DNA of 64,000 nucleotides, taken from assembly GCF_030866765.1 (NCBI RefSeq), contig NZ_CP133017.1, forward strand, positions 1,889,001-1,953,000. Direction: 5' to 3'. Shown piece by piece: positions 1 to 64,000 of the stretch. The translations under genes and the position numbers were made by a program. Source of the DNA: Paenibacillus silvisoli. GTDB taxonomy: Bacteria; Bacillota; Bacilli; Paenibacillales; Paenibacillaceae. Position 1 is the stretch's first letter. Each line of letters opens with the position of its first letter. The notes under the pieces are model-generated. The model saw only the letters and a program-made list of their open reading frames with translations, was not told where the DNA came from and made no database searches.

Positions 1-790
1 ACGATGTGTGCTTGCGGTACAGAGAAGCATAGATGATGGCCAATATAAACAGCACGAACGACAAAAACAAGCTTCCGATCGTAGACAAATAGTTCGCGAT
101 GCGCTTCTGGTCGCTGACATAGCCGGCATAATCCGCCGGTACTTTGAATTGCGGCTTGTAGGCGGCGATGAGCACATTGCCGTTCTGCAGCGTTTCGCCC
201 CGGATGCCGAGAATCAGCTTGGCGCCGCCGATCGCTTTGTCCGTCGCTTCGTACCAGATTTGCCCCTTGACCGGATCGATCTTATACAGCTTCAATGCCG
301 ATTTGTCGAAGCCTTTGGAAGCTGCGAACGCGAGCGCCGTATCCGCAAGCTCCTTCTTCGGAGCCGGCTCCGCGAAGTCCGCATTGAGGCGGTTCCAGGC
401 GACGACGGTCCCCTTCTGCATGTGGACATAGACGAAAATTTCGCTCTTGTCCGGCATTTTGGCCGTCACTTGGAAGGTGTCGGTCGGATATTCCGCGTCG
501 TACTTCTTTTCGTAGCTGCGGGTCAGTTTATTTTTCTCGAGGTAGCCGTAGAGCAGGCTGTCGGATTGGTGCACGGCGTGCACGCTTTCGGGAACCGTCT
601 TGAATTGCTTGTGAACGAAGGAGGAAGCGGCTTGCTCGGCAGCGCTTCGGTCGATGACCGGCTCGCTGTTCGTACCGAAGAACGATTCGGCCGTCGAGGG
701 AACGATTTGAATGAGCAAATAAATGAGGATGCCGACGCCGGCCAGCCAGCCATGCATTTTCCAATTGGGCTTCAGTTGAATGGTGTTCAT
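1..790 (-). CDS. Membrane protein, N-terminal part (possibly CPBP/CAAX protease family), truncated by window edge
   Basis: The frame is open on the minus strand from an ATG at 790 to the window edge, so about 263 residues of the N-terminal part are visible. A first hydrophobic segment lies at about residues 16-31 (WLAGVGILIYLLIQIV), followed by about 200 mostly polar residues that would lie outside the membrane. A second hydrophobic segment lies near residues 235-255. The start is preceded by a weak GGGGTG. Some Paenibacillus CPBP-family intramembrane proteases have this kind of N-terminal extension, but their catalytic EExxxR and H motifs would lie beyond the edge. The family call is therefore an inference from memory; the coding status is well supported. 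Confidence 0.5.
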   Translation of the reverse strand, partial: MNTIQLKPNWKMHGWLAGVGILIYLLIQIVPSTAESFFGTNSEPVIDRSAAEQAASSFVHKQFKTVPESVHAVHQSDSLLYGYLEKNKLTRSYEKKYDAEYPTDTFQVTAKMPDKSEIFVYVHMQKGTVVAWNRLNADFAEPAPKKELADTALAFAASKGFDKSALKLYKIDPVKGQIWYEATDKAIGGAKLILGIRGETLQNGNVLIAAYKPQFKVPADYAGYVSDQKRIANYLSTIGSLFLSFVLFILAIIYASLYRKHTS

Positions 791-906
791 GGAGCACCCC
801 GTTCTTATTTAGAATAACGATTGCTTGGTCTCCTTACCTTAACATAAACGAGACAATATTATCCATCGGGATGCGGGCCGCGGTCGTTTTCGGGCAACGA
901 TTTTTC

Positions 907-936
907 TTGGAATTCCGGACGCGGACAAGGTATAAT
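907..936 (+). promoter_or_regulatory. Sigma-A-type promoter of the ktr-like gene
   Basis: TTGGAA (907-912) and a perfect TATAAT (931-936) are separated by 18 bp. This implies a leader of about 95 nt before the start at 1038. Confidence 0.6.
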
Positions 937-1037
937 GTGAACCAATAACAGGCATTGGGAAACCAATGTTCTATTCGTGCGTATGGAACACATGTACTCG
1001 CCTGAAAAATCACCACTTGAATAGGAGCTCAACAACT

Positions 1038-1700
1038 ATGAAAAGCAACCAATTTGTCATTATCGGACTGGGCCGGTTCGGCTCGAGCCTTGCCCGCGAG
1101 CTCGTTGAGCTGGGGTACGATGTGCTTGGCATCGATAAGGACGAGGAAACGGTATCGGATATGAGCCAGACGCTGACGCATGCGGTGGTCGCGGAATCGA
1201 CGGACGAAGAGGTGCTCCGCTCGCTGGGCGTGCGCAATTTCGACTGCGGCGTCGTGGCGATCGGCGATGACATTCAGGCGAGCATTTTGACCGCAATTCT
1301 TCTGAAGGATCTGGGCGTGAAAAAGGTCGTAGCGAAGGCGATGACCGAGCTGCACGGCCGCGTCTTGGAAAAAATCGGCGTCGACCGCGTCGTCTACCCG
1401 GAACGCGATATGGGCATCCGGGTCGCGCATCAGCTCGTGTCGCCGAACTTGCTCGATTATATCGAGCTGTCGAAGGATTATACGATCGCCGAGCTGGCGG
1501 TGCCGAAATGCTTAAGCGGCAAGTCGCTGCAGGATTTGAATCCGCGCGCCCGTTTCGGCTGCAGCATCGTGGCGATCAACAAGCCGAAGGGCATCATCAT
1601 CGCGCCGACCGGCAGCGACGTGCTTGCCGAGAAGGACGTCATGGTCATCATCGGGACAAACCAACAGATCGAGGAGTTCGAAGAGACCGTTATCCGTTAA
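1038..1700 (+). CDS. KtrA/KtrC-type potassium channel regulatory subunit (TrkA family)
   Basis: This 220-aa protein has an N-terminal RCK/TrkA-N Rossmann domain with GLGRFGSSLA at about residues 10-19 and an acidic residue after the second strand (GIDKDEE). A TrkA-C domain follows from about residue 140. It has the size of Bacillus KtrA and KtrC (about 221 aa). Such proteins form cytosolic octameric rings that bind ATP/ADP, and c-di-AMP in TrkA-C, and gate KtrB/KtrD K+ channels. The start at 1038 has AGGAG 10 nt upstream; a longer open frame begins at 966 without a ribosome binding site. No ktrB/ktrD is adjacent, which is usual for ktrC-type loci. KtrA versus KtrC cannot be decided from sequence alone. 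Confidence 0.85.
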   Translation: MKSNQFVIIGLGRFGSSLARELVELGYDVLGIDKDEETVSDMSQTLTHAVVAESTDEEVLRSLGVRNFDCGVVAIGDDIQASILTAILLKDLGVKKVVAKAMTELHGRVLEKIGVDRVVYPERDMGIRVAHQLVSPNLLDYIELSKDYTIAELAVPKCLSGKSLQDLNPRARFGCSIVAINKPKGIIIAPTGSDVLAEKDVMVIIGTNQQIEEFEETVIR

Positions 1701-1750
1701 TGGGCGCCTACGCTCGGCATGGTATTGGATACGAAAAATGGCAAACAATA

Positions 1751-1785
1751 AAGGACAGGGCCGGTTTCGGCTGCTGTCCTTTTTG
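1751..1785 (+). terminator. Intrinsic terminator of the ktr-like gene
   Basis: AAGGACAG pairs with CTGTCCTT around a GC-rich loop and is followed by a T run. Confidence 0.75.
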
Positions 1786-1818
1786 ATTGGGCTGCGATGA
1801 GTCGAGCGTTGGGGCTGG

Positions 1819-2006
1819 CTAACGAACTCCAGCGCGCTTATTTGCGCCAAAACGGCATGGTTGGAAAGCTAACGAATCGTAGAAACGTTATTTCGCCAAA
1901 ATCGCACCGAAACCACCGGTTTTCACCCAAATAACGTCTCTGGAGTTCGTTAGCCGAAAATCGATGCGGTTTACGGCCAAATAAGGCTTATTGGATTCGT
2001 TAAATT
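1819..2006. repeat. Four degenerate 50-bp repeat units, two forward facing two reverse
   Basis: Two forward units start at 1819 and 1869. Two reverse units read leftward from about 1954 and 2005. All four share TAACGAA, then 11 variable bases, then TTATTT in the same register, and neighbours are spaced 50 bp apart. The outer forward and inner reverse units form a perfect 16-bp inverted repeat (1817-1832 with 1940-1955). ACGTTATTT at 1887-1895 also pairs with AAATAACGT at 1929-1937. No convincing protein is encoded here. A related unit occurs at 54231-54258. Function is unknown; the arrangement suggests a dispersed intergenic repeat family able to form a large cruciform or RNA hairpin. Confidence 0.7.
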
Positions 2007-2135
2007 TCATTACCGGGCTCACGAAGCGAAAAGAGGCGCGAGTGGCGCCCCTGCCCAACCCCCAAGCGGCGCAGGTAAGCGGGGTAGCAAGGTGTTTTCG
2101 CGAAGCGAAGGGGCCGGAGATGGTAGGCGTAGTGA

Positions 2136-2242
2136 AAGGGAACTGGCTGGAGAGCGCCAGCGATCGCCTTTGAACTCGGGAATACTCCGCTAGGAATTTG
2201 TTCGTTATTCCCGAGTTCAACAGCGACGGAAGCAGTTCCCTT
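2136..2242. repeat. Large palindromic element with a three-way-junction-like fold
   Basis: An outer perfect 10-bp stem (AAGGGAACTG 2136-2145 with CAGTTCCCTT 2233-2242) encloses two hairpins. One is GCTGG (2146-2150) with CCAGC (2157-2161). The other is a perfect 15-bp stem (2170-2184 with 2206-2220). Single-stranded linkers carry purine-rich motifs (GATCGCC, AGCGACGGAA). It lies between two genes whose 3' ends face each other. It has no T run, so it does not look like a normal terminator. It may be a mobile palindromic repeat or a structured RNA; the sequence does not say which. Confidence 0.65.
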
Positions 2243-2288
2243 GTAACGCAGTCTATCCACCACTCCAGCCCCAACCGCACCACGGCAG

Positions 2289-3182
2289 CTACACCCGCTT
2301 ATAATGCGCCGCAATCTCATCGATCCATAGGCGCACCGCCGGGCTCAAGCTCTCCGAGTGCGGATGGATGAGCGAAGTCGTGCGCTTGGCGCCGGCAAGC
2401 TCGCGGATCGGCACGGCGATGAGGTCGTTGTCCTCGAGCATCTCGGCGCGCAGATACGACTTCGGCAGCAGCGTGGCGGCGCGGCACGTATGGAGCAGAC
2501 GAAGAATCGCTTCGAACGAGTCGATTTCCATGCGGACGTCGGGGAGCAGGCGGTATTTTTCGAGCAGCTCGTCGGTGAGGATCCGGTACCAGGTGCCCTT
2601 GGAAAACAAGATCATCGGCAGCGCGTTTAAATCGCCGATAACGGGCAAGCCTTTATCCATGACGAAGTGATTGCGCGGCAGAACGAGCACCAGATGATCG
2701 TCGAACAGCGGCACGCATTTCAGCTGCGGATCGTCGATTTGCGAAGCGACAATGCCCAGATCGGCTTTCCGTTCGCGGACGAGCGTGACGATTTCATGCG
2801 TCTTCCCGGTAATGGCTTTGATGTCGAGCTCCGGACTGCGGGCCGTAAGCGCTTGAATCAGGTCGGGCAGCGTCGATTGCAGCGTGGTCAGGCTGGCGCC
2901 GATCGTCAACGAGGAGCGGCCAACGCTCTTGTACTCCTTGACCAGATTCAGAAACCGAAGGTGCTGCTGGCGGGATTCGATCGCGTACTCGTACGTCAGC
3001 TGCCCGATTCGGGTCAGTTCGAGACGTTTGCCGACCCGATTGAACAGGAGGGCGCCGAGATCCTGCTCGAGCTTGGCGATTTTGCGGGAGAGGGCGGGCT
3101 GCGACAGGTTGAGCGCCGCGGAAGCTTTGTTCATGCTGGATTGCTCCACCACGACGGCGAATACGTGCAGTTCATCTAACAT
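2289..3182 (-). CDS. LysR-family transcriptional regulator divergent from sdhCAB
   Basis: The 297-aa protein has an N-terminal winged helix-turn-helix (about residues 3-60, with NLSQPALSRKIAKLEQDLG as recognition region) and a LysR substrate-binding domain from about residue 90. The ATG at 3182 is preceded by AAGGTGAT. It is transcribed away from sdhC across a 225-bp region that holds promoters for both directions and a dyad (ATAAT-N10-ATTAT) overlapping its own -35 box. By family logic it would repress itself and control the neighbouring succinate dehydrogenase operon, as Bacillus CcpC and CitR do for TCA-cycle genes. The ligand cannot be predicted. Confidence 0.85.
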   Translation of the reverse strand: MLDELHVFAVVVEQSSMNKASAALNLSQPALSRKIAKLEQDLGALLFNRVGKRLELTRIGQLTYEYAIESRQQHLRFLNLVKEYKSVGRSSLTIGASLTTLQSTLPDLIQALTARSPELDIKAITGKTHEIVTLVRERKADLGIVASQIDDPQLKCVPLFDDHLVLVLPRNHFVMDKGLPVIGDLNALPMILFSKGTWYRILTDELLEKYRLLPDVRMEIDSFEAILRLLHTCRAATLLPKSYLRAEMLEDNDLIAVPIRELAGAKRTTSLIHPHSESLSPAVRLWIDEIAAHYKRV

Positions 3183-3217
3183 GGGATCACCTTGACTTTC
3201 GCTATATATGCAAAATA

Positions 3218-3254
3218 GTTATAACGTTTAATGAATAATAAGCAATTCCATTAT
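3218..3254 (-). promoter_or_regulatory. Promoter of the LysR gene with overlapping operator-like dyad
   Basis: On the minus strand TTGCTT (3245-3240) and TATAAC (3223-3218) are 16 bp apart. The dyad ATAAT-N10-ATTAT (3235-3254) covers the -35 box, which fits LysR autoregulation. CcpC-type LysR sites are AT-rich half-sites of this kind but with different spacing. Confidence 0.45.
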
Positions 3255-3313
3255 AAGCTCAAAAGGAGTATTATGTGTACTGGAAGACCAGGAAGTGTAC
3301 GTCTATTATTTAT

Positions 3314-3342
3314 TGACGACCACTAGGGCTAGAGTTACAATG
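3314..3342 (+). promoter_or_regulatory. Sigma-A promoter of sdhCAB
   Basis: TTGACG (3314-3319) and TACAAT (3337-3342) have the ideal 17-bp spacing. They lie about 65 bp upstream of the sdhC start. Confidence 0.7.
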
Positions 3343-3407
3343 GAGAATGGTTTTGGCGAATTATGGCGAATGTAACCCCACAGTTTTGAAAGGAGAACGT
3401 ACAAGTT

Positions 3408-4079
3408 ATGAAAGGAAATTCGTATTTATCGCGCAAGATCCACTCCTTACTCGGAGTAATTCCGCTAGGCTTGTTCATCGTCGAACATGCGGTGACGAAC
3501 TATTCGGCCTATGAGGGTGGAGCAGAGGGGTTTAAGGATAGCGTCAAGTTATTGAATAGTCTTCCGCTCGTGTTCTTCCTCGAATTGTTCGGCATCTGGC
3601 TGCCGTTGTTGTTCCACGGCGTGTACGGATTATACGTGGCTTATCAATCGAACCTGAACACCGGGCAGTTCCAATACGGCCGCAACTGGGCTTTTGCGCT
3701 TCAACGCATCTCCGGTGTCATTACGTTCATTTTTGTCTTCTGGCATCTTTACCAAACGCGCTTGCAAGTCCTGCTCGGCAATGTGACGCATGAAGAGCTT
3801 GGCGGACTGATGCACGACATCTCGAGCAACGGCTTTTACTTCGTGATGTATATCATCGGTGTCATTGCGGCGACGTTCCACTTCAGCAACGGCATGTGGG
3901 CCTTCCTCGTCAGCTGGGGCATTACGGTCGGACCGCGTGCGCAGCGCATCTCCTCGTACATTTGGATGGGTGTTTTCGTCATTGTGGCGGCGCTGTTCCT
4001 GTTGTCGCTTGGCGCATTCCGCGGCGACGAATTTAAAGAGGCGGCTTCAGCTGCTCTGCAATTGACGAATCTCGGATAA
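3408..4079 (+). CDS. sdhC: Succinate dehydrogenase cytochrome b558 subunit
   Basis: This 223-aa integral membrane protein has five predicted hydrophobic segments and matches the Bacillus-type di-heme b558 anchor (about 202 aa). Histidines H12, H27, H70, H113 and H158 lie at the positions known to bind the two hemes in that family (HSLLGV, EHAVTN, FHGVYG, FWHLYQ, FHFSNG). It anchors SdhA and SdhB and passes electrons from succinate to menaquinone. It is the first gene of the sdhCAB operon, with AGGAGA 11 nt upstream of the ATG. The gene order C-A-B without sdhD is typical of Bacillales. Confidence 0.95.
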   Translation: MKGNSYLSRKIHSLLGVIPLGLFIVEHAVTNYSAYEGGAEGFKDSVKLLNSLPLVFFLELFGIWLPLLFHGVYGLYVAYQSNLNTGQFQYGRNWAFALQRISGVITFIFVFWHLYQTRLQVLLGNVTHEELGGLMHDISSNGFYFVMYIIGVIAATFHFSNGMWAFLVSWGITVGPRAQRISSYIWMGVFVIVAALFLLSLGAFRGDEFKEAASAALQLTNLG

Positions 4080-4104
4080 GTTTGAGACAAGGAGCGATAG
4101 TGTA

Positions 4105-5850
4105 ATGGCTAAAAATAAAATTATTGTCGTTGGCGGCGGTCTAGCCGGCCTAATGGCTACGATAAAAGCGGCAGAAGCAGGCGTTCATGTCGACCTGTTC
4201 TCGCTTGTGCCCGTAAAACGTTCCCACTCCGTGTGCGCGCAAGGCGGCATCAACGGCGCGGTGAACACGAAGGGCGAAGGCGACTCCACTTGGGAGCATT
4301 TTGACGATACCGTTTATGGCGGCGACTTCCTGGCCAACCAACCGCCGGTTAAAGCGATGTGCGACGCGGCGCCTGGCATTATCCACTTGATGGACCGGAT
4401 GGGCGTTATGTTCAACCGTACGCCGGAAGGTCTTCTCGATTTCCGCCGTTTCGGCGGCACGCAGTACCACCGTACCGCATTCGCGGGCGCAACGACCGGC
4501 CAACAGCTGCTGTACGCGCTGGACGAACAAGTTCGCCGCTGGGAAACGGCGGGTCTTGTCACGAAGCGCGAGCACTGGGAGTTCATGGGCTCGATCTTGG
4601 ATGACGACGGCGTTTGCCGCGGCGTATCCGCGCAGGATCTGCGCTCGATGGAGGTACATACCTTCGTTGCGGATGCGGTTATTTTGGCGACGGGCGGCCC
4701 TGGCATTATTTTCGGCAAAACGACGAACTCCGTTATTAACACGGGTACTGCGGCAAGCGCCGTGTACCAGCAAGGCGTTCATTACGCGAACGGCGAATTC
4801 ATTCAAATTCACCCAACGGCTATTCCGGGCGACGACAAGCTTCGTCTGATGTCGGAATCGGCGCGCGGCGAAGGCGGACGGATTTGGACGTACAAAGACG
4901 GCAAACCGTGGTACTTCCTGGAAGAAAAATATCCGGCATACGGCAACCTCGTTCCGCGGGATATCGCGACGCGCGAAATTTTCTCCGTCTGCGTCGACGA
5001 GAAGCTCGGCATCAACGGCGAGAACATGGTTTACCTCGATCTGTCGCATAAAGATCCGAAGGTGCTGGACGTGAAGCTCGGCGGCATCATCGAAATTTAC
5101 GAGAAGTTCATGGGCGACGACCCGCGTAAAATTCCGATGAAAATCTTCCCTGCGGTTCACTACTCGATGGGCGGCATGTGGGTCGATTACAACCAAATGA
5201 CGAATATTCCCGGCTTGTTCGCTTGCGGGGAGTGCGAATATCAATATCACGGCGCGAACCGTCTCGGCGCGAACTCGCTGCTGTCCGCGATCTACGGCGG
5301 TATGATTACCGGTCCGAAAGCGGTTGAATATATCAAAGGCCTTAAGAAATCGGCTGAAGACATTTCCTCGTCGGTATTCGACCGCGAGAAGAAGGTTCAA
5401 ACCGATAAGTACGAGAGCATCCTGAAGATGAGCGGAACCGAAAACGCGTACGTGATTCACAAGGAGCTCGGCGAATGGATGACCAACAACATGACGGTCG
5501 TCCGCTTCAACAACAAGCTGCAAGAAACGATCGACAAGATCAAAGAGCTCAAGCAGCGCTACAGCAACATCAACATTAACGACACGGCGCGTTGGAACAA
5601 TGCGGGCGTAGCGTTTACCCGCCAGCTGTGGAACATGCTGGAGCTGTCCGAAGCGATGACGCTTGGCGCGCTTCTCCGTAACGAGAGCCGCGGCGCTCAC
5701 TATAAGCCGGAGTTCCCGGATCGTAACGACGATGAATTCCTGAAAACGACGAAGGCGACTTGGACGCCGGACGGCCCGACGATTTCGTACGAAGACGTCG
5801 ATGTATCACTCATCAAACCGCGTAAGCGCGACTACTCGAAGGATAAATAA
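4105..5850 (+). CDS. sdhA: Succinate dehydrogenase flavoprotein subunit
   Basis: This 581-aa enzyme oxidises succinate to fumarate in the TCA cycle. It shows the FAD-binding GGGLAGL near residue 10 and the covalent flavin histidine H41 in RSHSVCAQGG. Family motifs HPTAIPG and SARGEGG lie in the substrate region, and HYSMGG and NRLGANSLL near the C-terminal part of the FAD domain. The length matches Bacillus SdhA (586 aa). It starts 25 bp after sdhC with an AAGGAG site and forms the catalytic unit with SdhB on the cytoplasmic face of the membrane. Confidence 0.97.
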   Translation: MAKNKIIVVGGGLAGLMATIKAAEAGVHVDLFSLVPVKRSHSVCAQGGINGAVNTKGEGDSTWEHFDDTVYGGDFLANQPPVKAMCDAAPGIIHLMDRMGVMFNRTPEGLLDFRRFGGTQYHRTAFAGATTGQQLLYALDEQVRRWETAGLVTKREHWEFMGSILDDDGVCRGVSAQDLRSMEVHTFVADAVILATGGPGIIFGKTTNSVINTGTAASAVYQQGVHYANGEFIQIHPTAIPGDDKLRLMSESARGEGGRIWTYKDGKPWYFLEEKYPAYGNLVPRDIATREIFSVCVDEKLGINGENMVYLDLSHKDPKVLDVKLGGIIEIYEKFMGDDPRKIPMKIFPAVHYSMGGMWVDYNQMTNIPGLFACGECEYQYHGANRLGANSLLSAIYGGMITGPKAVEYIKGLKKSAEDISSSVFDREKKVQTDKYESILKMSGTENAYVIHKELGEWMTNNMTVVRFNNKLQETIDKIKELKQRYSNININDTARWNNAGVAFTRQLWNMLELSEAMTLGALLRNESRGAHYKPEFPDRNDDEFLKTTKATWTPDGPTISYEDVDVSLIKPRKRDYSKDK

Positions 5851-5865
5851 GAAAGGAGAATCACG

Positions 5866-6630
5866 ATGGCGGAAGCGACAGTGGCAACAAAAACGGTAAA
5901 ACTGGTCATTACGCGTCAAGACGCTCCGAACTCTCAGCCTTACACGGAAGAGTTTGAAATTCCATACCGCGCGAACATGAACGTAATCGGCGCCCTGATG
6001 GAAATCCAGCGTAACCCGAAGAAGAAAGACGGACAAGCGACGGCACCGGTTTGCTGGGAATCGAACTGCTTGGAAGAGGTTTGCGGCGCATGCTCCATGG
6101 TTATTAACGGCAAGCCGCGCCAAGCGTGCAGCGCGCTGATCGACAAGCTCGAGCAGCCGATTCGCCTGCAGCCGATGAGCACGTTCCCGGTTGTGCGCGA
6201 CTTGGTCATCAACCGCGAGCGCATGTTCAACGCCTTGAAGCGCGTTAAAGCATGGATTCCGATCGACGGCACATACGATCTAGGTCCCGGCCCTCGCATG
6301 GCTGAAGCGAAGCGCCAGTGGGCATACGAGCTTTCCAAATGCATGACTTGCGGCGTTTGCTTGGAGTCTTGCCCGAACGTAAACGATCGCAACAGCTTCA
6401 TCGGTCCTGCGGCGATTTCGCAGGTTCGTTTGTTCAACGCTCACCCGACGGGCGAAATGAACGCGGCCGAGCGTCTGGAAGCGCTGATGGAGGATGGCGG
6501 CATCGAAGGCTGCGGCAACTCGCAAAACTGCGTGCGCTCCTGCCCGAAAGGCATTCCGCTGACGACGTCCATTGCGGCGATCAACAAAGATACGACGAAG
6601 CATTTGTTTAAAAAATGGCTGGGTATGTAG
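5866..6630 (+). CDS. sdhB: Succinate dehydrogenase iron-sulfur subunit
   Basis: The 254-aa protein carries three cysteine clusters. The [2Fe-2S] set lies in the N-terminal ferredoxin-like domain (CWESNC, EEVCGAC, with a later C). The two further clusters are CMTCGVCLESCP and CGNSQNCVRSCP. It transfers electrons from FAD in SdhA to the hemes of SdhC. It begins 15 bp after sdhA with AAGGAG. It is the last gene of the operon and is followed by an unusual hairpin cluster and then a terminator. Confidence 0.97.
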   Translation: MAEATVATKTVKLVITRQDAPNSQPYTEEFEIPYRANMNVIGALMEIQRNPKKKDGQATAPVCWESNCLEEVCGACSMVINGKPRQACSALIDKLEQPIRLQPMSTFPVVRDLVINRERMFNALKRVKAWIPIDGTYDLGPGPRMAEAKRQWAYELSKCMTCGVCLESCPNVNDRNSFIGPAAISQVRLFNAHPTGEMNAAERLEALMEDGGIEGCGNSQNCVRSCPKGIPLTTSIAAINKDTTKHLFKKWLGM

Positions 6631-6640
6631 AAACATAGGG

Positions 6641-6911
6641 CTCCCGTGGTGGGGCACTTCGCACAGGTATTCCGATTTGCGCTTCCGTGGTGCTCCGTAC
6701 CAAAGTCGCTCAAATTCGGAATACCTGTTGCTGCGTTTCCGCACCAAAGTCGCCCGGTTTTACAACCAGGGGCGGCAGGGATAGGCTCTTTGGCATATGG
6801 GAACTGCATGCAGGCAGGACGCTTCGTCGCTCCCGTGGTGCTGCGCACCAAAGTCGCTCCGACCCGTCCTGCCTGCGGCATCCCGTTCAATGCTGCTCCA
6901 AAGTCGCCAAA
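6641..6911 (+). repeat. Hairpin cluster with a conserved loop and unrelated arms, in the sdhCAB 3' region
   Basis: Two hairpins share a 31-nt loop that is 28/31 identical (6680-6710 and 6828-6858) but have different stems. Arms 6663-6679 and 6711-6728 form a 17-bp stem with one bulge. Arms 6809-6820 and 6864-6875 are built on GCAGGCAGGAC. In each loop GGTGC pairs with GYACC around a triloop, flanked by an asymmetric internal loop (YCCGT opposite AAAGT). Further half-copies occur: CTCCCGTGGTG at 6641 and CCAAAGTCGC at 6745 and 6899. The pair 6639-6650 with 6742-6755 could form an outer helix around the first hairpin. No protein is evident. Confidence 0.7.
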
Positions 6912-6916
6912 TTAAA

Positions 6917-6954
6917 AAGGCGTGTCTAGGCAGCTGCCGTGACACGCCTTTTTT
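6917..6954 (+). terminator. Intrinsic terminator downstream of sdhCAB
   Basis: AAGGCGTGTC (6917-6926) pairs with GACACGCCTT (6941-6950), followed by T6. Confidence 0.85.
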
Positions 6955-6969
6955 AAAAATCAGAAAGCA

Positions 6970-6998
6970 AAAAGCTGCCGTTTTGAACGGCAGCTTTT
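6970..6998. terminator. Bidirectional terminator overlapping the hxlR-like stop codon
   Basis: A perfect 13-bp palindrome, AAAAGCTGCCGTT with AACGGCAGCTTTT around TTG, has T runs on both strands. It includes part of the stop codon of the minus-strand gene. Confidence 0.8.
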
Positions 6999-7305
6999 AA
7001 CACCAGGTTTCGCCCCAATCTTGAATCGATTGGATAACGGGCTCTAGTCCTCTTCCTTTTTCGGTTAATTCATATTCAATCCGAACCGGCATCTCCGGAT
7101 AAACGTTACGTTTAATGATGTCGAATTGCTCGAGCTCCTTCATCCGGTCGGTCAGCATTTTATCGCTCATCTCCGGAATCTGCTCTTTCATTTCCTTGAA
7201 TCGCTTCGGCCCGCCGAGCAGCACGCGAACGATCATCCCGGTCCATTTCTTGCCTAACAGCTCAGTTGCGCACTCATACTTCGGGCACATTTTGGAATAA
7301 TCCAC
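6997..7305 (-). CDS. HxlR-family transcriptional regulator
   Basis: The 102-aa winged-helix protein has the family pattern: an N-terminal cysteine (MCPKYEC, C7), LLGKKWTG, then a recognition region ending in LTDRMKELE, and a YELTEKG wing. In YodB/HypR-type members the N-terminal cysteine senses electrophiles or oxidants; C7 is in the matching place, and a second cysteine is the last residue. The start is GTG at 7305 with GGGGTGAT upstream. No obvious target gene is adjacent apart from the gene at 7533, transcribed divergently. Confidence 0.85.
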   Translation of the reverse strand: MDYSKMCPKYECATELLGKKWTGMIVRVLLGGPKRFKEMKEQIPEMSDKMLTDRMKELEQFDIIKRNVYPEMPVRIEYELTEKGRGLEPVIQSIQDWGETWC

Positions 7306-7419
7306 GTTATCACCCCGCTTTCATTGATACTATTGTAGCACAGGACGTTTTTAAAAGGGAGGCCATTTCGCCAAGATCGGACAATGCTTTTCATTCATTA
7401 TATACTATATTAAAGTAAG

Positions 7420-7447
7420 TTGCACCTATTAGGTATATATTTACAAA
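7420..7447 (+). promoter_or_regulatory. Possible promoter of the DUF695/RraB gene
   Basis: TTGCAC (7420-7425) and TACAAA (7442-7447) are 16 bp apart. An interrupted GTAA...TTAC symmetry spans the same stretch (7416-7445), where the divergent HxlR-type regulator might bind. The promoter match is weak. Confidence 0.35.
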
Positions 7448-7532
7448 TCGCTTATGAAGTATTCAGGCACAACCGAAATAAAGGCTAGGACATTGTAAAA
7501 AACAACCATTCGATGATACAGAGGTGTGCCGG

Positions 7533-8378
7533 ATGACGGACAATTGGGGATTCTACGAACGCCGGACCGAGTCGGAGCAGCTGCGCGTGCTGATCAATGT
7601 CGGATACAAAGGCAAAGCGCCGCTGGCAGGCTATTCCGATTTGCTCTCGATAACGATTAATTTGTATCCGGTCCGGGCACATAACCGGTCGAACCGGGAT
7701 TTCGTGAAGCAGCTGGAACAGCTGGAGTCCATGTTGGAGCGATGGCTCGGCAAGGAGGATGCGATTTATATCGGTCGGATCAATGCCGCAACGCGGCTGG
7801 AGTTTTATTATTATACGAAAGATGATGCGCCTGATCTTCCTGAAATCCGCGCTTGGCTGGAGCAAAATTGGCGGTTTCGGGCACAAGTATACCGGAAAAA
7901 GGACGAGCAATGGGAATTTTACCATTTCCTGCTGCCGAATGAGCTTGAGGAGATGTTCGTTCACAATGCGCAGATGATCTATGCGCTCATACATAAAGGC
8001 GATAATATCGGCCAGCCGAGAAATGTGTATCACTGGCTGCTGTTTCGGGAGGACGACGACCGGCGCGAAATCGCCCCGGTGCTGGAAGAGCTTGGCTATG
8101 TGATCGAGAAGGAGAAGGAAAGCAGGACTGATCTCGGCTACCCGTATCCGCTCGTTATCAGCCGATTTGAGGACGTCAGGCTCGATACGGTGAATGAGCG
8201 GGTACGCGAGCTGCACGCCCTGCTGGCCGGAAGCGGCGGCCGCTATGACGGCTGGGGCTCCGTAATGAAGCTGTCGGCTGCGGGCCGGGTACGCCGATTT
8301 TTGCGACGCCGGCGCAGCGCCTTCGAAACGGCGCTGCACAAAATGTTTCCATGCCGGAACTCCCAGTCCGGGAACTAG
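7533..8378 (+). CDS. DUF695 domain protein with C-terminal RraB-like domain
   Basis: The 281-aa soluble protein has two parts. Residues 1-130 resemble DUF695 (DNWGFYERRTE, then YIGRINAATRLEFYYYTKD). Residues 160-245 resemble the ribonuclease E inhibitor B fold (HWLLFREDDDRREIAPVLEELGY). The RraB-like fold occurs in many bacteria without RNase E, so no RNase function should be assumed. GAGGTG lies 6 nt before the ATG at 7533, which favours it over GTG at 7524. Its stop codon overlaps the stop of the convergent EamA gene. Confidence 0.65.
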   Translation: MTDNWGFYERRTESEQLRVLINVGYKGKAPLAGYSDLLSITINLYPVRAHNRSNRDFVKQLEQLESMLERWLGKEDAIYIGRINAATRLEFYYYTKDDAPDLPEIRAWLEQNWRFRAQVYRKKDEQWEFYHFLLPNELEEMFVHNAQMIYALIHKGDNIGQPRNVYHWLLFREDDDRREIAPVLEELGYVIEKEKESRTDLGYPYPLVISRFEDVRLDTVNERVRELHALLAGSGGRYDGWGSVMKLSAAGRVRRFLRRRRSAFETALHKMFPCRNSQSGN

Positions 8379-9298
8379 ATTCGAATCAGGATGAGACCCG
8401 CGATCGTGAGCACGAACGCGATCGACTGATAGACATTCAAACGCTCGCGGTACAGCAAGATAGCGCCTGCCGCAACGACTAAGCTGTTGGCGGCGAAGAT
8501 CGGGCCGGCGATATTGGCGCGCCCCGTTTCAAGCGCGATTGCATACAGCTGCAAACCGCCATAGGAGAAAATGCCGGCGACGAGTCCCCACTTGATGCCG
8601 ATGGAAGGGGAGCGAAGGGATCGCCGCATGACGGCGGCGGTGCCTGAAGCCGCTGCAGCCTGCAAGCCGCCTAACGAAGTTAGGCGGTTTCTTTCGCGCT
8701 GCGCAACCGCGGCGAACCATAGCACGGACAAGCCGTAGGCGACGAACATAATCGGCGCGCTCTTAAGTCCCAGATCGCCGGTGACTTTCAAGCCGCCGTT
8801 ACGGATGGCGAACAGCGCGATGCTGACCCCGACATAGAAATACCATCTCGGCTTAATGCGAGTCTCCTCGGTCTTGCCTCGCATCGATACGAGCACGATG
8901 GCAAGCAGCAGCAGAATGACGCCGCCAAGCTCGTTCCTCGACAGCGCTTCGCCGTAGACGAACGTCCCTAGCGCAATGACTAAGAGGATATTCATGTTCG
9001 TCAATGGCGACGTTAAGCTCGCCGGTCCCCAATCCAGCGCTCGCATGAAGAGGTCGTTCCCGAGCGCGGAACCGGCGCCGATCAGGAGCCCTGCAAGCCA
9101 AACGCGCGGGTCGGCCAATGAGCTCAGCAGCGTTTGCTGCACGGCGGCATGAATGCCAAACCCGAAAGTCCCAGAAATATAAAGGCCCAGAAGCAGGAAA
9201 GCGGAGGAACCGCTCTGCATCTGGGACACCTTCATCCACCATCCGGCTAATCCGAACAGCACCGCACTGCCGACGGCAGCCGCAAACCACATGAACAC
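8375..9298 (-). CDS. EamA/DMT-superfamily transporter
   Basis: This 307-aa protein has about ten hydrophobic segments in two five-helix halves, as expected for the drug/metabolite transporter superfamily. The first half ends near residue 140 and the second covers about 150-307. The start is either GTG at 9298 or ATG at 9292; AGGA at about 9304-9307 fits the GTG better. The substrate is unknown. It is convergent with the preceding gene, sharing a CTAG at the two stop codons. Confidence 0.8.
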   Translation of the reverse strand: MFMWFAAAVGSAVLFGLAGWWMKVSQMQSGSSAFLLLGLYISGTFGFGIHAAVQQTLLSSLADPRVWLAGLLIGAGSALGNDLFMRALDWGPASLTSPLTNMNILLVIALGTFVYGEALSRNELGGVILLLLAIVLVSMRGKTEETRIKPRWYFYVGVSIALFAIRNGGLKVTGDLGLKSAPIMFVAYGLSVLWFAAVAQRERNRLTSLGGLQAAAASGTAAVMRRSLRSPSIGIKWGLVAGIFSYGGLQLYAIALETGRANIAGPIFAANSLVVAAGAILLYRERLNVYQSIAFVLTIAGLILIRI

Positions 9299-9410
9299 GC
9301 ACCATCCTGCACGACGAATTTGTTACACAAATGAAATCGTTCTGTTACCGTCCCATTACATTGCGGGGGTAAGATAGAACCAAGACCCCCTTTTGATTAT
9401 ATATGACTTC

Positions 9411-9428
9411 GGACCTGCCGCGTGCAGG
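9411..9428. other. Hairpin after the PHP phosphatase gene
   Basis: GGACCTGC pairs with GCAGGTCC. The T run lies on the plus-strand side, although the nearest transcript ending here is on the minus strand, so its terminator role is uncertain. Confidence 0.4.
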
Positions 9429-9438
9429 TCCACTTTTT

Positions 9439-10248
9439 TTATAACGGGACGCGGACCGGTTTCTTGTTCTTGTAATAAAACCATTCCGTAAACCCGATTT
9501 CCTTCAGACGCTTCGCCACAAGCTCCCAATCGTCGCCGACCCGGCTCGGCTTATGCGCATCGGAACCGAACGAGACGGTAACCCCGAAATGCTGCGCCCG
9601 CTCAAGAATGGCGTCGGACGGGTACCATCCGCCGACATCCTTCGTTTTGCCTGACGTATTGATTTCAATGGATACGCTGCTTTCAGCGATGGTTTTCAAG
9701 CAATCGTCAATGGCATCATCCGCAGCCAGCGCGGAGAAGGCCGGGTAGTACCCTTTCATGGCGTCGATATGGCCGAGAATTTGAAACATGCCGCTGCGCG
9801 CGGACTGGCCGATAAGATCGTAATAATGGCGTTTTTCGTCGATTTGCTGCGCTTCGTTCAGCTTTTTCCAACGATTCCGGTTAAAGATGCTCACGCCGCG
9901 GGACTGGTGGACGGAGCCGATGATGTAATCGAACGGATATCTGGCGTAGACATCGCCGTAGACCTGCGCATGCTGCGGGAAGAAATCCGACTCCACGCCG
10001 AGCAACACGTCGATTTGTCCCTCGTACTTCGCTTTCAGGCGAAGAACCTCGTCTATATAGTTCGCGAAATCGCTTTTTGCCATGGCGATCCCTGGGCTTG
10101 GCTGATCCTCGTCGCTTGCGAAATACGGGGAATGGTCCGATATGCCGATTACGTTCAAACCCGTCTTAATGCCTGCTTGAATATAGGCTTCGATCGTATC
10201 GTCCGCATGGCCGCATCGGAAATGATGCGTATGTAAGTCAAACTTCAC
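9439..10248 (-). CDS. PHP-domain histidinol-phosphatase (HisJ-like)
   Basis: The 269-aa protein has the metal-binding motifs of the PHP family in order: HTHHFRCGHA at the N-terminus, SDHSPY, GVESDF, GSVHQ, GHIDAMKG, EINTSG and FGSDAH near residue 235. This fits the trinuclear metal site of HisJ/HisK-type phosphatases that dephosphorylate L-histidinol phosphate, and the length equals Bacillus HisJ (268 aa). No other his gene is nearby, so another phosphoester substrate remains possible. It starts at GTG 10248 with AGGAGATT upstream. It lies 12 bp after a LysR gene, probably in one transcript. Confidence 0.8.
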   Translation of the reverse strand: MKFDLHTHHFRCGHADDTIEAYIQAGIKTGLNVIGISDHSPYFASDEDQPSPGIAMAKSDFANYIDEVLRLKAKYEGQIDVLLGVESDFFPQHAQVYGDVYARYPFDYIIGSVHQSRGVSIFNRNRWKKLNEAQQIDEKRHYYDLIGQSARSGMFQILGHIDAMKGYYPAFSALAADDAIDDCLKTIAESSVSIEINTSGKTKDVGGWYPSDAILERAQHFGVTVSFGSDAHKPSRVGDDWELVAKRLKEIGFTEWFYYKNKKPVRVPL

Positions 10249-10260
10249 AAGAATCTCCTC

Positions 10261-11163
10261 CTACTCGCTGCTAATGAATTGATCTTCGGGCATTCCCTTC
10301 AAATCGCTCAAAAACTGCTGCATCGCCGAGTTGATATAGCGGCCCGACTTATAGACGAGACCGACCGGATGGCTCATGTCGAGCTCGTTCACTTTAATCC
10401 GTTTCAGCGTGCCCAGACGCACCTCGTTGGAGATGGCCAGCTTGGAGACGACGGCCGCGCCTAGATTGATTTCGACCATCCGCTTTACTTCTTCGCTGCT
10501 CGAAAGCTCCATGACGATATTCGGCTGAAGGTTGAACCGGCGGAAAATCTGATCGAGAAACCGGCGTCCTAATGTATCCGGCGACAGCATAATCATGGGT
10601 ATGTCCTTCAGCGATTCCACGGTAGTATGCTTCAATTTGGCCATAGGATGCTCGGGCGCGACGACAAGATCATACGTGTCATAATACAGAATCGACGTTT
10701 CCACGTTTGGATTACGCTCCGACAGGTAGGTGATGCCGATATCGACCGATCCGTTCTCGACGCTGGCCATGACGCCGGATGACGGCATGGAGTGAATGGT
10801 CGTTTTGATGAGCGGAAATTGGTCCTGAAAATAAGACAGCACCCGCGGCAAAATCTGAATCGCGATGGAAGAGGTCGTACCCAGCACGATATGGCCTTGC
10901 GGCGTCTGACTTAAGTCAGAGAGCTTCTGTTTCAGTTCTTCTACGATGCCTAATATTCGCTCGGCGTGCTCAAGGAACACTTGGCCGCGGTCCGTTAACG
11001 TAACGGGTTGATTCCGATCGACTAGAACCGTTTTAAACTCATCCTCGAGACTTTTGATTTGGGCGGAAACAGCCGGCTGCGTCAGATTGAGCAGCTCCCC
11101 CGCTTTACGAAAGCTCATGGTGCGCGAAATCGTCAACAACGTTTCCAGCTGGTTGATGTTCAC
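10261..11163 (-). CDS. LysR-family transcriptional regulator (CysL/CbbR-like)
   Basis: This 300-aa protein has the LysR helix-turn-helix (SFRKAGELLNLTQPAVSAQI) and an effector domain from about residue 90 (GTTSSIAIQILPRVLSYF). The domain resembles CysL/CbbR-type regulators. The start is GTG 11163 with AAAGGAGGG 6 nt upstream. It precedes the PHP phosphatase by 12 bp and is divergent from the MFS gene at 11328. Targets are unknown. Confidence 0.85.
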   Translation of the reverse strand: MNINQLETLLTISRTMSFRKAGELLNLTQPAVSAQIKSLEDEFKTVLVDRNQPVTLTDRGQVFLEHAERILGIVEELKQKLSDLSQTPQGHIVLGTTSSIAIQILPRVLSYFQDQFPLIKTTIHSMPSSGVMASVENGSVDIGITYLSERNPNVETSILYYDTYDLVVAPEHPMAKLKHTTVESLKDIPMIMLSPDTLGRRFLDQIFRRFNLQPNIVMELSSSEEVKRMVEINLGAAVVSKLAISNEVRLGTLKRIKVNELDMSHPVGLVYKSGRYINSAMQQFLSDLKGMPEDQFISSE

Positions 11164-11327
11164 GGAATCCCTCCTTTAAGCGATTAAAGATTTTTATCAC
11201 ACCTATATGATAGTATAATGGAAAATCGCTCATACGGCAAAAAGAAGCCTTGATAGCAGGATTCAACCGTTATTTCGTCGAATGTTGGTGTAACCTGGCA
11301 GTTATCCGCCATAAAGGAGCGAATGAA

Positions 11328-12599
11328 ATGAATCCGAAGGCAGTGCGCAGTTGGTTGATGTACGATTGGGCCAATTCCGCGTTTGTTACGACCATCATGG
11401 CCGCGGTGATGCCGATCTACTACAAGACGGTCGCAGGCGCCGATCTGGCGGGAAATACGGCGGAAAACTACTGGGGCTATACGCAAACGATCGCGATGAT
11501 TTTCGTGGCGCTGCTATGCCCAATAATGGGAGCAATTGCGGACTACTCCGGCTCTAAGGTTCGGTTCTTATCGGTGTTTATGTTCATTGGCGCGTTTGCG
11601 ACGGTTGCGATGGCGCTGGTCGGCCAGAACGATTGGCTGCTCGCATCGATCCTCGTCGTCATCGGCACGATCGGCTACGCCGCGTCGAATACGTTTTATG
11701 ATGGGTTAATTACGGATGTATCCACCCCGGAGACGCTAAATTCCGTCAGTAACAAAGGCTATGCCATGGGTTATTTAGGCGGCGGGCTGCTGCTCCTGGT
11801 CAATTTGGTCATGATCGAAATGTGGGATAAGGTCGGCTTCCCGGACAAAACATTCGCCACGCAGACCGTGTTCGTAACCGTCGGTATCTGGTGGATTTTG
11901 TTCTCGATTCCGATTATGCGCAACGTCAAAGAAACGGCTAGAGGCACGTCAACCGGCTTCGGCGACATGATGCGGCGCGGCTTTCAGCGTATCGGCAGCA
12001 CGTTGAAGACGCTCAAGCATTATCCGGAGCTGCTGAAATATATGGCTTCCTTCTGGTTTTTCAATGACGGCATCAGCACCGTCATCGTGATGGCGACCAT
12101 CTACGGCAGCGGGATCGGCATCGAAACGATGGACCTGATCGCCGCGCTGCTCATTACGCAATTTGTCGGTTATCCGAGCACGCTGCTGTTCATTAAGTTC
12201 GCCAACCGGATCGGGATGAAAAAATCGCTCTACTGCTCGCTATTCGTTTATGTCGTCATCGTGCTGCTCGGCTACTTTATGACGAGCGCGCTTCACTTCT
12301 ACGCGCTGGCGATTATGGTCGGCTTCGTGCAGGGCGGCAGCCAAGCGACGGCGAGATCGCTCTACGCCACGCTTGTTCCGCCATCGCGGACTGCCGAGTT
12401 TTTCGGCTTTCTGAGCCTGTCGAGCAAGTTCGCCGCCGTAGCGGGGCCGTTCGTGTTCTCCGTCGTCGGTACGATTACCGGCTCCAGCCGGCTCGGCATT
12501 CTGGCGCTGCTCGCGTTCTTTATTATCGGAATCGCGCTGTTGTTCTACGTGAATTTAGAGAAGGGACGCAAGGAAGCGCTGGCAGGCGAGCTTGCGTAG
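11328..12599 (+). CDS. UMF1-family MFS transporter (Atg22-like)
   Basis: The 423-aa membrane protein has about 12 hydrophobic segments. It begins with the UMF1 signature (MYDWANSAFVTTIMAAVMPIYY) near residue 10, typical of bacterial relatives of vacuolar effluxer Atg22, and has GGSQATARSLYA in the C-terminal half. The start at 11328 has AAAGGAG 9 nt upstream; upstream in-frame starts lack a site. The substrate is unknown. Confidence 0.85.
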   Translation: MNPKAVRSWLMYDWANSAFVTTIMAAVMPIYYKTVAGADLAGNTAENYWGYTQTIAMIFVALLCPIMGAIADYSGSKVRFLSVFMFIGAFATVAMALVGQNDWLLASILVVIGTIGYAASNTFYDGLITDVSTPETLNSVSNKGYAMGYLGGGLLLLVNLVMIEMWDKVGFPDKTFATQTVFVTVGIWWILFSIPIMRNVKETARGTSTGFGDMMRRGFQRIGSTLKTLKHYPELLKYMASFWFFNDGISTVIVMATIYGSGIGIETMDLIAALLITQFVGYPSTLLFIKFANRIGMKKSLYCSLFVYVVIVLLGYFMTSALHFYALAIMVGFVQGGSQATARSLYATLVPPSRTAEFFGFLSLSSKFAAVAGPFVFSVVGTITGSSRLGILALLAFFIIGIALLFYVNLEKGRKEALAGELA

Positions 12600-12620
12600 A
12601 GCGTAAGGTGCAGGGAAGGG

Positions 12621-12656
12621 GCATCGCCTGAATGCAATTCGGCGGTGTCTTTTTTT
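12621..12656 (+). terminator. Intrinsic terminator of the UMF1 gene
   Basis: GCATCGCC pairs with GGCGGTGT, followed by T7. Confidence 0.7.
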
Positions 12657-12669
12657 GTTAGAACAACCA

Positions 12670-12698
12670 TTGATCTCATCGGGAAAAGACGGTATAAT
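12670..12698 (+). promoter_or_regulatory. Sigma-A promoter of the YdjM-like gene
   Basis: TTGATC (12670-12675) and TATAAT (12693-12698) are 17 bp apart. Transcription would start near 12705, just upstream of the LexA-like palindrome. Confidence 0.7.
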
Positions 12699-12709
12699 AA
12701 TCCAACAAA

Positions 12710-12725
12710 CCGAACTGGTGTTCGG
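12710..12725. promoter_or_regulatory. LexA/DinR-like operator
   Basis: CCGAACTGGTGTTCGG is a perfect 6-bp-arm palindrome. It agrees with the Bacillus SOS box (CGAAC-N4-GTTCG) at all fixed positions, with one departure in the degenerate middle. It lies at about +5 to +20 of the promoter, where LexA would block transcription. Confidence 0.6.
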
Positions 12726-12771
12726 ATAGGATAACAACAACTGCTCAGTCAGTCTCCCGGGGGTGAAAGAA

Positions 12772-13419
12772 TTGAAAGGTACGACGCATTTGGCGATAGG
12801 CGTTGGGATTGGGGTCGTGGCTGCGGCAACGCATCCCATTACGGTCACGAACGCTGCGGCATTTGTTTTGGTGGCTGCGTTCTCCGCTTTGAGCGCCGAT
12901 CTGGACGGCACGAGCCTGCTCAGCGGCAAGCTAACCAAGGCGGCCAGGCTCATTCGCGTCTTGATGCTGTGGGGCGGCGTGGCTGCTGCCGGCGCTGCGG
13001 CTTACTTGTATGCGGCAAAAGCAATCTTTTATCCGTATTGGACGATTGCCGCGGCTGTATTCGTTCTGCTTGGTCTCATATCGGGGAACGGAGCGATCCG
13101 CAACGCGCTCGTAAGCTTAATCGGCGCCGCGCTGATCTATGCGGGCTATGCGATCGGACATGGCTGGCTTATGGGGCTCGGCTTGTTCGTAGCCTGGGTG
13201 CCATGGCTCAATCACCGCGGATTAACGCATACCGTCTGGGCGGTGATCGCATGGGGAGCCATCGGATGGGGGCTGGAGCGGAAGCTCGGCATAGAAGGCA
13301 TTATGACTACGGCGACATGCGGCTACTTGTCCCATCTCGTTGCGGATACGTTAACGCCGAGCGGCATCAAATGGCTGTATCCGCTGACCAAGAAAACCTT
13401 TAAGCTGCCCTTCAGATAA
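12772..13419 (+). CDS. YdjM-family (DUF457) membrane-bound metal-dependent hydrolase
   Basis: The 215-aa protein begins KGTTHLAIG. It has the family histidines and aspartates (SADLDGTSLL near residue 45, WLNHRGLTHT near 145, SHLVADTLTPSGI near 190) between hydrophobic segments. DUF457 members are described as LexA-binding inner-membrane putative hydrolases because E. coli ydjM is SOS-controlled; here too a LexA-like box sits at the promoter. TTG 12772 is chosen because GGGGGTG at 12758-12764 is 7 nt upstream. The in-frame GTG at 12763 overlaps that site. The biochemical function is unknown. Confidence 0.8.
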   Translation: MKGTTHLAIGVGIGVVAAATHPITVTNAAAFVLVAAFSALSADLDGTSLLSGKLTKAARLIRVLMLWGGVAAAGAAAYLYAAKAIFYPYWTIAAAVFVLLGLISGNGAIRNALVSLIGAALIYAGYAIGHGWLMGLGLFVAWVPWLNHRGLTHTVWAVIAWGAIGWGLERKLGIEGIMTTATCGYLSHLVADTLTPSGIKWLYPLTKKTFKLPFR

Positions 13420-13432
13420 GAATTTATAATAA

Positions 13433-13471
13433 AAGGCCCTCCCAAAGCCGCGAGCGACCTGGGAGAGCCTT
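13433..13471 (-). terminator. Intrinsic terminator of corA
   Basis: AAGGCCCTCCCA pairs with TGGGAGAGCCTT. On the minus strand it is followed by TTTTATTATAA. Confidence 0.7.
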
Positions 13472-13475
13472 GAAC

Positions 13476-14411
13476 TTAAAGCCATTCTTTCTTGCGGAAA
13501 ATAAAAAACATACCGAAACCGAGCAGCAGCATAAACGTGAGCAGAATATAAGAGCCGCCGTGCAAATGCAGGCCGGGGATAAAGTCGAAGTTCATTCCGT
13601 AGATGCCGGTAATGAAGGTAAGCGGCATGAAGATCGTCGTCAGCGCCGTAAACACGCGCATGATTTCGTTCGCGCGGTTCGCAAGAGACGACTGGTATGC
13701 TTCTCGTAAGTTGCCCATCAAATCGCGGTACGTCTCGAACGTCTCGGCGATTTTGACCGCATTCTCATAGATGTCGCTGAAGTACTTCTGCAGCTGATCG
13801 TCGATCAGCTTCAAGTCCTTCTTGTTCAGCGTCGCGATAAGCTCCTTTTGCGGACCGAGCACCTTCTTCAGCCACAAAATTTCGCTTCGCAACCCGATAA
13901 TTTCGTTCAGATGCGATTTCTTGGTATGAACCAGAATATCTTCTTCCAAGCTCTCGATCCGCGCTTCGATCCGGTCGCCGACGAGGAAGTAGTTATCGAC
14001 GACGATATCGACCAGGTGGTACAGGAAGCGGTCGGGCCGGCTGACCTGCTCTTCGAGCAGAATCGGCTTCAGCGTGCGGAGCTCGTTAATCTTCTGCTTC
14101 GTAACCGTAATAATATAATGGCGGCCCAGAAAGATATTCAGGGCGCGCAGAAAAATTTCCTCATCGTCAAATCGGATGCTGTTAATAACGATAAAATAAT
14201 GGCTTTCATGAATTTCAATCTTCGGCCGCTGTTCTTCTTCGCTGAGGCAGTCCTCAACGGCCAGCTCATGAATCCCGAAGATCGGCTGCAGCACGTCAAG
14301 GTCGTCTACGTCGGCATCGATCCAGTAGAAGCCTTCGCCTGGCGGCACGACGGTTGCATGAATATCGTCCACGACCGTGAACACGCCTTGATTGACATGA
14401 CGAATTTTCAT
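13476..14411 (-). CDS. corA: CorA-family divalent metal ion transporter
   Basis: This 311-aa protein has a long cytosolic N-terminal domain. It ends with two transmembrane helices that flank the hallmark GMN motif (YGMNF, at about residue 275) and a basic C-terminal tail (FRKKEWL). CorA pentamers conduct Mg2+, Co2+ or Ni2+. The start at 14411 has AGGAGGAAC upstream; the longer frame from 14429 runs through that site. The upstream region is long (over 250 nt to the next plausible promoter). Confidence 0.92.
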   Translation of the reverse strand: MKIRHVNQGVFTVVDDIHATVVPPGEGFYWIDADVDDLDVLQPIFGIHELAVEDCLSEEEQRPKIEIHESHYFIVINSIRFDDEEIFLRALNIFLGRHYIITVTKQKINELRTLKPILLEEQVSRPDRFLYHLVDIVVDNYFLVGDRIEARIESLEEDILVHTKKSHLNEIIGLRSEILWLKKVLGPQKELIATLNKKDLKLIDDQLQKYFSDIYENAVKIAETFETYRDLMGNLREAYQSSLANRANEIMRVFTALTTIFMPLTFITGIYGMNFDFIPGLHLHGGSYILLTFMLLLGFGMFFIFRKKEWL

Positions 14412-14429
14412 CCGCGTTCCTCCTCTCAT

Positions 14430-14815
14430 GATGTTTCAATCTTTTCCCGGATGCCGGTACTGGAGAGGAGAACAAGAAAACATCAAGCAAGCCAGTATTC
14501 GCTATACGGCGCTGCTTGCTGGAGCGGTAACGCATAGAGCGGCGCGAATGCGAATATGGTTGGATGACGAGAGCCTTCCTGTTCTCTGTCGTTCATACCG
14601 GTTATCAGTGCGGTTGCCCGCAGGCCTCGGGTCGCCTTCCATAGTCGTAAACACCCCTTTAATTGGACAAATGTAGGACATTTTAGCGTAATCCTTGTCT
14701 AGTATACTCCGACAATGTCTTTCCATTCAAGAAGAAAGTAAAGGCCATCGCCACGTATTACAATATGCCGGGAAAAGCCCTTGGTGACGCGGTTTTCGTC
14801 GATTGGGAAAGGGCC
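14430..14815. other. Gene-free region upstream of corA
   Basis: About 390 bp lie between corA and the met leader. No convincing gene is seen. On the minus strand (toward corA) the stretch 14520-14660 can form several GC-rich hairpins, for example GCGGGCAACCGC and ACGACAGAG with CTCTCGT. It might be a structured leader, but I do not recognise an M-box or other known riboswitch. Confidence 0.4.
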
Positions 14816-14819
14816 TCGG

Positions 14820-14849
14820 CTTGACGGAAATACCGGTTATGATTTAAAG
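14820..14849 (+). promoter_or_regulatory. Promoter of the met operon
   Basis: TTGACG (14820-14825) and TAAAGT (14844-14849) are 18 bp apart, about 38 bp before the S-box starts. Confidence 0.55.
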
Positions 14850-14886
14850 TAGGAAATAAGGATTTTCAACAATTAAATAAGCAAAC

Positions 14887-14998
14887 TTCTTATCAAGAGC
14901 AGGCGGAGGGACTAGCCCGATGAAGCCCGGCAACCGGCGTGTAAACGTACGGTGCTAATTCTTGCGGAAACGATTCGTTTCTGAGAGATGAGAGGCGC
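14887..14998 (+). promoter_or_regulatory. SAM-I riboswitch (S-box)
   Basis: The aptamer begins with CTTATCAAGAGCAGGCGGAG and continues with GGGACTAGCCCGATGAAGCC and CGGCAACC. It ends with ACGGTGCTAATTC, then GAGAGATGAGAGG, which pairs with the 5' strand in P1. All hallmark S-box segments are present. With SAM bound, the following terminator should form and switch off metA-metI-metC. Confidence 0.97.
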
Positions 14999-15014
14999 AT
15001 GAACGATACAGTTG

Positions 15015-15049
15015 TGCCCCTCTCGGTTCGAGAGGGGCTGTTTTCTTTT
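15015..15049 (+). terminator. S-box-controlled terminator
   Basis: GCCCCTCTCG pairs with CGAGAGGGGC around GTT, followed by TGTTTTCTTTT. It sits between aptamer and metA, as in an attenuator. Confidence 0.9.
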
Positions 15050-15093
15050 GCGCGCTCCCTCGCGACCCATTCCAGCAGACAGGAGAGATTGAC

Positions 15094-16011
15094 ATGCCGA
15101 TTAAAGTACCCGACCAATTGCCTGCGAAGGACGTTCTGACTGACGAGAACATCTTTCTAATGGACGAGAGCGTAGCCTACCACCAAGATATCCGCCCGCT
15201 GCGGATCGCGATTCTGAACTTGATGCCAACGAAGGAGATTACGGAAACGCAGCTGCTTCGCCTGATCGGAAATACGCCGCTGCAAGTAGAAGTCGTGCTG
15301 CTGCACCCGCGCACCCACGTTTCGAAGAACACCTCCTCCGAGCATTTGGAGGCCTTCTACAAAACGTTCGACGATATCAAGCACGAATATTACGATGGCA
15401 TGGTCATTACCGGAGCGCCGGTGGAAACGATGCCGTTCGAGGAAGTGAACTACTGGGAAGAGTTGAAAGAAATCATGGATTGGTCCACCCGCCGGGTCAC
15501 TTCGACGTTCCATATCTGTTGGGGCGCGCAGGCAGGCCTGTACCACCATTACGGCGTTCCGAAATACGATCTTTCGGAGAAAATGTTCGGCGTGTTCCCG
15601 CATACGGTCGAGAAGCGCAACGTGCCGCTCGTTCGCGGCTTCGACGAGCTGTTCCTCGTGCCGCAATCCCGTCATACGGAAGTGCGCCGCGAAGACATCG
15701 AAGCGGTGAACGATCTCGATATTTTATCGTTTTCGGATGACGCAGGCGTCTATATCGTGGCTTCCAAGAACGGCAGGCAGGTATTCGTAACCGGTCATTC
15801 CGAGTACGATCCTCTTTCGCTTAAAGCGGAATACGACCGCGACGTCGCCAAAGGGATGGACATCGCCCTGCCGAGGAATTATTATCCTAACAACGATCCT
15901 TCGCGGATCCCGCTGTCGAGCTGGAGAGCGCATGCGAATCTGCTTTTCTCGAACTGGCTGAATTATTACGTCTATCAGCAAACGCCTTATGATTTGGGCG
16001 CTGGCATTTAA
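15094..16011 (+). CDS. metA: Homoserine O-acetyltransferase (MetA type)
   Basis: The 305-aa cytosolic enzyme activates homoserine for methionine synthesis. The nucleophile C142 lies in [10 protein letters not shown] and the catalytic histidine in [10 protein letters not shown]. Residue 111 is glutamate ([12 protein letters not shown]). In the MetA family Glu at this position goes with acetyl-CoA use, as shown for Bacillus cereus, and Gly with succinyl-CoA, so an acetyltransferase is predicted despite frequent annotation as succinyltransferase. AGGAGAG lies 9 nt before the ATG. It is the first gene behind the S-box. Confidence 0.95.
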
Positions 16012-16049
16012 TAAGTAGTCAAACTAATCGCGAGAGGAAGTTCATCCAG

Positions 16050-17210
16050 ATGAAAATTGAAAGCCGTTTAGCACAGATTGGATCCATTAAAGAGCCTGCA
16101 ACCGGAGCGGTCAGCTTCCCGGTGTATCAATCAACGGCCTTCCGCCACCCGAAGCTTGGCGAGAGCACGGGCTTCGACTATGCCCGCACGAAGAGCCCGA
16201 CGCGCACCGTGCTGGAAGAAGCGGCCGCTCAGCTGGAGTCCGGCGATGCCGGGTTTGCCTGCAGCAGCGGCATGGCCGCGCTGACGACCGTTTTCGCGCT
16301 GTTCGAGCAAGGCGACCATCTGCTTGTTTCCCTTGATCTGTACGGCGGTACATACCGCTTGCTGGAGCGCATCATGACGAAGTTCGGCGTAACCGCTTCG
16401 TACGTGGACACAAACGACATCGACGCAATGAACCAGCTGGTGACGCCGGCTACGAAAGCGATTCTGATCGAGACGCCGACGAATCCGCTGATGATGATTA
16501 CCGATGTGGAGCGGGTTTGTTCGTGGGCGAAGTCCAAAGGGCTGCTGTCCATCGTCGATAATACGCTGCTGACGCCGTTCTTCCAGCGTCCGATCGAGCT
16601 TGGCGCCGATATTATCGTGCACAGCGCGACCAAATACCTTGGCGGCCACAACGACGTGCTGGCCGGTCTAATCGTAACGAAAGGCCAGGAGCTGTCGCAG
16701 CAAATGGCGTTCCTTCACAACTCGCTGGGCGCGGTGCTCGGTCCGCAGGATTCCTGGCTCTTGATGCGCGGCATGAAGACGCTCGCGCTTCGCATGGAGC
16801 GTCACCAAGCTAACGCGACGGCGATCGCGAACTGGCTGCTGACGCATGGAGCGGTGGAGGATGTGTACTATCCGGCACTGCCTCACCATCCGGGACATGA
16901 GGTGCAGAACCGTCAATCCTCCGGCAACACCGGCATTTTCTCGTTCCGCTTGAAAAATGCCGCGTACGTGGAGCCGATTCTCCGCCACATCAAGCTGATC
17001 GCGTTCGCCGAGAGCCTCGGCGGCGTGGAGTCGCTGATGACGTATCCGGCCGTTCAAACGCATGCGGATATCCCGGCGGAAATCCGCCAAAAGGTCGGCG
17101 TAGACGACCGTCTGCTGCGCTTCTCCGTCGGCATCGAGCACGCGGACGACTTGATCGCCGATTTGGCGCAAGCCTTCGACGAGGCGAAACGCGAGCTAGG
17201 GGAGGCATAA
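16050..17210 (+). CDS. metI: Cystathionine gamma-synthase / O-acetylhomoserine thiolyase
   Basis: This 386-aa PLP enzyme of the Cys/Met family forms cystathionine or homocysteine from O-acetylhomoserine. The PLP lysine lies in HSATKYLGGHNDV at about residue 195, with the phosphate-binding SSGMAAL and the aromatic YGGTYRL. Its position between metA and a second homologue matches the Bacillus metI-metC arrangement, where MetI is the first enzyme. It starts 38 bp after metA with GAGAGGAAG upstream. Assignment of MetI versus MetC rests on gene order and overall similarity. Confidence 0.9.
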   Translation: MKIESRLAQIGSIKEPATGAVSFPVYQSTAFRHPKLGESTGFDYARTKSPTRTVLEEAAAQLESGDAGFACSSGMAALTTVFALFEQGDHLLVSLDLYGGTYRLLERIMTKFGVTASYVDTNDIDAMNQLVTPATKAILIETPTNPLMMITDVERVCSWAKSKGLLSIVDNTLLTPFFQRPIELGADIIVHSATKYLGGHNDVLAGLIVTKGQELSQQMAFLHNSLGAVLGPQDSWLLMRGMKTLALRMERHQANATAIANWLLTHGAVEDVYYPALPHHPGHEVQNRQSSGNTGIFSFRLKNAAYVEPILRHIKLIAFAESLGGVESLMTYPAVQTHADIPAEIRQKVGVDDRLLRFSVGIEHADDLIADLAQAFDEAKRELGEA

Positions 17211-17217
17211 GAACGAC

Positions 17218-18387
17218 ATGGCAGAACAGAACCAAGACAAGAAGAATACTCAATTCGCGACGAAGCTGATTCACTTCGGCGCCGAGATCGACAGCAGCAC
17301 CGGCGCGTCGAGCGTGCCGATTTATCAGGCGTCGACGTTCCATCATCACGATATTTTCAATCCGCCGACGTACGATTACAGCCGCTCCGGCAATCCGACC
17401 CGTCAGGCGCTGGAAGATTACATTACGCTGCTGGAAGGCGGCGTTCGCGGCTTCGCGTTCGCCTCCGGAATGGCGGCGATCTCGACCGCGTTTCTGTTGT
17501 TCTCGACGGGCGATCACGTCATCGTAACCGAGGACGTATACGGCGGTACGTACCGCTTGCTCACGACGGTTTTGAACCGGCTTGGCATTGAATCCACATT
17601 CGTGGACATGACCGATTTCGAAGCCGTGAAAGCTGCCCTGCAGCCGAATACGAAAGCCGTCTTCATGGAGACGCCGTCCAACCCGACGCTCAAAATTACC
17701 GATATCGGCGAAATCGCGGCGTGGGCGAAGGAGAACGAGCTGATCACGCTGCTCGACAATACGTTCATGACGCCGTACCATCAGCGTCCGATCGAGCTTG
17801 GCGTCGACATCGTGCTGCACAGCGCGACGAAGTTCCTTGGCGGTCACAGCGACGTGCTGGCCGGACTGGCCGTCGTTGCGACGGAGAGCCTTGGACGCAG
17901 GCTGAAGCAGCTGCAGAACGGCCTTGGCACCGTGCTCGGCACCCAGGAGTCCTGGCTGCTGATACGCGGCATGAAGACGCTCCAAGCGCGGATGGAGCAC
18001 AGCGAGCGCAGTGCCCGGAAGCTGGCGGAATGGCTGGACAATAACCCGGAAGTCACGCGCGTTTACTATCCGGGGCTTGCGGATCATCCTCGCCGCGACG
18101 TACACGAGAAGCAGTCGAAGGGCTACGGCGCTGTCGTTTCCTTCGACGTCGGCGACGGCGAGCGCGCCAAAGCGGTGCTCAGCCGCGTGAAGCTTCCGCT
18201 CGTAGCGGTAAGTCTTGGCGCGGTTGAAAGTATTTTGTCTTACCCGGCGATGATGTCGCATGCCGCGATGCCTCGCGAAGTGCGCCATGAGCGCGGAATA
18301 ACGGACGGCTTGCTCCGTTACTCGGTCGGTCTGGAGGACATTGACGATTTGATCGCGGACCTCGACCAGGCGCTTAAAGGGGAATAA
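17218..18387 (+). CDS. metC: Cystathionine beta-lyase
   Basis: The 389-aa PLP enzyme is a paralogue of the preceding gene (Lys in HSATKFLGGHSDV; SGMAAIS; YGGTYRLL). It has the length of Bacillus MetC (390 aa). It would cleave cystathionine to homocysteine, pyruvate and ammonia. The ATG lies 7 bp after metI, and GGGGAGG sits inside the end of metI, suggesting translational coupling. A terminator follows. Confidence 0.9.
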   Translation: MAEQNQDKKNTQFATKLIHFGAEIDSSTGASSVPIYQASTFHHHDIFNPPTYDYSRSGNPTRQALEDYITLLEGGVRGFAFASGMAAISTAFLLFSTGDHVIVTEDVYGGTYRLLTTVLNRLGIESTFVDMTDFEAVKAALQPNTKAVFMETPSNPTLKITDIGEIAAWAKENELITLLDNTFMTPYHQRPIELGVDIVLHSATKFLGGHSDVLAGLAVVATESLGRRLKQLQNGLGTVLGTQESWLLIRGMKTLQARMEHSERSARKLAEWLDNNPEVTRVYYPGLADHPRRDVHEKQSKGYGAVVSFDVGDGERAKAVLSRVKLPLVAVSLGAVESILSYPAMMSHAAMPREVRHERGITDGLLRYSVGLEDIDDLIADLDQALKGE

Positions 18388-18403
18388 GGCGCAAATAGAG
18401 CGA

Positions 18404-18438
18404 TACGCGGCAGTCCAGGCGGACTAGCCGCGTTTTTC
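18404..18438 (+). terminator. Intrinsic terminator of the met operon
   Basis: ACGCGGC-AGTCC pairs with GGACT-AGCCGCGT, followed by T5. Confidence 0.85.
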
Positions 18439-18559
18439 GCCGTTTAGGCAAGCTTTTACGGCCACTCTCGGGGCATGACGCTGTTTGTCGATTGTGGTAG
18501 TATAAGTTGAACGTAACTCATGTGACGGACATGCAGATAGATAGAAGGAGGTCTCCGAT

Positions 18560-19696
18560 ATGCAGCAGGTGGATCGCATTTTAGATAAAGCACTGCAAGG
18601 AGAACGGATCGGGCTCGAGGAATGCGTAACGCTGTTCGAATCCGACGAAATCGAAAAAATGGGCCATGTCGCCAACCAGATTATGCTGCGGCGCCATCCC
18701 GAACCGGTGACGACGTTCGTCGTCGGCCGTAACATTAACTACACGAACGTGTGCGACGTCTACTGCCGCTTCTGCGCGTTCTACCGCGCCCCGGGCTCGA
18801 AGGAAGGCTACGTGCTGCCGGATGAGACGATTTTGCAGAAGATCCAGGAAACGATGAACGTCGGCGGTACTGAAATTCTTATGCAGGGCGGCGTTAATCC
18901 GGATTTGCCGTTTACGTATTATTTGGACTTATTGCGTAAAATCAAACAGCATTTCCCAGGCATCACGATGCATTCCTTCTCCCCGGCGGAGATTCATAAA
19001 ATGGTTGCCCTGTCCGGCGGCTTGTCGCTGGAACAAGTGCTGCGCGAGCTTAATCAAGCGGGTCTGGACTCGCTGCCGGGCGGCGGCGGAGAAATTCTCG
19101 ACGACCGGACCAGACGCAAAATCAGCCGCTTGAAAGGCTCGTGGACCGACTGGATGGACGTCATGAAGACGGCGCACCGGATCGGCATGAACACGACGGC
19201 GACGATGGTTATCGGCTTCGGCGAAGAGATGGAGGAGCGTGCCCTGCACTTGCTCCGCGTACGCGACGCTCAGGATGAGTGCATCGCGAACGGCTACGAC
19301 TCGAAGGGCTTCCTGGCGTTCATTCCGTGGACGTTCCAGCCGGAAAACACGAATATGAAGCGCGAGAAGGCGTCGCCTGAGGAGTACCTGAAGACGCTCG
19401 CGATCAGCCGGATCACGCTGGACAATATCGATAACTTCCAATCGTCGTGGGTAACGATGGGGCCGGAAATCGGCAAGCTGTCGCTTTCCTACGGCTGCAA
19501 CGACTTCGGCAGCACGATGATCGAGGAGAACGTCGTTTCCGCGGCCGGCACGACGCATAAGGTCAACATCGATACGATTCTTCGACTGATCCGCGAAGCC
19601 GGCAAGACGCCTGCGCAGCGGAACACGCGCTATGAAATTTTGAAGATGTATGAAGAATCCGAAATGGCAAAAAACGACTTTATTATGCAAAACTAA
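18560..19696 (+). CDS. mqnC: Cyclic dehypoxanthinyl futalosine synthase (radical SAM, menaquinone synthesis)
   Basis: The 378-aa protein has the radical-SAM cluster CDVYCRFC at about residue 65-72 and the family motifs NYTNVC, MQGGVNPDLP and SFSPAEIH. It closely follows MqnC, which cyclises dehypoxanthine futalosine in the futalosine route to menaquinone. AGAAGGAGGT gives a strong ribosome binding site. It stands alone here with its own terminator; mqnA, mqnB/D and mqnE are not in the window. Menaquinone is the likely acceptor for the sdh complex, which fits. Confidence 0.92.
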   Translation: MQQVDRILDKALQGERIGLEECVTLFESDEIEKMGHVANQIMLRRHPEPVTTFVVGRNINYTNVCDVYCRFCAFYRAPGSKEGYVLPDETILQKIQETMNVGGTEILMQGGVNPDLPFTYYLDLLRKIKQHFPGITMHSFSPAEIHKMVALSGGLSLEQVLRELNQAGLDSLPGGGGEILDDRTRRKISRLKGSWTDWMDVMKTAHRIGMNTTATMVIGFGEEMEERALHLLRVRDAQDECIANGYDSKGFLAFIPWTFQPENTNMKREKASPEEYLKTLAISRITLDNIDNFQSSWVTMGPEIGKLSLSYGCNDFGSTMIEENVVSAAGTTHKVNIDTILRLIREAGKTPAQRNTRYEILKMYEESEMAKNDFIMQN

Positions 19697-19704
19697 CCGT
19701 TATG

Positions 19705-19735
19705 AAAAGGAGCTTCCCTGAGGAAGCTCCTTTTT
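19705..19735 (+). terminator. Intrinsic terminator of mqnC
   Basis: AAAAGGAGCTTCC pairs with GGAAGCTCCTTTTT. Confidence 0.9.
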
Positions 19736-19739
19736 GTTA

Positions 19740-20026
19740 TGCCATGAATACCCTCCAGCCCCAATCCCTCACCAGCCGTGCCAGCGCCTACATCGTATAT
19801 ATGCTTTTGCAGAACCATATACTGTTAGGGAAGCGCAAGTTCGCTTTAGGGCCTGAGAGCCAGCGTCTCATGCCGCTCGACACGTTTAACGTGAGGATAA
19901 GCGTCCAAATTCAGCCGCCATGACGGCTTCCACTACCGAGAACATAAGCACGTATTTCGACTCCCGGTCCTGCCGGTACCCCGGCGCCTTAGTCCGTATT
20001 CGCAATAAACTTTTAGGAGTGAGCCT
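19740..20026. other. Gap between mqnC and ytxC with a possible sigma-E-type promoter
   Basis: No gene is seen. GTATATA (19795-19801), 14 bp, then CATATACT (19816-19823) resembles a mother-cell sigma-E promoter (ATA-type -35, CATAnnnT -10) and would fit the sporulation annotation of the next gene. CACGTTTAACGTG at 19879-19891 is a short palindrome of unknown role. Confidence 0.35.
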
Positions 20027-21028
20027 ATGGAACTCTTCACTGTTTCTTTGCTTTCGGCTTCCCGTGAAGCGATTGATCGTCTACACCGCAGCTTAAGCGA
20101 AGAATTCATCGACTTACATAGCGACAATCTAGCCGCAGTTCCGTACGTTAGCTTCACTAGGCCATTGTATGAGACAATGGAAATTTCATGCCTTGTCGAT
20201 CTCGCCGGCTTCTCGCTCGCTGCCGACGGTTCGATGATGTACCGCAAAGCGGCGAAAGCTTTTGCCCGTTACATCATGTCCGAGCTGGAACCGATGCTGT
20301 TAAAAGCGATTATCCGCAAACAGTTCCACTACGAAGAAAGCAAAGAAATCGAGGTGCTGGAGCGATACTGCCATAACATCTTGTACGGTTCGTCGGTTCC
20401 GTCCGTGCAGGCTGACGATACTGACGCAGCGCTGATCCGTTCAGACAGAGAACGCCGCTTGGGCAAGGTCGCCGACGAAATCGATCAATTTCTGAACAGC
20501 AACACGCGCCTGCATCTGGACGGGTTCGTCACGTTCAGACTGGCTCCTTATTGGCAGGAGCTGAAAGAGGTTGTCGCATACGCGGTCGATGAATACGTCA
20601 TGGATAAGCAATATCAGGAGTTTATTTCGCTGCTCAAATATTTCGTGCGCATGCAGGAAGTGAAGCTTCCGATCGTGCATGTGCTGCACAAGGGCGGCAG
20701 CGAATTCGCGCTGTATGACCAAGATTTTCAGATGCTGGAGACGGTGCAGGCCGACCGGATCGTAGCGGAAATGCTGGAATCGGAAATGAACATGGAGGAT
20801 ATGATCGTCAGCACGCTCATTACGGTGTCGCCGCAGCAGATCGTCATTCATACGCGACAGCCCGAGCTGCCCGTCATGCGTACGCTGGAAACGATATTTG
20901 AACAGCGCGTCCGGCTGTGCTGCACATGCGGCCATTGCAGCTATTTCTTCGACGAGCAGGGGCAGCCTGCCGCGCAAGCGACGACCGAGCCGGTCCCCGA
21001 GAAGCGGGTCCGCAACGTGATTCCATAA
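20027..21028 (+). CDS. ytxC: YtxC-like putative sporulation protein
   Basis: This 333-aa protein has no membrane segment. It resembles YtxC, a Bacillales protein of unknown biochemical role encoded just upstream of thrS, the same context as here. Its C-terminal part contains a short cysteine-rich motif (CCTCGHC) at about residues 303-309. TTTTAGGAG lies upstream of the ATG. The thrS promoter begins immediately after the stop codon. Confidence 0.8.
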   Translation: MELFTVSLLSASREAIDRLHRSLSEEFIDLHSDNLAAVPYVSFTRPLYETMEISCLVDLAGFSLAADGSMMYRKAAKAFARYIMSELEPMLLKAIIRKQFHYEESKEIEVLERYCHNILYGSSVPSVQADDTDAALIRSDRERRLGKVADEIDQFLNSNTRLHLDGFVTFRLAPYWQELKEVVAYAVDEYVMDKQYQEFISLLKYFVRMQEVKLPIVHVLHKGGSEFALYDQDFQMLETVQADRIVAEMLESEMNMEDMIVSTLITVSPQQIVIHTRQPELPVMRTLETIFEQRVRLCCTCGHCSYFFDEQGQPAAQATTEPVPEKRVRNVIP

Positions 21029-21032
21029 GGGC

Positions 21033-21062
21033 TTGACCTTTCGCGCAGCCTCCGTTTATAAT
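21033..21062 (+). promoter_or_regulatory. Sigma-A promoter of thrS
   Basis: TTGACC (21033-21038) and TATAAT (21057-21062) are 18 bp apart, directly upstream of the T-box leader. Confidence 0.7.
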
Positions 21063-21068
21063 AATTGA

Positions 21069-21350
21069 CATGTAAAGGCATTGACAAAGACATGTATCAC
21101 CAGCATTTGCACGATTCAGAGAGAGGAAACACGGCTGAAATTTCCTTGCGTTGCAGCGGCGATATACCCCTTTGTAGCTGTGCAGTTGAACCCTGCTTGC
21201 AAGGCGAGCATGGAAGTAAGCTCCACCGGGCCGTTCCCGTTACAGAACGTCTACAAGGATCGGCAGCCGTCATGGCGCGCTGATTGAACTAGGGTGGAAC
21301 CACGGGTCTATACAAGCACTCGTCCCTTCGCGGGATGCGTGCTTTTTTTA
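21069..21350 (+). promoter_or_regulatory. T-box riboswitch of thrS
   Basis: The 280-nt leader has the diagnostic T-box sequence AGGGTGGAACCACGGG at 21291-21306, followed by a terminator (21314-21349; AAGCAC and GTGCTT arms, T7). Uncharged tRNA-Thr would pair with the specifier and with the NCCA-binding bulge to form the antiterminator. I could not assign the threonine specifier codon by eye. Confidence 0.95.
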
Positions 21351-21404
21351 TTGGCTGCAAACCGCATGGCAATGACAATTATCCGTGTAGGAGGAACGAA
21401 GAGT

Positions 21405-23348
21405 ATGGCAGCAGTTCAAGTCAAGCTTCCGGACGGCGCAGTCCGGGAATACGAGCAAGGAACAACAATCGAAGACGTAGCGGGTTCCATTAGCAACGGG
21501 TTGCGCAAAAACGCGATCGCGGGCAAGGTAGACGGTAAAGTCGTCGATATTTATACGCCGCTTGAGGGCGACGTATCCCTGGAGATCGTAACGGTTGAAT
21601 CCGCGGACGGCCTGGAGGTGTACCGTCACAGTACGGCTCATCTCATGGCTCAGGCAATCAAGCGTCTGTTCGGCAAAGAAAACGCCGTGAAGCTCGGCAT
21701 CGGTCCGGTTATCGAGGACGGCTTCTACTACGATATCGACATGGAGCAGTCGCTCACGCCGGAAGATCTGGTTAAGATCGAGAAAGAGATGGAGCGCATC
21801 GTTCAAGAGGATCTGCCGATCCGCCGCCGCGTCGTAAGCCGTGAGGAAGCGGTTGCGATCTTCTCGGAAATCAACGATCCGCTGAAACTGGAGCTGATCC
21901 GCGATCTGCCTGCGGACGTACAGCTGACGATTTACGATCAAGGCGAATTTTTCGATCTTTGCCGCGGACCGCACTTGCCGTCCACTGGCCGCATTAAAGC
22001 GTTCAAGCTGCTGAGCGTAGCCGGCGCTTACTGGCGCGGCGATTCCAAGAACAAGATGCTGCAGCGGATTTACGGAACGGCGTTTCCGAAGAAAGCGCAG
22101 CTGGACGAGCACCTTCATTTCCTGGAGGAAGCGAAGAAGCGCGATCACCGCAAACTCGGCCGCGAGCTGAAAATGTTCACGTTCTCGAAGGAAGTCGGCC
22201 AAGGCTTGCCGCTATGGCTGCCAAACGGCGCACGCCTCCGCAGAACGATGGAGCGCTACATCGTCGACCTGGAAGAGAGCCTTGGCTACCACCACGTGTA
22301 TACGCCGGTTCTGGCGAACGTTGAGCTGTACAAAACGAGCGGTCACTGGGAGCACTACAGCGAGGATATGTTCCCGAAAATGGCGCTCGACAACGAGGAG
22401 CTTGTCCTCCGTCCGATGAACTGTCCGCACCATATGATGGTGTTCAAGAGCGACATGCGCTCGTACCGCGACCTGCCGATCCGGATCGCGGAGCTCGGCA
22501 CGATGCACCGCTACGAAATGTCCGGCGCCTTGACAGGCCTGCACCGCGTGCGCGCGATGACGCTGAACGACGCGCATATTTTCTGCCGTCCGGATCAAAT
22601 CAAGGAAGAGTTCGCGCGCGTCGTGAACCTCATCCGCCAAGTGTACGACGATTTCGGCATCAAGGACTACCGTTTCCGCTTGTCGTACCGCGACCCGCAG
22701 GACACGGAGAAGTACTTCCAGAACGACGAGATGTGGGAAATGTCGCAGCGCATGCTGCGCGAAGTTGTCGAAGAGCTCGGCTTGCCGTTCTTCGAGGCGG
22801 AAGGCGAAGCGGCGTTCTACGGACCGAAGCTGGACGTTCAAATCAAGACGGCACTCGGCAAAGAAGAGACGCTGTCGACGGCGCAGCTGGACTTCCTGCT
22901 GCCTGAACGCTTCGAGCTGGAGTACGTCGGCGACGACGGCAAGAAGCACCGCCCGGTCGTTATCCACCGCGGCATTATTTCGACGATGGAGCGCATGACG
23001 GCGTTCCTGCTTGAGAACTTCGCAGGCGCGTTCCCGTTGTGGCTGTCGCCGGTTCAAGCGAAAATCATCCCGGTATCCGTCGCGTACGAAGGCTACGCGC
23101 GCGAGCTCGAGTCGAAGCTTCAGCTGGCCGGCATCCGCGTGGAGTCCGATCTGCGCAACGAGAAGCTCGGCTACAAGATCCGCGAGGCACAGCTGGAGAA
23201 GGCGCCATACATGCTCGTCGTAGGCGAGAATGAAGCGAACTCCGAATCCGTCTCCGTCCGCAAGCGCGGCGAAGGCGATCTCGGCTCCATGCCGGTTTCG
23301 CAGTTAATTTCGCTCTTGAAAGAGCAAATTTCGCAGAAGCAAATCTAA
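21405..23348 (+). CDS. thrS: Threonyl-tRNA synthetase
   Basis: The 647-aa class II synthetase has an N-terminal TGS domain (residues 1-65). An editing domain follows with [13 protein letters not shown] and later [10 protein letters not shown]. The catalytic core has the zinc-ligand cysteine in MNCPHHMM and class II motif 2 ([17 protein letters not shown]). The anticodon-binding domain is at the C-terminus. The ATG at 21405 has TAGGAGGAAC upstream; the longer open frame from 21294 begins inside the T-box. Expression is controlled by tRNA-Thr charging. Confidence 0.97.
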
Positions 23349-23437
23349 CTTAATCCTGCATTGGCGCAACCTGCCAATTTTCGCATAAAGCTTGTCGCAC
23401 TTGGGTATCCTTCGAACTAAGGAGGGTAACAACCCAA

Positions 23438-24025
23438 ATGATGACAAGCTTTTTGTCGTTTCAACGCGTTATTACAATCAGTACCGCCGTCATAACGATG
23501 GTGATTTGCATCTTAGCCGCGGATTGTACCGCAGCCGGCAGCGGCGGTATCGATCACGTCCGCAGCCATGCCGGTACGTTCAAGCCGGACGAGCTGCCGA
23601 AGCAAGCATCCAAAGCCTATAAACCGATTCAAGTTATTGCCACGGGCTATACGGCTGGCGTCGAATCCACCGGCAAGCGTCCGGGGCATCCCCAATACGG
23701 CATCACTTACTCAGGCGTTCGGGTGCGCAGAGGCTTGGTTTCGACCATTGCCGCAGACCCGAAAGTGTTTCCGATCGGAACCTTGCTCTACGTGCCCGGA
23801 TACGGGTATGGCATCGTAGCCGACACCGGCTCTAAGATTAAGGGGAAGAAAATCGATTTGTATTTTGAAACAAGGAAGCAAGTGTTTAAGCAGTGGGGAA
23901 AACGTAAAGTAACGGTCCACGTTCTGCGGAGGGGCAACGGGAAGCTGACCGAAGCCTGGCTGAAGGAATTGAACGAGGCGGTAACGGCCGAGAAGACGAT
24001 TCCGCGCGAGCTGCTTGAGTCCTAG
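23438..24025 (+). CDS. 3D (Asp-Asp-Asp) domain protein, secreted or membrane-anchored
   Basis: This 195-aa protein starts with a hydrophobic signal segment at residues 12-30. From about residue 65 it has a 3D/double-psi beta-barrel domain: [26 protein letters not shown], and [17 protein letters not shown], which carries the aspartates. Relatives (YuiC, YabE C-terminus) are muralytic transglycosylases acting on peptidoglycan, so a cell-wall role is likely. AAGGAGGG precedes the ATG by 11 nt. The SD and start lie inside a potential hairpin (23388-23451). Confidence 0.85.
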
Positions 24026-24035
24026 TCGACATAGG

Positions 24036-24077
24036 AGAGAATATTCAGCGCGGATCGCTGAATATTCTCTTTTTTTT
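24036..24077 (+). terminator. Strong intrinsic terminator after the 3D gene
   Basis: A perfect 15-bp stem (24036-24050 with 24056-24070, beginning AGAGAATATTC) is followed by T7. Confidence 0.95.
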
Positions 24078-24141
24078 GCATATCAGGTATGTTAAAATAC
24101 ACGTCGAAAGCGCTATCATTTATCGCTAAGGATGGAGAGCT

Positions 24142-24663
24142 ATGAACAAAGAATCATCCCGTGCTCAGCCTAACGCATTATTCCAAACGGATTCATTTGA
24201 GGACAAGCTGCTTGAGCTTTATAACGAGATGATTCAAGTTGCCTATGCGAAGGTATACAATAAATCCGATGCGCAGGACGCCGTTCAGGAAGCCTGGGTG
24301 CGCATGCTGATGAAGCAGTCGACGCTCAGAGAGCGCTCGAAGCTGGCTGCTTGGGCGAAGGCCATCACGACCAACATTGCCGCGAACCTCAATAAGAGGG
24401 CGGCTCGGATGCGGCCGACCGACGATGATTCGCTCATGCTGAACAAAAACGAGCGAGCCGTACTCCGTGACGAAGCGGCCGTCATGCTCGAAATTACGGA
24501 GCTGCTGGACATGCTCGATCCGGTGTCGCGGACGATGCTGCTGTACAAGTTTTATTACGGCTTCAAAGACGCCGAAATCGCGGCGTTCATGGAGGTTCCC
24601 GTCGGCACGATCAAAGCCCGGATTCACCGGACAAAGAAGTATTTGCGCGAGAACATGAACTGA
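24142..24663 (+). CDS. ECF-like RNA polymerase sigma factor
   Basis: The 173-aa protein has sigma region 2 at about residues 22-90 (DAQDAVQEAWVRMLM) and region 4 at about 115-170 (LLDMLDPVSRTMLLYKFYYG, then VPVGTIKARIHRTKKYLRE). There is no region 3, which is the ECF layout. No anti-sigma factor gene is adjacent, so how it is controlled is unclear. Confidence 0.85.
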   Translation: MNKESSRAQPNALFQTDSFEDKLLELYNEMIQVAYAKVYNKSDAQDAVQEAWVRMLMKQSTLRERSKLAAWAKAITTNIAANLNKRAARMRPTDDDSLMLNKNERAVLRDEAAVMLEITELLDMLDPVSRTMLLYKFYYGFKDAEIAAFMEVPVGTIKARIHRTKKYLRENMN

Positions 24664-24685
24664 TAAATTCGTCCTCGTGTGCTTA

Positions 24686-24714
24686 CATAAACCATTCCCG
24701 GCCATGCCATACTA
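24686..24714 (+). promoter_or_regulatory. Sigma-G-like forespore promoter
   Basis: CATA (24686-24689), 18 bp, then CATACTA (24708-24714) matches the forespore consensus (HATR-N18-CATWMTA). It lies 26 bp upstream of the SASP-like start codon. Confidence 0.6.
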
Positions 24715-24739
24715 GTGGATGTACGGGGAGGTGACCAGG

Positions 24740-24868
24740 ATGGCAAAAAACAAAAACAACAAATTTAATGCAGCCCAAAACAAGTATAACGCGGAATTTG
24801 CGGCTGAAAATGCAGCAAACCAAGCAAATGCAACGACAAAAGCCGCTTCACAAAAAGCGGAAAAATAA
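24740..24868 (+). CDS. Small acid-soluble spore protein-like, gamma type
   Basis: A 42-aa protein begins MAKNKNNKFNAAQNKYNAEF and is rich in Asn, Ala, Lys and Gln, with no Cys or Trp. The short repeats (NAEFAAENAANQAN) recall gamma-type SASPs such as SspE (TEFASETNAQQ), which serve as amino-acid stores in spores. GGGAGGTGA lies 7 nt before the ATG, a sigma-G-like promoter precedes it and a terminator follows. The family call is by composition and context; the gene is well supported. Confidence 0.75.
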   Translation: MAKNKNNKFNAAQNKYNAEFAAENAANQANATTKAASQKAEK

Positions 24869-24899
24869 GCGAAGTTTTCGCATTTGCGAGACTGTGACG

Positions 24900-24928
24900 A
24901 AAGAGGGACCCTATGCGGTCCCTCTTTT
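24900..24928 (+). terminator. Intrinsic terminator of the SASP-like gene
   Basis: AAAGAGGGACC pairs with GGTCCCTCTTTT. Confidence 0.9.
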
Positions 24929-25065
24929 CATTGGCCTTGCAGGAGCTGACATGGGCGTCAAATATTTGCCTTTTTTCAAGGCGAAAAAGTTGTTTCCAAA
25001 CGGGAATCGATCGTGTAAGATAAGTAGTGTAACAAATGATAACATGTGAGGGCAGGGGAGTTGTC

Positions 25066-25449
25066 ATGATGGATCCTATTACTTACACACCGGCTTCTCA
25101 TTTGAGACACCGTAAAGCAGCGGAAGTTATTCCATTCTTAAACACATACATTGCGAAGCGCGAACAAGAAATCGCGGAGATTGAGCAAATGGTGGCGCGG
25201 TACGAGAAACGCCGGCTTCATGAAGAGCGTTCCTACCAGTCGATGTCGACGCTGCGGCGGATGCTTACCGGCAAGAAGCCGGACCATCATCTTGCCGTTG
25301 AATATATTCATTACGTAAAGCGGCCGATGGAGCGGGTCCGGATGCTCCGGCTAGAAGTGGAGCAAGCTCGTGCGATATTGAACAGCAGCGACAATAATGA
25401 AGCGGCTGAGATCGCGATTTCGAGCGAGATGGATGATGAAATGAATTAA
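25066..25449 (+). CDS. Conserved-looking protein of unknown function
   Basis: This 127-aa protein is charged and mainly helical, with a likely coiled coil at about residues 30-60 (REQEIAEIEQMVARYEKRRLHEE) and no membrane segment. The C-terminus is acidic. It begins at ATG 25066 (a second ATG follows directly) with AGGGGAG 6 nt upstream. It forms a single-gene unit with a terminator. I do not recognise the family. Confidence 0.75.
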   Translation: MMDPITYTPASHLRHRKAAEVIPFLNTYIAKREQEIAEIEQMVARYEKRRLHEERSYQSMSTLRRMLTGKKPDHHLAVEYIHYVKRPMERVRMLRLEVEQARAILNSSDNNEAAEIAISSEMDDEMN

Positions 25450-25454
25450 CGATC

Positions 25455-25488
25455 GACCAGACCGTCCAAGGGGCTGGTCTTTTTTTTG
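25455..25488 (+). terminator. Intrinsic terminator
   Basis: GACCAG pairs with CTGGTC and is followed by T8. Confidence 0.65.
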
Positions 25489-25497
25489 TTCATACCT

Positions 25498-25556
25498 ACA
25501 AAGGCGCCGCCACCCTCCGAACGGTCTTTCGTTCAGGGGGATGGCGGCGCCTTTAC
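25498..25556 (-). terminator. Terminator hairpin of amtB
   Basis: AAAGGCGCCGCCA pairs with TGGCGGCGCCTTT around an inner hairpin (GAACGGTCTTTCGTTC). The minus strand has TTT at the stem base. Confidence 0.65.
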
Positions 25557-25559
25557 GGA

Positions 25560-26855
25560 TTATCTGCTGGATTTCAACTGCTCCAGGTCGAGGAAGTCGT
25601 GATCTTGATTGTAGGCCGGCACGCCATGGATGCCGACGTCTAGTCCGATGAGCTCTTCGTCTCTCGATACGCGCACCGGGATGAACCGCTTGATGGCCAG
25701 AAGAACGATCCACGTCAGCGCAAAGCCCCAGACACTGACGATTGCAAGGCCAAGCGCTTGGACGCCGAGCAAATTCCAGCCGCCGCCATAGAACAAGCCG
25801 TAGTATTCTTGGCCAATTCCTTTCGTCATCTCCGGCATGGCGAACAGTCCGACGGCGAGCGTCCCTAAGCTGCCGCTGACGCCGTGCACGGCGAATGCGC
25901 CTACCGGATCGTCGATGCGTTTGCTATCGAGGAGCTCTGTAATAAGCACCATCGCGATGCCGCATACGACGCCGATTAGAATCGCGGCGCCGTCCGATAC
26001 GAACGCGCAGCCGGCCGTAATGCCTACCAGTCCGGCGAGCGATCCGTTGATAACCATCGGCGGATCGGCTTTCTTATACCGGAACATGGTGAATAGAATG
26101 CAGGTTGCTCCCCCGGCCGCCGCGGAAAGCATGGTCGTGATGGCGATGTGGCCGATGGAACCGTTCGTGGCGCTGAGCGTGCTTCCGGAGTTGAAGCCGA
26201 ACCAGCCGAACCAGAGGATGAACGCGCCGACCGAAGCGAGCGGCAGGTTGGACGGAGGGACGATGTTGCTTTTGCCGTCCGCCGAAAATTTTCCGATACG
26301 AGGGCCGATGAAGATCGCCGCGGCAAGCGCTGCAAAGCCGCCGAGCGCATGGATGACTGCGGAGCCGGCGAAGTCGATCATGCCGAGCTTCCCCAGCCAG
26401 CCGCCGGCCGCCCACACCCAATGTCCGGCAACCGGGTAGATTAGGCCGGTCATGGCGATCGTGTACAATATGTACGCCCGGAAGTGGATGCGTTCCGCTA
26501 CGGCGCCGGATACGATGGAGATGACGGCGATAACGAACGCGCACTGGAACAGCCAATACGTTTCATGCGAGATGTTGTTCGCGATATGCGACAGATCGCC
26601 GTTCAGCAGGAAGCCCGTCGTGCCGATCAATCCGCCGGTATCTTTGCCATACATCAAACCGAAACCGATAAAATAAAAGATTAGTGCGCCGAAGGTGATG
26701 TCCACGAACACCTTCATAATGATGCTGACTGCGTTTTTCTGCCTGACAAAGCCTGCCTCAAGAAGCGCGAAGCCGCCTTCCATCAGCAGGATCATGGCGG
26801 CCGTCAATACGACCCAGATCGTATCGAGTCCGGCTGACAGCGTAGCTACATCCAT
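25560..26855 (-). CDS. amtB: Ammonium transporter
   Basis: The 431-aa protein has about 11 transmembrane helices and typical Amt sequences: MEGGFALLEAGFVRQKN near the N-terminus, AGSAVIHALGGFAALAAA with the first pore histidine, and FAVHGVSGSLGTLAVG with the second. It conducts ammonium at low supply. No glnK lies next to it, unlike the nrgAB pair of Bacillus. The upstream region has a sigma-A promoter with a TnrA/GlnR-like box at about -53, which predicts activation on nitrogen limitation. GAGGAGATG precedes the ATG. Confidence 0.95.
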   Translation of the reverse strand: MDVATLSAGLDTIWVVLTAAMILLMEGGFALLEAGFVRQKNAVSIIMKVFVDITFGALIFYFIGFGLMYGKDTGGLIGTTGFLLNGDLSHIANNISHETYWLFQCAFVIAVISIVSGAVAERIHFRAYILYTIAMTGLIYPVAGHWVWAAGGWLGKLGMIDFAGSAVIHALGGFAALAAAIFIGPRIGKFSADGKSNIVPPSNLPLASVGAFILWFGWFGFNSGSTLSATNGSIGHIAITTMLSAAAGGATCILFTMFRYKKADPPMVINGSLAGLVGITAGCAFVSDGAAILIGVVCGIAMVLITELLDSKRIDDPVGAFAVHGVSGSLGTLAVGLFAMPEMTKGIGQEYYGLFYGGGWNLLGVQALGLAIVSVWGFALTWIVLLAIKRFIPVRVSRDEELIGLDVGIHGVPAYNQDHDFLDLEQLKSSR

Positions 26856-26918
26856 GCGTTCATCTCCTCTAAGTTGTTTTTCATGTTAGGTTTTGTCTCT
26901 CAATCCGATCCGAAACCC

Positions 26919-26948
26919 ATTATATAAGCGCTGCGTAAGCGATGTCAA
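26919..26948 (-). promoter_or_regulatory. Sigma-A promoter of amtB
   Basis: On the minus strand TTGACA (26948-26943) and TATAAT (26924-26919) are both perfect and 18 bp apart. Confidence 0.8.
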
Positions 26949-26956
26949 CGCAATGA

Positions 26957-26973
26957 AGTGATAAGACCTGACA
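26957..26973 (-). promoter_or_regulatory. TnrA/GlnR-like box upstream of amtB
   Basis: On the minus strand TGTCA-GGTCTTA-TCACT differs from TGTNA-N7-TNACA at one position. Its centre is about 53 bp upstream of the inferred start, close to the activator position of the Bacillus nrgAB TnrA site. Confidence 0.6.
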
Positions 26974-27132
26974 TGAGGTTGTCTGTTTGAATGAAAGCGC
27001 TTATTCGCGCATGGCTGCTCGGTCTGCAGACGTAGATAGTGTTCAACCGGGAGACCCTTTTAAGTCGCTTGGGGCATCGGGTATACTTGGAGTACAAACC
27101 TTTGGAGAAGCGATTGGGAGTTGGTGGCGGCA

Positions 27133-28233
27133 ATGAACGGGAATTTTATCAGCCGGTTTATGTGGGGTCTCTTTATTATAGTAGTAGGCGTAGGCTTGAT
27201 GCTGAGACAGAGCGGTGTCATCGATTTCGATATCGGACTTGTATGTATGACGTATTGGCCGCTCATTCTTCTCTTCGTCGGCGTGCAAGGCATGCTGCAG
27301 CGAGCGGCATACGGCATCGGCTCCTTCTTCGGATCGTCCGTGCTGCTTATTCTCGGCTTTATTTTTCTGGGCCGCAACTTGGATTGGTTCATCTGGTCGG
27401 TCGGGGATATTATGCAGTTCGCCGGTCCGCTGGTGCTGATTCTGTTCGGACTGCGCATGATTTTGAAGCCGAAGGCGAAGAAGAAGGACGCGGTGCCTGG
27501 CGATGAGGAGTGGAAGGCTTATACGAGCTACAGTCCATTCGATCAAGACGTTCCGCCGGCGCCTCCGCTTCATCCGGATCCGACGAAGGAGCCGGAAGCG
27601 AAGGAGCAGCAGGGCGCCGCGAAGGAACAGCCGATGGGGGCGCAAATTCCTCCGCATCCCACGGAGGGCCAGATCCCGCAGCGGCCTGTGCAGCCTTTCG
27701 AGCCGTTTGCGAATCATCACGCGAAGCAGAAATGGGAAGAGCGCGCAGCCAGAACGAGGGCGCATATCGAGCGCCACGCCGCGCATCGCAAGCGGATCCA
27801 TGATAAGTTTCATCACCGCAATGACCGCGTGGAATGGTGGAATCATGATCCGAGCGTGCAGACGCGGTCCGGTTTTATCGGCGACATTTACTTGGGTCAG
27901 GATTATTGGGAGCTTAAGCCGATGAATATCTCACATTTTATCGGAGATACGGTGCTTGATCTGACCAAGGCGCAAATATTGCCCGGCGAAACGAAAATTT
28001 ATATCTCTTCCTTTATAGGCGATGTGAAAGTTTACCTCCCGGACGATTACGAAGTCGGCGTGCATGTCGTTTCCAGCGCGTTCGTCGGCGATGTGGCGGT
28101 GCTGGAGCACCGGGAAGGCGGCATCTTCAAGAACATGGATATCGAAACGCCTCTCTTCAACGAAAACGAGAAAAAAATCAAGCTCCACGTCAGTACGTTC
28201 ATCGGCGATGTACGCGTGACGAAGGTAGGTTGA
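27133..28233 (+). CDS. liaF: LiaF-like cell-envelope stress response inhibitor
   Basis: The 366-aa protein has four hydrophobic segments in residues 1-105. A long polar linker (about 115-245), rich in Pro, Glu, Lys and His, follows, and then the LiaF C-terminal domain with repeated FIGD motifs (GFIGDIYLG, HFIGDTVLD, SFIGDVKVY, AFVGDVAVL, TFIGDVRVT). LiaF keeps the LiaS kinase inactive until cell-wall antibiotics act. It is much longer than Bacillus LiaF (about 241 aa), the extra part being the linker. It precedes liaS by 8 bp. liaI and liaH are absent here. The ATG at 27133 is preceded by GGGAG and GGTGG. Confidence 0.88.
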   Translation: MNGNFISRFMWGLFIIVVGVGLMLRQSGVIDFDIGLVCMTYWPLILLFVGVQGMLQRAAYGIGSFFGSSVLLILGFIFLGRNLDWFIWSVGDIMQFAGPLVLILFGLRMILKPKAKKKDAVPGDEEWKAYTSYSPFDQDVPPAPPLHPDPTKEPEAKEQQGAAKEQPMGAQIPPHPTEGQIPQRPVQPFEPFANHHAKQKWEERAARTRAHIERHAAHRKRIHDKFHHRNDRVEWWNHDPSVQTRSGFIGDIYLGQDYWELKPMNISHFIGDTVLDLTKAQILPGETKIYISSFIGDVKVYLPDDYEVGVHVVSSAFVGDVAVLEHREGGIFKNMDIETPLFNENEKKIKLHVSTFIGDVRVTKVG

Positions 28234-28240
28234 TGCGGCC

Positions 28241-29281
28241 ATGATGGTCAGACTGTTGCGCAACAGCAAGTGGGATATGATTCTGCTGTTTTTGGCGGCC
28301 TCGACGATTTCCGTCTTGACCTGGCAGATCGGCACGGAGCTGACCGTCAAAGGGGTCAGCAGCCTGCTCTGGATCGGCGTTGCGGTGCTTTTCCTGCTGA
28401 TCAGCGCCGTATTCGGTTATTGGGCGGCACAGCGGATTCAGCGTCAAATGGATTTGCTTGTGCTCGGCATGAAGCAGGCCGCGCACGGCAACTACACGAC
28501 GAGGCTTCCGGAAGAAGGCGCGTTTTCCCCGGCGCTGCGCGAGTTTAACGATATGATGGCGTCCCTGGATGAGAAAATGCAGTGGATTCAGCGCTCCGGC
28601 GAGGAGCAGGTCATGCGGGAGACGGCTTCGAACGAAGCCGCGGTACTGGAGGAGCGAAGGCGGCTGGCTCGCGATCTGCACGATACGGTATCGCAGCAGC
28701 TGTTTGCCATCCATATGTCGGCCTCGTCGCTTCCGAAGCTGCTTGAGCTTAACCCGGGCCGGGCCAGCGACGTAATGGATCAGCTGATCTCGATGTCTTC
28801 GATGGCGCAGAAGCAGATGCGCGCCTTCATCGCGCAATTGCGGCCGATGGAGCTGGAGGGCAGGTCGCTTCAAGAAGCGCTCGATAAGTGGTTTCCCGAC
28901 TACTGCCGCCAGAACGGGCTGCAAGGCGTGCTGGAATGGCGCGTCAAGGAGCGGCTGTCGGAGGCGAAGGAGCATCAGCTGTTTCTGATCGTGCAGGAAG
29001 CGATGGCGAACATCGTGAAGCATGCGGGCGCGCAGACGGCGCTCTTGACCGTCGCCGAGACGGAACGGCAAATCGTCATGACGCTGCAGGACGACGGAGC
29101 GGGCTTCCGCGCCGATCAGGTGAAGCGCGGCTCTTACGGGCTGTCGACGATGCGGGAGCGGGCGAGTAAATTAGGCGGAGACGCCTCCATTATAAGTAAA
29201 CCGGGTAGCGGAACTCGAGTTCGGGTCACGCTGCCTAATTATGTGAACAAGGGAGAGGGTCGCACCGATGAGCCTCAATAA
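28241..29281 (+). CDS. liaS: LiaS-like sensor histidine kinase
   Basis: This 346-aa kinase has two hydrophobic segments (about residues 13-32 and 42-65), then a HAMP-like region and a HisKA_3 dimerisation domain. The phosphoacceptor histidine is in RRLARDLHDTVSQQ at about residue 147. The HATPase domain has VKHAGAQTA, DDGAGFR and the glycine-rich end GSGTRVRVTLP. It would phosphorylate LiaR at the downstream locus. The start is ATG 28241, with AAGGTAGG in the end of liaF. Confidence 0.9.
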   Translation: MMVRLLRNSKWDMILLFLAASTISVLTWQIGTELTVKGVSSLLWIGVAVLFLLISAVFGYWAAQRIQRQMDLLVLGMKQAAHGNYTTRLPEEGAFSPALREFNDMMASLDEKMQWIQRSGEEQVMRETASNEAAVLEERRRLARDLHDTVSQQLFAIHMSASSLPKLLELNPGRASDVMDQLISMSSMAQKQMRAFIAQLRPMELEGRSLQEALDKWFPDYCRQNGLQGVLEWRVKERLSEAKEHQLFLIVQEAMANIVKHAGAQTALLTVAETERQIVMTLQDDGAGFRADQVKRGSYGLSTMRERASKLGGDASIISKPGSGTRVRVTLPNYVNKGEGRTDEPQ

Positions 29282-29933
29282 TAGCTGGAAAATTATGATC
29301 GTCGACGATCACGACATGGTGCGCGCAGGGCTGCGCACGTATTTGATGCTGGATCCGAAATTCGAGGTCATCGCGGAAGCGGCAAACGGCAAGGAAGCGC
29401 TCGATATGCTGCGTGCTGGCGTGCCGGACGGCCCGCCGCAGCTGGTGCTGATGGACTTGATGATGCCGGTTATGGACGGCGTCGAAGCAACGCGCCATAT
29501 GATGAAAGAATTTCCGGAGCTGAAGATCGTTATGCTCACAAGCTTCCTCGAAGACGAGAAGGTCGTCGCGGCCGTTGAAGCCGGTGCCGTGAGCTATGTG
29601 CTCAAGACGGTATCCGCCGAGGAGTTGATCTATGCGCTGAACGGTGCGGCGAAGGGGATGCCGGTCATGACGCACGACGTTTCCCAGGCGCTGACCCGCG
29701 GATTGCGGCAGCGCAGCACGCAGGGAGCGGATGAAGGGCTGACGGACAGAGAGAAGGAAGTGCTGCTGCTGATCGCCGAAGGGATGTCCAACAAGGAGAT
29801 TGCCGACGAGCTTCATATCAGCATCAAGACGGTAAAGACGCATGTCAGCAACCTGCTGATGAAATGCGAGCTTGAAGACCGGACGCAGCTGGCGGTATAC
29901 GCGCATCGCAAAGGTTGGGTAAAGACGGGATAA
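29268..29933 (+). CDS. liaR: LiaR-like NarL-family response regulator
   Basis: The 221-aa protein has a receiver domain (IVDDHDMVR at the start, phosphoacceptor Asp in LVLMDLMMPVMDG at about residue 64) and a C-terminal LuxR-type helix-turn-helix (LTDREKEVLLLIAEG, then NKEIADELHISIKTVKTHV). It overlaps liaS by 14 bp, so the two are translationally coupled. It should activate cell-envelope stress genes. Confidence 0.92.
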   Translation: MSLNNSWKIMIVDDHDMVRAGLRTYLMLDPKFEVIAEAANGKEALDMLRAGVPDGPPQLVLMDLMMPVMDGVEATRHMMKEFPELKIVMLTSFLEDEKVVAAVEAGAVSYVLKTVSAEELIYALNGAAKGMPVMTHDVSQALTRGLRQRSTQGADEGLTDREKEVLLLIAEGMSNKEIADELHISIKTVKTHVSNLLMKCELEDRTQLAVYAHRKGWVKTG

Positions 29934-29992
29934 CAGGCAGTCTCTCCGGGCAAGCTAACCGCAACACTACGCCAGGAGGAGACGAAGCAGCG

Positions 29993-30406
29993 ATGATCCC
30001 CCTTGAATCCAAGCTGGAATCGAGCGAGAAGGAATTTACGGAAGTGAAGAGCATGCTGGAGGAGCACGAGTTCGCCCTCGGCGGCAATTGGGACTATGCG
30101 CACGGTTACTTCGACCGTTTTCTGGATGATGAGCATAAAGTATGGCTGCGCATGCCCTTCGATGTCATTAACGGCAATATCGACAGCGACACGCAGGACC
30201 TTGATGCCAAAATCAGAATGGGTCAGCCGTTCGTGCTGAAGCATATTTACAACGAAGGGCTCGATAAAGAAGCTCATCCGCGGACGTTCGGCAGCTTGGT
30301 GGATCAATTCCAGGAGCCGCTGGATAAGGATGCCGAGGTGGACGGGAAATGGGTGTCCAAGGCGAAGCAGGTGCTCGGAGAAGTGGAGGAGCGTCTGCTT
30401 CATTAA
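29993..30406 (+). CDS. YugN-like family protein
   Basis: The 137-aa soluble protein begins MIPLESKLESSEKEF and contains ALGGNWDYAHGYFDRFLDD near residues 29-47, as in the YugN-like family of Bacillales, whose function is unknown. The ATG at 29993 has CAGGAGGAG upstream; an open frame extends back to 29915 without a site. It lies 60 bp after liaR, perhaps in the same transcript, and a terminator follows. Confidence 0.75.
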   Translation: MIPLESKLESSEKEFTEVKSMLEEHEFALGGNWDYAHGYFDRFLDDEHKVWLRMPFDVINGNIDSDTQDLDAKIRMGQPFVLKHIYNEGLDKEAHPRTFGSLVDQFQEPLDKDAEVDGKWVSKAKQVLGEVEERLLH

Positions 30407-30427
30407 GAGAGTTGGAGAGTTGAACGG

Positions 30428-30469
30428 AAACCGGGTGGCGGCGCGTAACGTGCCGAGCCCGGTTTTTTT
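30428..30469 (+). terminator. Intrinsic terminator after the yugN-like gene
   Basis: AAACCGGG pairs with CCCGGTTT, followed by a T run. Confidence 0.85.
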
Positions 30470-30487
30470 ATGTTCCATTATAATTAT

Positions 30488-30504
30488 TTTAAGTTTGATT
30501 TAAG
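30488..30504 (+). promoter_or_regulatory. Direct repeat upstream of htrA, possible response-regulator site
   Basis: TTTAAG-N5-TTTAAG repeats with 11-bp period, the spacing expected of OmpR/PhoB-type regulators. The OmpR-type regulator encoded at 32434 is the obvious candidate. Confidence 0.4.
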
Positions 30505-30600
30505 GTAGATTGTGCATGATAGAACTATGAAGAACAGGTAAGCCAAACTTGGAAATGAATGAGAACACCTTCATGGGAACGAAATAAGGAGGAATACAAA

Positions 30601-32223
30601 ATGGACGAAAACAAAAAACAAAACGGATACGACGATTTCTTCCGCGATCAGGAAGGCGGCAGCGAGGATATCCGCGACCAACATACTTCTGACGACGCAA
30701 AGCCTCAGGATGAGGCGGGCAAAGGATCGTACTACTATTCTTACGGGCCGTTCAAATCCGGCGCTGGGGACGCCGAGCCGCCAAGAGGTCCGGGACATGA
30801 CGCGGGCTCCGCGAATAACGTTTACGGGAGCGGCAACGGAGCGGATGGCGGACAGCATTCGGTTGAAGTGACGCCGCCCGCGCAGCTTCGCCCGTTCGCG
30901 CCGTCGCAATCGGCTCGCGGCGGCTGGCAGACGAAGGAGCAGCGCCGCAGCCCGTTCCGGGCGATGTTCGCTTCGTTCCTGGCCGGCGTCGTCGTCGTCG
31001 GATCGCTGATGTTCGTATCGGATAAGCAAAACTGGTTCACCTCGGACCAAGCGCTGACGCAATCGGCGTCCGAGCAAGCGAATTCGGCGGTGAGCAAAGC
31101 GGGCGATGACGGCAAAGTGTCCGCGGCGGCAGACGTCGTTCGGCCGAACAATATCGCGCAGCTCTTCGAGAAAGCCAGCCCGGCGGTGGTGAAGATCGAG
31201 ACGTTCTCCAAGCAGCGCGCCGGCGGCAATCAAGGCGGCTCGATGGACGACTTCTTCAGCCAATTCTTCGGCGATGACTTCGGCGGTCAAGGCGGCGGCC
31301 AAGGCGGTCAAGGCCAAGATAACGGTACGGGCGGTCAAAGCGGGCAAGGCAGCGGAGAATTGGTGCCGGAAGGCATCGGTACGGGCTTCTTCTTTGACTC
31401 CACCGGTTATATTTTGACGAATCAGCACGTTGTCGGCGACGCCGATGAAATTCAAGTGACGGTGCAAGGCCGCAATAAGCCGCTTGTCGCGAAGAAGCTG
31501 GGCTCCGATTACAATCTTGACCTTGCCGTTCTGAAAGTAGAAGGCACGGGCTTCCCGACGCTTCCGATCGGCAGCTCCGACAAAATCAACATCGGCGACT
31601 GGGTTGTCGCAATCGGTAACCCTTACGGCTTTGACCATACGGTAACGGTCGGCGTGCTCAGCTCCAAGGAGCGTCCGATCAGCATTCCGGATACGCAAGG
31701 CACGCGCCAATACGAGCACTTGCTGCAAACGGACGCTTCCATTAACCCGGGCAACTCCGGCGGGCCGCTTCTGAACCTGCAGGGCGAAGTCATCGGCATC
31801 AACACAGCCGTCAGCTCGCAAGCGCAGGGCATCGGCTTCGCGATTCCGACAAGCACGATTACGGAAGTGCTCGAGAACCTGAAAGCGAACAAAGAAATTC
31901 CGAAGAAGCCGGCTCCGTTCATCGGCGCAACGCTGGCTGAAATTACGGATGAGATCGCCAAGGAGCTTGGCCTCTCCGGCAAAGAAGGCTCCATCGTACA
32001 AGGCGTGCTGTACAAATCGCCGGCTTACATGGCCGACCTGAGACAGTATGACGTCATCACCGGCATGGACGGAACGAAATACGCCAATCGCGAAGATCTG
32101 ATCGCCGCGATCCAGAAGAAAGCGGTCGGCGACAACGTGACGCTGAACATCGTCCGTAACGGCGAGAAGCTGGATCTGAAGGTTACGGTCGGCAACAAGA
32201 ACGAATTTGCACAGCAGCAATAA
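30601..32223 (+). CDS. htrA: HtrA/DegP-type membrane-anchored serine protease
   Basis: This 540-aa protein has a 120-residue polar cytoplasmic N-terminus and one transmembrane segment at about 122-140 (FASFLAGVVVVGSLMFV). The trypsin-like domain has His in LTNQHVVGD, Asp in NLDLAVLKV and Ser in NPGNSGGPL. A Gly/Gln-rich insertion lies between about residues 215 and 255, before the protease core. One C-terminal PDZ domain follows from about 440. It degrades or refolds damaged secreted proteins. AAGGAGG lies 9 nt before the ATG. The two-component pair that follows is a likely regulator. Confidence 0.93.
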   Translation: MDENKKQNGYDDFFRDQEGGSEDIRDQHTSDDAKPQDEAGKGSYYYSYGPFKSGAGDAEPPRGPGHDAGSANNVYGSGNGADGGQHSVEVTPPAQLRPFAPSQSARGGWQTKEQRRSPFRAMFASFLAGVVVVGSLMFVSDKQNWFTSDQALTQSASEQANSAVSKAGDDGKVSAAADVVRPNNIAQLFEKASPAVVKIETFSKQRAGGNQGGSMDDFFSQFFGDDFGGQGGGQGGQGQDNGTGGQSGQGSGELVPEGIGTGFFFDSTGYILTNQHVVGDADEIQVTVQGRNKPLVAKKLGSDYNLDLAVLKVEGTGFPTLPIGSSDKINIGDWVVAIGNPYGFDHTVTVGVLSSKERPISIPDTQGTRQYEHLLQTDASINPGNSGGPLLNLQGEVIGINTAVSSQAQGIGFAIPTSTITEVLENLKANKEIPKKPAPFIGATLAEITDEIAKELGLSGKEGSIVQGVLYKSPAYMADLRQYDVITGMDGTKYANREDLIAAIQKKAVGDNVTLNIVRNGEKLDLKVTVGNKNEFAQQQ

Positions 32224-32433
32224 AGCCGCTTTATCAGAGCGCATTCAGTCGTCCCTGACTGTCTGCGCTTCTTTTATGGGGAAATATGGACATGCTGTTT
32301 CATGGCTTGTCCGACTTGCGATATAATAAATGCAAAGAAATCCGAGGAGGGCAACAGCGATCGGAACAACGTTTCGCACGCGCAGCGGCATGCTCCGAGC
32401 TTAAATATAGTTGTTTGATGATGGGGGATTGCG

Positions 32434-33126
32434 ATGAGACCGCATATATTAGTAGTAGATGACGACGATAAAATCACTTCGCTGCTTCGGAGAAGCCTTG
32501 CGTTCGAGGGCTACGAGGTGGCGACGGCGAATAACGGCCTTGAAGGGCTGAGGCAAATGCTTTCGAGCGACCCGGATCTGCTCATTCTCGACGTTATGAT
32601 GCCGCAGGTGGACGGTTGGGAAGTATGCCGGCGCGTTCGCGAAGGCGGAAGCACGGTTCCGATCATGATGCTGACCGCGAAGGACGATATCAACGACCGC
32701 GTTCGCGGACTTGATCTGGGGGCGGACGATTACCTGGTCAAGCCGTTTGCGCTTGAGGAATTGCTCGCTCGCGTGCGCGCGCTGCTGCGCCGCAAATCCG
32801 ATAAGCTCGAGGATAGCTCGAGCCGCTTGCAATTCGAGGATTTGACGCTGGATCTCGATTCCCGCGAAGCGATTCGCGGCGGACGGCGGTTTGATCTGAC
32901 GGCAAAGGAATTCGATCTGCTGCAGCTGCTCATGCAAAATCCGCGCAGAGTGCTGACCCGCGATGCGATCATGGACAAAATCTGGGGCTTCGACTACAGC
33001 GGCGAATCGAACGTGCTCGAGGTTTATATCGCCATGCTGCGCCAGAAAACCGAGGATGGCAAGCTGCCCCGCCTGATCCAAACCGTTCGCGGCACCGGAT
33101 ACGTGCTGAGAGGCGAGGGAGGCTGA
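32434..33126 (+). CDS. OmpR-family response regulator, probable envelope-stress regulator
   Basis: The 230-aa protein has a receiver domain (VDDDDKI, Asp in LLILDVMMPQVDG at about residue 51, Lys in YLVKPF) and an OmpR winged helix (FDLTAKEFDLLQLL, then IQTVRGTGYVLR). It lies 210 bp after htrA and 4 bp before its kinase. CssRS in Bacillus and MprAB in mycobacteria also control HtrA-type proteases, so a secretion-stress role is inferred; the sequence does not prove it. Confidence 0.85.
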   Translation: MRPHILVVDDDDKITSLLRRSLAFEGYEVATANNGLEGLRQMLSSDPDLLILDVMMPQVDGWEVCRRVREGGSTVPIMMLTAKDDINDRVRGLDLGADDYLVKPFALEELLARVRALLRRKSDKLEDSSSRLQFEDLTLDLDSREAIRGGRRFDLTAKEFDLLQLLMQNPRRVLTRDAIMDKIWGFDYSGESNVLEVYIAMLRQKTEDGKLPRLIQTVRGTGYVLRGEGG

Positions 33127-33130
33127 CGGC

Positions 33131-34621
33131 ATGTCGATCCGGTTGAGACTTACGCTTTGGTATTCCGTCATTCTCGCGGTCACGCTCGTCGCGTTTGGCG
33201 TTGCGATTTATTTTTTCGTCAATTACAACACGTACAAAGAAATGAAGGTCAAGATCGAGCAGCAGGTCAATGCGATCAACATTACGTCGACCTTGGATAT
33301 GTTCGGCAATTATCAGACGCCGTCCTTCGTCATCGGGGACGAGGAGCTGTTTATCCAAGTCGATAATTACATGAACGGCGTGGTCAAGACGACATCGAAT
33401 TTGCGCCGAATCGATCTGCAGTTCCCGAAGCCTTCTTTAAAAGAAATCAACGACAGCTACGAAGGCTTCGAGCATATTAAAGCCGGCCCTTATCCGTTTC
33501 TGGTATACAGGCATATTTTGAAGCAGAACAATGAAGTGTTCGGTTTGCTGCAGGTGGCGGCTTACTCCGGCCGCGAAGAGAAGTTCCTGACCGAGCTGAA
33601 GACGACGCTCATCTCATCGTTGATCATTGTCGTGCTGATCGCTTTCACGATCGGCTTGTTCTTGGCGCGCAAAGCGCTCCGGCCGATCGAGGACGTCATT
33701 ACGGCGACCAATCAAATTCAGAACGGTTCGGATCTCAGCGTTCGCATTCCGAGAGAAGGCCCGCCGAACGACGAGCTCGGCCGGTTGACCGATACGCTCA
33801 ACGGCATGCTAGGGCGGATCGAAACAACCTATAACGGCTTGAATGAGGCGTACAAGGCGCAGAGGCGGTTCGTTTCGGATGCTTCGCACGAGCTCCGCAC
33901 GCCGCTTACTACGATCCGCGGCAACATCGAGCTGCTGGAGCGGATGTGGCTGCCAACGTTGGCGCCTGGCGCAGATTCGCAAGCGGATGATGCCGAGTTG
34001 CAGCATCTAAGCGAAAAAGAACGGAGCCGGATCGCGCTGACCCGCGAATCGATGCTGGATATTGCCGGCGAAGCGAAGCGGATGTCGAGCCTGGTCAACG
34101 ATCTGCTCGCGCTGGCGCGGGCAGATGCCGGCTATGAAATGGAGAAGTCCGTCCAGCCTTTGCTGCCGCTGGTAGAGGACGTTGCGCGCAAGGCGCAGCT
34201 GCTTCCAAGAAAAGCCGAATGGAAAATCGGGAACCTAAGCGCCATCGAGAACGTAGAAGTAGTAGCCCATGCCGATTTTCTTCGACAGCTCTTTTTTATT
34301 TTCGTGGAAAACGCGTTCAAATACACGCCGAGCGGATCCGTGGAGCTGCGCGCCATCCGGTCCGGCGACCAAGCCGGCATCATCATCAAGGATACCGGAA
34401 TCGGGATGGATCACGATCAGGTGCCGCACATCTTCGAACGCTTCTATCGCGCCGATGAATCCCGAGGGGAGACGAGCGGTACAGGCTTGGGCTTGTCGAT
34501 CGCCAAATGGATTATCGATGAGCACGGCGGCTCCGTCGAGGTTTCGACGCGGGCCGGAGCGGGAACGACATTCGTTGTTTGGCTGCCGATTGCTTTCCAC
34601 GAGATGTCGAATGAAGTATAA
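33131..34621 (+). CDS. Sensor histidine kinase with HAMP domain
   Basis: The 496-aa kinase has two transmembrane helices (about residues 10-32 and 158-180) around an extracytoplasmic sensor, then a HAMP domain. The HisKA histidine is in SDASHELRTPLTTI at about residue 257. The HATPase boxes are FVENAFKYTP, DTGIGM and GTGLGLSIAKWI. An insertion of about 30 residues lies between the H box and the rest of the dimerisation domain (LPTLAPGADSQADDAELQ). It pairs with the regulator 4 bp upstream. Confidence 0.9.
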   Translation: MSIRLRLTLWYSVILAVTLVAFGVAIYFFVNYNTYKEMKVKIEQQVNAINITSTLDMFGNYQTPSFVIGDEELFIQVDNYMNGVVKTTSNLRRIDLQFPKPSLKEINDSYEGFEHIKAGPYPFLVYRHILKQNNEVFGLLQVAAYSGREEKFLTELKTTLISSLIIVVLIAFTIGLFLARKALRPIEDVITATNQIQNGSDLSVRIPREGPPNDELGRLTDTLNGMLGRIETTYNGLNEAYKAQRRFVSDASHELRTPLTTIRGNIELLERMWLPTLAPGADSQADDAELQHLSEKERSRIALTRESMLDIAGEAKRMSSLVNDLLALARADAGYEMEKSVQPLLPLVEDVARKAQLLPRKAEWKIGNLSAIENVEVVAHADFLRQLFFIFVENAFKYTPSGSVELRAIRSGDQAGIIIKDTGIGMDHDQVPHIFERFYRADESRGETSGTGLGLSIAKWIIDEHGGSVEVSTRAGAGTTFVVWLPIAFHEMSNEV

Positions 34622-34689
34622 TAAGTAGGATGGGGCACTAGGCCCGAATTCGTGATGACTGGTTCAGCAGGAAAGCAGGTGCAAGCAGG

Positions 34690-35640
34690 ATGGAAATTGT
34701 TAAAATTTCACCGCGCGGCTATTGTTACGGCGTTGTCGATGCGATGGTGCTGGCGTTGCAGACAGCAAAGAACTTAGACTTGCCGCGGCCGATTTATATT
34801 TTGGGCATGATCGTTCATAACAGTCATGTAACGGAAGCGTTCAAGCAAGAGGGCATCATTACGCTCGACGGCGAGAACAGGCTCGAGATTTTGGAGAAGA
34901 TTACGAGCGGCACGGTCATCTTTACCGCTCACGGCGTATCGCCGGAAGTTCGGAAACGCGCCAAGGATAGAGGCTTAACGATCGTGGACGCGACTTGCCC
35001 GGATGTGACGAAGACGCATGATTTGATCCGGGAAAAGGCAGCGGATGGCTATGAAGTCATTTATATCGGTAAAAAAGGGCATCCTGAGCCAGAGGGGGCA
35101 ATCGGGATTGCGCCCGAGCATGTTCATCTGATCGAACGGGAAGCCGAAATCGACTCTCTTCGGCTGACGAGCGACAAGATTATCATCACGAACCAGACAA
35201 CCATGTCCCAGTGGGACATTAAGCATTTGATCAATAAGCTGCTCGTGACGTTCCCGACAGCCGAGATTCACAATGAAATTTGCTTGGCGACGCAGGTTCG
35301 GCAGGAAGCGGTGGCCGAGCAGGCGAAGGAAGCGGAATTGTGCATCGTCGTCGGCGATCCGAGAAGCAACAATTCGAATCGGCTGGCGCAGGTTTCGGAA
35401 GAGATCGCAGGCGTGCCGGCTTATCGCGTCTCCGATGTCTCGGAGATCGACCGTGCTTGGCTGATGGGCAAGAAGCGGGTAGCCGTAACCTCGGGGGCGT
35501 CGACGCCGACGCCGCTCACGAAAGAAGTTATCGCGTACTTGGAGCAGTTTAACGACGAAGATTCCACAACGTGGGACATACAGCGGACCGTTAATATGGA
35601 TAAGTTGCTGCCTACCGTAAGGGTGAAATCGTCGCTTTAG
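34690..35640 (+). CDS. ispH: 4-hydroxy-3-methylbut-2-enyl diphosphate reductase
   Basis: The 316-aa enzyme catalyses the last step of the MEP isoprenoid pathway, giving IPP and DMAPP. The three cysteines of the iron-sulfur site are seen in GYCYGVVDA (C12), [10 protein letters not shown] and [11 protein letters not shown]. Further family motifs are [16 protein letters not shown] and SGASTPTPL. The length fits the Bacillus type. It is followed by a DUF2062 gene 20 bp on. Confidence 0.96.
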
Positions 35641-35660
35641 GTGAAAGGAGCGCACTTCAA

Positions 35661-36170
35661 ATGAAGACTTCAGGTAAACCGCGCTCGATTAAACGTTGGC
35701 TTAAGTTGAAATATACGCAGCTCATGCGGGCGCCTGGCGGCCCATCGTTCGTGGCACTCGGATTCGCGATCGGCATTTTCGTAGAGATGTTCACGCTTCC
35801 GACCTATGGGCTTGCCTTTTTCTTGATCTTTCCGCTCATCTATATGATGAACGCCAGCTTAGCGGGCGCTTTGATCGGTTTTGTGTTCGGCAAAATTATT
35901 TTCATTCCGGTTGCCTTCGTCAATAGTATGGTAGGCGGATGGGTGCTGCCGAATCATATTCGCATATCGGTGCCGTTTGCGCCGGAATGGCTCGACCACA
36001 TGCTGCTTGTGAATTTGAAGCTCATCGTCGGCGGCATTATTGACGGCATGGTGCTGGGAGCGCTATTCTACTTCCCTGTTAAAATGACGCTGCGCTATGT
36101 AGCGAATAAGCGCAAGGAAAAGCGGAAGCTTCGCCGCGTCGCGATCGAAGTGAAGCCTGTAACGGAATAA
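35661..36170 (+). CDS. DUF2062 domain membrane protein
   Basis: This 169-aa protein has a basic N-terminus, three or four hydrophobic segments (about residues 30-115) containing GFAIGIFVEMFTLPTYG, and a highly basic C-terminus (KRKEKRKLRR). The pattern fits DUF2062, whose role is unknown. GAAAGGAG precedes the ATG. It is probably co-transcribed with ispH, and a terminator follows. Confidence 0.8.
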   Translation: MKTSGKPRSIKRWLKLKYTQLMRAPGGPSFVALGFAIGIFVEMFTLPTYGLAFFLIFPLIYMMNASLAGALIGFVFGKIIFIPVAFVNSMVGGWVLPNHIRISVPFAPEWLDHMLLVNLKLIVGGIIDGMVLGALFYFPVKMTLRYVANKRKEKRKLRRVAIEVKPVTE

Positions 36171-36185
36171 AATCGCGTTTTGCGA

Positions 36186-36217
36186 AAGGCCGGTCTCTTG
36201 ACGAGACCGGTTTTTTC
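36186..36217 (+). terminator. Intrinsic terminator of ispH-DUF2062
   Basis: CCGGTCTC pairs with GAGACCGG, followed by T6. Confidence 0.9.
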
Positions 36218-36238
36218 TTGTATATTTGCTTTAACACA

Positions 36239-36294
36239 TAAAAGCCTAAAAGCTTAAAAGCGTCGAAGCTTCGAAGCGTATACGCGTTTAAGCG
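36239..36294 (+). repeat. Seven-unit degenerate octamer tandem array before aroF
   Basis: Seven consecutive 8-bp units fit TNNAAGCN, with one ACGC variant. The first three units are TAAAAGC plus one variable base. The middle units create CGAAGCTTCG and CGTATACG palindromes. The array ends about 6 bp before the aroF ribosome binding site. Function is unknown. Confidence 0.7.
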
Positions 36295-36316
36295 TGATAG
36301 GAGAGGAGCCGAACTT

Positions 36317-37378
36317 ATGATCGTCATAACGAAAAATAACGTAGCGGAAGAGCGGATTGCCGAAATCGTACAGCACATCGAGAAATCCGGCGTGCAAGCG
36401 CATGTGTCCCGGGGAACGGACAGAACGGTAATCGGCATTATCGGAAAGGCTGAGCCGACGCTCGCCGAGCATCTGCGCCAAATGAAAGGCGTCGAGAACG
36501 TCATTAAAATTTCGAAGTCCTACAAGCTGGCAAGCCGGGATTTCCATCCGGACGATACGGTCATCGAAATTAAAGGCGTGAAGATCGGCGGGGAGCATCT
36601 TGCGATCATGGGCGGACCATGCGCGGTGGAAACGCCGGAGCAGATCGATGAAATCGCGAGACTGGTCAAGGCGGCAGGCGGTCAGATTCTGCGCGGCGGC
36701 GCGTTCAAGCCCCGTACCGGGCCGTACAGCTTCCAAGGCATCGGCGTCGAAGGGCTGAAGATGATGGCGGATGCGGGACGCAAACATGGCCTGCTGACGA
36801 TTACGGAAGTCATGACGCCGGAATACGTGGATATTTGCTGCGAATACGCCGACATCCTTCAAGTCGGCACGCGCAACATGCAGAATTTCGACTTGCTGCG
36901 CAAGCTCGGCACGGTGAAGACGCCCGTTCTGCTCAAGCGCGGCTTCAGCGCAACCTACGACGAATTCCTGAACGCGGCCGAATACATCCTTGCGGGCGGA
37001 AATCCGAACGTTATGCTTTGCGAGCGCGGCATCCGCACATTCGAAACGTACACGCGCAACACGCTTGATTTGGCAGCCATTCCGGTGCTGCAGGGGCTGA
37101 GCCATTTGCCGGTCATCTCCGATCCAAGCCACGGCACGGGCCGCCGCGAGCTGGTGGAGCCGATGGCGAAAGCGTCGGTCGCTGCAGGCGCTAACGGTCT
37201 CATCATCGAGATGCATACCGACCCGGACAACTCCATGACGGGCGACGGCGTGCAATCGCTGTTCCCTGACCAATTCGCGAACCTTCTGAAAGAATTGGAA
37301 CAATTGGGCAAGCTCGTCGGCAGGCGGTTCGATACGCCGAAAGAGCCTGCGGAATACTTCAATACGTGGGTCAAATAA
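36317..37378 (+). CDS. aroF: 3-deoxy-7-phosphoheptulonate synthase (DAHP synthase)
   Basis: The 353-aa enzyme condenses PEP and erythrose 4-phosphate, the first step of the shikimate pathway. An N-terminal ferredoxin-like regulatory domain (residues 1-70) precedes the TIM barrel. Active-site motifs are IMGGPCAVE, LRGGAFKPRTGPYSFQG, QVGTRNMQNF, LLKRG and SDPSHGTGRR. This is the class I-beta layout of Thermotoga and many Bacillales, lacking a chorismate mutase domain. GGAGAGGAG precedes the ATG. Confidence 0.95.
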   Translation: MIVITKNNVAEERIAEIVQHIEKSGVQAHVSRGTDRTVIGIIGKAEPTLAEHLRQMKGVENVIKISKSYKLASRDFHPDDTVIEIKGVKIGGEHLAIMGGPCAVETPEQIDEIARLVKAAGGQILRGGAFKPRTGPYSFQGIGVEGLKMMADAGRKHGLLTITEVMTPEYVDICCEYADILQVGTRNMQNFDLLRKLGTVKTPVLLKRGFSATYDEFLNAAEYILAGGNPNVMLCERGIRTFETYTRNTLDLAAIPVLQGLSHLPVISDPSHGTGRRELVEPMAKASVAAGANGLIIEMHTDPDNSMTGDGVQSLFPDQFANLLKELEQLGKLVGRRFDTPKEPAEYFNTWVK

Positions 37379-37410
37379 CGGTCGTCGAGCTTATGAAAAC
37401 GATGTAAATG

Positions 37411-37450
37411 AAGCTGCAGCCCTTCCAATTTCAGGGGCTGCAGCTTCTTG
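37411..37450 (+). terminator. Intrinsic terminator of aroF
   Basis: AAGCTGCAGCCC pairs with GGGCTGCAGCTT, followed by a T-rich tail. Confidence 0.85.
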
Positions 37451-37492
37451 TTTTCCGCGTAGATAAAGGGATTTTGAAACATCTGACAATTA

Positions 37493-37532
37493 TGTGAAGT
37501 AACCTCACAATGGGCTTAAAAAATACCTTACA
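37493..37532 (+). promoter_or_regulatory. GlnR-type operators of glnA
   Basis: TGTGA-AGTAACC-TCACA (37493-37509) is a perfect TGTNA-N7-TNACA box. A second, half-conserved site ends in TTACA (37516-37532). Two tandem sites upstream of the -35 recall the Bacillus glnRA control region. Confidence 0.75.
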
Positions 37533-37538
37533 TGACTA

Positions 37539-37567
37539 TTGACGGTTTTACACCTTGAACCTATAAT
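37539..37567 (+). promoter_or_regulatory. Sigma-A promoter of glnA
   Basis: TTGACG (37539-37544) and TATAAT (37562-37567) have the ideal 17-bp spacing. The leader to the start codon is about 74 nt. Confidence 0.85.
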
Positions 37568-37647
37568 AACAATCATAGTTTCAGATCAGAAGTTGAACAA
37601 TTTATGCCCAACACATCGTTAATGTTCGGAAATGGAGGAAATACCTA

Positions 37648-39072
37648 ATGTCAGTTCAAAACGTATTGAACACGATTAAAGAGAAAAACATCATGTTTGT
37701 AGATTTCCGCTTCGTGGATCTTTCCGGCCACGCGCACCACATCACGCTTCCTTCGACGGAAGTGGATGCCGACACTTTTGTTAACGGCGTAGCATTTGAC
37801 GGTTCCTCGATCCCAGGCTTCCGCGGTATCGAAGAGTCCGACATGGTTATGATTCCGGACACGGAGTCCAGCTTCATCGATCCGTTTACTGACCACCCTA
37901 CTTTGAACATCATGTGCAACATCCACACGCCAGACGGCGAGCGTTATGAGCGCGACCCGCGCGGCATCGCTCAAAAAGCGGAAGAATTCCTGCAAAAGTC
38001 CGGCGTTGGTACGGCTGCATTCTTCGCGCCTGAGTCCGAGTTCTTCATCTTCGACGAAGTTCGCTACGAAAGCAAAATGAATACTTCTTATTACGAAGTT
38101 GATTCCGCTGAAGCTGGCTGGAACACGGCTCGTAAAGAAGAGGGCGGCAACCTTGGCTACAAAATTCCGGTTAAAGGCGGCTACGTTCCGGTTGCTCCTG
38201 TTGACTCCCAACAAGACATCCGCAGCGAAATGGTTCGCATCATGCAAGAATCCGGCCTGCGCGTCGAGCGTCATCACCACGAAGTCGCTACAGCTGGTCA
38301 AGCTGAAATCAACTTCCGTTTCGATACGTTGACGAAAACAGCCGATAACCTTATGAAATATAAATACATCATCAACAACGTTGCTCGTCAATGGGGCAAA
38401 GTCGCAACATTTATGCCTAAGCCGCTTTTCGGCGACAATGGCAGCGGTATGCATGTTCACTCGTCCATCTTCAACGGTGATTCCCCGTTGTTCTACGAGA
38501 AAGGTGCTTACGCAAACCTGAGCCCTTTGGCTATGCACTACATCGGCGGTATCCTGCACCACGCGCCAGCGTTGATCGCAATTACAAACCCGTCGACAAA
38601 CTCGTTCAAACGTCTTGTTCCTGGCTACGAAGCGCCGGTTAACCTTGTATTCTCGAAAGGCAACCGTTCCGCTGCAATCCGTATTCCGGTTGCTGCAGTT
38701 ACGCCGAAGGGCTGCCGTATCGAGTTCCGTACGCCGGACTCCACAGCTAACCCTTACCTCGCATTCGCAGCGATGCTGCTTGCAGGTCTTGACGGCATCA
38801 AGCGCAAGCTGGATCCAGTTGCTCTTGGTTATGGTCCATTCGACAAAAACATCTACGATCTTCCTGAAGAAGATAAGAAAGAAATTCGTTCGGTACCAGG
38901 TACGCTTGATGAAGCGCTTGACGCTTTGGAAGCTGACAGCGAATTCTTGACTGAAGGCGGCGTATTCTCCAAAGACTTCATCGAGAACTTCGTACAACTG
39001 AAGCGTGCTGAAGCGAAAGCTGTTGCAATCCGTATTCATCCGCACGAGTACAGCCTATACTTCGACTGCTAA
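37648..39072 (+). CDS. glnA: Glutamine synthetase type I, GSI-beta-like
   Basis: This 474-aa enzyme makes glutamine from glutamate, ATP and ammonium. Motifs include FDGSSIPGF, FAPESEFFIF, GDNGSGMHVH, KRLVPGYEAPVN and RIEFRTPDSTANPYLA. It is about 30 residues longer than Bacillus GSI-alpha (444 aa). It has an extra segment near residue 140-165 and the sequence NIYDLPEE, where GSI-beta enzymes carry the adenylylated tyrosine. No glnR or glnE is adjacent. Synonymous codon choice is more AT-ending than in neighbours, as in highly expressed genes. GGAGG precedes the ATG. Confidence 0.93.
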   Translation: MSVQNVLNTIKEKNIMFVDFRFVDLSGHAHHITLPSTEVDADTFVNGVAFDGSSIPGFRGIEESDMVMIPDTESSFIDPFTDHPTLNIMCNIHTPDGERYERDPRGIAQKAEEFLQKSGVGTAAFFAPESEFFIFDEVRYESKMNTSYYEVDSAEAGWNTARKEEGGNLGYKIPVKGGYVPVAPVDSQQDIRSEMVRIMQESGLRVERHHHEVATAGQAEINFRFDTLTKTADNLMKYKYIINNVARQWGKVATFMPKPLFGDNGSGMHVHSSIFNGDSPLFYEKGAYANLSPLAMHYIGGILHHAPALIAITNPSTNSFKRLVPGYEAPVNLVFSKGNRSAAIRIPVAAVTPKGCRIEFRTPDSTANPYLAFAAMLLAGLDGIKRKLDPVALGYGPFDKNIYDLPEEDKKEIRSVPGTLDEALDALEADSEFLTEGGVFSKDFIENFVQLKRAEAKAVAIRIHPHEYSLYFDC

Positions 39073-39098
39073 TCCGAACTTATTTTACGATACGTTCA

Positions 39099-39128
39099 GC
39101 GAGCCCTCTTCCCGAGGGCTCGCTTTTT
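39099..39128 (+). terminator. Intrinsic terminator of glnA
   Basis: GCGAGCCCTC pairs with GAGGGCTCGC, followed by T5. Confidence 0.92.
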
Positions 39129-39197
39129 ATTCATCCTGCAATGTGCAAAATCCGAATATTCTTCATAAAATATTAGTTTTTGTTCGACTTTTTGCAC

Positions 39198-39226
39198 TTG
39201 AAGCCAAGCGTTAAACTTGCTATCAT
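39198..39226 (+). promoter_or_regulatory. Sigma-A promoter of serC
   Basis: TTGAAG (39198-39203) and TATCAT (39221-39226) are 17 bp apart. Confidence 0.6.
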
Positions 39227-39262
39227 ACTCATAAGCAAATTTGAAGAGTGGAGTGAGCAACA

Positions 39263-40351
39263 ATGACGAATCGCGCGTTTAACTTTAATGCCGGTCCGGC
39301 GGCATTGCCGTTGGAAGTATTGCAGCAAGCACAGCAGGAGTTCACTGATTTTGCGGGCGCCGGTATGTCGATCATGGAGATGTCCCACCGCAGCAGCATT
39401 TTTGAAGAGGTGAATGACGGGGCGCAATCGCTCCTTCGTGAATTGTTCGGAATTCCAAGCAATTATAAAGTACTATTCCTGCAAGGCGGAGCAAGCACGC
39501 AATTCGCGATGATTCCGATGAATCTGCTGTCCGCCGGCAAGACGGCCGCTTTCGTGAATACGGGAAGCTGGGCGGATAAAGCGATCAAGGAAGCGAAGCT
39601 GTTCGGCGAAACTGCGATCGTGGCATCCTCGGAAGCGGACAAGTTCAGCCGGATTCCGAGCCTGAACGATATTCAGCTTCCGGCCAATACCGCTTACTTG
39701 CACGTGACGTCGAATGAAACGATCGAAGGCACGCAGTATGCCGCTTATCCGGAAACGGGCGACGTTACGCTGATCGCGGACATGTCGAGCGACATTCTCA
39801 GCCGTCCGGTCGATATCAGCAAATTCGGCTTGATCTACGCTGGCGCGCAGAAGAACCTGGGTCCATCGGGCGTTACGATCGTGATCGCCCGCGAAGATCT
39901 GGTTGCGGAAAGCCCGAAAACAATCCCGACCATGCTGCGTTACGACACGCATGCGAAGAACAACTCGCTTTACAATACGCCGCCTTCGTTCTCCATTTAT
40001 CTGGTCGGCCTGATGCTGAAATGGGTGAAGGAAAGAGGCGGAGTCGCGTCGATGGAGCAGTTTAACCGCGACAAGACGAAGCTGATCTACGATACGATCG
40101 ATCAAAGCGGCGGCTTCTACCGCGGCTTCGCGGACGTTGGCAGCCGCTCGCTCATGAACATTACGTTCCGTCTTGGTTCGGAAGAGCTGGAGAAGCAGTT
40201 TGCGAAGGAGTCGGAGAAGCAAGGCTTCGTCGGCTTGAAAGGCCACCGCAGCGTCGGCGGCTTGCGCGCCTCGACGTACAATGCGGTTCCGCTTGAAAGC
40301 TGCAAGGCGCTCGCGGAATTTATGGGCGATTTCCAGAAGCGCAACGGCTAA
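39263..40351 (+). CDS. serC: Phosphoserine aminotransferase
   Basis: The 362-aa class V aminotransferase converts 3-phosphohydroxypyruvate and glutamate to phosphoserine. It shows FNAGPAALP at the start, EMSHRSSIFEEV, LQGGASTQFAM, and the PLP lysine in YAGAQKNLGPSG at about residue 196. The end has GHRSVGGLRASTYNAVP. GAGTGGAG precedes the ATG. It stands alone between promoter and terminator. Confidence 0.96.
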   Translation: MTNRAFNFNAGPAALPLEVLQQAQQEFTDFAGAGMSIMEMSHRSSIFEEVNDGAQSLLRELFGIPSNYKVLFLQGGASTQFAMIPMNLLSAGKTAAFVNTGSWADKAIKEAKLFGETAIVASSEADKFSRIPSLNDIQLPANTAYLHVTSNETIEGTQYAAYPETGDVTLIADMSSDILSRPVDISKFGLIYAGAQKNLGPSGVTIVIAREDLVAESPKTIPTMLRYDTHAKNNSLYNTPPSFSIYLVGLMLKWVKERGGVASMEQFNRDKTKLIYDTIDQSGGFYRGFADVGSRSLMNITFRLGSEELEKQFAKESEKQGFVGLKGHRSVGGLRASTYNAVPLESCKALAEFMGDFQKRNG

Positions 40352-40392
40352 GGATTGCAAGCGCGTGAATCGATCATACAAGCAATGGAATA

Positions 40393-40432
40393 AAGACCGC
40401 CGTCCTTCCAAGCGTGGAAGGACGGCGGTCTT
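40393..40432. terminator. Bidirectional terminator between serC and the PhoP-like gene
   Basis: An 18-bp stem (40393-40410 with 40415-40432, AAGACCGCC...GGCGGTCTT) with short T stretches serves two convergent genes. Confidence 0.85.
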
Positions 40433-40442
40433 CTTGGTGATA

Positions 40443-41171
40443 TTAAGCCAGAGACGAATCTACTCCGGCAGTTCCGCCGCCAGGGCCGGCCAGCTTGTAG
40501 CCGACGTTGCGGACTGTCATGATATACTCAGGCGACCGGGCGTTCTTCTCGATTTTGTCGCGGAGATGGCTGATGTGCACGTCGACGATGCGCGTATCGC
40601 CGAGGAAGTGGTAGTCCCAGACGCCATGCAGCAGCTGCTGGCGGCTGAGCACTTTGCCGCGGTGACGGCACAGGTACAGCAGCAGCTCGAACTCCTTCGG
40701 CGTCAGCTCGACATGCTTGCCTTCGAGCTGCACTTCGCGCTGTTCCGAGAAGACCGACAGCGGGCCGATCTCATGCACGACCGATTCCTGCGCGCCGGGA
40801 AGCGCTTGCGTGCGGCGCAGGATAGCTTGAATCCGGGAGAGCAGCTCCTGCGGCGAGAACGGTTTAGTCATATAATCGTCGGCTCCGTGATCTAAGCCGG
40901 CGATTTTATCGCTGACGTCATGAAGCGCGGTGAGCATGATAATCGGTACGGCATTGTTCTGTTTGCGCAGCTCGCGGCACACTTGCAAGCCGTCCATTTT
41001 CGGAAGCATCAGGTCGAGAACGATGAGATCGGGACGAAACGGCTTTAAAAAGTCGAAGACGGCTTCGCCGTCTGAGGCGCAGCGCACTTCGTAGCCGGCA
41101 AGTTTCAAGTTGAATTCAAGCAGCGTGGAGATGGATGGCTCGTCATCGACGATTAATATTTTCTTCTTCAA
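40443..41171 (-). CDS. PhoP/OmpR-family response regulator without adjacent kinase
   Basis: The 242-aa protein has a receiver domain (ILIVDDEPS, Asp in LIVLDLMLPKMDG at about residue 53, Lys in YMTKPFS) and an OmpR winged helix (VELTPKEFELLLYL, then MTVRNVGYKL). The sequence is PhoP-like, but no phoR-type kinase is next to it. The start is TTG 41171 with AAAGGGGAAC upstream. The neighbouring trmL gene is divergent. Confidence 0.88.
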   Translation of the reverse strand: MKKKILIVDDEPSISTLLEFNLKLAGYEVRCASDGEAVFDFLKPFRPDLIVLDLMLPKMDGLQVCRELRKQNNAVPIIMLTALHDVSDKIAGLDHGADDYMTKPFSPQELLSRIQAILRRTQALPGAQESVVHEIGPLSVFSEQREVQLEGKHVELTPKEFELLLYLCRHRGKVLSRQQLLHGVWDYHFLGDTRIVDVHISHLRDKIEKNARSPEYIMTVRNVGYKLAGPGGGTAGVDSSLA

Positions 41172-41284
41172 ACGATTATGTTCCCCTTTCGTGCACCATT
41201 ATACATCCATTATGAAGGGCAACTTTTCACAAAAGATTAAGCTAGCGTAAAAGCTATGTAAAAATGAAGGGTGAATGATAACAA

Positions 41285-41749
41285 ATGGCATTTCATATTG
41301 TACTTGTCGAGCCGGAAATACCGGCCAATACCGGCAATATCGCGCGGACCTGCGCGGCAACCGGCACGATTCTGCACCTCGTCCGGCCGCTTGGCTTCAA
41401 TACGGACGACAAGACGCTCAAACGCGCGGGGCTGGATTATTGGTATGCGGTGGAGATCCACTACCACGACTCGTTTCAGGAATTGAAGGAGCTTTATCCG
41501 GAGGGGCGCTTTTTCTGCGCGAGCACAAGAAACTCGAGGGTATATACAGAGCCTGATTATCGCGACGGAGATTTCTTCGTCTTCGGGAAAGAGACGAAAG
41601 GGCTGCCGCAGGAAGTGCTCGATGCGCATCCGGATACGTGCATTCGCATCCCGATGACCGATAAGGTCCGCTCGCTCAATTTGTCGAATTCTGCGGCGAT
41701 TGTCGTGTTCGAAGCGCTCCGCCAAACCGGGTTTTCGGGACTAGAATAG
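41285..41749 (+). CDS. trmL: tRNA (cytidine(34)/cmnm5U34)-2'-O-methyltransferase
   Basis: This 154-aa SPOUT methyltransferase has the knotted-fold motifs EPEIPANTGNIARTCAATG, FGKETKGLP, IRIPMTDKVRSLNLSNSAAI. The last motif holds the SAM-binding trefoil knot. It methylates the wobble ribose of tRNA-Leu isoacceptors. AAGGGTGA lies upstream of the ATG. Confidence 0.93.
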   Translation: MAFHIVLVEPEIPANTGNIARTCAATGTILHLVRPLGFNTDDKTLKRAGLDYWYAVEIHYHDSFQELKELYPEGRFFCASTRNSRVYTEPDYRDGDFFVFGKETKGLPQEVLDAHPDTCIRIPMTDKVRSLNLSNSAAIVVFEALRQTGFSGLE

Positions 41750-41807
41750 GTTGTGTTTTGCCGGTTAAACTGGTATTTTACATGATACTAAGAAATTCGA
41801 AATATTT

Positions 41808-41836
41808 GCAGGAAATGACCAGCTATTATCGAACCT
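41808..41836 (+). promoter_or_regulatory. Possible sigma-H promoter of the AbrB-like gene
   Basis: GCAGGAAAT (41808-41816), 11 bp, then ATCGAACCT resembles the sigma-H consensus (RnAGGAwWW, RnnGAATww) with one mismatch in GAAT. Confidence 0.35.
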
Positions 41837-41903
41837 AAGTAGGGTGCAATATGTCACGATATATTATCACGTTACAAAATGCGACTACAGGAGATGTGTA
41901 TTT

Positions 41904-42155
41904 GTGAAACCGGCTGGTGTTGTGCGTAAAGTAGATCAATTAGGACGTATCGTTCTCCCAAAATCGCTCCGTAAAAGATACCAAATGAACGAGGGAGACC
42001 CCGTTGAAATTTTGGTTCAAGGTGACCATATCATTTTGGAGCGCTACCGTCCTCGCTGCGTGTTCTGCGGAACGCTTGAAGGCGTTCGCGAATTCAAGGA
42101 ACGTTATCTTTGCAATTCCTGCATGACTGAAATGGCTGGCCTGCGCCGGGGTTAA
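41904..42155 (+). CDS. AbrB/MazE-fold transition-state-type regulator with C-terminal zinc ribbon
   Basis: The 83-aa protein has an AbrB-like N-terminal swapped-hairpin DNA-binding domain (GVVRKVDQLGRIVLPKSLRK, residues 4-23). A CxxC...CxxC ribbon follows (CVFC at about 51 and CNSC at about 70), replacing the usual AbrB C-terminal domain. GTG 41904 is chosen because AGGAGATG lies 9 nt upstream; the longer frame from 41844 has no site. Regulators of this family act on transition-phase and sporulation genes. The targets are unknown. Confidence 0.85.
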   Translation: MKPAGVVRKVDQLGRIVLPKSLRKRYQMNEGDPVEILVQGDHIILERYRPRCVFCGTLEGVREFKERYLCNSCMTEMAGLRRG

Positions 42156-42192
42156 TCCGGAGCTCCAGCGATCTCACCCCTTTCTAAGAGGC

Positions 42193-42248
42193 AAAAAAAG
42201 AAGCTTCCGGCGACTGGAGATCCAAGCGCTGAAAGCTTCTTTTTTTTG
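42193..42248. terminator. Bidirectional terminator between the AbrB-like gene and the miniprotein
   Basis: AAAAAAAGAAGCTT pairs with AAGCTTCTTTTTTT, and a smaller hairpin lies inside. T runs are present on both strands. Confidence 0.85.
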
Positions 42249-42269
42249 CAAACGGTCAGTCTTATTGCA

Positions 42270-42368
42270 TTACATGCCTTTAGTTTTGTCGTCGTTGTAA
42301 GACGCCGTACACATGGCGATCAGGAACAAAGCCGAGACAGTGAGGACGATAAGAAAATTGACGGTCAT
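42270..42368 (-). CDS. Predicted 32-aa single-span membrane miniprotein
   Basis: A short minus-strand frame encodes a hydrophobic helix (TVNFLIVLTVSALFLIAM) followed by a polar tail (SYNDDKTKGM). AGGAGGGAA sits 8 nt before the ATG, one of the strongest sites in the window. A TATAAT lies at 42426-42421 on the same strand, about 53 bp upstream, and the terminator at 42193-42248 follows. I recognise no family. It could be a small regulatory membrane peptide. The gene is supported by SD, promoter element and terminator rather than by homology. Confidence 0.6.
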   Translation of the reverse strand: MTVNFLIVLTVSALFLIAMCTASYNDDKTKGM

Positions 42369-42618
42369 TCGTATTCCCTCCTAGGCTGCCAATACCTTCA
42401 TGTTAAAAACACTCCTTTTCATTATACCCAACGGCATGCAAAAAGAAAACGAACAAAGTTGTGAACATGTTGTTACAGTAATAAAATAGACGGTTTTGGC
42501 GAACGCTGTTACATAGCTGAGACGGTTCGCCATAATCTGCGTCCTTCGGCGCTCTTCCTGTTGCTCCCACCGTGAAATGGGCGTAAAATGTGGAATAAAG
42601 GAAGAGGAGGTATGCGAC

Positions 42619-43818
42619 GTGGAATACCGGTTTTCGAGCAATGTCGAGCGGCTGCAATCGTCGGCTGTCCGCGACATATTGAAGCTGACGCAAGGAAAGG
42701 AAATTATCTCGTTTGCGGGCGGATTGCCGGCCGAGGAGCTGTTCCCGCTTGATGCGGTGAAGGAGGCGACGGAGCGGGTATTCCGCACCGGCGGCAAAAA
42801 CGCGCTGCAGTATGGACTTACCGAGGGCTTCCTGCCGCTGCGCGAGCAACTGTGCGAACGCATGGCCTCGAAGGGCATGCCGGTGCAGCCGGATGAGATG
42901 ATTATGACGACGGGCTCGCAGCAGGCGATCGACTTGGTTGCGCGCGTATTGCTGGAGCCGGGCGATATCGTTCTTGTGGAGAATCCGACGTATTTGGCTA
43001 GCCTGCAGGTGTTTAGCTTGAGCGGCCTTCGCGTCATTCCGGTCGAGAGCGACGAGCATGGCATGATCATATCCGATGCCGAGCGTCTCATCAAGCAGCA
43101 TAAGCCACGGTTGATCTACGTCGTGCCTACGTTCGGCAACCCGACGGGACGCGTTTGGAGTCTGGAGCGCCGCAAAGGGCTGCTCGGGCTCAGCCACCGC
43201 TTTGGCGTTCCGATTCTGGAGGACGATCCGTACGGCGATATTCAATTCGATGAGCAAGCCCATTACCCGACGCTGTTCTCCTTGGATGATCGGTCGAAGG
43301 GCGGACACGTTCTCTATACGAGCACGTTCTCCAAGACGGTTGCGCCGGCGCTCCGTACGGGGTGGGCGATCGGCAGCCGTGCCGTAATCGCGAATATGGC
43401 TAAAGTGAAGCAGGCGGCGGACCTGCATTCCAGCACGCTCGACCAGCAGACGCTGGACCAGCTGCTGCGCCATTTCTCGCTGGACGATCACATTAAAGTG
43501 ATTCGTAAGTCCTATGGCGAACGCATGCGCCACATGCAGCAGCTGTTAACCGCGCAAGGCTGGAGCGACGTGAAATGGGTGCAGCCGAAGGGCGGCATGT
43601 TCCTCTGGCTGGAGCTGCCGGAAGGGCTCGATTCCGAGGCGCTCTTGCGCGCCGCGGTGAAGAAGAACGTCGCGTTCGTGCCGGGCGCATCGTTCTTTGC
43701 GGCCGAGCCGCAGCGCAACACGGCGCGGCTGAACTTTACGTATACGACCGGCGAGCGGATGGCGACAGGCATTTCGCGCTTCGCCGAAGCGCTGAACGAG
43801 TTTTTGGCGCGCTGCTAG
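42619..43818 (+). CDS. PLP-dependent aminotransferase, fold type I (2-aminoadipate/LysN-like)
   Basis: The 399-aa enzyme has the substrate loop ISFAGGLPAEELFP near residue 30, TTGSQQAIDL and VPTFGNPTGR. PLP contacts are DDPYGDIQF and the Schiff-base lysine in YTSTFSKTVAPALRTGW at about residue 240. It belongs to the MocR-related class I/II aminotransferases, which often act on 2-aminoadipate, aromatic or branched-chain amino acids; the substrate cannot be fixed. GTG 42619 has GAGGAGG 8 nt upstream. Confidence 0.88.
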   Translation: MEYRFSSNVERLQSSAVRDILKLTQGKEIISFAGGLPAEELFPLDAVKEATERVFRTGGKNALQYGLTEGFLPLREQLCERMASKGMPVQPDEMIMTTGSQQAIDLVARVLLEPGDIVLVENPTYLASLQVFSLSGLRVIPVESDEHGMIISDAERLIKQHKPRLIYVVPTFGNPTGRVWSLERRKGLLGLSHRFGVPILEDDPYGDIQFDEQAHYPTLFSLDDRSKGGHVLYTSTFSKTVAPALRTGWAIGSRAVIANMAKVKQAADLHSSTLDQQTLDQLLRHFSLDDHIKVIRKSYGERMRHMQQLLTAQGWSDVKWVQPKGGMFLWLELPEGLDSEALLRAAVKKNVAFVPGASFFAAEPQRNTARLNFTYTTGERMATGISRFAEALNEFLARC

Positions 43819-43836
43819 TCCGATAATAAACAGAGA

Positions 43837-43875
43837 AGCCCGGAGTCCTCGCTGCCTGAGGATTCCGGGCTTTTT
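43837..43875 (+). terminator. Intrinsic terminator of the aminotransferase gene
   Basis: AGCCCGGAGTCCTC pairs with GAGGATTCCGGGCT, followed by T5. Confidence 0.9.
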
Positions 43876-43891
43876 GCTGTCGGCGGTTAGG

Positions 43892-44215
43892 CTACAGCAT
43901 CCGTGCCATGAACTTGCCGTCTTCAATAACGAGCGGATAACAATCCAGCTGCTCGCCTGGAATATTGGTGGACTCGCCCGTAGCCTTGTCGAAGCACCAG
44001 TAGTGCAGCGGACAAATCAGCTCGTTCAAGTGCGGTCTTACGAGACCGCCGGCATGCGGGCAAATGGCCGAGATCAGATTATAGGTCTGCTCTTCGCCGT
44101 CCTTGAGCGGCGCTTCTACAATATAATAAGGCTGGTTGTTCACTTTGACGTGGGCAGGAAATTCCGTAAAGTTCTGTACTTCGGCAATCGGACGGTAGTT
44201 AATCGGTTCGCTCAT
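43892..44215 (-). CDS. Rieske [2Fe-2S] ferredoxin-like protein
   Basis: The 107-aa protein has the two Rieske half-motifs CPHAGG (CxH) and CPLHYWCFD (CxxH), spaced as in soluble Rieske ferredoxins of dioxygenase or nitrite-reductase small-subunit type. ATG 44215 is used because AAGGGGAT lies 9 nt upstream; an ATG at 44224 is too close to that site. It starts 6 bp after the DUF2161 gene, so the two form an operon. Its redox partner is unknown. Confidence 0.87.
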   Translation of the reverse strand: MSEPINYRPIAEVQNFTEFPAHVKVNNQPYYIVEAPLKDGEEQTYNLISAICPHAGGLVRPHLNELICPLHYWCFDKATGESTNIPGEQLDCYPLVIEDGKFMARML

Positions 44216-44220
44216 TCGTT

Positions 44221-45018
44221 TCATATCCCCTTCGATTCATCGTGATTATAAATAAGTGCGGTGTCTGGCTTGTCCTGTGCGGGTGCTTGGTCAGGCGCTT
44301 GTGATTGCCGCTGCTTCTGCCAAGCCTCAATAATAGGCGCGTATTGCTTCAGCGCTGCCGCCCCTTCCGGTTTAAGGCTATATTGTCCCCGTTTAACCCG
44401 TTCAAACCAGCGGTAATAATCTTTCTGCAAAAAATGGCCGGCTCGCGGAATGTCGGTCAGCTTCGAGATGGCGCTTGGCGACAGCTCGCCGTGCTCCTGC
44501 AGCGCCCATGCAATGCGCAGCGCCTTCTCGCGGTAGGCCGTGACGAGCTTGCTCTTATTGCTGCCGCCCGTATTATAGTCGCCGCTTCGCTCCCGGAACT
44601 CCGTGAGCAGCCGTGCCTGGCGGACGCGGCGCTGTCCGCGCTGCGGCGGGTCTCCCGGCTGGCAGAGCATCTCGAGAACGGGCGCTTTCGTCTTGAAGAA
44701 CGTCACGGTCATCAGCCCCAGCCCGAGCATCCGGCACAGCTCGGTCAAATCGCCGAATCGCTGGTTGTGCGCGCCGACCTTCTTCCGGTTGCGCTCGACG
44801 GCCAGGATGACCGAGCCGTTCAGGCGGAGCCGCTCGATACCCTGCAGCAGCAGCGCGAGATTGAAGGTCTTCTTCATTTCCACAAGAATGGTTTCATTCG
44901 TTTGCGGGTGAATGGCAACGAGGTCGCAGTGCAGAATCTCTCCCTTCACCTCAAAGCCCTGCTTCTCAAAATAAGCCTTGATCGGCGGATAAAGCTCCGT
45001 TTCGTGTTTGACAGCCAA
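44221..45018 (-). CDS. DUF2161 family protein, predicted PD-(D/E)XK phosphodiesterase
   Basis: This 265-aa protein has an N-terminal region resembling a PD-(D/E)XK nuclease core. The acidic residue is in LHCDLVAI (about residue 32) and the ExK in ILVEMKKTFN (about 47-49). A C-terminal winged-helix-like part follows (TDIPRAGHFLQKDYYRWFERV). This fits DUF2161, whose substrate is not known. It begins with TTG 45018, with a modest GAGGCGAT upstream. It is followed at once by the Rieske gene. Confidence 0.75.
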   Translation of the reverse strand: MAVKHETELYPPIKAYFEKQGFEVKGEILHCDLVAIHPQTNETILVEMKKTFNLALLLQGIERLRLNGSVILAVERNRKKVGAHNQRFGDLTELCRMLGLGLMTVTFFKTKAPVLEMLCQPGDPPQRGQRRVRQARLLTEFRERSGDYNTGGSNKSKLVTAYREKALRIAWALQEHGELSPSAISKLTDIPRAGHFLQKDYYRWFERVKRGQYSLKPEGAAALKQYAPIIEAWQKQRQSQAPDQAPAQDKPDTALIYNHDESKGI

Positions 45019-45520
45019 TGGTGCGGGATCGCCTCGATTCCGTAAGAGGGTAGTCTGCTCCCGATTATAGCATATTCCCTCCGTCCCCTTAAGCCATTAT
45101 TTGGAGGTTACATCGGGCGTCACAACTTTATTCATGTCGCCGGAGCCGAAATAATGTCGGTCCCGCCATGTTTCGACTCGTCTTGTTGGGCTTGGGCAAA
45201 AAGCAGTCAAGTCTTGACACGCTTGACTTTCCGCCCAAGGGGGACGGACCGTGGCTCGTTTGAGAAACGCTGCGAGGAGAAGGAAAGCATGGCGGTATTG
45301 CGCGGATTTTGGCGGAATCTTGTTTAAAAAATAGGGCAACTTCCCTTGCGAAAGCGCATAGGATTGTAATACTTCAACAAAAAAAGCCGGGCAGCTTTAG
45401 ATGGCTGGATTGATAGTTACCCCATGCAGTGCAAGGAGAAGTTGCAATGGTGTCAAGCTAGACGGAGTATATGCTAACTTAGTGAGTTTTGCATTCGCAA
45501 AACTTATAGGAGGTTACGGC
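45019..45520. other. Gene-free region between DUF2161 and prkA
   Basis: About 500 bp carry no convincing gene. A nested inverted repeat lies at 45191-45239 (CTTGGGC...GCCCAAG enclosing AGTCAAG...CTTGACT) without a T run. GTTTTGC-ATTC-GCAAAAC (45486-45503) forms a hairpin 3-4 nt before the prkA SD. CATAGGATT at 45357, with AAC 16 bp before it, weakly resembles a sigma-K promoter. Confidence 0.4.
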
Positions 45521-47416
45521 ATGGATATTTTAAAACGGATATCGGCGTATAAGGCGGAAAGTGAAAAGCTGGCTTGGAACGGGTCTTTTAAAGACTACAT
45601 CGAGCTGCTGAAGCGAGATCCTACTCCGGCCATGACTGCACATGCTCGTGTCTACGAAATGATCGAGTCATTCGGCGTGGCGGATGACAGCGGGAGAAAG
45701 AAATACAAGTTTTTCGAACAAGAAATATTCGGCTTAGACAGAGCCGTGGAGAAGCTTGTCGAGGAATACTTCCACTCAGCAGCCCGGCGGCTTGATGTGA
45801 GGAAGCGGATACTGCTCCTGATGGGCCCGGTCAGCGGCGGTAAATCCACGATCGTGACCATGTTGAAGCGCGGTCTAGAACAGTTTTCACGTACCGAGAA
45901 GGGCGCCGTCTATGCGATTAAAGGCTGCCCGATGCATGAGGATCCGCTGCATCTGATCCCGAATGAACTGCGGCCGGAAGCGGAGCGCGAGCTCGGTGTC
46001 CGGATTGAAGGTAATTTGTGCCCATCTTGCCAAATGAGGGTAAGAACCGAATATAACGGGGATATCGAGAGCGTGCAGGTCGAACGCGTCCTGATCTCCG
46101 AAGAGAACCGTATCGGTATCGGTACATTCAGCCCTTCCGATCCGAAGTCGCAGGATATTGCGGATTTGACCGGCAGCATCGACTTCTCGACGATTACGGA
46201 GTTCGGCTCCGAATCCGATCCGCGCGCCTACCGTTTCGACGGCGAGCTGAACAAAGCGAACCGCGGTTTGATGGAATTCCAGGAGATGCTGAAATGCGAC
46301 GAGAAGTTCCTGTGGAACCTGCTGTCGCTGACGCAAGAGGGCAACTTCAAGGCCGGCCGGTTCGCGCTCATTTCGGCGGATGAGCTGATCGTGGCGCATA
46401 CGAACGAAACGGAGTATAAGTCGTTTATCGCGAATAAGAAGAACGAAGCGCTGCAATCCCGGATGATCGTCATGCCGATCCCGTATAACCTGAAGGTGTC
46501 CGAAGAGGAGAAGATTTATAAGAAGCTCATCGGACAGAGCGACATGAAGCACATTCATATCGCGCCGCATTCCCTCCGCTCGGCCGCGATCTTCTCCATC
46601 CTGACCCGTCTGAAAGAGACGAAGAAGCAAGGGATGGATCTCGTCAAAAAAATGCGCATGTACGACGGCGAGGAAGTCGAAGGCTACAAAGAAGCGGATC
46701 TGAAAGAAATGCAATCGGAGTACATCGAAGAAGGCATGTCGGGCATCGACCCGCGCTATGTCATCAACCGGATATCCAGTGCGCTGATTAAGCAGGATTT
46801 GCAATGCATCAATGCCCTTGATGTGCTGCGGGCGCTGAAGGAAGGGCTTGATCAGCATCCTTCGATCACGAAGGATGAACGAGAGCGTTACTTAAACTTT
46901 ATTTCTACCGCGCGCAAAGAATACGACAGCCTCGCGAAGAAGGAAATACAGAAAGCGTTCGTCTATTCCTTCGAAGAGTCGGCTAGAACGCTGTTCGAGA
47001 ACTATCTCGACAACATCGAGTCGTATTGCAACTGGTCGAAAATCAAAGATCCGCTGACAGGCGAGGAGATGGATCCGGATGAGCGGCTGATGCGCTCCAT
47101 CGAGGAGCAAATCGGCGTATCCGAAAACGCGAAGAAAGCGTTCCGCGAGGAGATTTTGATCCGGATTTCGTCGTATTCGCGCAAAGGGAAGAAGTTCGAT
47201 TACTACAGCCACGAGCGTCTGCGCGAGGCGATCGAGAAGAAGCTGTTTACCGACTTGAAGGATATCGTCAAAATCACGACCTCGACCAAAACACCGGACG
47301 AGAAGCAGCTGAAGCGGATTAACGAGGTGACGAAGCGGTTGATCGATGAGCACGGTTACTGCCCGGTCTGTGCCAACGAGCTGCTGCGTTACGTCGGAAG
47401 CCTGCTGAACCGCTAA
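45521..47416 (+). CDS. prkA: PrkA family serine protein kinase / AAA+ protein
   Basis: The 631-aa protein has exactly the size of Bacillus PrkA. An N-terminal AAA+ domain carries Walker A (LLLMGPVSGGKST at about residue 101) and follow-up motifs, with a cysteine pair (CPSCQMRV). A C-terminal kinase-like domain is assigned by family. PrkA takes part in sporulation through the late sigma cascade and is related to E. coli YeaG. TAGGAGGT precedes the ATG at 45521; the open frame continues upstream without a start signal. The usual partner gene yhbH/yeaH is absent here, while spoVR lies 7 kb away. Confidence 0.95.
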   Translation: MDILKRISAYKAESEKLAWNGSFKDYIELLKRDPTPAMTAHARVYEMIESFGVADDSGRKKYKFFEQEIFGLDRAVEKLVEEYFHSAARRLDVRKRILLLMGPVSGGKSTIVTMLKRGLEQFSRTEKGAVYAIKGCPMHEDPLHLIPNELRPEAERELGVRIEGNLCPSCQMRVRTEYNGDIESVQVERVLISEENRIGIGTFSPSDPKSQDIADLTGSIDFSTITEFGSESDPRAYRFDGELNKANRGLMEFQEMLKCDEKFLWNLLSLTQEGNFKAGRFALISADELIVAHTNETEYKSFIANKKNEALQSRMIVMPIPYNLKVSEEEKIYKKLIGQSDMKHIHIAPHSLRSAAIFSILTRLKETKKQGMDLVKKMRMYDGEEVEGYKEADLKEMQSEYIEEGMSGIDPRYVINRISSALIKQDLQCINALDVLRALKEGLDQHPSITKDERERYLNFISTARKEYDSLAKKEIQKAFVYSFEESARTLFENYLDNIESYCNWSKIKDPLTGEEMDPDERLMRSIEEQIGVSENAKKAFREEILIRISSYSRKGKKFDYYSHERLREAIEKKLFTDLKDIVKITTSTKTPDEKQLKRINEVTKRLIDEHGYCPVCANELLRYVGSLLNR

Positions 47417-47424
47417 TAGGAACG

Positions 47425-47457
47425 AACCGGCGTCTGCGAACCAGGCGCCGGTTTTTT
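47425..47457 (+). terminator. Intrinsic terminator of prkA
   Basis: AACCGGCGTCTG pairs with CAGGCGCCGGTT, followed by T4. Confidence 0.85.
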
Positions 47458-47484
47458 ATTTTGATGCGCAATGCTTGGGGGCTT

Positions 47485-48393
47485 CTAGTAAATACGGGAT
47501 AAATTCCGGTAATCGCGGGGCGGGCTTCCTTCCCATTTCGTGAACATGCGGCTGAAATAATGAATGTCCGGATAGCCGACCAGGCTGCCGACCGATTCGA
47601 TCGTTTCATCGGTTTCCTGGAGCAGCCGTTTGGCCGCGCGGTGTCTGACCTTCTGCACGTATTTGCCAGGCGGCATGCCGGATGCGGCGCGAAACAGCTT
47701 GGCCATGTAATCCTCGTTCAGCCGGACAAGCTCCGCCAGCCTCGCATTGGAACAGTCCTGCCGATAGTTCAGCTCGATCCATTCCATCAGCGTTTGGAAG
47801 CGTTCGCCGTACATGGCATGGAACCGCTTGGCCGATTCGGCCTGCATGCGGAACAGCTTCACGAGCAGCTGCTGCATCAGTCCTTTGCAGACCGCTTCGA
47901 AGCCGGGCTGGCGGTCGGCGAACTCTGCGATGAGCAGCTCCATTTCGGCTACCGCGGCTGCCGACGGGGTGACGACGGGAGCGGCGCTCAGCCGCTTGAA
48001 GCCTGGGATAAGCGGTTCGCGGCAGCAGCGCTCCGGATCGAACAGCTCGTCCTTGACGATAATGTCCTGATCGATGACGATGTCGAGCTCATCGAAGAAA
48101 TCGAAATGAATGCCGAGGAATACGGCCTCCGGCATCGTTTCAACGACGATGCTGTGGTGGACGCCGGACGGAATGATAAGCAGCTGACCCGGATGAACGG
48201 GGAGTTGTTGACCGCCAAGCGCCGCCGTGATCTGCCCTTGCTTCACATAGAGCAGTTCGTAGTCGTAGATGCGCCGTAGGGCGTACTCTTCGAATTTTCT
48301 CGTGACATGAAGCTGCGCCCAATGTACGCTTGGCGACAGCTCGCGGAAGGATGACTCGCGGCCCAGCGGGAAACGGTAGTCGGAAATGTCCAA
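47485..48393 (-). CDS. AraC-family transcriptional regulator
   Basis: The 302-aa protein has an N-terminal cupin sensor domain (YDYELLYVKQGQ, then PGQLLIIPSGVHH) and a C-terminal double helix-turn-helix (RLAELVRLNEDYMAKLFRAA; VGYPDIHYFSRMFTKWEGSPP) as in sugar-responsive AraC regulators of Paenibacillus. TTG 48393 is selected because GAGGGG lies 6 nt upstream. The in-frame ATG at 48429 falls at the inferred transcription start. It is divergent from the PhyH-type dioxygenase, its probable target. Confidence 0.88.
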   Translation of the reverse strand: MDISDYRFPLGRESSFRELSPSVHWAQLHVTRKFEEYALRRIYDYELLYVKQGQITAALGGQQLPVHPGQLLIIPSGVHHSIVVETMPEAVFLGIHFDFFDELDIVIDQDIIVKDELFDPERCCREPLIPGFKRLSAAPVVTPSAAAVAEMELLIAEFADRQPGFEAVCKGLMQQLLVKLFRMQAESAKRFHAMYGERFQTLMEWIELNYRQDCSNARLAELVRLNEDYMAKLFRAASGMPPGKYVQKVRHRAAKRLLQETDETIESVGSLVGYPDIHYFSRMFTKWEGSPPRDYRNLSRIY

Positions 48394-48433
48394 AAAGTCC
48401 CCTCTTTTCTGTAAATAAAACGCTTCCATTGCT

Positions 48434-48462
48434 ATGATACCATTGCAGTAACAGCTGATCAA
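48434..48462 (-). promoter_or_regulatory. Sigma-A promoter of the AraC gene
   Basis: On the minus strand TTGATC (48462-48457) and TATCAT (48439-48434) are 17 bp apart. Confidence 0.6.
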
Positions 48463-48510
48463 TTGAAGACATACCGGATCAGCTCAGCTTGCTGGAGGGG
48501 TGGAAATAGG

Positions 48511-49362
48511 ATGAGTGGAAATGTGCAAATCGACGCGGAGCTGAGCCGCAGCTACCCGCTTCGCGATGAACAAATCGCATCGTATCGGGAGGACGGTCAT
48601 CTCTTATTGAAAGAAGTCGCTAGCCCTGCTGTCCTTGGGCAGTACCGGCCATTGATTCTCGAAGAAGTAAACCTGATGAACAAGGAGAAACGGCCGTTGT
48701 CGGAGCGGGATACGTACGGTAAAGCGTTTCTGCAAATCTCGAATCTGTGGGAGCGGAATGAAGCGGTACAGCGGTTCGTCTTCGCTCGCCGCTTCGCCCG
48801 AATTGCCGCCGAGCTCATGGGCGTATCCGGCGTTCGGATGTACCATGATCAGGCGCTGTTCAAGGAGCCGGGCGGCGGCCATACGCCGTGGCATCAGGAT
48901 CAAATTTATTGGCCGGTCGACACGGAGCATACGATTACGCTTTGGATGCCCTTAGTCGATGTTCCGGCCGAGGTCGGGTCCATGACCTTCGCCTCCGGCT
49001 CGCAGAAGCGCGGATATATCAGCAAGCTGGCGATTTCCGATCAATCTCACAAGACGCTGGCCCAGTATATTGAAGCGGAGAAGATTCCGACGTTTCATTA
49101 CGGCGCCATGTCGGCGGGAGATGCCACATTCCACGCGGGCTGGACGCTGCACAGCGCGCCGGGCAATCCGACCGATCGGATGCGCGAGGTGATGACGATC
49201 ATATATGTCGCGGATGGCACGAAGGTGCTGGAGCCGGATACGAATGCGCGCAAAAACGATTTGGCCAGATGGATGCCGGGACTTCAGCCGGGGGATCCCA
49301 TCAACAGCCCGTTGAACCCGCTCGTGTACAGCGCGGAGCCGGAAGGCTTTTCTTTCGGATAG
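48511..49362 (+). CDS. Phytanoyl-CoA dioxygenase (PhyH) family protein
   Basis: This 283-aa Fe(II)/2-oxoglutarate-dependent oxygenase has the metal-binding HxD in TPWHQDQIYW at about residue 132 and the distal histidine in GWTLHSAPGN at about 210, followed by the oxoglutarate arginine region (DRMREVMTI). PhyH homologues in Paenibacillus hydroxylate small molecules or are uncharacterised. ATG 48511 has GGAGGGGTGG upstream. Divergence from an AraC gene suggests inducible expression by a small molecule. Confidence 0.85.
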   Translation: MSGNVQIDAELSRSYPLRDEQIASYREDGHLLLKEVASPAVLGQYRPLILEEVNLMNKEKRPLSERDTYGKAFLQISNLWERNEAVQRFVFARRFARIAAELMGVSGVRMYHDQALFKEPGGGHTPWHQDQIYWPVDTEHTITLWMPLVDVPAEVGSMTFASGSQKRGYISKLAISDQSHKTLAQYIEAEKIPTFHYGAMSAGDATFHAGWTLHSAPGNPTDRMREVMTIIYVADGTKVLEPDTNARKNDLARWMPGLQPGDPINSPLNPLVYSAEPEGFSFG

Positions 49363-49399
49363 AAGGCCGCCATGGAAAATGCGAAGAATAGTACGATTC

Positions 49400-49434
49400 G
49401 GAACCTGCAGCCGTCACCGCTGCAGGTTCGTTTT
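49400..49434 (+). terminator. Intrinsic terminator of the PhyH gene
   Basis: GAACCTGCAG pairs with CTGCAGGTTC, followed by GTTTT. Confidence 0.75.
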
Positions 49435-49436
49435 AT

Positions 49437-49468
49437 GATAGAATAGGAACATAAGTTCTTATTTTATC
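49437..49468. promoter_or_regulatory. Large palindrome before the LytTR gene, operator-like
   Basis: Two 14-bp arms (GATAGAATAGGAAC and GTTCTTATTTTATC, two mismatches) flank ATAA. The centre GAAC-N4-GTTC resembles a LexA core, but flanking bases do not fit the SOS consensus well. Confidence 0.5.
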
Positions 49469-49483
49469 ATGGGGCGTGATCGG

Positions 49484-49891
49484 ATGAAGTTGCTGTTGGT
49501 CAATGAGAAAGGATTTCCGGAATCGGTTGGCATTCACGAGGTGTTGTACATTAACCAGACGAAGAAAGGGCCGGAGTTCGTCACCAGGCGCGGCGTATAC
49601 CGGTATCCGCTGACGATGGAGCAGCTATGCGGCGTGTTTCAACCGCTTGGATTCGAACAGCTGGACCGGAACGCCGTCGTCAATCTGGACAACGTGCAGC
49701 GGTACGACGACAAGCTTCGGGCGGTATATTTTGAATCGGAAACTGCCGAGGATGGCAAGCTTTATGCGACCGTCTCGTTGACGCACGCAGCAAAGGTGAG
49801 GCATTTGATCCGTGAGGGTGAGATCGGAGATAAACATGAAGGGTTTATGTTATATAAGTTGACACCACATTTAGGAATAGGTATCATTTAA
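49484..49891 (+). CDS. LytTR DNA-binding domain protein, stand-alone
   Basis: The 135-aa protein consists almost wholly of a LytTR domain (IHEVLYINQTKKGPEFVTRR, then LTMEQLCGVFQPLGFEQLDRN, VVNLDNVQRYD). It has no receiver or membrane part. Stand-alone LytTR proteins are common in Paenibacillus and of unknown role. ATG 49484 is favoured over ATG 49469, which abuts the palindrome; neither has a strong SD. Confidence 0.75.
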   Translation: MKLLLVNEKGFPESVGIHEVLYINQTKKGPEFVTRRGVYRYPLTMEQLCGVFQPLGFEQLDRNAVVNLDNVQRYDDKLRAVYFESETAEDGKLYATVSLTHAAKVRHLIREGEIGDKHEGFMLYKLTPHLGIGII

Positions 49892-49982
49892 TTAGAAATC
49901 AGCTGAATTCAGCTCGTCTGAGGAATGGTTTTCGGTGAAAGTATGACATGTGTTTCACATTGTTGGCTCTGGAGGGGTTTAC

Positions 49983-51440
49983 ATGTCGATGGCGATGAAG
50001 TCTCAATTCGATGCTTACGATTCAAAGTCTTTTTACGACGAGATGTTCGATAGCGAAATGTCGGTGCGAAGCCATTATGAAGGCGTATATCGGACATTCG
50101 CTCGCATGAAGCCGCCGGAGCTGGCGGCGTGCCATACGACGATCCAGCAGCGGATGCTGGAGGAAGGCATTACGTTTACCCTCTATTCCCAGAATCAAAA
50201 CGAACCGTTAGAGCGCACCATCCCCTTCGATTATATCCCCCGCATTATTCCGAAGCATGAATGGGAAAGCATTGAACGCGGCATGAAGCAGCGCGTAAAG
50301 GCGCTGAATGCCTTCATCCGCGACATTTACCACGAGCAGCGCATCGTGCGCGATGGGGTCATTCCGAGACAGATGATCATCGGCAACAAATATTTTCGGC
50401 CGGAGATGGCAGGACTTCACGTCCCTCAAAATGTCTATATGACGGCATCGGGCATTGATCTGATCAAGGACGAGAAGGGCCGTTACTACGTGCTGGAGGA
50501 TAATCTCCGGACGCCGTCCGGGTTTTCTTACTTGTATAAAGGGAGAAGCTTAATGAGCGAACTGTTCTCCGATCTCTATTTGACGAGCGCGGTGGCGGAT
50601 ATCGAGCGGAGTCTGAACGTTTTCTTAAGCTCTCTTCGCAGCCTGGCTCCATCCGGCCGGCAAAACCCGCTCATTGTCCTTCTGACGCCAGGCGCATATA
50701 ATTCCGCGTATTTCGAGCATGCTTTTCTGGCTCAGCAGATGGGCATTCATCTTGTTGAAGGGCGCGATTTGGTTTACAAGGATCATAAAATTTATCTCCG
50801 CGATCTGCGTGGCCTGCGTCAAGTCGATGTCATCTATCGACGGCTGGATGACGATTATTTGGATCCTCTTTCGTTCCAAGCGGATTCGCTGCTCGGCGTC
50901 CCGGGCCTGATGAATGCTTACCGCGCGGGCAATGTCGCCATTGCCAATGCGCCGGGCACCGGCGTGGCGGATGACAAAGCCGTTTATGCTTACGTGCCGG
51001 ATATGATTCGCTATTATTTGGGCGAGGCGCCGATTCTGCATAATGTGCCTACTTATATCCTGTCGCGCAAGGAAGACAGGGAGTACGCGCTGGCGAATCT
51101 GGAGCAGCTGGTCGTGAAGGAGACCTCGCTCTCCGGCGGATACGGCATGCTGATCGGACCTGCGGCCACGGCCAAAGAAATCGGCGCGTTCGCGGACGCC
51201 ATACGCCGCGATCCGGGCCGCTACATTGCGCAGACGACGATGAAGCTGTCCCGCGCGCCGGTTATGCTTGGCGGCATCATGCAGCCGCGCCATATCGACC
51301 TTCGCGTATTCGTGCTGAACGGTACGCAGATGCATGTCATCCCCGGCGGCTTAACCCGCATCGCGCTGCAGGAAGGGTCGCTGGTCGTGAACTCCTCGCA
51401 GGGCGGCGGCGTCAAGGACACCTGGGTGCTCAGCCGTTAA
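49983..51440 (+). CDS. Circularly permuted ATP-grasp type 2 protein
   Basis: This 485-aa protein matches the family of circularly permuted ATP-grasp enzymes: SVRSHYEGVYRTFARM near the start, FDYIPRIIPKHEWESIERG, DLIKDEKGRYYVLEDNLRTPSG, and LVVKETSLSGGYGMLIGP, then PRHIDLRVFVL. Such enzymes are predicted to form amide or peptide bonds, but the substrate is unknown. ATG 49983 has GGAGGGG 5 nt upstream. It opens a three-gene operon with alpha-E and transglutaminase-like genes. Confidence 0.9.
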   Translation: MSMAMKSQFDAYDSKSFYDEMFDSEMSVRSHYEGVYRTFARMKPPELAACHTTIQQRMLEEGITFTLYSQNQNEPLERTIPFDYIPRIIPKHEWESIERGMKQRVKALNAFIRDIYHEQRIVRDGVIPRQMIIGNKYFRPEMAGLHVPQNVYMTASGIDLIKDEKGRYYVLEDNLRTPSGFSYLYKGRSLMSELFSDLYLTSAVADIERSLNVFLSSLRSLAPSGRQNPLIVLLTPGAYNSAYFEHAFLAQQMGIHLVEGRDLVYKDHKIYLRDLRGLRQVDVIYRRLDDDYLDPLSFQADSLLGVPGLMNAYRAGNVAIANAPGTGVADDKAVYAYVPDMIRYYLGEAPILHNVPTYILSRKEDREYALANLEQLVVKETSLSGGYGMLIGPAATAKEIGAFADAIRRDPGRYIAQTTMKLSRAPVMLGGIMQPRHIDLRVFVLNGTQMHVIPGGLTRIALQEGSLVVNSSQGGGVKDTWVLSR

Positions 51441-51459
51441 TATAAAAGGAAGCGGAGGG

Positions 51460-52467
51460 ATGAACATGCTCAATCGCAATGCGGAGGCTTTATTTTGGAT
51501 TGGCAGGTATATGGAGCGGGCGGAAAATCATGCCCGTCTCATTGATGTCCATTATCACCTTCAATCGGACGATATGCATGCGCTGCCAGGAGGAGAGCCT
51601 GGAGAGAAGGCGCAGACGTTGTGCAAATGGGGCCGGATTGTCGATGCGCTAGGCAGCCGGGCAGCCTATGAGCAGCAGTATGGCACGTATACGGAGCAGG
51701 ATGTCGTGCTGTATGTGACGCTCGACCGCGATAACGCCAACTCGCTCGTAACTTGCGTGAACCACGCCCGCGACAATGTCAGAACGCTGCGGGAAAAGCT
51801 GCCCAGCGAGCTGTGGGACGTTACGAACGGCTTCTATCTATGGCTTCGAGAGAAACAAGCCGGCGATTTGACCCGCGAGTCGCCGCATCAGTTTTTCGGG
51901 CGGATCAAGGAATGGGCGGCGCTCTTCCAAGGCGTGACGCAGTCGGTCATGCCGCGCGAGAACGAGTGGCATTTCATCGAGTGCGGCCGCTATTTGGAGC
52001 GGACGGAAAATACGCTTCGCATTATGCAGTCGGCCATAATGTCGAGAACAGTGCCAGCCGCGGGAATGGACGGCACCTCGGATCTTTATCCGTTTCTGCA
52101 GGCGGTGCTGCGGTCCGTCAGCGGCTATCAGACCTTCCGGCGGTATTATGCCGACGGCGTTTCCAAGGAAGCGATCATGGAATTTCTTATTCTGAACGAA
52201 GTGTTTCCGCGTTCGGTCAGCTTCTCGCTGCATGCGCTTGATGAGCATTTAAGAGGCATTCAGCTGCAGGAGAAGCAGCTGCGAACGGCTCATGACCGGA
52301 TGATCCGCCAGGTTGTCAAACTGAAGGCGGAGCTGGCTTGTTTGGAGCGGGAAGATTTGCAGCTCGATGGGGAAGGTCAGGTGACCGGTCGATTGCTGCA
52401 GGCTTCCGGCCAGCTGGGGGGCTCGTTCGCGCATACCTTTTTTCGTATGGGGGAGGTCAGCGCATGA
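51460..52467 (+). CDS. Alpha-E domain protein
   Basis: The 335-aa all-helical protein begins LNRNAEALFWIGRYMERAENHARLID, the alpha-E signature, and has FIECGRYLERTENTLRI near residue 175 and NEVFPRSVSFSLHAL near 247. Its function is unknown; it nearly always accompanies the permuted ATP-grasp gene. ATG 51460 or 51466 could be the start (AAGGA or GGAGGG upstream). Its stop codon overlaps the next start. Confidence 0.9.
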   Translation: MNMLNRNAEALFWIGRYMERAENHARLIDVHYHLQSDDMHALPGGEPGEKAQTLCKWGRIVDALGSRAAYEQQYGTYTEQDVVLYVTLDRDNANSLVTCVNHARDNVRTLREKLPSELWDVTNGFYLWLREKQAGDLTRESPHQFFGRIKEWAALFQGVTQSVMPRENEWHFIECGRYLERTENTLRIMQSAIMSRTVPAAGMDGTSDLYPFLQAVLRSVSGYQTFRRYYADGVSKEAIMEFLILNEVFPRSVSFSLHALDEHLRGIQLQEKQLRTAHDRMIRQVVKLKAELACLEREDLQLDGEGQVTGRLLQASGQLGGSFAHTFFRMGEVSA

Positions 52468-53348
52468 AGCTTTGCATTTCGCACACAACCGAGTACTCAT
52501 ACAGGGAGCCTGTCATGGACAGTGTCAATGAAATCCGGCTGACGCCGTTTACGAATGAACAGCAGTCGTGCTACCAGCATGCTATTTCGGTGGAGCCGAA
52601 CGCATCGCTGTTCAGTTACGACGATTATTTCGGCAATCGGGTTCATGCCTTCTCGGTCAATAAACCGCACCGGAAGCTGACTATTCGCACGCAGATGACG
52701 ATGGTCACGAAGGAGGCCGTAATGCCGGAGGCAGGTCAGAACGGCATGCCGCCGGAGCGGGAGTGGGAAATGCTGGCGACGGATAACGCGATAAATCGGT
52801 TCGCCGAGTATTTGCTGCCGACGGAATATACCGGCATTACGCCGGAGGTGGCCGCTTTTGCCGAGCTGCCGCTTCTTGGCGACCGAAGCGAGGAGGCGCA
52901 CGGCGTCCACAGCTGGCTCGCATATGTCGCGGGCCGGATTCACCGGGAATTCGTATACGATCCGGAGGCGACGGACGTGACCACGATCGCGGGCGAAATG
53001 CTGCGCAGGCGGCGCGGCGTCTGCCAAGATTTTGCCCATCTGATGATTGCCGCTTGCAGGTCTCGCGGCGTGCCCGCCCGGTATGTGAGCGGGTATCATT
53101 TTGTCGGCGATTTGCAGGGAGGCAGCGCGGACTTCGAGCAGGCATCGCATGCTTGGGTGGAAGCGTATGTGCCGGGAACGGGCTGGTGCGGGTTCGACCC
53201 GACTAACAACGCGCTCGTCGGAGAGCGTTACGTGAAGCTGGGCCACGGCAGGGACTATAAGGACATCGTTCCGGTCAAGGGCGTCTATCGGGGGACGAGC
53301 GAGGCGGAGCTGGTTGTTAAAGTGGATGTGAAGAAGGTGGAGGAATAG
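52464..53348 (+). CDS. Transglutaminase-like cysteine peptidase family protein
   Basis: The 294-aa protein has an N-terminal beta-rich domain (HTTEYSYREPVMDSVNEIRL) and a transglutaminase core with the triad Cys in RRGVCQDFAH, His in ASHAWVEAYVPGTGW and Asp in FDPTNN. The start ATG overlaps the alpha-E stop (ATGA), and GGGGGAGG lies inside alpha-E. In such operons the enzyme may act as peptidase or amidase against the product of the ATP-grasp ligase; this is inference. Confidence 0.9.
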   Translation: MKLCISHTTEYSYREPVMDSVNEIRLTPFTNEQQSCYQHAISVEPNASLFSYDDYFGNRVHAFSVNKPHRKLTIRTQMTMVTKEAVMPEAGQNGMPPEREWEMLATDNAINRFAEYLLPTEYTGITPEVAAFAELPLLGDRSEEAHGVHSWLAYVAGRIHREFVYDPEATDVTTIAGEMLRRRRGVCQDFAHLMIAACRSRGVPARYVSGYHFVGDLQGGSADFEQASHAWVEAYVPGTGWCGFDPTNNALVGERYVKLGHGRDYKDIVPVKGVYRGTSEAELVVKVDVKKVEE

Positions 53349-53438
53349 GCCAGCCGGTCGGTCGGGAATAATCGTTTCCAAAATCGGGAAATCTGAGCGG
53401 GTTCATACAATCAGATTACGATGGAGGGAATGATTCGA

Positions 53439-54023
53439 ATGAACCATCTCATCATAGTTGCGCATCCTAATCCCGGCAGCTTCAACCATGCCATAGCAGA
53501 GACGGTGACTCGTGCGTTGCAAGCGAAGGGGCATGAAGTCACCGTCCGCGACTTGTACGCGCTCAAATTCGAGGCCGTCTTGTCCATGGGCGATTTTCAG
53601 GCGCTTCGCAGCGGCGACATCCCTTCCGACATTCGCGCCGAGCAGGAGTTGATCACGAAGGCGGATGTGATGACGTGGATCTATCCGATTTGGTGGACAG
53701 GCCTTCCGGCTATTATGAAAGGCTATGTGGACCGCGTGTTTGCCTACGGCTACGCCTATCAATACGGCAAAGACGGAAGCATCGAGAAGCTGCTGACCGG
53801 CAAGAAAGGCTTTGTCGTCAATACGCACGGCACGCCGACTGATATTTACGAGGGGATCGGCATGCTTGGCGCGCTGCGCAGCACGCTGGATACCGGCATC
53901 TTCGATTTCTGCGGCATCGAAACCGCCGGCCATCTCTTCTTCGGCAGCGTCCCGCAGGTGGACGACGAGGCGCGCAAGGGGATGCTGAAGCAAGTGGAGG
54001 ATGAAGTGGGGCGGCTGTTTTAG
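53439..54023 (+). CDS. NAD(P)H-dependent quinone oxidoreductase, flavodoxin fold
   Basis: The 194-aa protein has the flavodoxin-like opening LIIVAHPNPGSFNHAIA, and FMN and quinone contacts in WIYPIWWTGLPAIMKGYVDRV and NTHGTPTDIY. It resembles the NQO/KefF family of two-electron quinone reductases. ATG 53439 has GGAGGGA about 9 nt upstream; the frame opens earlier at 53421. It probably serves detoxification of quinones. Confidence 0.88.
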   Translation: MNHLIIVAHPNPGSFNHAIAETVTRALQAKGHEVTVRDLYALKFEAVLSMGDFQALRSGDIPSDIRAEQELITKADVMTWIYPIWWTGLPAIMKGYVDRVFAYGYAYQYGKDGSIEKLLTGKKGFVVNTHGTPTDIYEGIGMLGALRSTLDTGIFDFCGIETAGHLFFGSVPQVDDEARKGMLKQVEDEVGRLF

Positions 54024-54042
54024 AGACTTGTTGGTTTTGCGT

Positions 54043-54258
54043 CTAACGGACACGCATGTCCGTTAGACGTTCGTTTCTATGGTTTTATGAATCTAGTGGA
54101 CATCTATGTCCGTCCGTTAGACTCGAAAAACGAGCGTTTAAAGCTCGAAATTCGGTCTAACGGTCAACCATGACCGTTAGAACCCGGTTTTATTCCATTC
54201 ATGTCTCTAACGGTCACGTATGTCCGTTAGCCGCAATAACGTCTCCAAGGTTCGTCAG
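54043..54258. repeat. Four CTAACGG palindromes plus one 50-bp-family unit
   Basis: Palindromes of the form CTAACGG(A/T)CA-N4-TG(T/A)CCGTTAG occur at 54043-54066, 54093-54120 (one inserted base block), 54157-54180 and 54207-54230, at intervals of 50, 64 and 50 bp. Loops differ (cgca, tcta, acca, cgta). A minus-strand unit at 54231-54258 (CTGACGAAC...AGACGTTATT) matches the repeat family at 1819-2006. Smaller hairpins (CTCGAAAAACGAG) lie between. The block fills the gap between two convergent genes. Confidence 0.75.
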
Positions 54259-54280
54259 CGTCACCGCGCTCGAAAAATAA

Positions 54281-54309
54281 AAGCCCTGCAGCAACTGCCT
54301 GCAGGGCTT
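54281..54309. terminator. Bidirectional terminator, mainly for spoVR
   Basis: AAGCCCTGCAG pairs with CTGCAGGGCTT. On the minus strand it is followed by TTATTTTTCG. Confidence 0.8.
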
Positions 54310-54317
54310 CGTCATGT

Positions 54318-55766
54318 TCAAATAAACTTCCGGCTCGTCTTCTTCCCGTCGCAGCTGAACACGATCCGCTTATCCTCGACGACCGTCTCGAGATGGACGG
54401 ATTTGCCCCACAGCTGCACGACGTGAGGGAGCGTCCGCTCGACGTATTTCAAATCAAGCTCCACGCCTTCGTACTGGTGGACGAGGAACAGCTCGCCGAC
54501 GCGGTTGAAGTCGCCGTCCGTGACGACCAGGCTCGGGAACCCGCCGTTGACGCGGGAGGTCACGAGCTGATCGCGGACGTTCTCCCACGCTTTATCGGTT
54601 ATTTTCCACTCGGCGCCTTTCTTCTCGAAGACGTAGAGGTCCAGGTCGTTAACCAGATTCTTCGTCAAATAGTTGCGCAGGAACGAAATGTCCGAGTCGA
54701 ACTCCCGCACCTCGAATATTTTCTCGCGGCCCCGGCCCGGCTGGCGTCCGAAGCGCTCCTGCTCTTCCTTGGACGGTTTATCCCAGCGACGCTCGATATC
54801 CTCGAATATTTTGAGGCCGAGATAGTACGGATTCAGGGAATGCCGAGACGGCTGCACGACGGCGGAGTTCAGCTTGGCGAACTCGATCGTTTCTTCGCTC
54901 GTCAAATCCAGTTCGCGGATAATCCGCTGATGCCAGTAGGAGGCCCAGCCTTCGTTCATGATTTTCGTCTCGATCTGCGGCCAGAAGTAGAGCATTTCGT
55001 CGCGCAGCATCGACATGATATCGCGCTGCCAATCCTGCAGGTACGGGGAGTATTCCTCGATGAACCAGATCAGGTCCTTCTCCGGCTGCGGCGGGAAACG
55101 TTTCGGCTCATTCGCGCTCGCTCTCTCGGCGTTCAAGGCGGCTTGCTCTTCGGCATCGAGCGTCCACAAATCGTCGTACTGGGATTGCTGCTTCTGCGGC
55201 TTATTGGATTGATGCGCTTTGTTGAGCAGCTCGATATATTGCGATTTATCCAGCTTGTAAGGCCGAATGATGGTGGAGTCGACATGCTCTTGTATCGCCA
55301 GCACCGCGTCGATGAACTTCTCGACCGCCTCGGCGCCGTATTCCATTTCGTATTGGCGCACGCGCTCGGCCGTGGCGGACATGCTTTCCACCATATTGCG
55401 GTTCGAGGCGCTGAAGCGCGCGTTATTTTTGAAGAAGTCGCAGTGGGCCAGCACGTGCGCGACGATCAGTTTATTCTGGATGAGGGAGTTGCCGTCCAGC
55501 AGGAAGGCATAACAGGGATTGGAGTTAATGACAAGCTCGTAAATTTTGCTCAAGCCAAAATCGTACTGCATCTTCATCTTATGAAACGTTTTGCCAAAGC
55601 TCCAGTGGCTGAAACGGGTCGGCATGCCGTAAGCGCCGAATGTATAAATGATATCGGCCGGGCATATTTCGTACCGCATCGGGTAGAAATCGAGGCCAAA
55701 TCCTTGTGCAATTTCGGTAATCTCGTCAATGGCACGCTCTAACGCTTTGATCTCATCCTGGTGCAA
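54318..55766 (-). CDS. spoVR: SpoVR family protein
   Basis: The 482-aa protein has the SpoVR hallmarks [47 protein letters not shown] and [13 protein letters not shown]. In Bacillus SpoVR affects spore cortex formation, and in enterobacteria its homologue YcgB works with YeaG (PrkA) and YeaH. The start is TTG 55766 with AAGGGGG 8 nt upstream. An insertion of about 25 residues near position 195 is Gln/Asn/Ala-rich. Confidence 0.95.
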
Positions 55767-55851
55767 TTTCGCTTCCCCCTTGCAACGCGATTGTGTTTCA
55801 TAGCTATATGTATGGGGGGAAAAGGGACGATATGTGCATTATTTGCGCCGC

Positions 55852-56451
55852 TTAATAGAGTGCGCCGGCTTGAATCAGTAGGTTCGCAATGTCGTGATAA
55901 CGTCTGCGTCTGGCGTGAGTCAAAGGCGTGACATCGTCGTGATCCGCCAAATGGACATCGGCGCCGTGCTCGAGCAGCAGGCGGACGACTTCGATATGTT
56001 CGGGGCTTCCCGTGCCGAGAATGATGGCCTCCAATAACGCGGTCCATCCGAGATTGTTGACGTGATTGACGTTGATGTCGCTGTTCGTGAGCAGCTCGCG
56101 CACGACGTCGACGTAGCCGTGCTCCGATGCCGGAATCAGCGCAACGCCGCCGTACCGGTTCGTAATGCGCGTATTGGCGCCGGCCGCGAGCGTCAGCCTC
56201 ACGATCTCCAAGTAGCCCTCCGCTCCCGCGTACAGAAACGGGTTATCGAGCTTGTGATCCTGCTTGTGCAAGTCGGCGCCGGCATCGATCAGCAGCTTGA
56301 CGATCGCCGGATTGTTCGCGTGCGTTGCGGCCAGCATCGGCGTTCTGCCGCGTTCGTCGACGGCGTTCATATCCGCGCCTTGCCCGATCAGCGCTTGCAC
56401 GGCGGCGGCATCGCGCCGCTGGATGGCTTGAAACATAGGAGTAATAGTCAT
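55852..56451 (-). CDS. Ankyrin-repeat protein
   Basis: This 199-aa soluble protein is made almost only of ankyrin repeats, about six, with typical segments GADMNAVDERGRTPML, NPAIVKLLIDAGADLH, YVDVVRELL, HIEVVRLLLEHGADVH and DVTPLTHARRR. It probably mediates protein-protein contacts; the partner is unknown. ATG 56451 has AGGAGG 11 nt upstream, while GTG 56463 overlaps that site. Confidence 0.85.
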   Translation of the reverse strand: MTITPMFQAIQRRDAAAVQALIGQGADMNAVDERGRTPMLAATHANNPAIVKLLIDAGADLHKQDHKLDNPFLYAGAEGYLEIVRLTLAAGANTRITNRYGGVALIPASEHGYVDVVRELLTNSDINVNHVNNLGWTALLEAIILGTGSPEHIEVVRLLLEHGADVHLADHDDVTPLTHARRRRYHDIANLLIQAGALY

Positions 56452-56549
56452 AGCGGATCGCACCTCCTGATCATGAATAGCATAGAATTCAATTATACAA
56501 GTTGCGGATCCCCGCGGCTATGTGATATGGTTAGAGAAATTCGGCAAAG

Positions 56550-56713
56550 GAGGTGTGAGGTAGGATGAATACAGAAATGGTGAACAACCGAGTGAGCCAG
56601 CTTCCAATTGCGATGGCTGGCATCGTGCATGCTTTTGGACGCTACGTGAGAAGTCTGTCCAAATTCGCCGATACGGCACCATTATCTATGCGAAGACGCC
56701 TACCTTAGACCTC
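56550..56713 (+). promoter_or_regulatory. Leader element: SD region pairs with the 3' end of the leader frame
   Basis: GAGGTGTGAGGTAGG (56550-56564, just before the leader ATG) and CCTACCTTAGACCTC (56699-56713, across its stop codon) can pair at 14 of 15 positions, one of them G-U. Together with the terminator that follows, this suggests alternative RNA folds controlled by ribosome position. Confidence 0.55.
56565..56708 (+). CDS. Putative leader peptide of the ABC-F gene (47 aa)
   Basis: A 47-codon frame starts at an ATG preceded by AAAGGAGGTGTG and ends 20 nt before an intrinsic terminator, upstream of the ABC-F gene. The peptide begins MNTEMVNNRVSQLPIAM and ends SMRRRLP. The RRR at codons 43-45 is a +X+ motif at which macrolides and ketolides stall ribosomes in known erm leaders; ErmDL contains the similar S-M-R-L-R. 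No database homology could be tested. It may be a regulatory leader rather than a functional protein. Confidence 0.6.
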   Translation: MNTEMVNNRVSQLPIAMAGIVHAFGRYVRSLSKFADTAPLSMRRRLP

Positions 56714-56727
56714 GATCGGGAACTACC

Positions 56728-56765
56728 GAAGAGTCGCAGGGCATTTTCCTGCGGCTCTTTTTTTG
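56728..56765 (+). terminator. Attenuator terminator between leader and ABC-F gene
   Basis: AAGAGTCGCAGG pairs with CCTGCGGCTCTT, followed by T7. It lies 58 bp upstream of the ABC-F start with no clear promoter between. Confidence 0.85.
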
Positions 56766-56822
56766 TACCGTTCCATGGCGCGAAGGAGTGTACGTCTTCC
56801 TAACAATTGGGAGGATTCCATC

Positions 56823-58751
56823 ATGATTATCGTGAGCGGTCAACATATTCAGAAATACTACGGCGCAGAGCTTGTGCTCGAGGATGTCACGTTTGAAATA
56901 CAGGAGACGGAGCGGGTCGGCCTGGTCGGCCGCAACGGGAGCGGCAAATCGACGCTGATGTCGCTCATTGCGAAGCTGGCAAAGCCCGACGGAGGCCAGC
57001 TGACGATCCGCAAGGATACGAAGGTCGGATACTTGGCGCAAATTCCCGACGCGTGGGAGGACAAATCCGTATACGAAGTGCTGGCATCCGGCTATGCGGA
57101 GCTGTTGGGATGCAAGGCGCAAATGACGCGGCTCGAGCAAGAAATGTCCGACCCGTCGGTCGACGAGCGGCAGCTGGAGCAGCTGCTGCAAACGTACGCG
57201 CGGCTTCAGGAGCGATTCCAGCAGGAAGGCGGCTATGAGCTGGATGCGGGGATCGATACGGTAGCGACGGGGCTGCATATTCCGAAGGAGATGTACGATC
57301 GGCGCTACGGCACCTTGTCCGGCGGGGAAAAGACGAAGCTCGGCCTTGCGGCGCAGCTGATCGGCAAGCCCGACATGCTCTTGCTCGACGAGCCGACCAA
57401 CCATCTGGATTTGGAAGGCGTCCAATGGCTAGAGACGTTTTTGAACGGCTATGAGGGCGCATGCCTGATCGTTTCCCATGACCGGATGTTTCTGGATCGG
57501 GTCGTGACCAAAATCATCGACATTGAAGACGGGGAAGCGGTCACCTATTTAACGAGCTATACCGGCTACGTGAAGGAGAAGGAAGAGCGTCTGCTGCAGC
57601 AGTTCGCCGAGTATCAGGAGCAGCAGAAGGTCATAAAGAAGATGAAGGAAACGATCAAGCAGCTACAGGAATGGGGCAGACTCGCCGGCAACGAGAAATT
57701 TTTCAAGCGTGCCGCGTCCATGCAGAAGGCGCTTGATCGGATGGAGAAGGTGAAGCGCCCGGTGCTCGATCCGAAGGGGGCGGAGTTCCAGCTGAGTCTG
57801 GCGGACCGCTCCGGCAAACGGGTGCTGGAGCTGAACGGCGTCAGCAAGAGCTATGGCGCTCGCCAATTGTTGGACGCAGCCGACGGCACGCTGCTGTACG
57901 GCGAAAAAATTATGCTGCTCGGCCGCAACGGCACCGGCAAGACAACGCTGTTCAAGCTCATTCTCGGCACGGAAACGCCGGACACCGGCACGGTCGATAT
58001 CGGAGCGCGCGTTGAGATCGGCTATCTGGCGCAGCAGCAATACCCGGATGACGAGAAGAAGAGCGTGCTCGCGTATTTCCGGGAGGCGGCAGGCATGGAA
58101 GAGGGCGAAGCCCGCTCGCATTTGGCGCGCTATCTGTTCTATGGCGGCGACGTCTTCAAAGGCGTCAGTCAGCTGTCCGGCGGCGAATGGACGCGGCTGC
58201 GTCTGGCGCTGCTCATCTTGAAGAAGCCGAATATGCTGCTGCTCGATGAGCCGACGAACCATATGGACATCGCCTCCAGAGAGGCGCTGGAAGAAGCGCT
58301 GGAGGAGTTCCCGGGCACGATTTTGGCGGTTTCCCACGATAGATATTTCATCAATCGGCTGGCGGATAAAGTGTGGGAGCTCGACCGCGGCAAATTGACC
58401 GTATATATTGGCGCGTTCGACGATTATGCCGAGAAGCGCAAGCAGCTCCGCGATGCCGCGCAGGGTGAACCGGAGGCAGCGGTAAAAGCAAAGACGGCTT
58501 CAAGTGCGAATACGAAAGCCGCTTCGAGTGCGAGCGCAACCCATACGTCGCAAACCGCTGCCCGTAAGCCGGACCCGTCGAAGCTGGAACGGCTGATCGG
58601 AGAGGCTGAGCACCGCCTTGCCGAGCTGGATACGGAGCTGCAGAAGCAGGCCGATCAAATGGACTCGGAGGCGATTGCCCGGCTATGGCAGGCGCGCGAG
58701 CTGGAGCAAGCGCAGCTCGATGAGCTGTACGCGCAATTGATGGAGCCATGA
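56823..58751 (+). CDS. ABC-F family ATPase (translation factor / ribosome protection type)
   Basis: The 642-aa protein has two ABC domains and no membrane part. Walker A motifs are GRNGSGKST (about residue 39) and GRNGTGKTT (about 371). Signatures are LSGGEKTKL and LSGGEWTRL. Walker B regions end in DEPTNHLD and DEPTNHMD. The interdomain linker (about 240-320) includes WGRLAGNEKFFKRAASMQKAL, and a charged, Ala/Ser-rich C-terminal extension ends in a coiled coil. ABC-F proteins bind the ribosomal E site; some confer resistance to macrolides, lincosamides or pleuromutilins. GGGAGG lies 8 nt before ATG 56823. The upstream leader and terminator support a resistance role but do not prove it. Confidence 0.9.
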   Translation: MIIVSGQHIQKYYGAELVLEDVTFEIQETERVGLVGRNGSGKSTLMSLIAKLAKPDGGQLTIRKDTKVGYLAQIPDAWEDKSVYEVLASGYAELLGCKAQMTRLEQEMSDPSVDERQLEQLLQTYARLQERFQQEGGYELDAGIDTVATGLHIPKEMYDRRYGTLSGGEKTKLGLAAQLIGKPDMLLLDEPTNHLDLEGVQWLETFLNGYEGACLIVSHDRMFLDRVVTKIIDIEDGEAVTYLTSYTGYVKEKEERLLQQFAEYQEQQKVIKKMKETIKQLQEWGRLAGNEKFFKRAASMQKALDRMEKVKRPVLDPKGAEFQLSLADRSGKRVLELNGVSKSYGARQLLDAADGTLLYGEKIMLLGRNGTGKTTLFKLILGTETPDTGTVDIGARVEIGYLAQQQYPDDEKKSVLAYFREAAGMEEGEARSHLARYLFYGGDVFKGVSQLSGGEWTRLRLALLILKKPNMLLLDEPTNHMDIASREALEEALEEFPGTILAVSHDRYFINRLADKVWELDRGKLTVYIGAFDDYAEKRKQLRDAAQGEPEAAVKAKTASSANTKAASSASATHTSQTAARKPDPSKLERLIGEAEHRLAELDTELQKQADQMDSEAIARLWQARELEQAQLDELYAQLMEP

Positions 58752-58869
58752 ACAGGCAGTTCTGCCAAAAAAGCAGGCCGTGTTCGCAATAATATGGTAT
58801 AGTGGAGGTAATTTTAGTTAGATTCTCCTAACAACTAGATTACTTGCCAAGGAGCCGATAATTGCGCCT

Positions 58870-60123
58870 ATGACATCCATCTTAATTTATGAGCTGCATG
58901 GTTTGCTTTATCTATTGGCGGCCTGTATTCTATTGTTCCTTACGCCGAGGGCTCTGCTCTCGCCAAAGCGCCGTATAGTGGTAATTGCAATCATTTTGAT
59001 CGTCGTGACCGTCTGTTACCAGGTCGTGGAGCCGATCGACCCGCTTGTGTTTATACTGCATCTGACGCCGCTTAGCATCTTAATTGCGGCTTTATTCGAA
59101 GGGCTGCTGCCGGGTATCATAATTTGCGGGGCTTTTACGATTTGCGGAAGCGTCTTTGCCGGCTCGGATATCGCGGCGATCTTGGTGAGCAATGCGGCTT
59201 TATTATCGCTCGGGTTATGGTTTCATTACCGCGATTTGTTGAGAGACGGGCTGTTGCTCATTATGGGCCGAGGGCTTCTTCTCATTACCGTCCATACGGG
59301 GCTGTTCGTCCTTGTTTATCATGGCAGAGGGCATGAACTCGCCGTTTCCGGCACTGTCGTGACGTACCTAGGCACGCTTCTCTCCGCTGCGCTCGTGATC
59401 TTGATCGCCTTCAAGGTCAAGAATCAGGAGCAGCTGCAGGAGGAGCTGTATAAGGTAGAGAAGTACCATATGATTGGCCAAATGGCCGCTTCAATCTCAC
59501 ATGAAATCCGCAATCCGCTGACGTCGACGCGAGGGTTTCTGCAAATGATGGGAAAGACGAACATTAGCAACGAGTCGCTGGAACGTTACCGGCTTCACGC
59601 CATCGAAGGGGTGGAGCATGCGAACGCCATTATTACCGACTACTTGAATTACGCGAAGCCTACGATCGAAGAGGCGCGGCTCATTGACGTCAACGCCGAA
59701 ATCGAAGGGCTCGTTCCGTTGATTACGCCTTTATCGGTCATGGCCGGCATCGAGGTCCGCATAGCGCATCAGCAGAAGCAGAAGGCCTATATTTTAGGAG
59801 AGCTGAAGAAGTTTCAGCAATGTCTGCTCAACCTGATGAAAAATGCGATCGAAGCGATGCCGGAAGGCGGGGTATTGTCCGTTTCGACCCGGATCGATAG
59901 CGAGCGCGTGTACATTCAAATTGCCGATACCGGCGTCGGCATGACCAAACGGCAGTTGAAGCGAATCGGCACGCCTTTCTTTACGACGAAGGAGAAAGGG
60001 ACGGGGCTCGGACTTATGGTCGTGGTAAGCCTCGTCAAGGTGATGGGCGGGCAAATTACGTTCAGCAGCAGGTCGGGGAAGGGAACCGTTTGCGAAATTC
60101 GATACGAGCTGCATAAGCCGTAA
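58870..60123 (+). CDS. Sporulation-type sensor histidine kinase (KinB-like)
   Basis: This 417-aa kinase has six hydrophobic segments in residues 5-180 with a 5TM-5TMR_LYT-like layout. The HisKA histidine is in AASISHEIRNPLTSTRGFLQ at about residue 215. The HATPase boxes are NLMKNAIEAMP, DTGVGM, and FFTTKEKGTGLGL. The HEIRNPLT H box and the membrane layout resemble KinB and other phosphorelay kinases feeding Spo0F. No response regulator is adjacent, as is usual for such kinases. AAGGAG lies a rather long 14 nt before the ATG. Confidence 0.85.
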   Translation: MTSILIYELHGLLYLLAACILLFLTPRALLSPKRRIVVIAIILIVVTVCYQVVEPIDPLVFILHLTPLSILIAALFEGLLPGIIICGAFTICGSVFAGSDIAAILVSNAALLSLGLWFHYRDLLRDGLLLIMGRGLLLITVHTGLFVLVYHGRGHELAVSGTVVTYLGTLLSAALVILIAFKVKNQEQLQEELYKVEKYHMIGQMAASISHEIRNPLTSTRGFLQMMGKTNISNESLERYRLHAIEGVEHANAIITDYLNYAKPTIEEARLIDVNAEIEGLVPLITPLSVMAGIEVRIAHQQKQKAYILGELKKFQQCLLNLMKNAIEAMPEGGVLSVSTRIDSERVYIQIADTGVGMTKRQLKRIGTPFFTTKEKGTGLGLMVVVSLVKVMGGQITFSSRSGKGTVCEIRYELHKP

Positions 60124-60129
60124 AAATAA

Positions 60130-60175
60130 AAGCACTCCTCTCGGCGGCATCTTGAGCCGGTGTTGAGGAGTGCTT
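60130..60175. terminator. Bidirectional terminator between the kinase and ltaS-like genes
   Basis: AAGCACTCCTC pairs with GAGGAGTGCTT. The minus strand continues TTATTTTTA. Confidence 0.8.
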
Positions 60176-60185
60176 ATTTGTTTGG

Positions 60186-62045
60186 TTACGGTTCTACCGG
60201 AGGAAGCTGGCTTACGTAGCTGTCGGACAGATGAAGCAGCTTGAGCGCACGTTCGAATTCGTCATTCGTGACGGACGTTCCTTTCTGTACGCTGCCGTGC
60301 AGCGGATAGTGGGTTCCGTCGCTGTAAGTCGTGCCCGGAATAAAGAGCTCATGATCGTTGATCAGTGAACCTGATGGCAAATAGTAGCGTTCCGGCAAAA
60401 TGTTCGATGTTTGGTTCAGCAAATCCTGACCGAAATGAATATGGTCAGCCAACGAGATGCCAAGCAAATTCGTCACCGTCGGCATAATATCGGATTGGCC
60501 GCCGAGCTGCGTAAGCTTCTGGGCTTGATTGACGCCTGGCGACGAGATGATCAGCGGAATGTTAATCATATCGGTATATCCATACTCATGGCCGTAAATT
60601 TCGCGCATGAGCGCTTTATCGTCGTTATCGAGCGAGTAGATCGGCAGACCTAGGTGGTCGCCGTAGATGACGAATACGCTGTTCTCCCAGAGTCCGCGCT
60701 TTTTCAAATCGTCGATGAACAGGCCTAACGCGTAATCGGCGTAATTTTGCGCCCGGATGTAGTCGCCAACGAATGTGCCTTCGTACCGGTCCGGCAAAGT
60801 CATTTTATACTTGTGCTTCGGAATGGTGAACGGATGATGGGACGACATTGAAATCAACTGAGCGTAAAATGGTTTGCCGGACTGCTGCATGTTATCGAGC
60901 TGCTCGGCGGTTTTCTTGTATAATACTTCGTCGGATGGTCCGAAGAAGACCATGTCGTCGGTGCCGAAAAACGATTGATCGTAGTATTTGTCAAAGCCAA
61001 GCGCTTTATAAAGGCCGCTGCGGTTCCAGAACTCGACGACGTTCGTATGGAACGTGGCGCTTTGGTAGCCGTTCTGATCCATTAAACGCGGCAAGCTCGG
61101 CAGCGCTTTGTCGCTGTAGGTCATCGTTGCCGCGCCGCGAGGCGGCGTGTAGAACGACGTATTCACGACGAATTCGGCGTCCGACGTATTGCCTTGCCCA
61201 ACCTGCTGGTAGAAGTTCGGGAAATACAGATGCTCTTGGGCGAGCTTGTTCATATTCGGCGTTATTTCTTGTCCGTCGAGTTTGAGGCCGATCAAAAAGT
61301 TTTGGAACGATTCCATTTGGACGATGATGAGATTTTTGCCTTTCGCCGCTTGCCAATATTGAGGCGTTTGCGGCTCTTGAATGCCTTTCGTCTCATCGAT
61401 CAGCTCGCGCGTGATGTCCTTCATCGGCGTTTTCGGAGCGTCGTCCTTCTCGAAGATCGTATAGAGCTCATAGTTGAGAATGCCCATTTCTTCGGCTTTC
61501 ACGATTTCGTTCATGCTCGCCCGGTTCGGCAAAATATTGAAGAGACAGAGCGCGAGCGACAAAATAAAGACGAGCGAGATGACCGCGCGGTTAAGGGGAA
61601 GCTGGCTGATCGATTTCCAGTTCTTCGCTTTCGACCGTCTGGCCAGCAAAACGATAAATACGATAATATCCAGGAAAATAAACAAGTAGTACGGATCGAG
61701 AAGCGAGAATACGCTGCTCTTGACCGCGGTAACCTGGTTGACCTGCTCGAGCGCATGGTATGTGACAATTATGCCAAAATATTTATAGTACATGATGACC
61801 GCAAACAGGATGGCCGTCACCACTAAATTGACCGTCACGTACAGCGCTAATTTTCGCTTGGAGGCGAACCATTCGATTAAACAGAATAGCAGCCAGAAAA
61901 AAGGAAGCTCGGTGACGAACAGCGTCCAGGACGGACCGCCGTCGAAAATAACGAGCCAGGCCAGCATGCTTTTTATGACTAAAATGATGGTGAAAAACAG
62001 AAACGGCCTCATCTGAAACAACCGTTTGAGGCGCCAAAATGGCAT
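60186..62045 (-). CDS. LTA synthase family phosphoglycerol transferase
   Basis: The 619-aa protein has five N-terminal transmembrane helices (residues about 12-165) and an extracellular sulfatase-fold domain. Metal and nucleophile motifs are IVQMESFQ, GQGNTSDAEF (catalytic Thr), HTNVVEFWNR and IYGDHLG. It polymerises glycerol phosphate from phosphatidylglycerol into lipoteichoic acid, or primes it. ATG 62045 has AGGAGG 7 nt upstream; the frame opens at 62063. LtaS versus YvgJ/YqgS-type paralogue cannot be decided. Confidence 0.92.
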   Translation of the reverse strand: MPFWRLKRLFQMRPFLFFTIILVIKSMLAWLVIFDGGPSWTLFVTELPFFWLLFCLIEWFASKRKLALYVTVNLVVTAILFAVIMYYKYFGIIVTYHALEQVNQVTAVKSSVFSLLDPYYLFIFLDIIVFIVLLARRSKAKNWKSISQLPLNRAVISLVFILSLALCLFNILPNRASMNEIVKAEEMGILNYELYTIFEKDDAPKTPMKDITRELIDETKGIQEPQTPQYWQAAKGKNLIIVQMESFQNFLIGLKLDGQEITPNMNKLAQEHLYFPNFYQQVGQGNTSDAEFVVNTSFYTPPRGAATMTYSDKALPSLPRLMDQNGYQSATFHTNVVEFWNRSGLYKALGFDKYYDQSFFGTDDMVFFGPSDEVLYKKTAEQLDNMQQSGKPFYAQLISMSSHHPFTIPKHKYKMTLPDRYEGTFVGDYIRAQNYADYALGLFIDDLKKRGLWENSVFVIYGDHLGLPIYSLDNDDKALMREIYGHEYGYTDMINIPLIISSPGVNQAQKLTQLGGQSDIMPTVTNLLGISLADHIHFGQDLLNQTSNILPERYYLPSGSLINDHELFIPGTTYSDGTHYPLHGSVQKGTSVTNDEFERALKLLHLSDSYVSQLPPVEP

Positions 62046-62203
62046 GATAAATCCTCCTATCACGAACTAGTCCTGCAATTCTCTCAACGTACATTATGCT
62101 CCTGCGCGCAACGGTTTGTCAAAATGGAAAATAGACGCCAAACGCCGAAATGAGTGTTATACTATTTTGAAAAAGCATGGAATACGAAGGGTAACGGTCG
62201 ACT

Positions 62204-63436
62204 ATGAACGCAATGAAATCGCTAGTCTCGACGCTCCGGCTGCAGCTTGGTCCGAGAGCTTGGCATAACTTCTGCTTCGATGCGTCGGCATCGGTGCTGT
62301 TCAGCTTCTTTAACGTAGTTTTTAACCAATTTTATATTCCGATGGCCATTCAGCAGGGGGCATCCAACATTCAAGTCGGTCTGCTGTCGGCGGCTCCCGC
62401 GATCGGTCTGCTCTTCTCGCCGATTTGGGCCGGGTGGATCGAGCGGCGGCCGGATCCGAAGCCGTTCATCGTCATGCCCAACTTAATCGCGAGGGCGCTT
62501 ATTATTTTGCCGGCCTTTTTCGGGGTACCCCTTATTTACGTTGCGGTCGCGCTAATGTTTCATATGATGATGGGCATTCAGGCGCCCGCATATGCGTCGC
62601 TTGTCGTTCGCATGTATCCGCCGGAGCATCGCGGCAAGCTGATGGGCAATGTGAGAGTGGCGATGGGGATCATCATGATCCCGACCGCGTTCTTGATCGG
62701 CAAATGGACCGATGCCGCGGGGCCGTCCGGACCTCTGCTGTTCGCTTCCGTGACGGGAATCGTATCCATTCTCGTCTTCGCGAAGGTGAAGGCGCGGAAG
62801 GAGGCGCCGTCCCGGCTGAATGCCGCGAAGCGGGCGTCGATCAAGGAGCAGCTGCAGCTGATTAAGCAGAACCGCGAGATGGCGATCTTTTTTATCGCAT
62901 GCACGTTCACCGGCTTTGGCAATATTATCGCGCAGCCGCTGTACCAGATTATTCAAGTCAACTGGCTGGAGATGACGAATACGGAAATCGGCATTGCGCG
63001 CGCGACGTATTTTACGTGCCTGCTCGTTTCGTATTTCGTCGCGGGGCGCGTCATCGACAAGCTGTCGGCAAAGCATACGGTGGCTTATGGGCTTGCCGCC
63101 TTTGCCATCGTGCCGATCCTATACGCGATATTCGGCAATGTGCCGGCCGTAGTGGTCGGCAGCGGCATTCAAGGCTTAGGCGATGCCATTTGGGATCTCG
63201 GCTTCCTCGCCTATGTGTTCCGGCTTGCGCCGGGCCGCGAGGCGGTCGTCTTCGGGCTTCACCTGATGCTGTTCGGCATCCGCGGCAGCGCCGGACCGCT
63301 GCTCAGCACGTCGTTGTCGGAGACGGTGCCTCTCAACTGGCTGCTCTTTGCAGCCGCGCTGTTCGGCGCGATCGGCGTGCTGACGTTCGTGCTGCATGGC
63401 CGAAGCGTGAAGACGGGCATCGTAGAAGGATCCTGA
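62204..63436 (+). CDS. MFS transporter
   Basis: The 410-aa protein has about 12 hydrophobic segments with the MFS inter-helix loop near residue 75 (WAGWIERRPDPKPFI). Other features are PPEHRGKLMGNVRVAMG in the middle loop and GSGIQGLGDAIWDLGFLAYVFRL in the C-terminal half. The substrate is unknown. GAAGGGTAACGG lies upstream of the ATG. It is monocistronic, followed by a hairpin. Confidence 0.82.
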   Translation: MNAMKSLVSTLRLQLGPRAWHNFCFDASASVLFSFFNVVFNQFYIPMAIQQGASNIQVGLLSAAPAIGLLFSPIWAGWIERRPDPKPFIVMPNLIARALIILPAFFGVPLIYVAVALMFHMMMGIQAPAYASLVVRMYPPEHRGKLMGNVRVAMGIIMIPTAFLIGKWTDAAGPSGPLLFASVTGIVSILVFAKVKARKEAPSRLNAAKRASIKEQLQLIKQNREMAIFFIACTFTGFGNIIAQPLYQIIQVNWLEMTNTEIGIARATYFTCLLVSYFVAGRVIDKLSAKHTVAYGLAAFAIVPILYAIFGNVPAVVVGSGIQGLGDAIWDLGFLAYVFRLAPGREAVVFGLHLMLFGIRGSAGPLLSTSLSETVPLNWLLFAAALFGAIGVLTFVLHGRSVKTGIVEGS

Positions 63437-63460
63437 CCATGACTCCTGACCATGACAAAA

Positions 63461-63499
63461 AGGTCGAGTATAGGGTGCAGATGTGCCCTTACTCGACCT
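63461..63499 (+). terminator. Hairpin after the MFS gene
   Basis: AGGTCGAGTA pairs with TACTCGACCT, with an inner GGTGCA/TGCCC part. The T run is poor. Confidence 0.55.
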
Positions 63500-63562
63500 C
63501 TTGGCCATTTTTTATTTATTTAAAAGGTTTGTGTGTAAGTGAAAGCCACCGACTATACTCTG

Positions 63563-63952
63563 TTAACTGAAATAATTCGGTACTTTCGAGGCTAGCGAAT
63601 CCATCATATCATCTATCTTGTTTTTACAATTCCCATAAAAAATAACAAATACACGATAAATTGTTTTTTCTTTTTCTAGAACAGTGTAATTGGCATACGT
63701 GTAAATGATGAAGTTATTTGTGTCATTTACATTCAAAATTTTCTGTAATACTTTGTGCATATCGTCAAATGATAAGGGAGAATTTGATTCAAAACGTACA
63801 AAGCGCGAAAATATAAATGAATATGATTCTAATTGTTGAATATCGGTTATGGGAGGGAATACTTTCGAATCATTCCAAATTTGTTCTTGATTCACATTGT
63901 ATAACCAGAAGCAATTGTCGTCGGGTAACAAAGAACGAGGATCTACTATCAT
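63563..63952 (-). CDS. AT-rich protein of unknown function, possibly an immunity-type protein
   Basis: This 129-aa soluble, acidic-to-neutral protein begins MIVDPRSLLPDDNCFWLYN. It is rich in Asn, Phe, Ile and Tyr (about ten Asn in the second half), without signal peptide. Its base composition is far more AT-rich than every other gene in the window, which suggests recent acquisition. Its ATG overlaps the stop codon (ATGA) of a frame entering from the right edge, so the two are coupled. Small AT-rich proteins coupled behind a larger gene are often immunity proteins of polymorphic toxins; that is an inference, as I recognise no family. Confidence 0.7.
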   Translation of the reverse strand: MIVDPRSLLPDDNCFWLYNVNQEQIWNDSKVFPPITDIQQLESYSFIFSRFVRFESNSPLSFDDMHKVLQKILNVNDTNNFIIYTYANYTVLEKEKTIYRVFVIFYGNCKNKIDDMMDSLASKVPNYFS

Positions 63953-64000
63953 GTTGCAGGTACCAGCTTACCCGTTACAATTTCTACAATTTTGTTAATT
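63949..64000 (-). CDS. C-terminal end of a gene running in from the right edge
   Basis: Sixteen codons are open on the minus strand (ending KIVEIVTGKLVPAT) and stop at the TGA that overlaps the next ATG by the ATGA arrangement. Too little is visible to name a product. The base composition is AT-rich like the following gene. Confidence 0.5.
   Translation of the reverse strand, partial: INKIVEIVTGKLVPAT

What the first reader, a model, noticed from the sequence alone, without database searches (positions are those of the whole stretch)
56550..56830. Probable drug-responsive attenuator upstream of an ABC-F gene, with an SMRRRLP leader peptide
Order seen: strong SD, 47-codon frame, stop, intrinsic terminator 20 nt later, then an ABC-F gene without a clear promoter of its own. 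The peptide ends in S-M-R-R-R-L-P. Arg/Lys-X-Arg/Lys motifs are known macrolide and ketolide stall sites; the ErmDL leader carries S-M-R-L-R. The SD region pairs with the leader's own 3' end at 14 of 15 positions, so ribosome position at the RRR codons would change RNA folding next to the terminator. ABC-F resistance genes in Firmicutes are often under such attenuation. Together this suggests an undescribed macrolide- or related-antibiotic-sensing switch.
Basis: partly seen in the sequence, partly recalled or inferred. Interest (0 to 1): 0.8.

Follow-up and report, generated by a model that had tools for sequence, protein, structure and literature searches.

The report
Leader-peptide RNA switch before ABC-F gene
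A short peptide gene folded inside a self-pairing RNA sits before a ribosome-protection-type ABC-F gene in this soil bacterium and in many other Bacilli, and probably lets a stalled ribosome switch that gene on; it matters because part of the same signal recurs before many antibiotic-resistance genes.

Summary
The 47-codon ORF (56565-56708), SD, terminator and ABC-F gene are there. The ORF is under coding selection: 107 relatives have no stop in codons 2-33, and 58% of single-base codon changes are synonymous (16-18% in other frames). SMRRR occurs in 1 of 150 leaders. That 3' stretch pairs with the ORF's own SD (P1), part of a three-way fold with strong coevolution; in Paenibacillaceae it also coevolves with a segment beside the ABC-F SD, an ermC-like switch with a terminator inside. 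Leaders of this type (curated family RAxF-45, no function assigned) precede one ABC-F clade across Bacilli, probably including Listeria RliI-lmo2760. A hairpin plus T-tract in it recurs before cfr-, fexA-, erm-, mph-, msr-, mef- and rlmA-like genes; I read it as a polymerase pause signal. Likely trigger: a ribosome arrested in codons 1-25 by a 50S drug. Drug, stall codon and how the terminator is passed are not shown; in the window itself folding does not open the ABC-F SD.

The parts
56502..56531 (+). Promoter-like TTGCGG-N18-TATGGT driving the leader
   Evidence: Pattern in 99 of 107 non-redundant relatives, shuffled mean 8.9; consensus match only, no transcript data
56549..56553 (+). Shine-Dalgarno sequence of the leader ORF (in segment 1, 'A')
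   Evidence: Sequence; inside the P1 5' strand
56565..56708 (+). Leader ORF, 47 codons (ATG..TAG), homologous to RAxF-45 peptides
   Evidence: 0 of 107 relatives with internal stop in codons 2-33, 58% synonymous single changes
56550..56564 (+). P1 5' strand: SD and bases before the start codon
   Evidence: 14 pairs with 56699-56713; native vs species-swapped energy z -9.8, n=67
56699..56713 (+). P1 3' strand (3' half of switching segment 2, 'X', 56690-56713)
56573..56582 (+). P1b 5' strand (codons 3-6); partner 56677-56687
   Evidence: native vs swapped z -14.3, n=67
56677..56687 (+). P1b 3' strand (codons 38-41)
56596..56621 (+). P2 hairpin GCCAGC...GCTGGC (codons 11-19)
   Evidence: z -5.3; 98% of cells paired, 3 of 5 pairs with double changes
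56634..56663 (+). P3 hairpin (codons 24-33)
   Evidence: z -6.6; in 41 leaders from other Bacilli z -12.3
56644..56660 (+). Conserved hairpin motif ACGGGANNNGTNTGYCC (one mismatch here), proposed RNA-polymerase pause element
   Evidence: function inferred
56690..56713 (+). Segment 2 'X': pairs with segment 1 or, in relatives, with segment 3
   Evidence: X:D native vs swapped z -11.7, n=67
56728..56760 (+). Intrinsic terminator
   Evidence: 8 of 10 counted pairs with double changes in relatives
56793..56803 (+). Segment 3 'D': 56793-56799 complementary to X 56692-56698; 56794-56803 pairs with the ABC-F SD region
56807..56816 (+). Segment 4: ABC-F SD region (GGGAGG 56809-56814) held in a hairpin with D
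   Evidence: 10-pair hairpin in MFE fold; D:SD2 coevolution weak, z -2.3
56823..58751 (+). ABC-F ATPase, 642 aa
   Evidence: NF000355 495 bits; 55% identical to an ABC-F of Paenibacillus sp. LC231

Best explanation
This is a cis-acting, ribosome-operated leader (attenuator) of a ribosome-protection-type ABC-F gene. Shown by comparison: (1) a leader ORF under codon-level selection; (2) an RNA fold P1/P1b/P2/P3 in which the ORF's SD and start region pair with the ORF's own 3' part; (3) in Paenibacillaceae, the 3' element X also coevolves with D, which lies next to the ABC-F SD. Inferred: RNA polymerase transcribes the leader from its own promoter and pauses at the P3 hairpin motif, giving a ribosome time to start the leader ORF. 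Without drug the ribosome finishes, P1 closes (no second round), the terminator acts, and in read-through RNA D hides the ABC-F SD. When a 50S-targeting drug arrests the ribosome early in the ORF (most likely within the amino-acid-conserved residues 13-22) and ribosomes hold the SD, P1 cannot close, X is free to capture D before the ABC-F SD is made, and the SD is exposed. How the terminator is passed is not explained.
For: Coding selection. Same-strand ABC-F match downstream of the leader in 150 of 150 loci. Of 30 genomes picked for having no or only a weak leader hit, 27 have no ABC-F match above 41% identity; three have a 52-54% ortholog, with diverged leaders or a leader remnant. Coevolution, native vs swapped, n=67: P1 z -9.8, P1b -14.3, P2 -5.3, P3 -6.6, X:D -11.7; six controls -0.7, 0.1, 0.2, 0.5, 2.7, 3.2; in 15 leaders under 70% identity the five helices keep z -3.7 to -6.9. 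29 of 45 pairs with double changes vs 19.5 in shuffles, covariation 0.197 vs 0.154, 0 of 500 as high, slid versions at most 0.133. In 41 leaders of other Bacilli P1+P1b z -16.8, P3 z -12.3. Masking the leader raises expected X:D pairs from 0.35 to 11.6, up in 62 of 67. Leader-bearing ABC-Fs form one clade, support 99/97, 33 vs 28 hand-picked rows. Published systems of like logic, passages seen: vmlR, cplR, tlrB, msrD.
Against: In the window itself the ABC-F SD stays paired (0.00-0.06 unpaired) and the terminator keeps 12-14 pairs under every one of the ribosome masks tried, so neither read-through nor SD release is computed there. On masking, the SD became more closed in 9 of 67 relatives. X:D is weak outside Paenibacillaceae (z -2.8, n=39), where two controls also lean the same way (R5:D1 -1.3, P2a:R3 -2.0). 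D:SD2 coevolution is weak (z -2.3). No stall codon, drug or expression data. The residues 11-22 block is lost in L251 and altered in L252, L037, L040, L198, L199, L223, L231 and others, so it is not indispensable. The duplex test permutes species and does not fully remove phylogeny.
Confidence: 0.72

Rival explanations
1. One reading: a macrolide/ketolide sensor that stalls at SMRRR, with X as antiterminator.
For: R-R-R near the leader stop in the window; part of the leader, the P3 motif, is shared with ErmDL-type leaders elsewhere.
Against: SMRRR in 1 of 150, RRR in 54 of 150 leaders; X core located in other frames in 20. X:terminator pairing no better than swapped or shuffled.
Confidence: 0.07
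2. An RNA-only riboswitch or protein-binding element that happens to contain an ORF.
For: Compact three-way fold and almost single-codon use at codons 27-32; in L302 and L307-L310 the ORF ends before the motif.
Against: Codon-level selection on codons 2-33 and an ATG/GTG/TTG start in place in the leaders printed. No Rfam family reached its gathering score on the leader, which argues only against known riboswitches.
Confidence: 0.12
3. RAxF-45 is a functional small protein (for example a partner of the ABC-F), and the pairing is ordinary translational autocontrol.
For: Curated as a protein family NF041642.
Against: C-terminal third is free to change frame and length (43-57 aa); in one genus the peptide is 26 aa; residues 11-22 replaced in L251.
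Confidence: 0.08
4. The trigger is general translation stress (amino-acid shortage, polyproline pausing, cold), not a drug; the ABC-F is housekeeping.
For: Nearest solved relatives by sequence are EttA-type factors; TaeA, a Paenibacillus Uup, is described as unremarkable among Uups (passage).
Against: Gene and leader are both missing in 27 of the 30 genomes tested, unlike a housekeeping factor; the shared motif mostly precedes genes of ribosome-drug resistance type.
Confidence: 0.2

Closest known systems
vmlR leader of Bacillus subtilis (PMC9226507, passages seen)
   Same: uORF inside a 5' hairpin, intrinsic terminator, hairpin hiding the SD of an ABC-F gene, alternative pairing that frees it, RNA-polymerase pause sites
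   Different: uORF there is 3 codons (MIN), here about 45; there an antiterminator is proposed and supported, here none was found; sequence relationship not tested
ermC-type translation attenuation (segment logic recalled; short ermC summary seen in PMC10219788 passages)
   Same: four-segment 1:2/3:4 versus 2:3 logic
   Different: a terminator sits between segments 2 and 3; segment 1 is the leader's own SD
tlrB (yxjB) leader of B. subtilis (PMC6851288, abstract and passages)
   Same: SD-sequestering structure that also shuts the leader ORF, terminator, pausing that gives time for leader translation
   Different: 9-codon leader ending in RYR; here no conserved R-x-R
RliI of Listeria monocytogenes (PMC8079631, PMC11394854, passages)
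   Same: RNA before the ABC-F gene lmo2760; the stretch in L311 carries a RAxF-type ORF, the same kind of fold, X:D complementarity and a terminator
   Different: Described as an sRNA with trans targets and a putative conditional terminator; no leader peptide in the passages seen. That L311's gene is lmo2760 rests on its neighbour guaB (gene number recalled)
RAxF-45 family, NCBIfam NF041642 / Pfam PF28050
   Same: 15 of 17 aligned same-genus leaders match the model; 9 of 10 Paenibacillus relatives tested exceed its cut-off
   Different: The window's own peptide does not match it; no function in the name or description
TaeA of Paenibacillus sp. LC231 (PMC5155152, passages)
   Same: Single-polypeptide ABC protein giving tiamulin resistance in E. 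coli (table lists 1,024 against 64); LC231 has an ABC-F 55% identical to the window's
   Different: Whether that LC231 protein is TaeA could not be checked

Membership tests
RAxF-45 (NF041642) | Score at or above 27 bits | tested here: not met
   Window peptide: no match at E<=10. Relatives at 60-72% identity do score over the cut-off, e.g. P0014 34.9 bits. So: homologous to members, not itself a model hit.
RAxF-45 leader / ABC-F unit as defined here | In-frame leader with SD within P1, then P2, P3, then ABC-F of the clade on the same strand | tested here: met
RAxF-45 leader / ABC-F unit as defined here | Motif ACGGGANNNGTNTGYCC in P3 | tested here: inconclusive
   One mismatch at 56644-56660; 2 matches in the window at one mismatch, 0.09 expected
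vmlR-type transcription attenuator | Antiterminator competing with the terminator | tested here: not met
   X:T5 z +0.5, 3 of 70 better than 95% of shuffles; terminator persists under all masks tried
vmlR-type transcription attenuator | SD-sequestering hairpin of the ABC-F | tested here: met
   10 pairs 56794-56803 with 56807-56816
vmlR-type transcription attenuator | NusG-type TTNTTT pause motif after a pause hairpin | tested here: not met
   Window has CCAAATTC after the hairpin; T5-T6 tract in many Bacilli relatives
ermC-type translation attenuation | Alternative 2:3 pairing | tested here: met
   X:D coevolves in Paenibacillaceae and kin, z -11.7, n=67; in the window 7 complementary bases plus flanks
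ermC-type translation attenuation | 2:3 pairing frees the target SD | tested here: inconclusive
   Opens in 47 of 67 relatives, closes in 9, not in the window
Macrolide +x+ leaders (ErmDL type) | Conserved R/K-x-R/K arrest motif | tested here: not met
   64 of 150 in last 12 residues, SMRRR 1 of 150
Antibiotic-resistance ABC-F (ARE) | NCBIfam NF000355 above cut-off | tested here: met
   495.4 vs 380 bits; that model is named 'ribosomal protection-like'
Antibiotic-resistance ABC-F (ARE) | Match to a named resistance model (Msr, Vga, Lsa, Sal, OptrA, CplR) above its cut-off | tested here: not met
   best of these 365 vs 725 bits (Sal)
Antibiotic-resistance ABC-F (ARE) | Confers resistance | not testable with these tools
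   -
Any Rfam family | Gathering score | tested here: not met
   Whole window, 18 leader loci and 12 further loci: no match on a leader; the laxer E-value search was not run

The most novel reading that the evidence does not exclude
One short DNA/RNA module, hairpin GGGANNNGUNUGYCC followed by a T-tract, is a common RNA-polymerase pause signal that Bacilli have placed in the inducible leaders of much of the 50S-drug resistance repertoire (this ABC-F clade, another ABC-F, cfr, fexA, erm, mph, msr, mef, rlmA-type), so that polymerase waits for the sensing ribosome; the RAxF-45 leaders, RliI included, are one large unrecognised class of these switches.
Probability: 0.4. Interest if true: 0.85.

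Novelty: new variant of a known kind. Interest (0 to 1): 0.74.

Why it matters
It gives a testable role to a curated small-protein family without assigned function (RAxF-45), and suggests that the Listeria RNA RliI is the leader of an ABC-F gene with its own peptide. It offers a large natural alignment (hundreds of species) in which peptide-level and RNA-level constraint can be separated base by base. If the shared hairpin/T-tract is a pause signal, then transcription-translation timing, not only the stall peptide, is a conserved and common ingredient of inducible resistance to 50S drugs, and a single motif can be used to find such leaders in unannotated genomes.

Tried and rejected
Rejected: SMRRR/macrolide stall. 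Rejected: X as antiterminator; the X:terminator-arm duplex is no better than species-swapped or shuffled, and in the 741-pair window scan the terminator 5' arm does not appear among the 45 best pairs (its 3' side appears three times, z -2.4 to -3.1). Led nowhere: column-by-column covariation with average-product correction, swamped by phylogeny; RNAalifold on A2 found only P2 and the terminator (12 pairs), so the long-range helices rest, the pairwise tests. One search gives only 40-45% of cells paired for P1b and P3 (77.5% for P1), where the plain MAFFT alignment seems to slip; I read it as partial support. Literature: ten searches; 'RAxF-45' gave 0 papers, and among the titles listed in the others (at most 20 each) I saw none on this leader. 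Dar 2016 is not held, so I do not know what condition RliI responds to. A Pfam scan of six leader peptides gave no PF28050 (that label is precomputed). No covariance model was built, no protein structure predicted, no viral or metagenome collection searched.

A caution on counts. The 150 loci were chosen by leader (142) or by ABC-F (8). The 107 non-redundant leaders come from 149 of them (one too long). A2 holds 70 of 73 selected leaders: I left out L038, L173 and L178 and shortened L036. D tests use 67 of 70 (L172 no SD match, L195 and L232 no D). The 30 genomes are not all genomes without a leader: 29 had no hit, and G013 had a weak one. The 30 RAxF-45 loci are the best-scoring ones of 142 matching genomes. 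Of 40 weaker hits that I picked (where the script's looser rule counts 29), 26 have an ABC-F of this type downstream, L331 a partial match, L333 and L349 an Msr-type ABC-F, 11 none in the stretch; nine of the 40 (L333-L336, L340, L341, L343, L347, L349) are ErmDL-like by eye. Of 55 motif places I examined 38. L305 failed the P1 rule. Tree rows were hand-picked.
Full report
WHAT IS IN THE WINDOW. The leader ORF 56565-56708 reads MNTEMVNNRVSQLPIAMAGIVHAFGRYVRSLSKFADTAPLSMRRRLP; the terminator begins 20 nt after the stop; the ABC-F gene starts at 56823. The window is G000:C1:1889001-1953000 of a 6.73-Mb genome, by its relatives a Paenibacillus (best named protein match P. montanisoli 83%). The ABC-F is NF000355 'ribosomal protection-like' (495 bits); the genome has nine further strong ABC-F-type matches (L002-L010), the best-scoring at 36% identity.

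CONSERVATION OF THE LEADER. The peptide was found in 20 of 22 same-genus genomes, its own included, each time directly before the ABC-F ortholog. A profile of 17 leaders hit 311 of 394 family genomes and 216 of 296 order genomes (samples overlap; E<=0.1). I examined 150 loci: 150 of 150 have a same-strand ABC-F match downstream. Thirty genomes picked for lacking a leader hit (29 none, G013 weak) were then searched with the ABC-F: 27 have nothing above 41% identity; three have a 52-54% ortholog, and these show diverged leaders (L251, L252, with full folds) or a leader remnant (L253, an X-like stretch about 800 nt upstream, by eye). In this sample leader and gene come and go together.

IT IS TRANSLATED. 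In 107 non-redundant leaders no stop interrupts codons 2-33, against 76 and 89 sequences with stops in the other two frames; single-base codon changes are synonymous in 58% against 18% and 16%. The start codon is ATG, GTG or TTG at the same place. Codons 13-22 (LPIAMAGIVH) mostly vary freely at third positions, so the amino acids are selected. Codons 27-32 use nearly one codon each (AAC GGG AGA AGT CTG TCC), so there the nucleotides are selected. The C-terminal part changes frame and length (43-57 aa): SMRRR 1 of 150, RRR 54 of 150.

THE RNA. A scan of 741 window pairs over 28 divergent leaders put most of the strongest coevolving pairs on one architecture: P1 (SD and start region with the ORF's 3' end, X), P1b (codons 2-10 with 34-42), P2 (codons 11-19), P3 (codons 22-35), and X with D upstream of the ABC-F SD. 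Native versus species-swapped duplex energies (n=67): P1 -20.3 vs -18.1 (z -9.8), P1b -13.6 vs -9.0 (z -14.3), P2 z -5.3, P3 z -6.6, X:D -17.5 vs -13.5 (z -11.7), D:SD2 z -2.3; six controls -0.7 to +3.2. With 15 leaders under 70% identity the five helices remain at z -3.7 to -6.9. Pair counting on A2 agrees overall but pairs only 40-45% of cells in P1b and P3. The window's own fold shows P1-P3, the terminator and a 10-pair hairpin over the ABC-F SD, z -3.8 for the leader. Segments were chosen after seeing the sequences, and the permutation test does not fully remove common descent; the strict-identity subset and the null controls are my answer to that.

THE SWITCH. A=1, X=2, D=3, ABC-F SD=4. 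X can pair with A or with D, not fully with both. In folds of 67 relatives, masking the leader raises expected X:D pairs from 0.35 to 11.6 and opens the ABC-F SD from 0.28 to 0.44 on average (47 up, 9 down). In the window the SD stays shut (at most 0.06) and X:D reaches only 5 pairs. X:D could still win there kinetically, since D is made before the SD; that is inference. The terminator is unaffected by any mask tried. I therefore do not claim antitermination; the terminator may be passed by partial read-through or by a means that these tools cannot show.

BEYOND PAENIBACILLACEAE. Relatives of the peptide carry the NCBI name RAxF-45; 15 of 17 aligned leaders match NF041642, the window's own does not. 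Searching that family in 398 class genomes gave 142 with a match (59 over cut-off; 47 of 146 genera; 0 of 14 control genomes). The 30 best loci all have an ABC-F downstream at 42-49% identity to the window's. Their folds repeat P1-P2-P3 with unrelated stem sequences; a simple P1 rule is met in 29 of 30. In 41 non-redundant leaders outside Paenibacillaceae P1+P1b z -16.8, P3 z -12.3, P2 z -3.1 (n=19), X:D z -2.8 (n=39); controls -2.0 (n=19), -1.3, -0.5, -0.4. In five loci (L302, L307-L310) the ORF ends before the P3 motif, which is nonetheless kept. Leader-bearing ABC-Fs form one clade against paralogs and other ABC-Fs (99/97 support, 99% of bootstrap trees; rows hand-picked). In L. monocytogenes the ABC-F next to guaB has a leader MFLLNARTSIAKFLYIVRAIF... 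(read), the same kind of fold, X:D complementarity of -22 kcal/mol and a terminator. [quoted passage not shown]

A SHARED MOTIF. Weak RAxF hits led to nine ErmDL-like leaders (MTHSMRLRFPTLNQ type) that share the P3 motif but not the RAxF peptide. The pattern ACGGGANNNGTNTGYCCNTTTTTA occurs exactly in 49 of 398 genomes (55 places), the reversed control in none. Of 38 places examined: 23 before an ABC-F like this clade (42-57% identity), 8 behind ErmDL-like leaders (one without a downstream ORF in the stretch), 3 before another ABC-F, 2 before FexA-like pumps, 1 before Cfr, 1 in an FMN-riboswitch-like leader of ribD. Profiles (ten proteins) confirm Cfr (606 bits), Erm (232; L343) and RibD (418) over their cut-offs; Msr, Mef, Mph, FexA, the other ABC-F and the 23S G745 methyltransferase are best matches below the cut-offs (several are partial proteins). 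Because the motif is kept irrespective of reading frame, after stop codons and in a riboswitch-like leader, I read it as a transcription signal: hairpin plus T-tract resembles the NusG-type pauses described for vmlR, tlrB and msrD (passages). The window's copy has one mismatch and no TTNTTT, so the pause there is the weakest link.

WHICH DRUG. Unknown. Strain LC231, in which a single-polypeptide ABC protein TaeA gives tiamulin resistance in E. coli (PMC5155152, passages), encodes an ABC-F 92% identical to a leader-bearing one (P0260) and 55% to the window's. If P0260 is TaeA, pleuromutilins are the first candidates; this I could not check.

VERDICT.

Noticed in passing
window 14887-14994 (+): SAM riboswitch (RF00162, 81.7 bits).
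   Followed up: no
L308 2762-2868 (+): TPP riboswitch (78.2 bits) in a locus fetched for its RAxF-45 leader.
   Followed up: no
L364, just before and at its motif (locus about 1400-1524): FMN-riboswitch-like leader of ribD (by eye) carries the same hairpin/T-tract motif, the one non-resistance context among 38 examined.
   Followed up: partly
L380, L383 and L353: FexA-like and Cfr genes have leaders of about 50 codons (L380 and L383 share K.VSGD...TG.VCPFL) in which the motif is read in another frame than in RAxF leaders.
   Followed up: partly
L333-L336, L340, L341, L343, L347, L349: One nearly constant ErmDL-like leader (peptide, hairpin and motif) precedes several kinds of macrolide-resistance-type genes in different genera, as if the leader is exchanged as a cassette.
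   Followed up: partly
L295 versus L293: Nearly the same leader, but L295 has a GC-rich insertion of over 100 nt between leader and terminator.
   Followed up: no
L253 700-1500: In G381 the leader's X-like stretch is separated from the ABC-F by several hundred extra bases.
   Followed up: no
window 55852-56463 (-): Divergent ankyrin-repeat protein directly upstream of the leader promoter.
   Followed up: no
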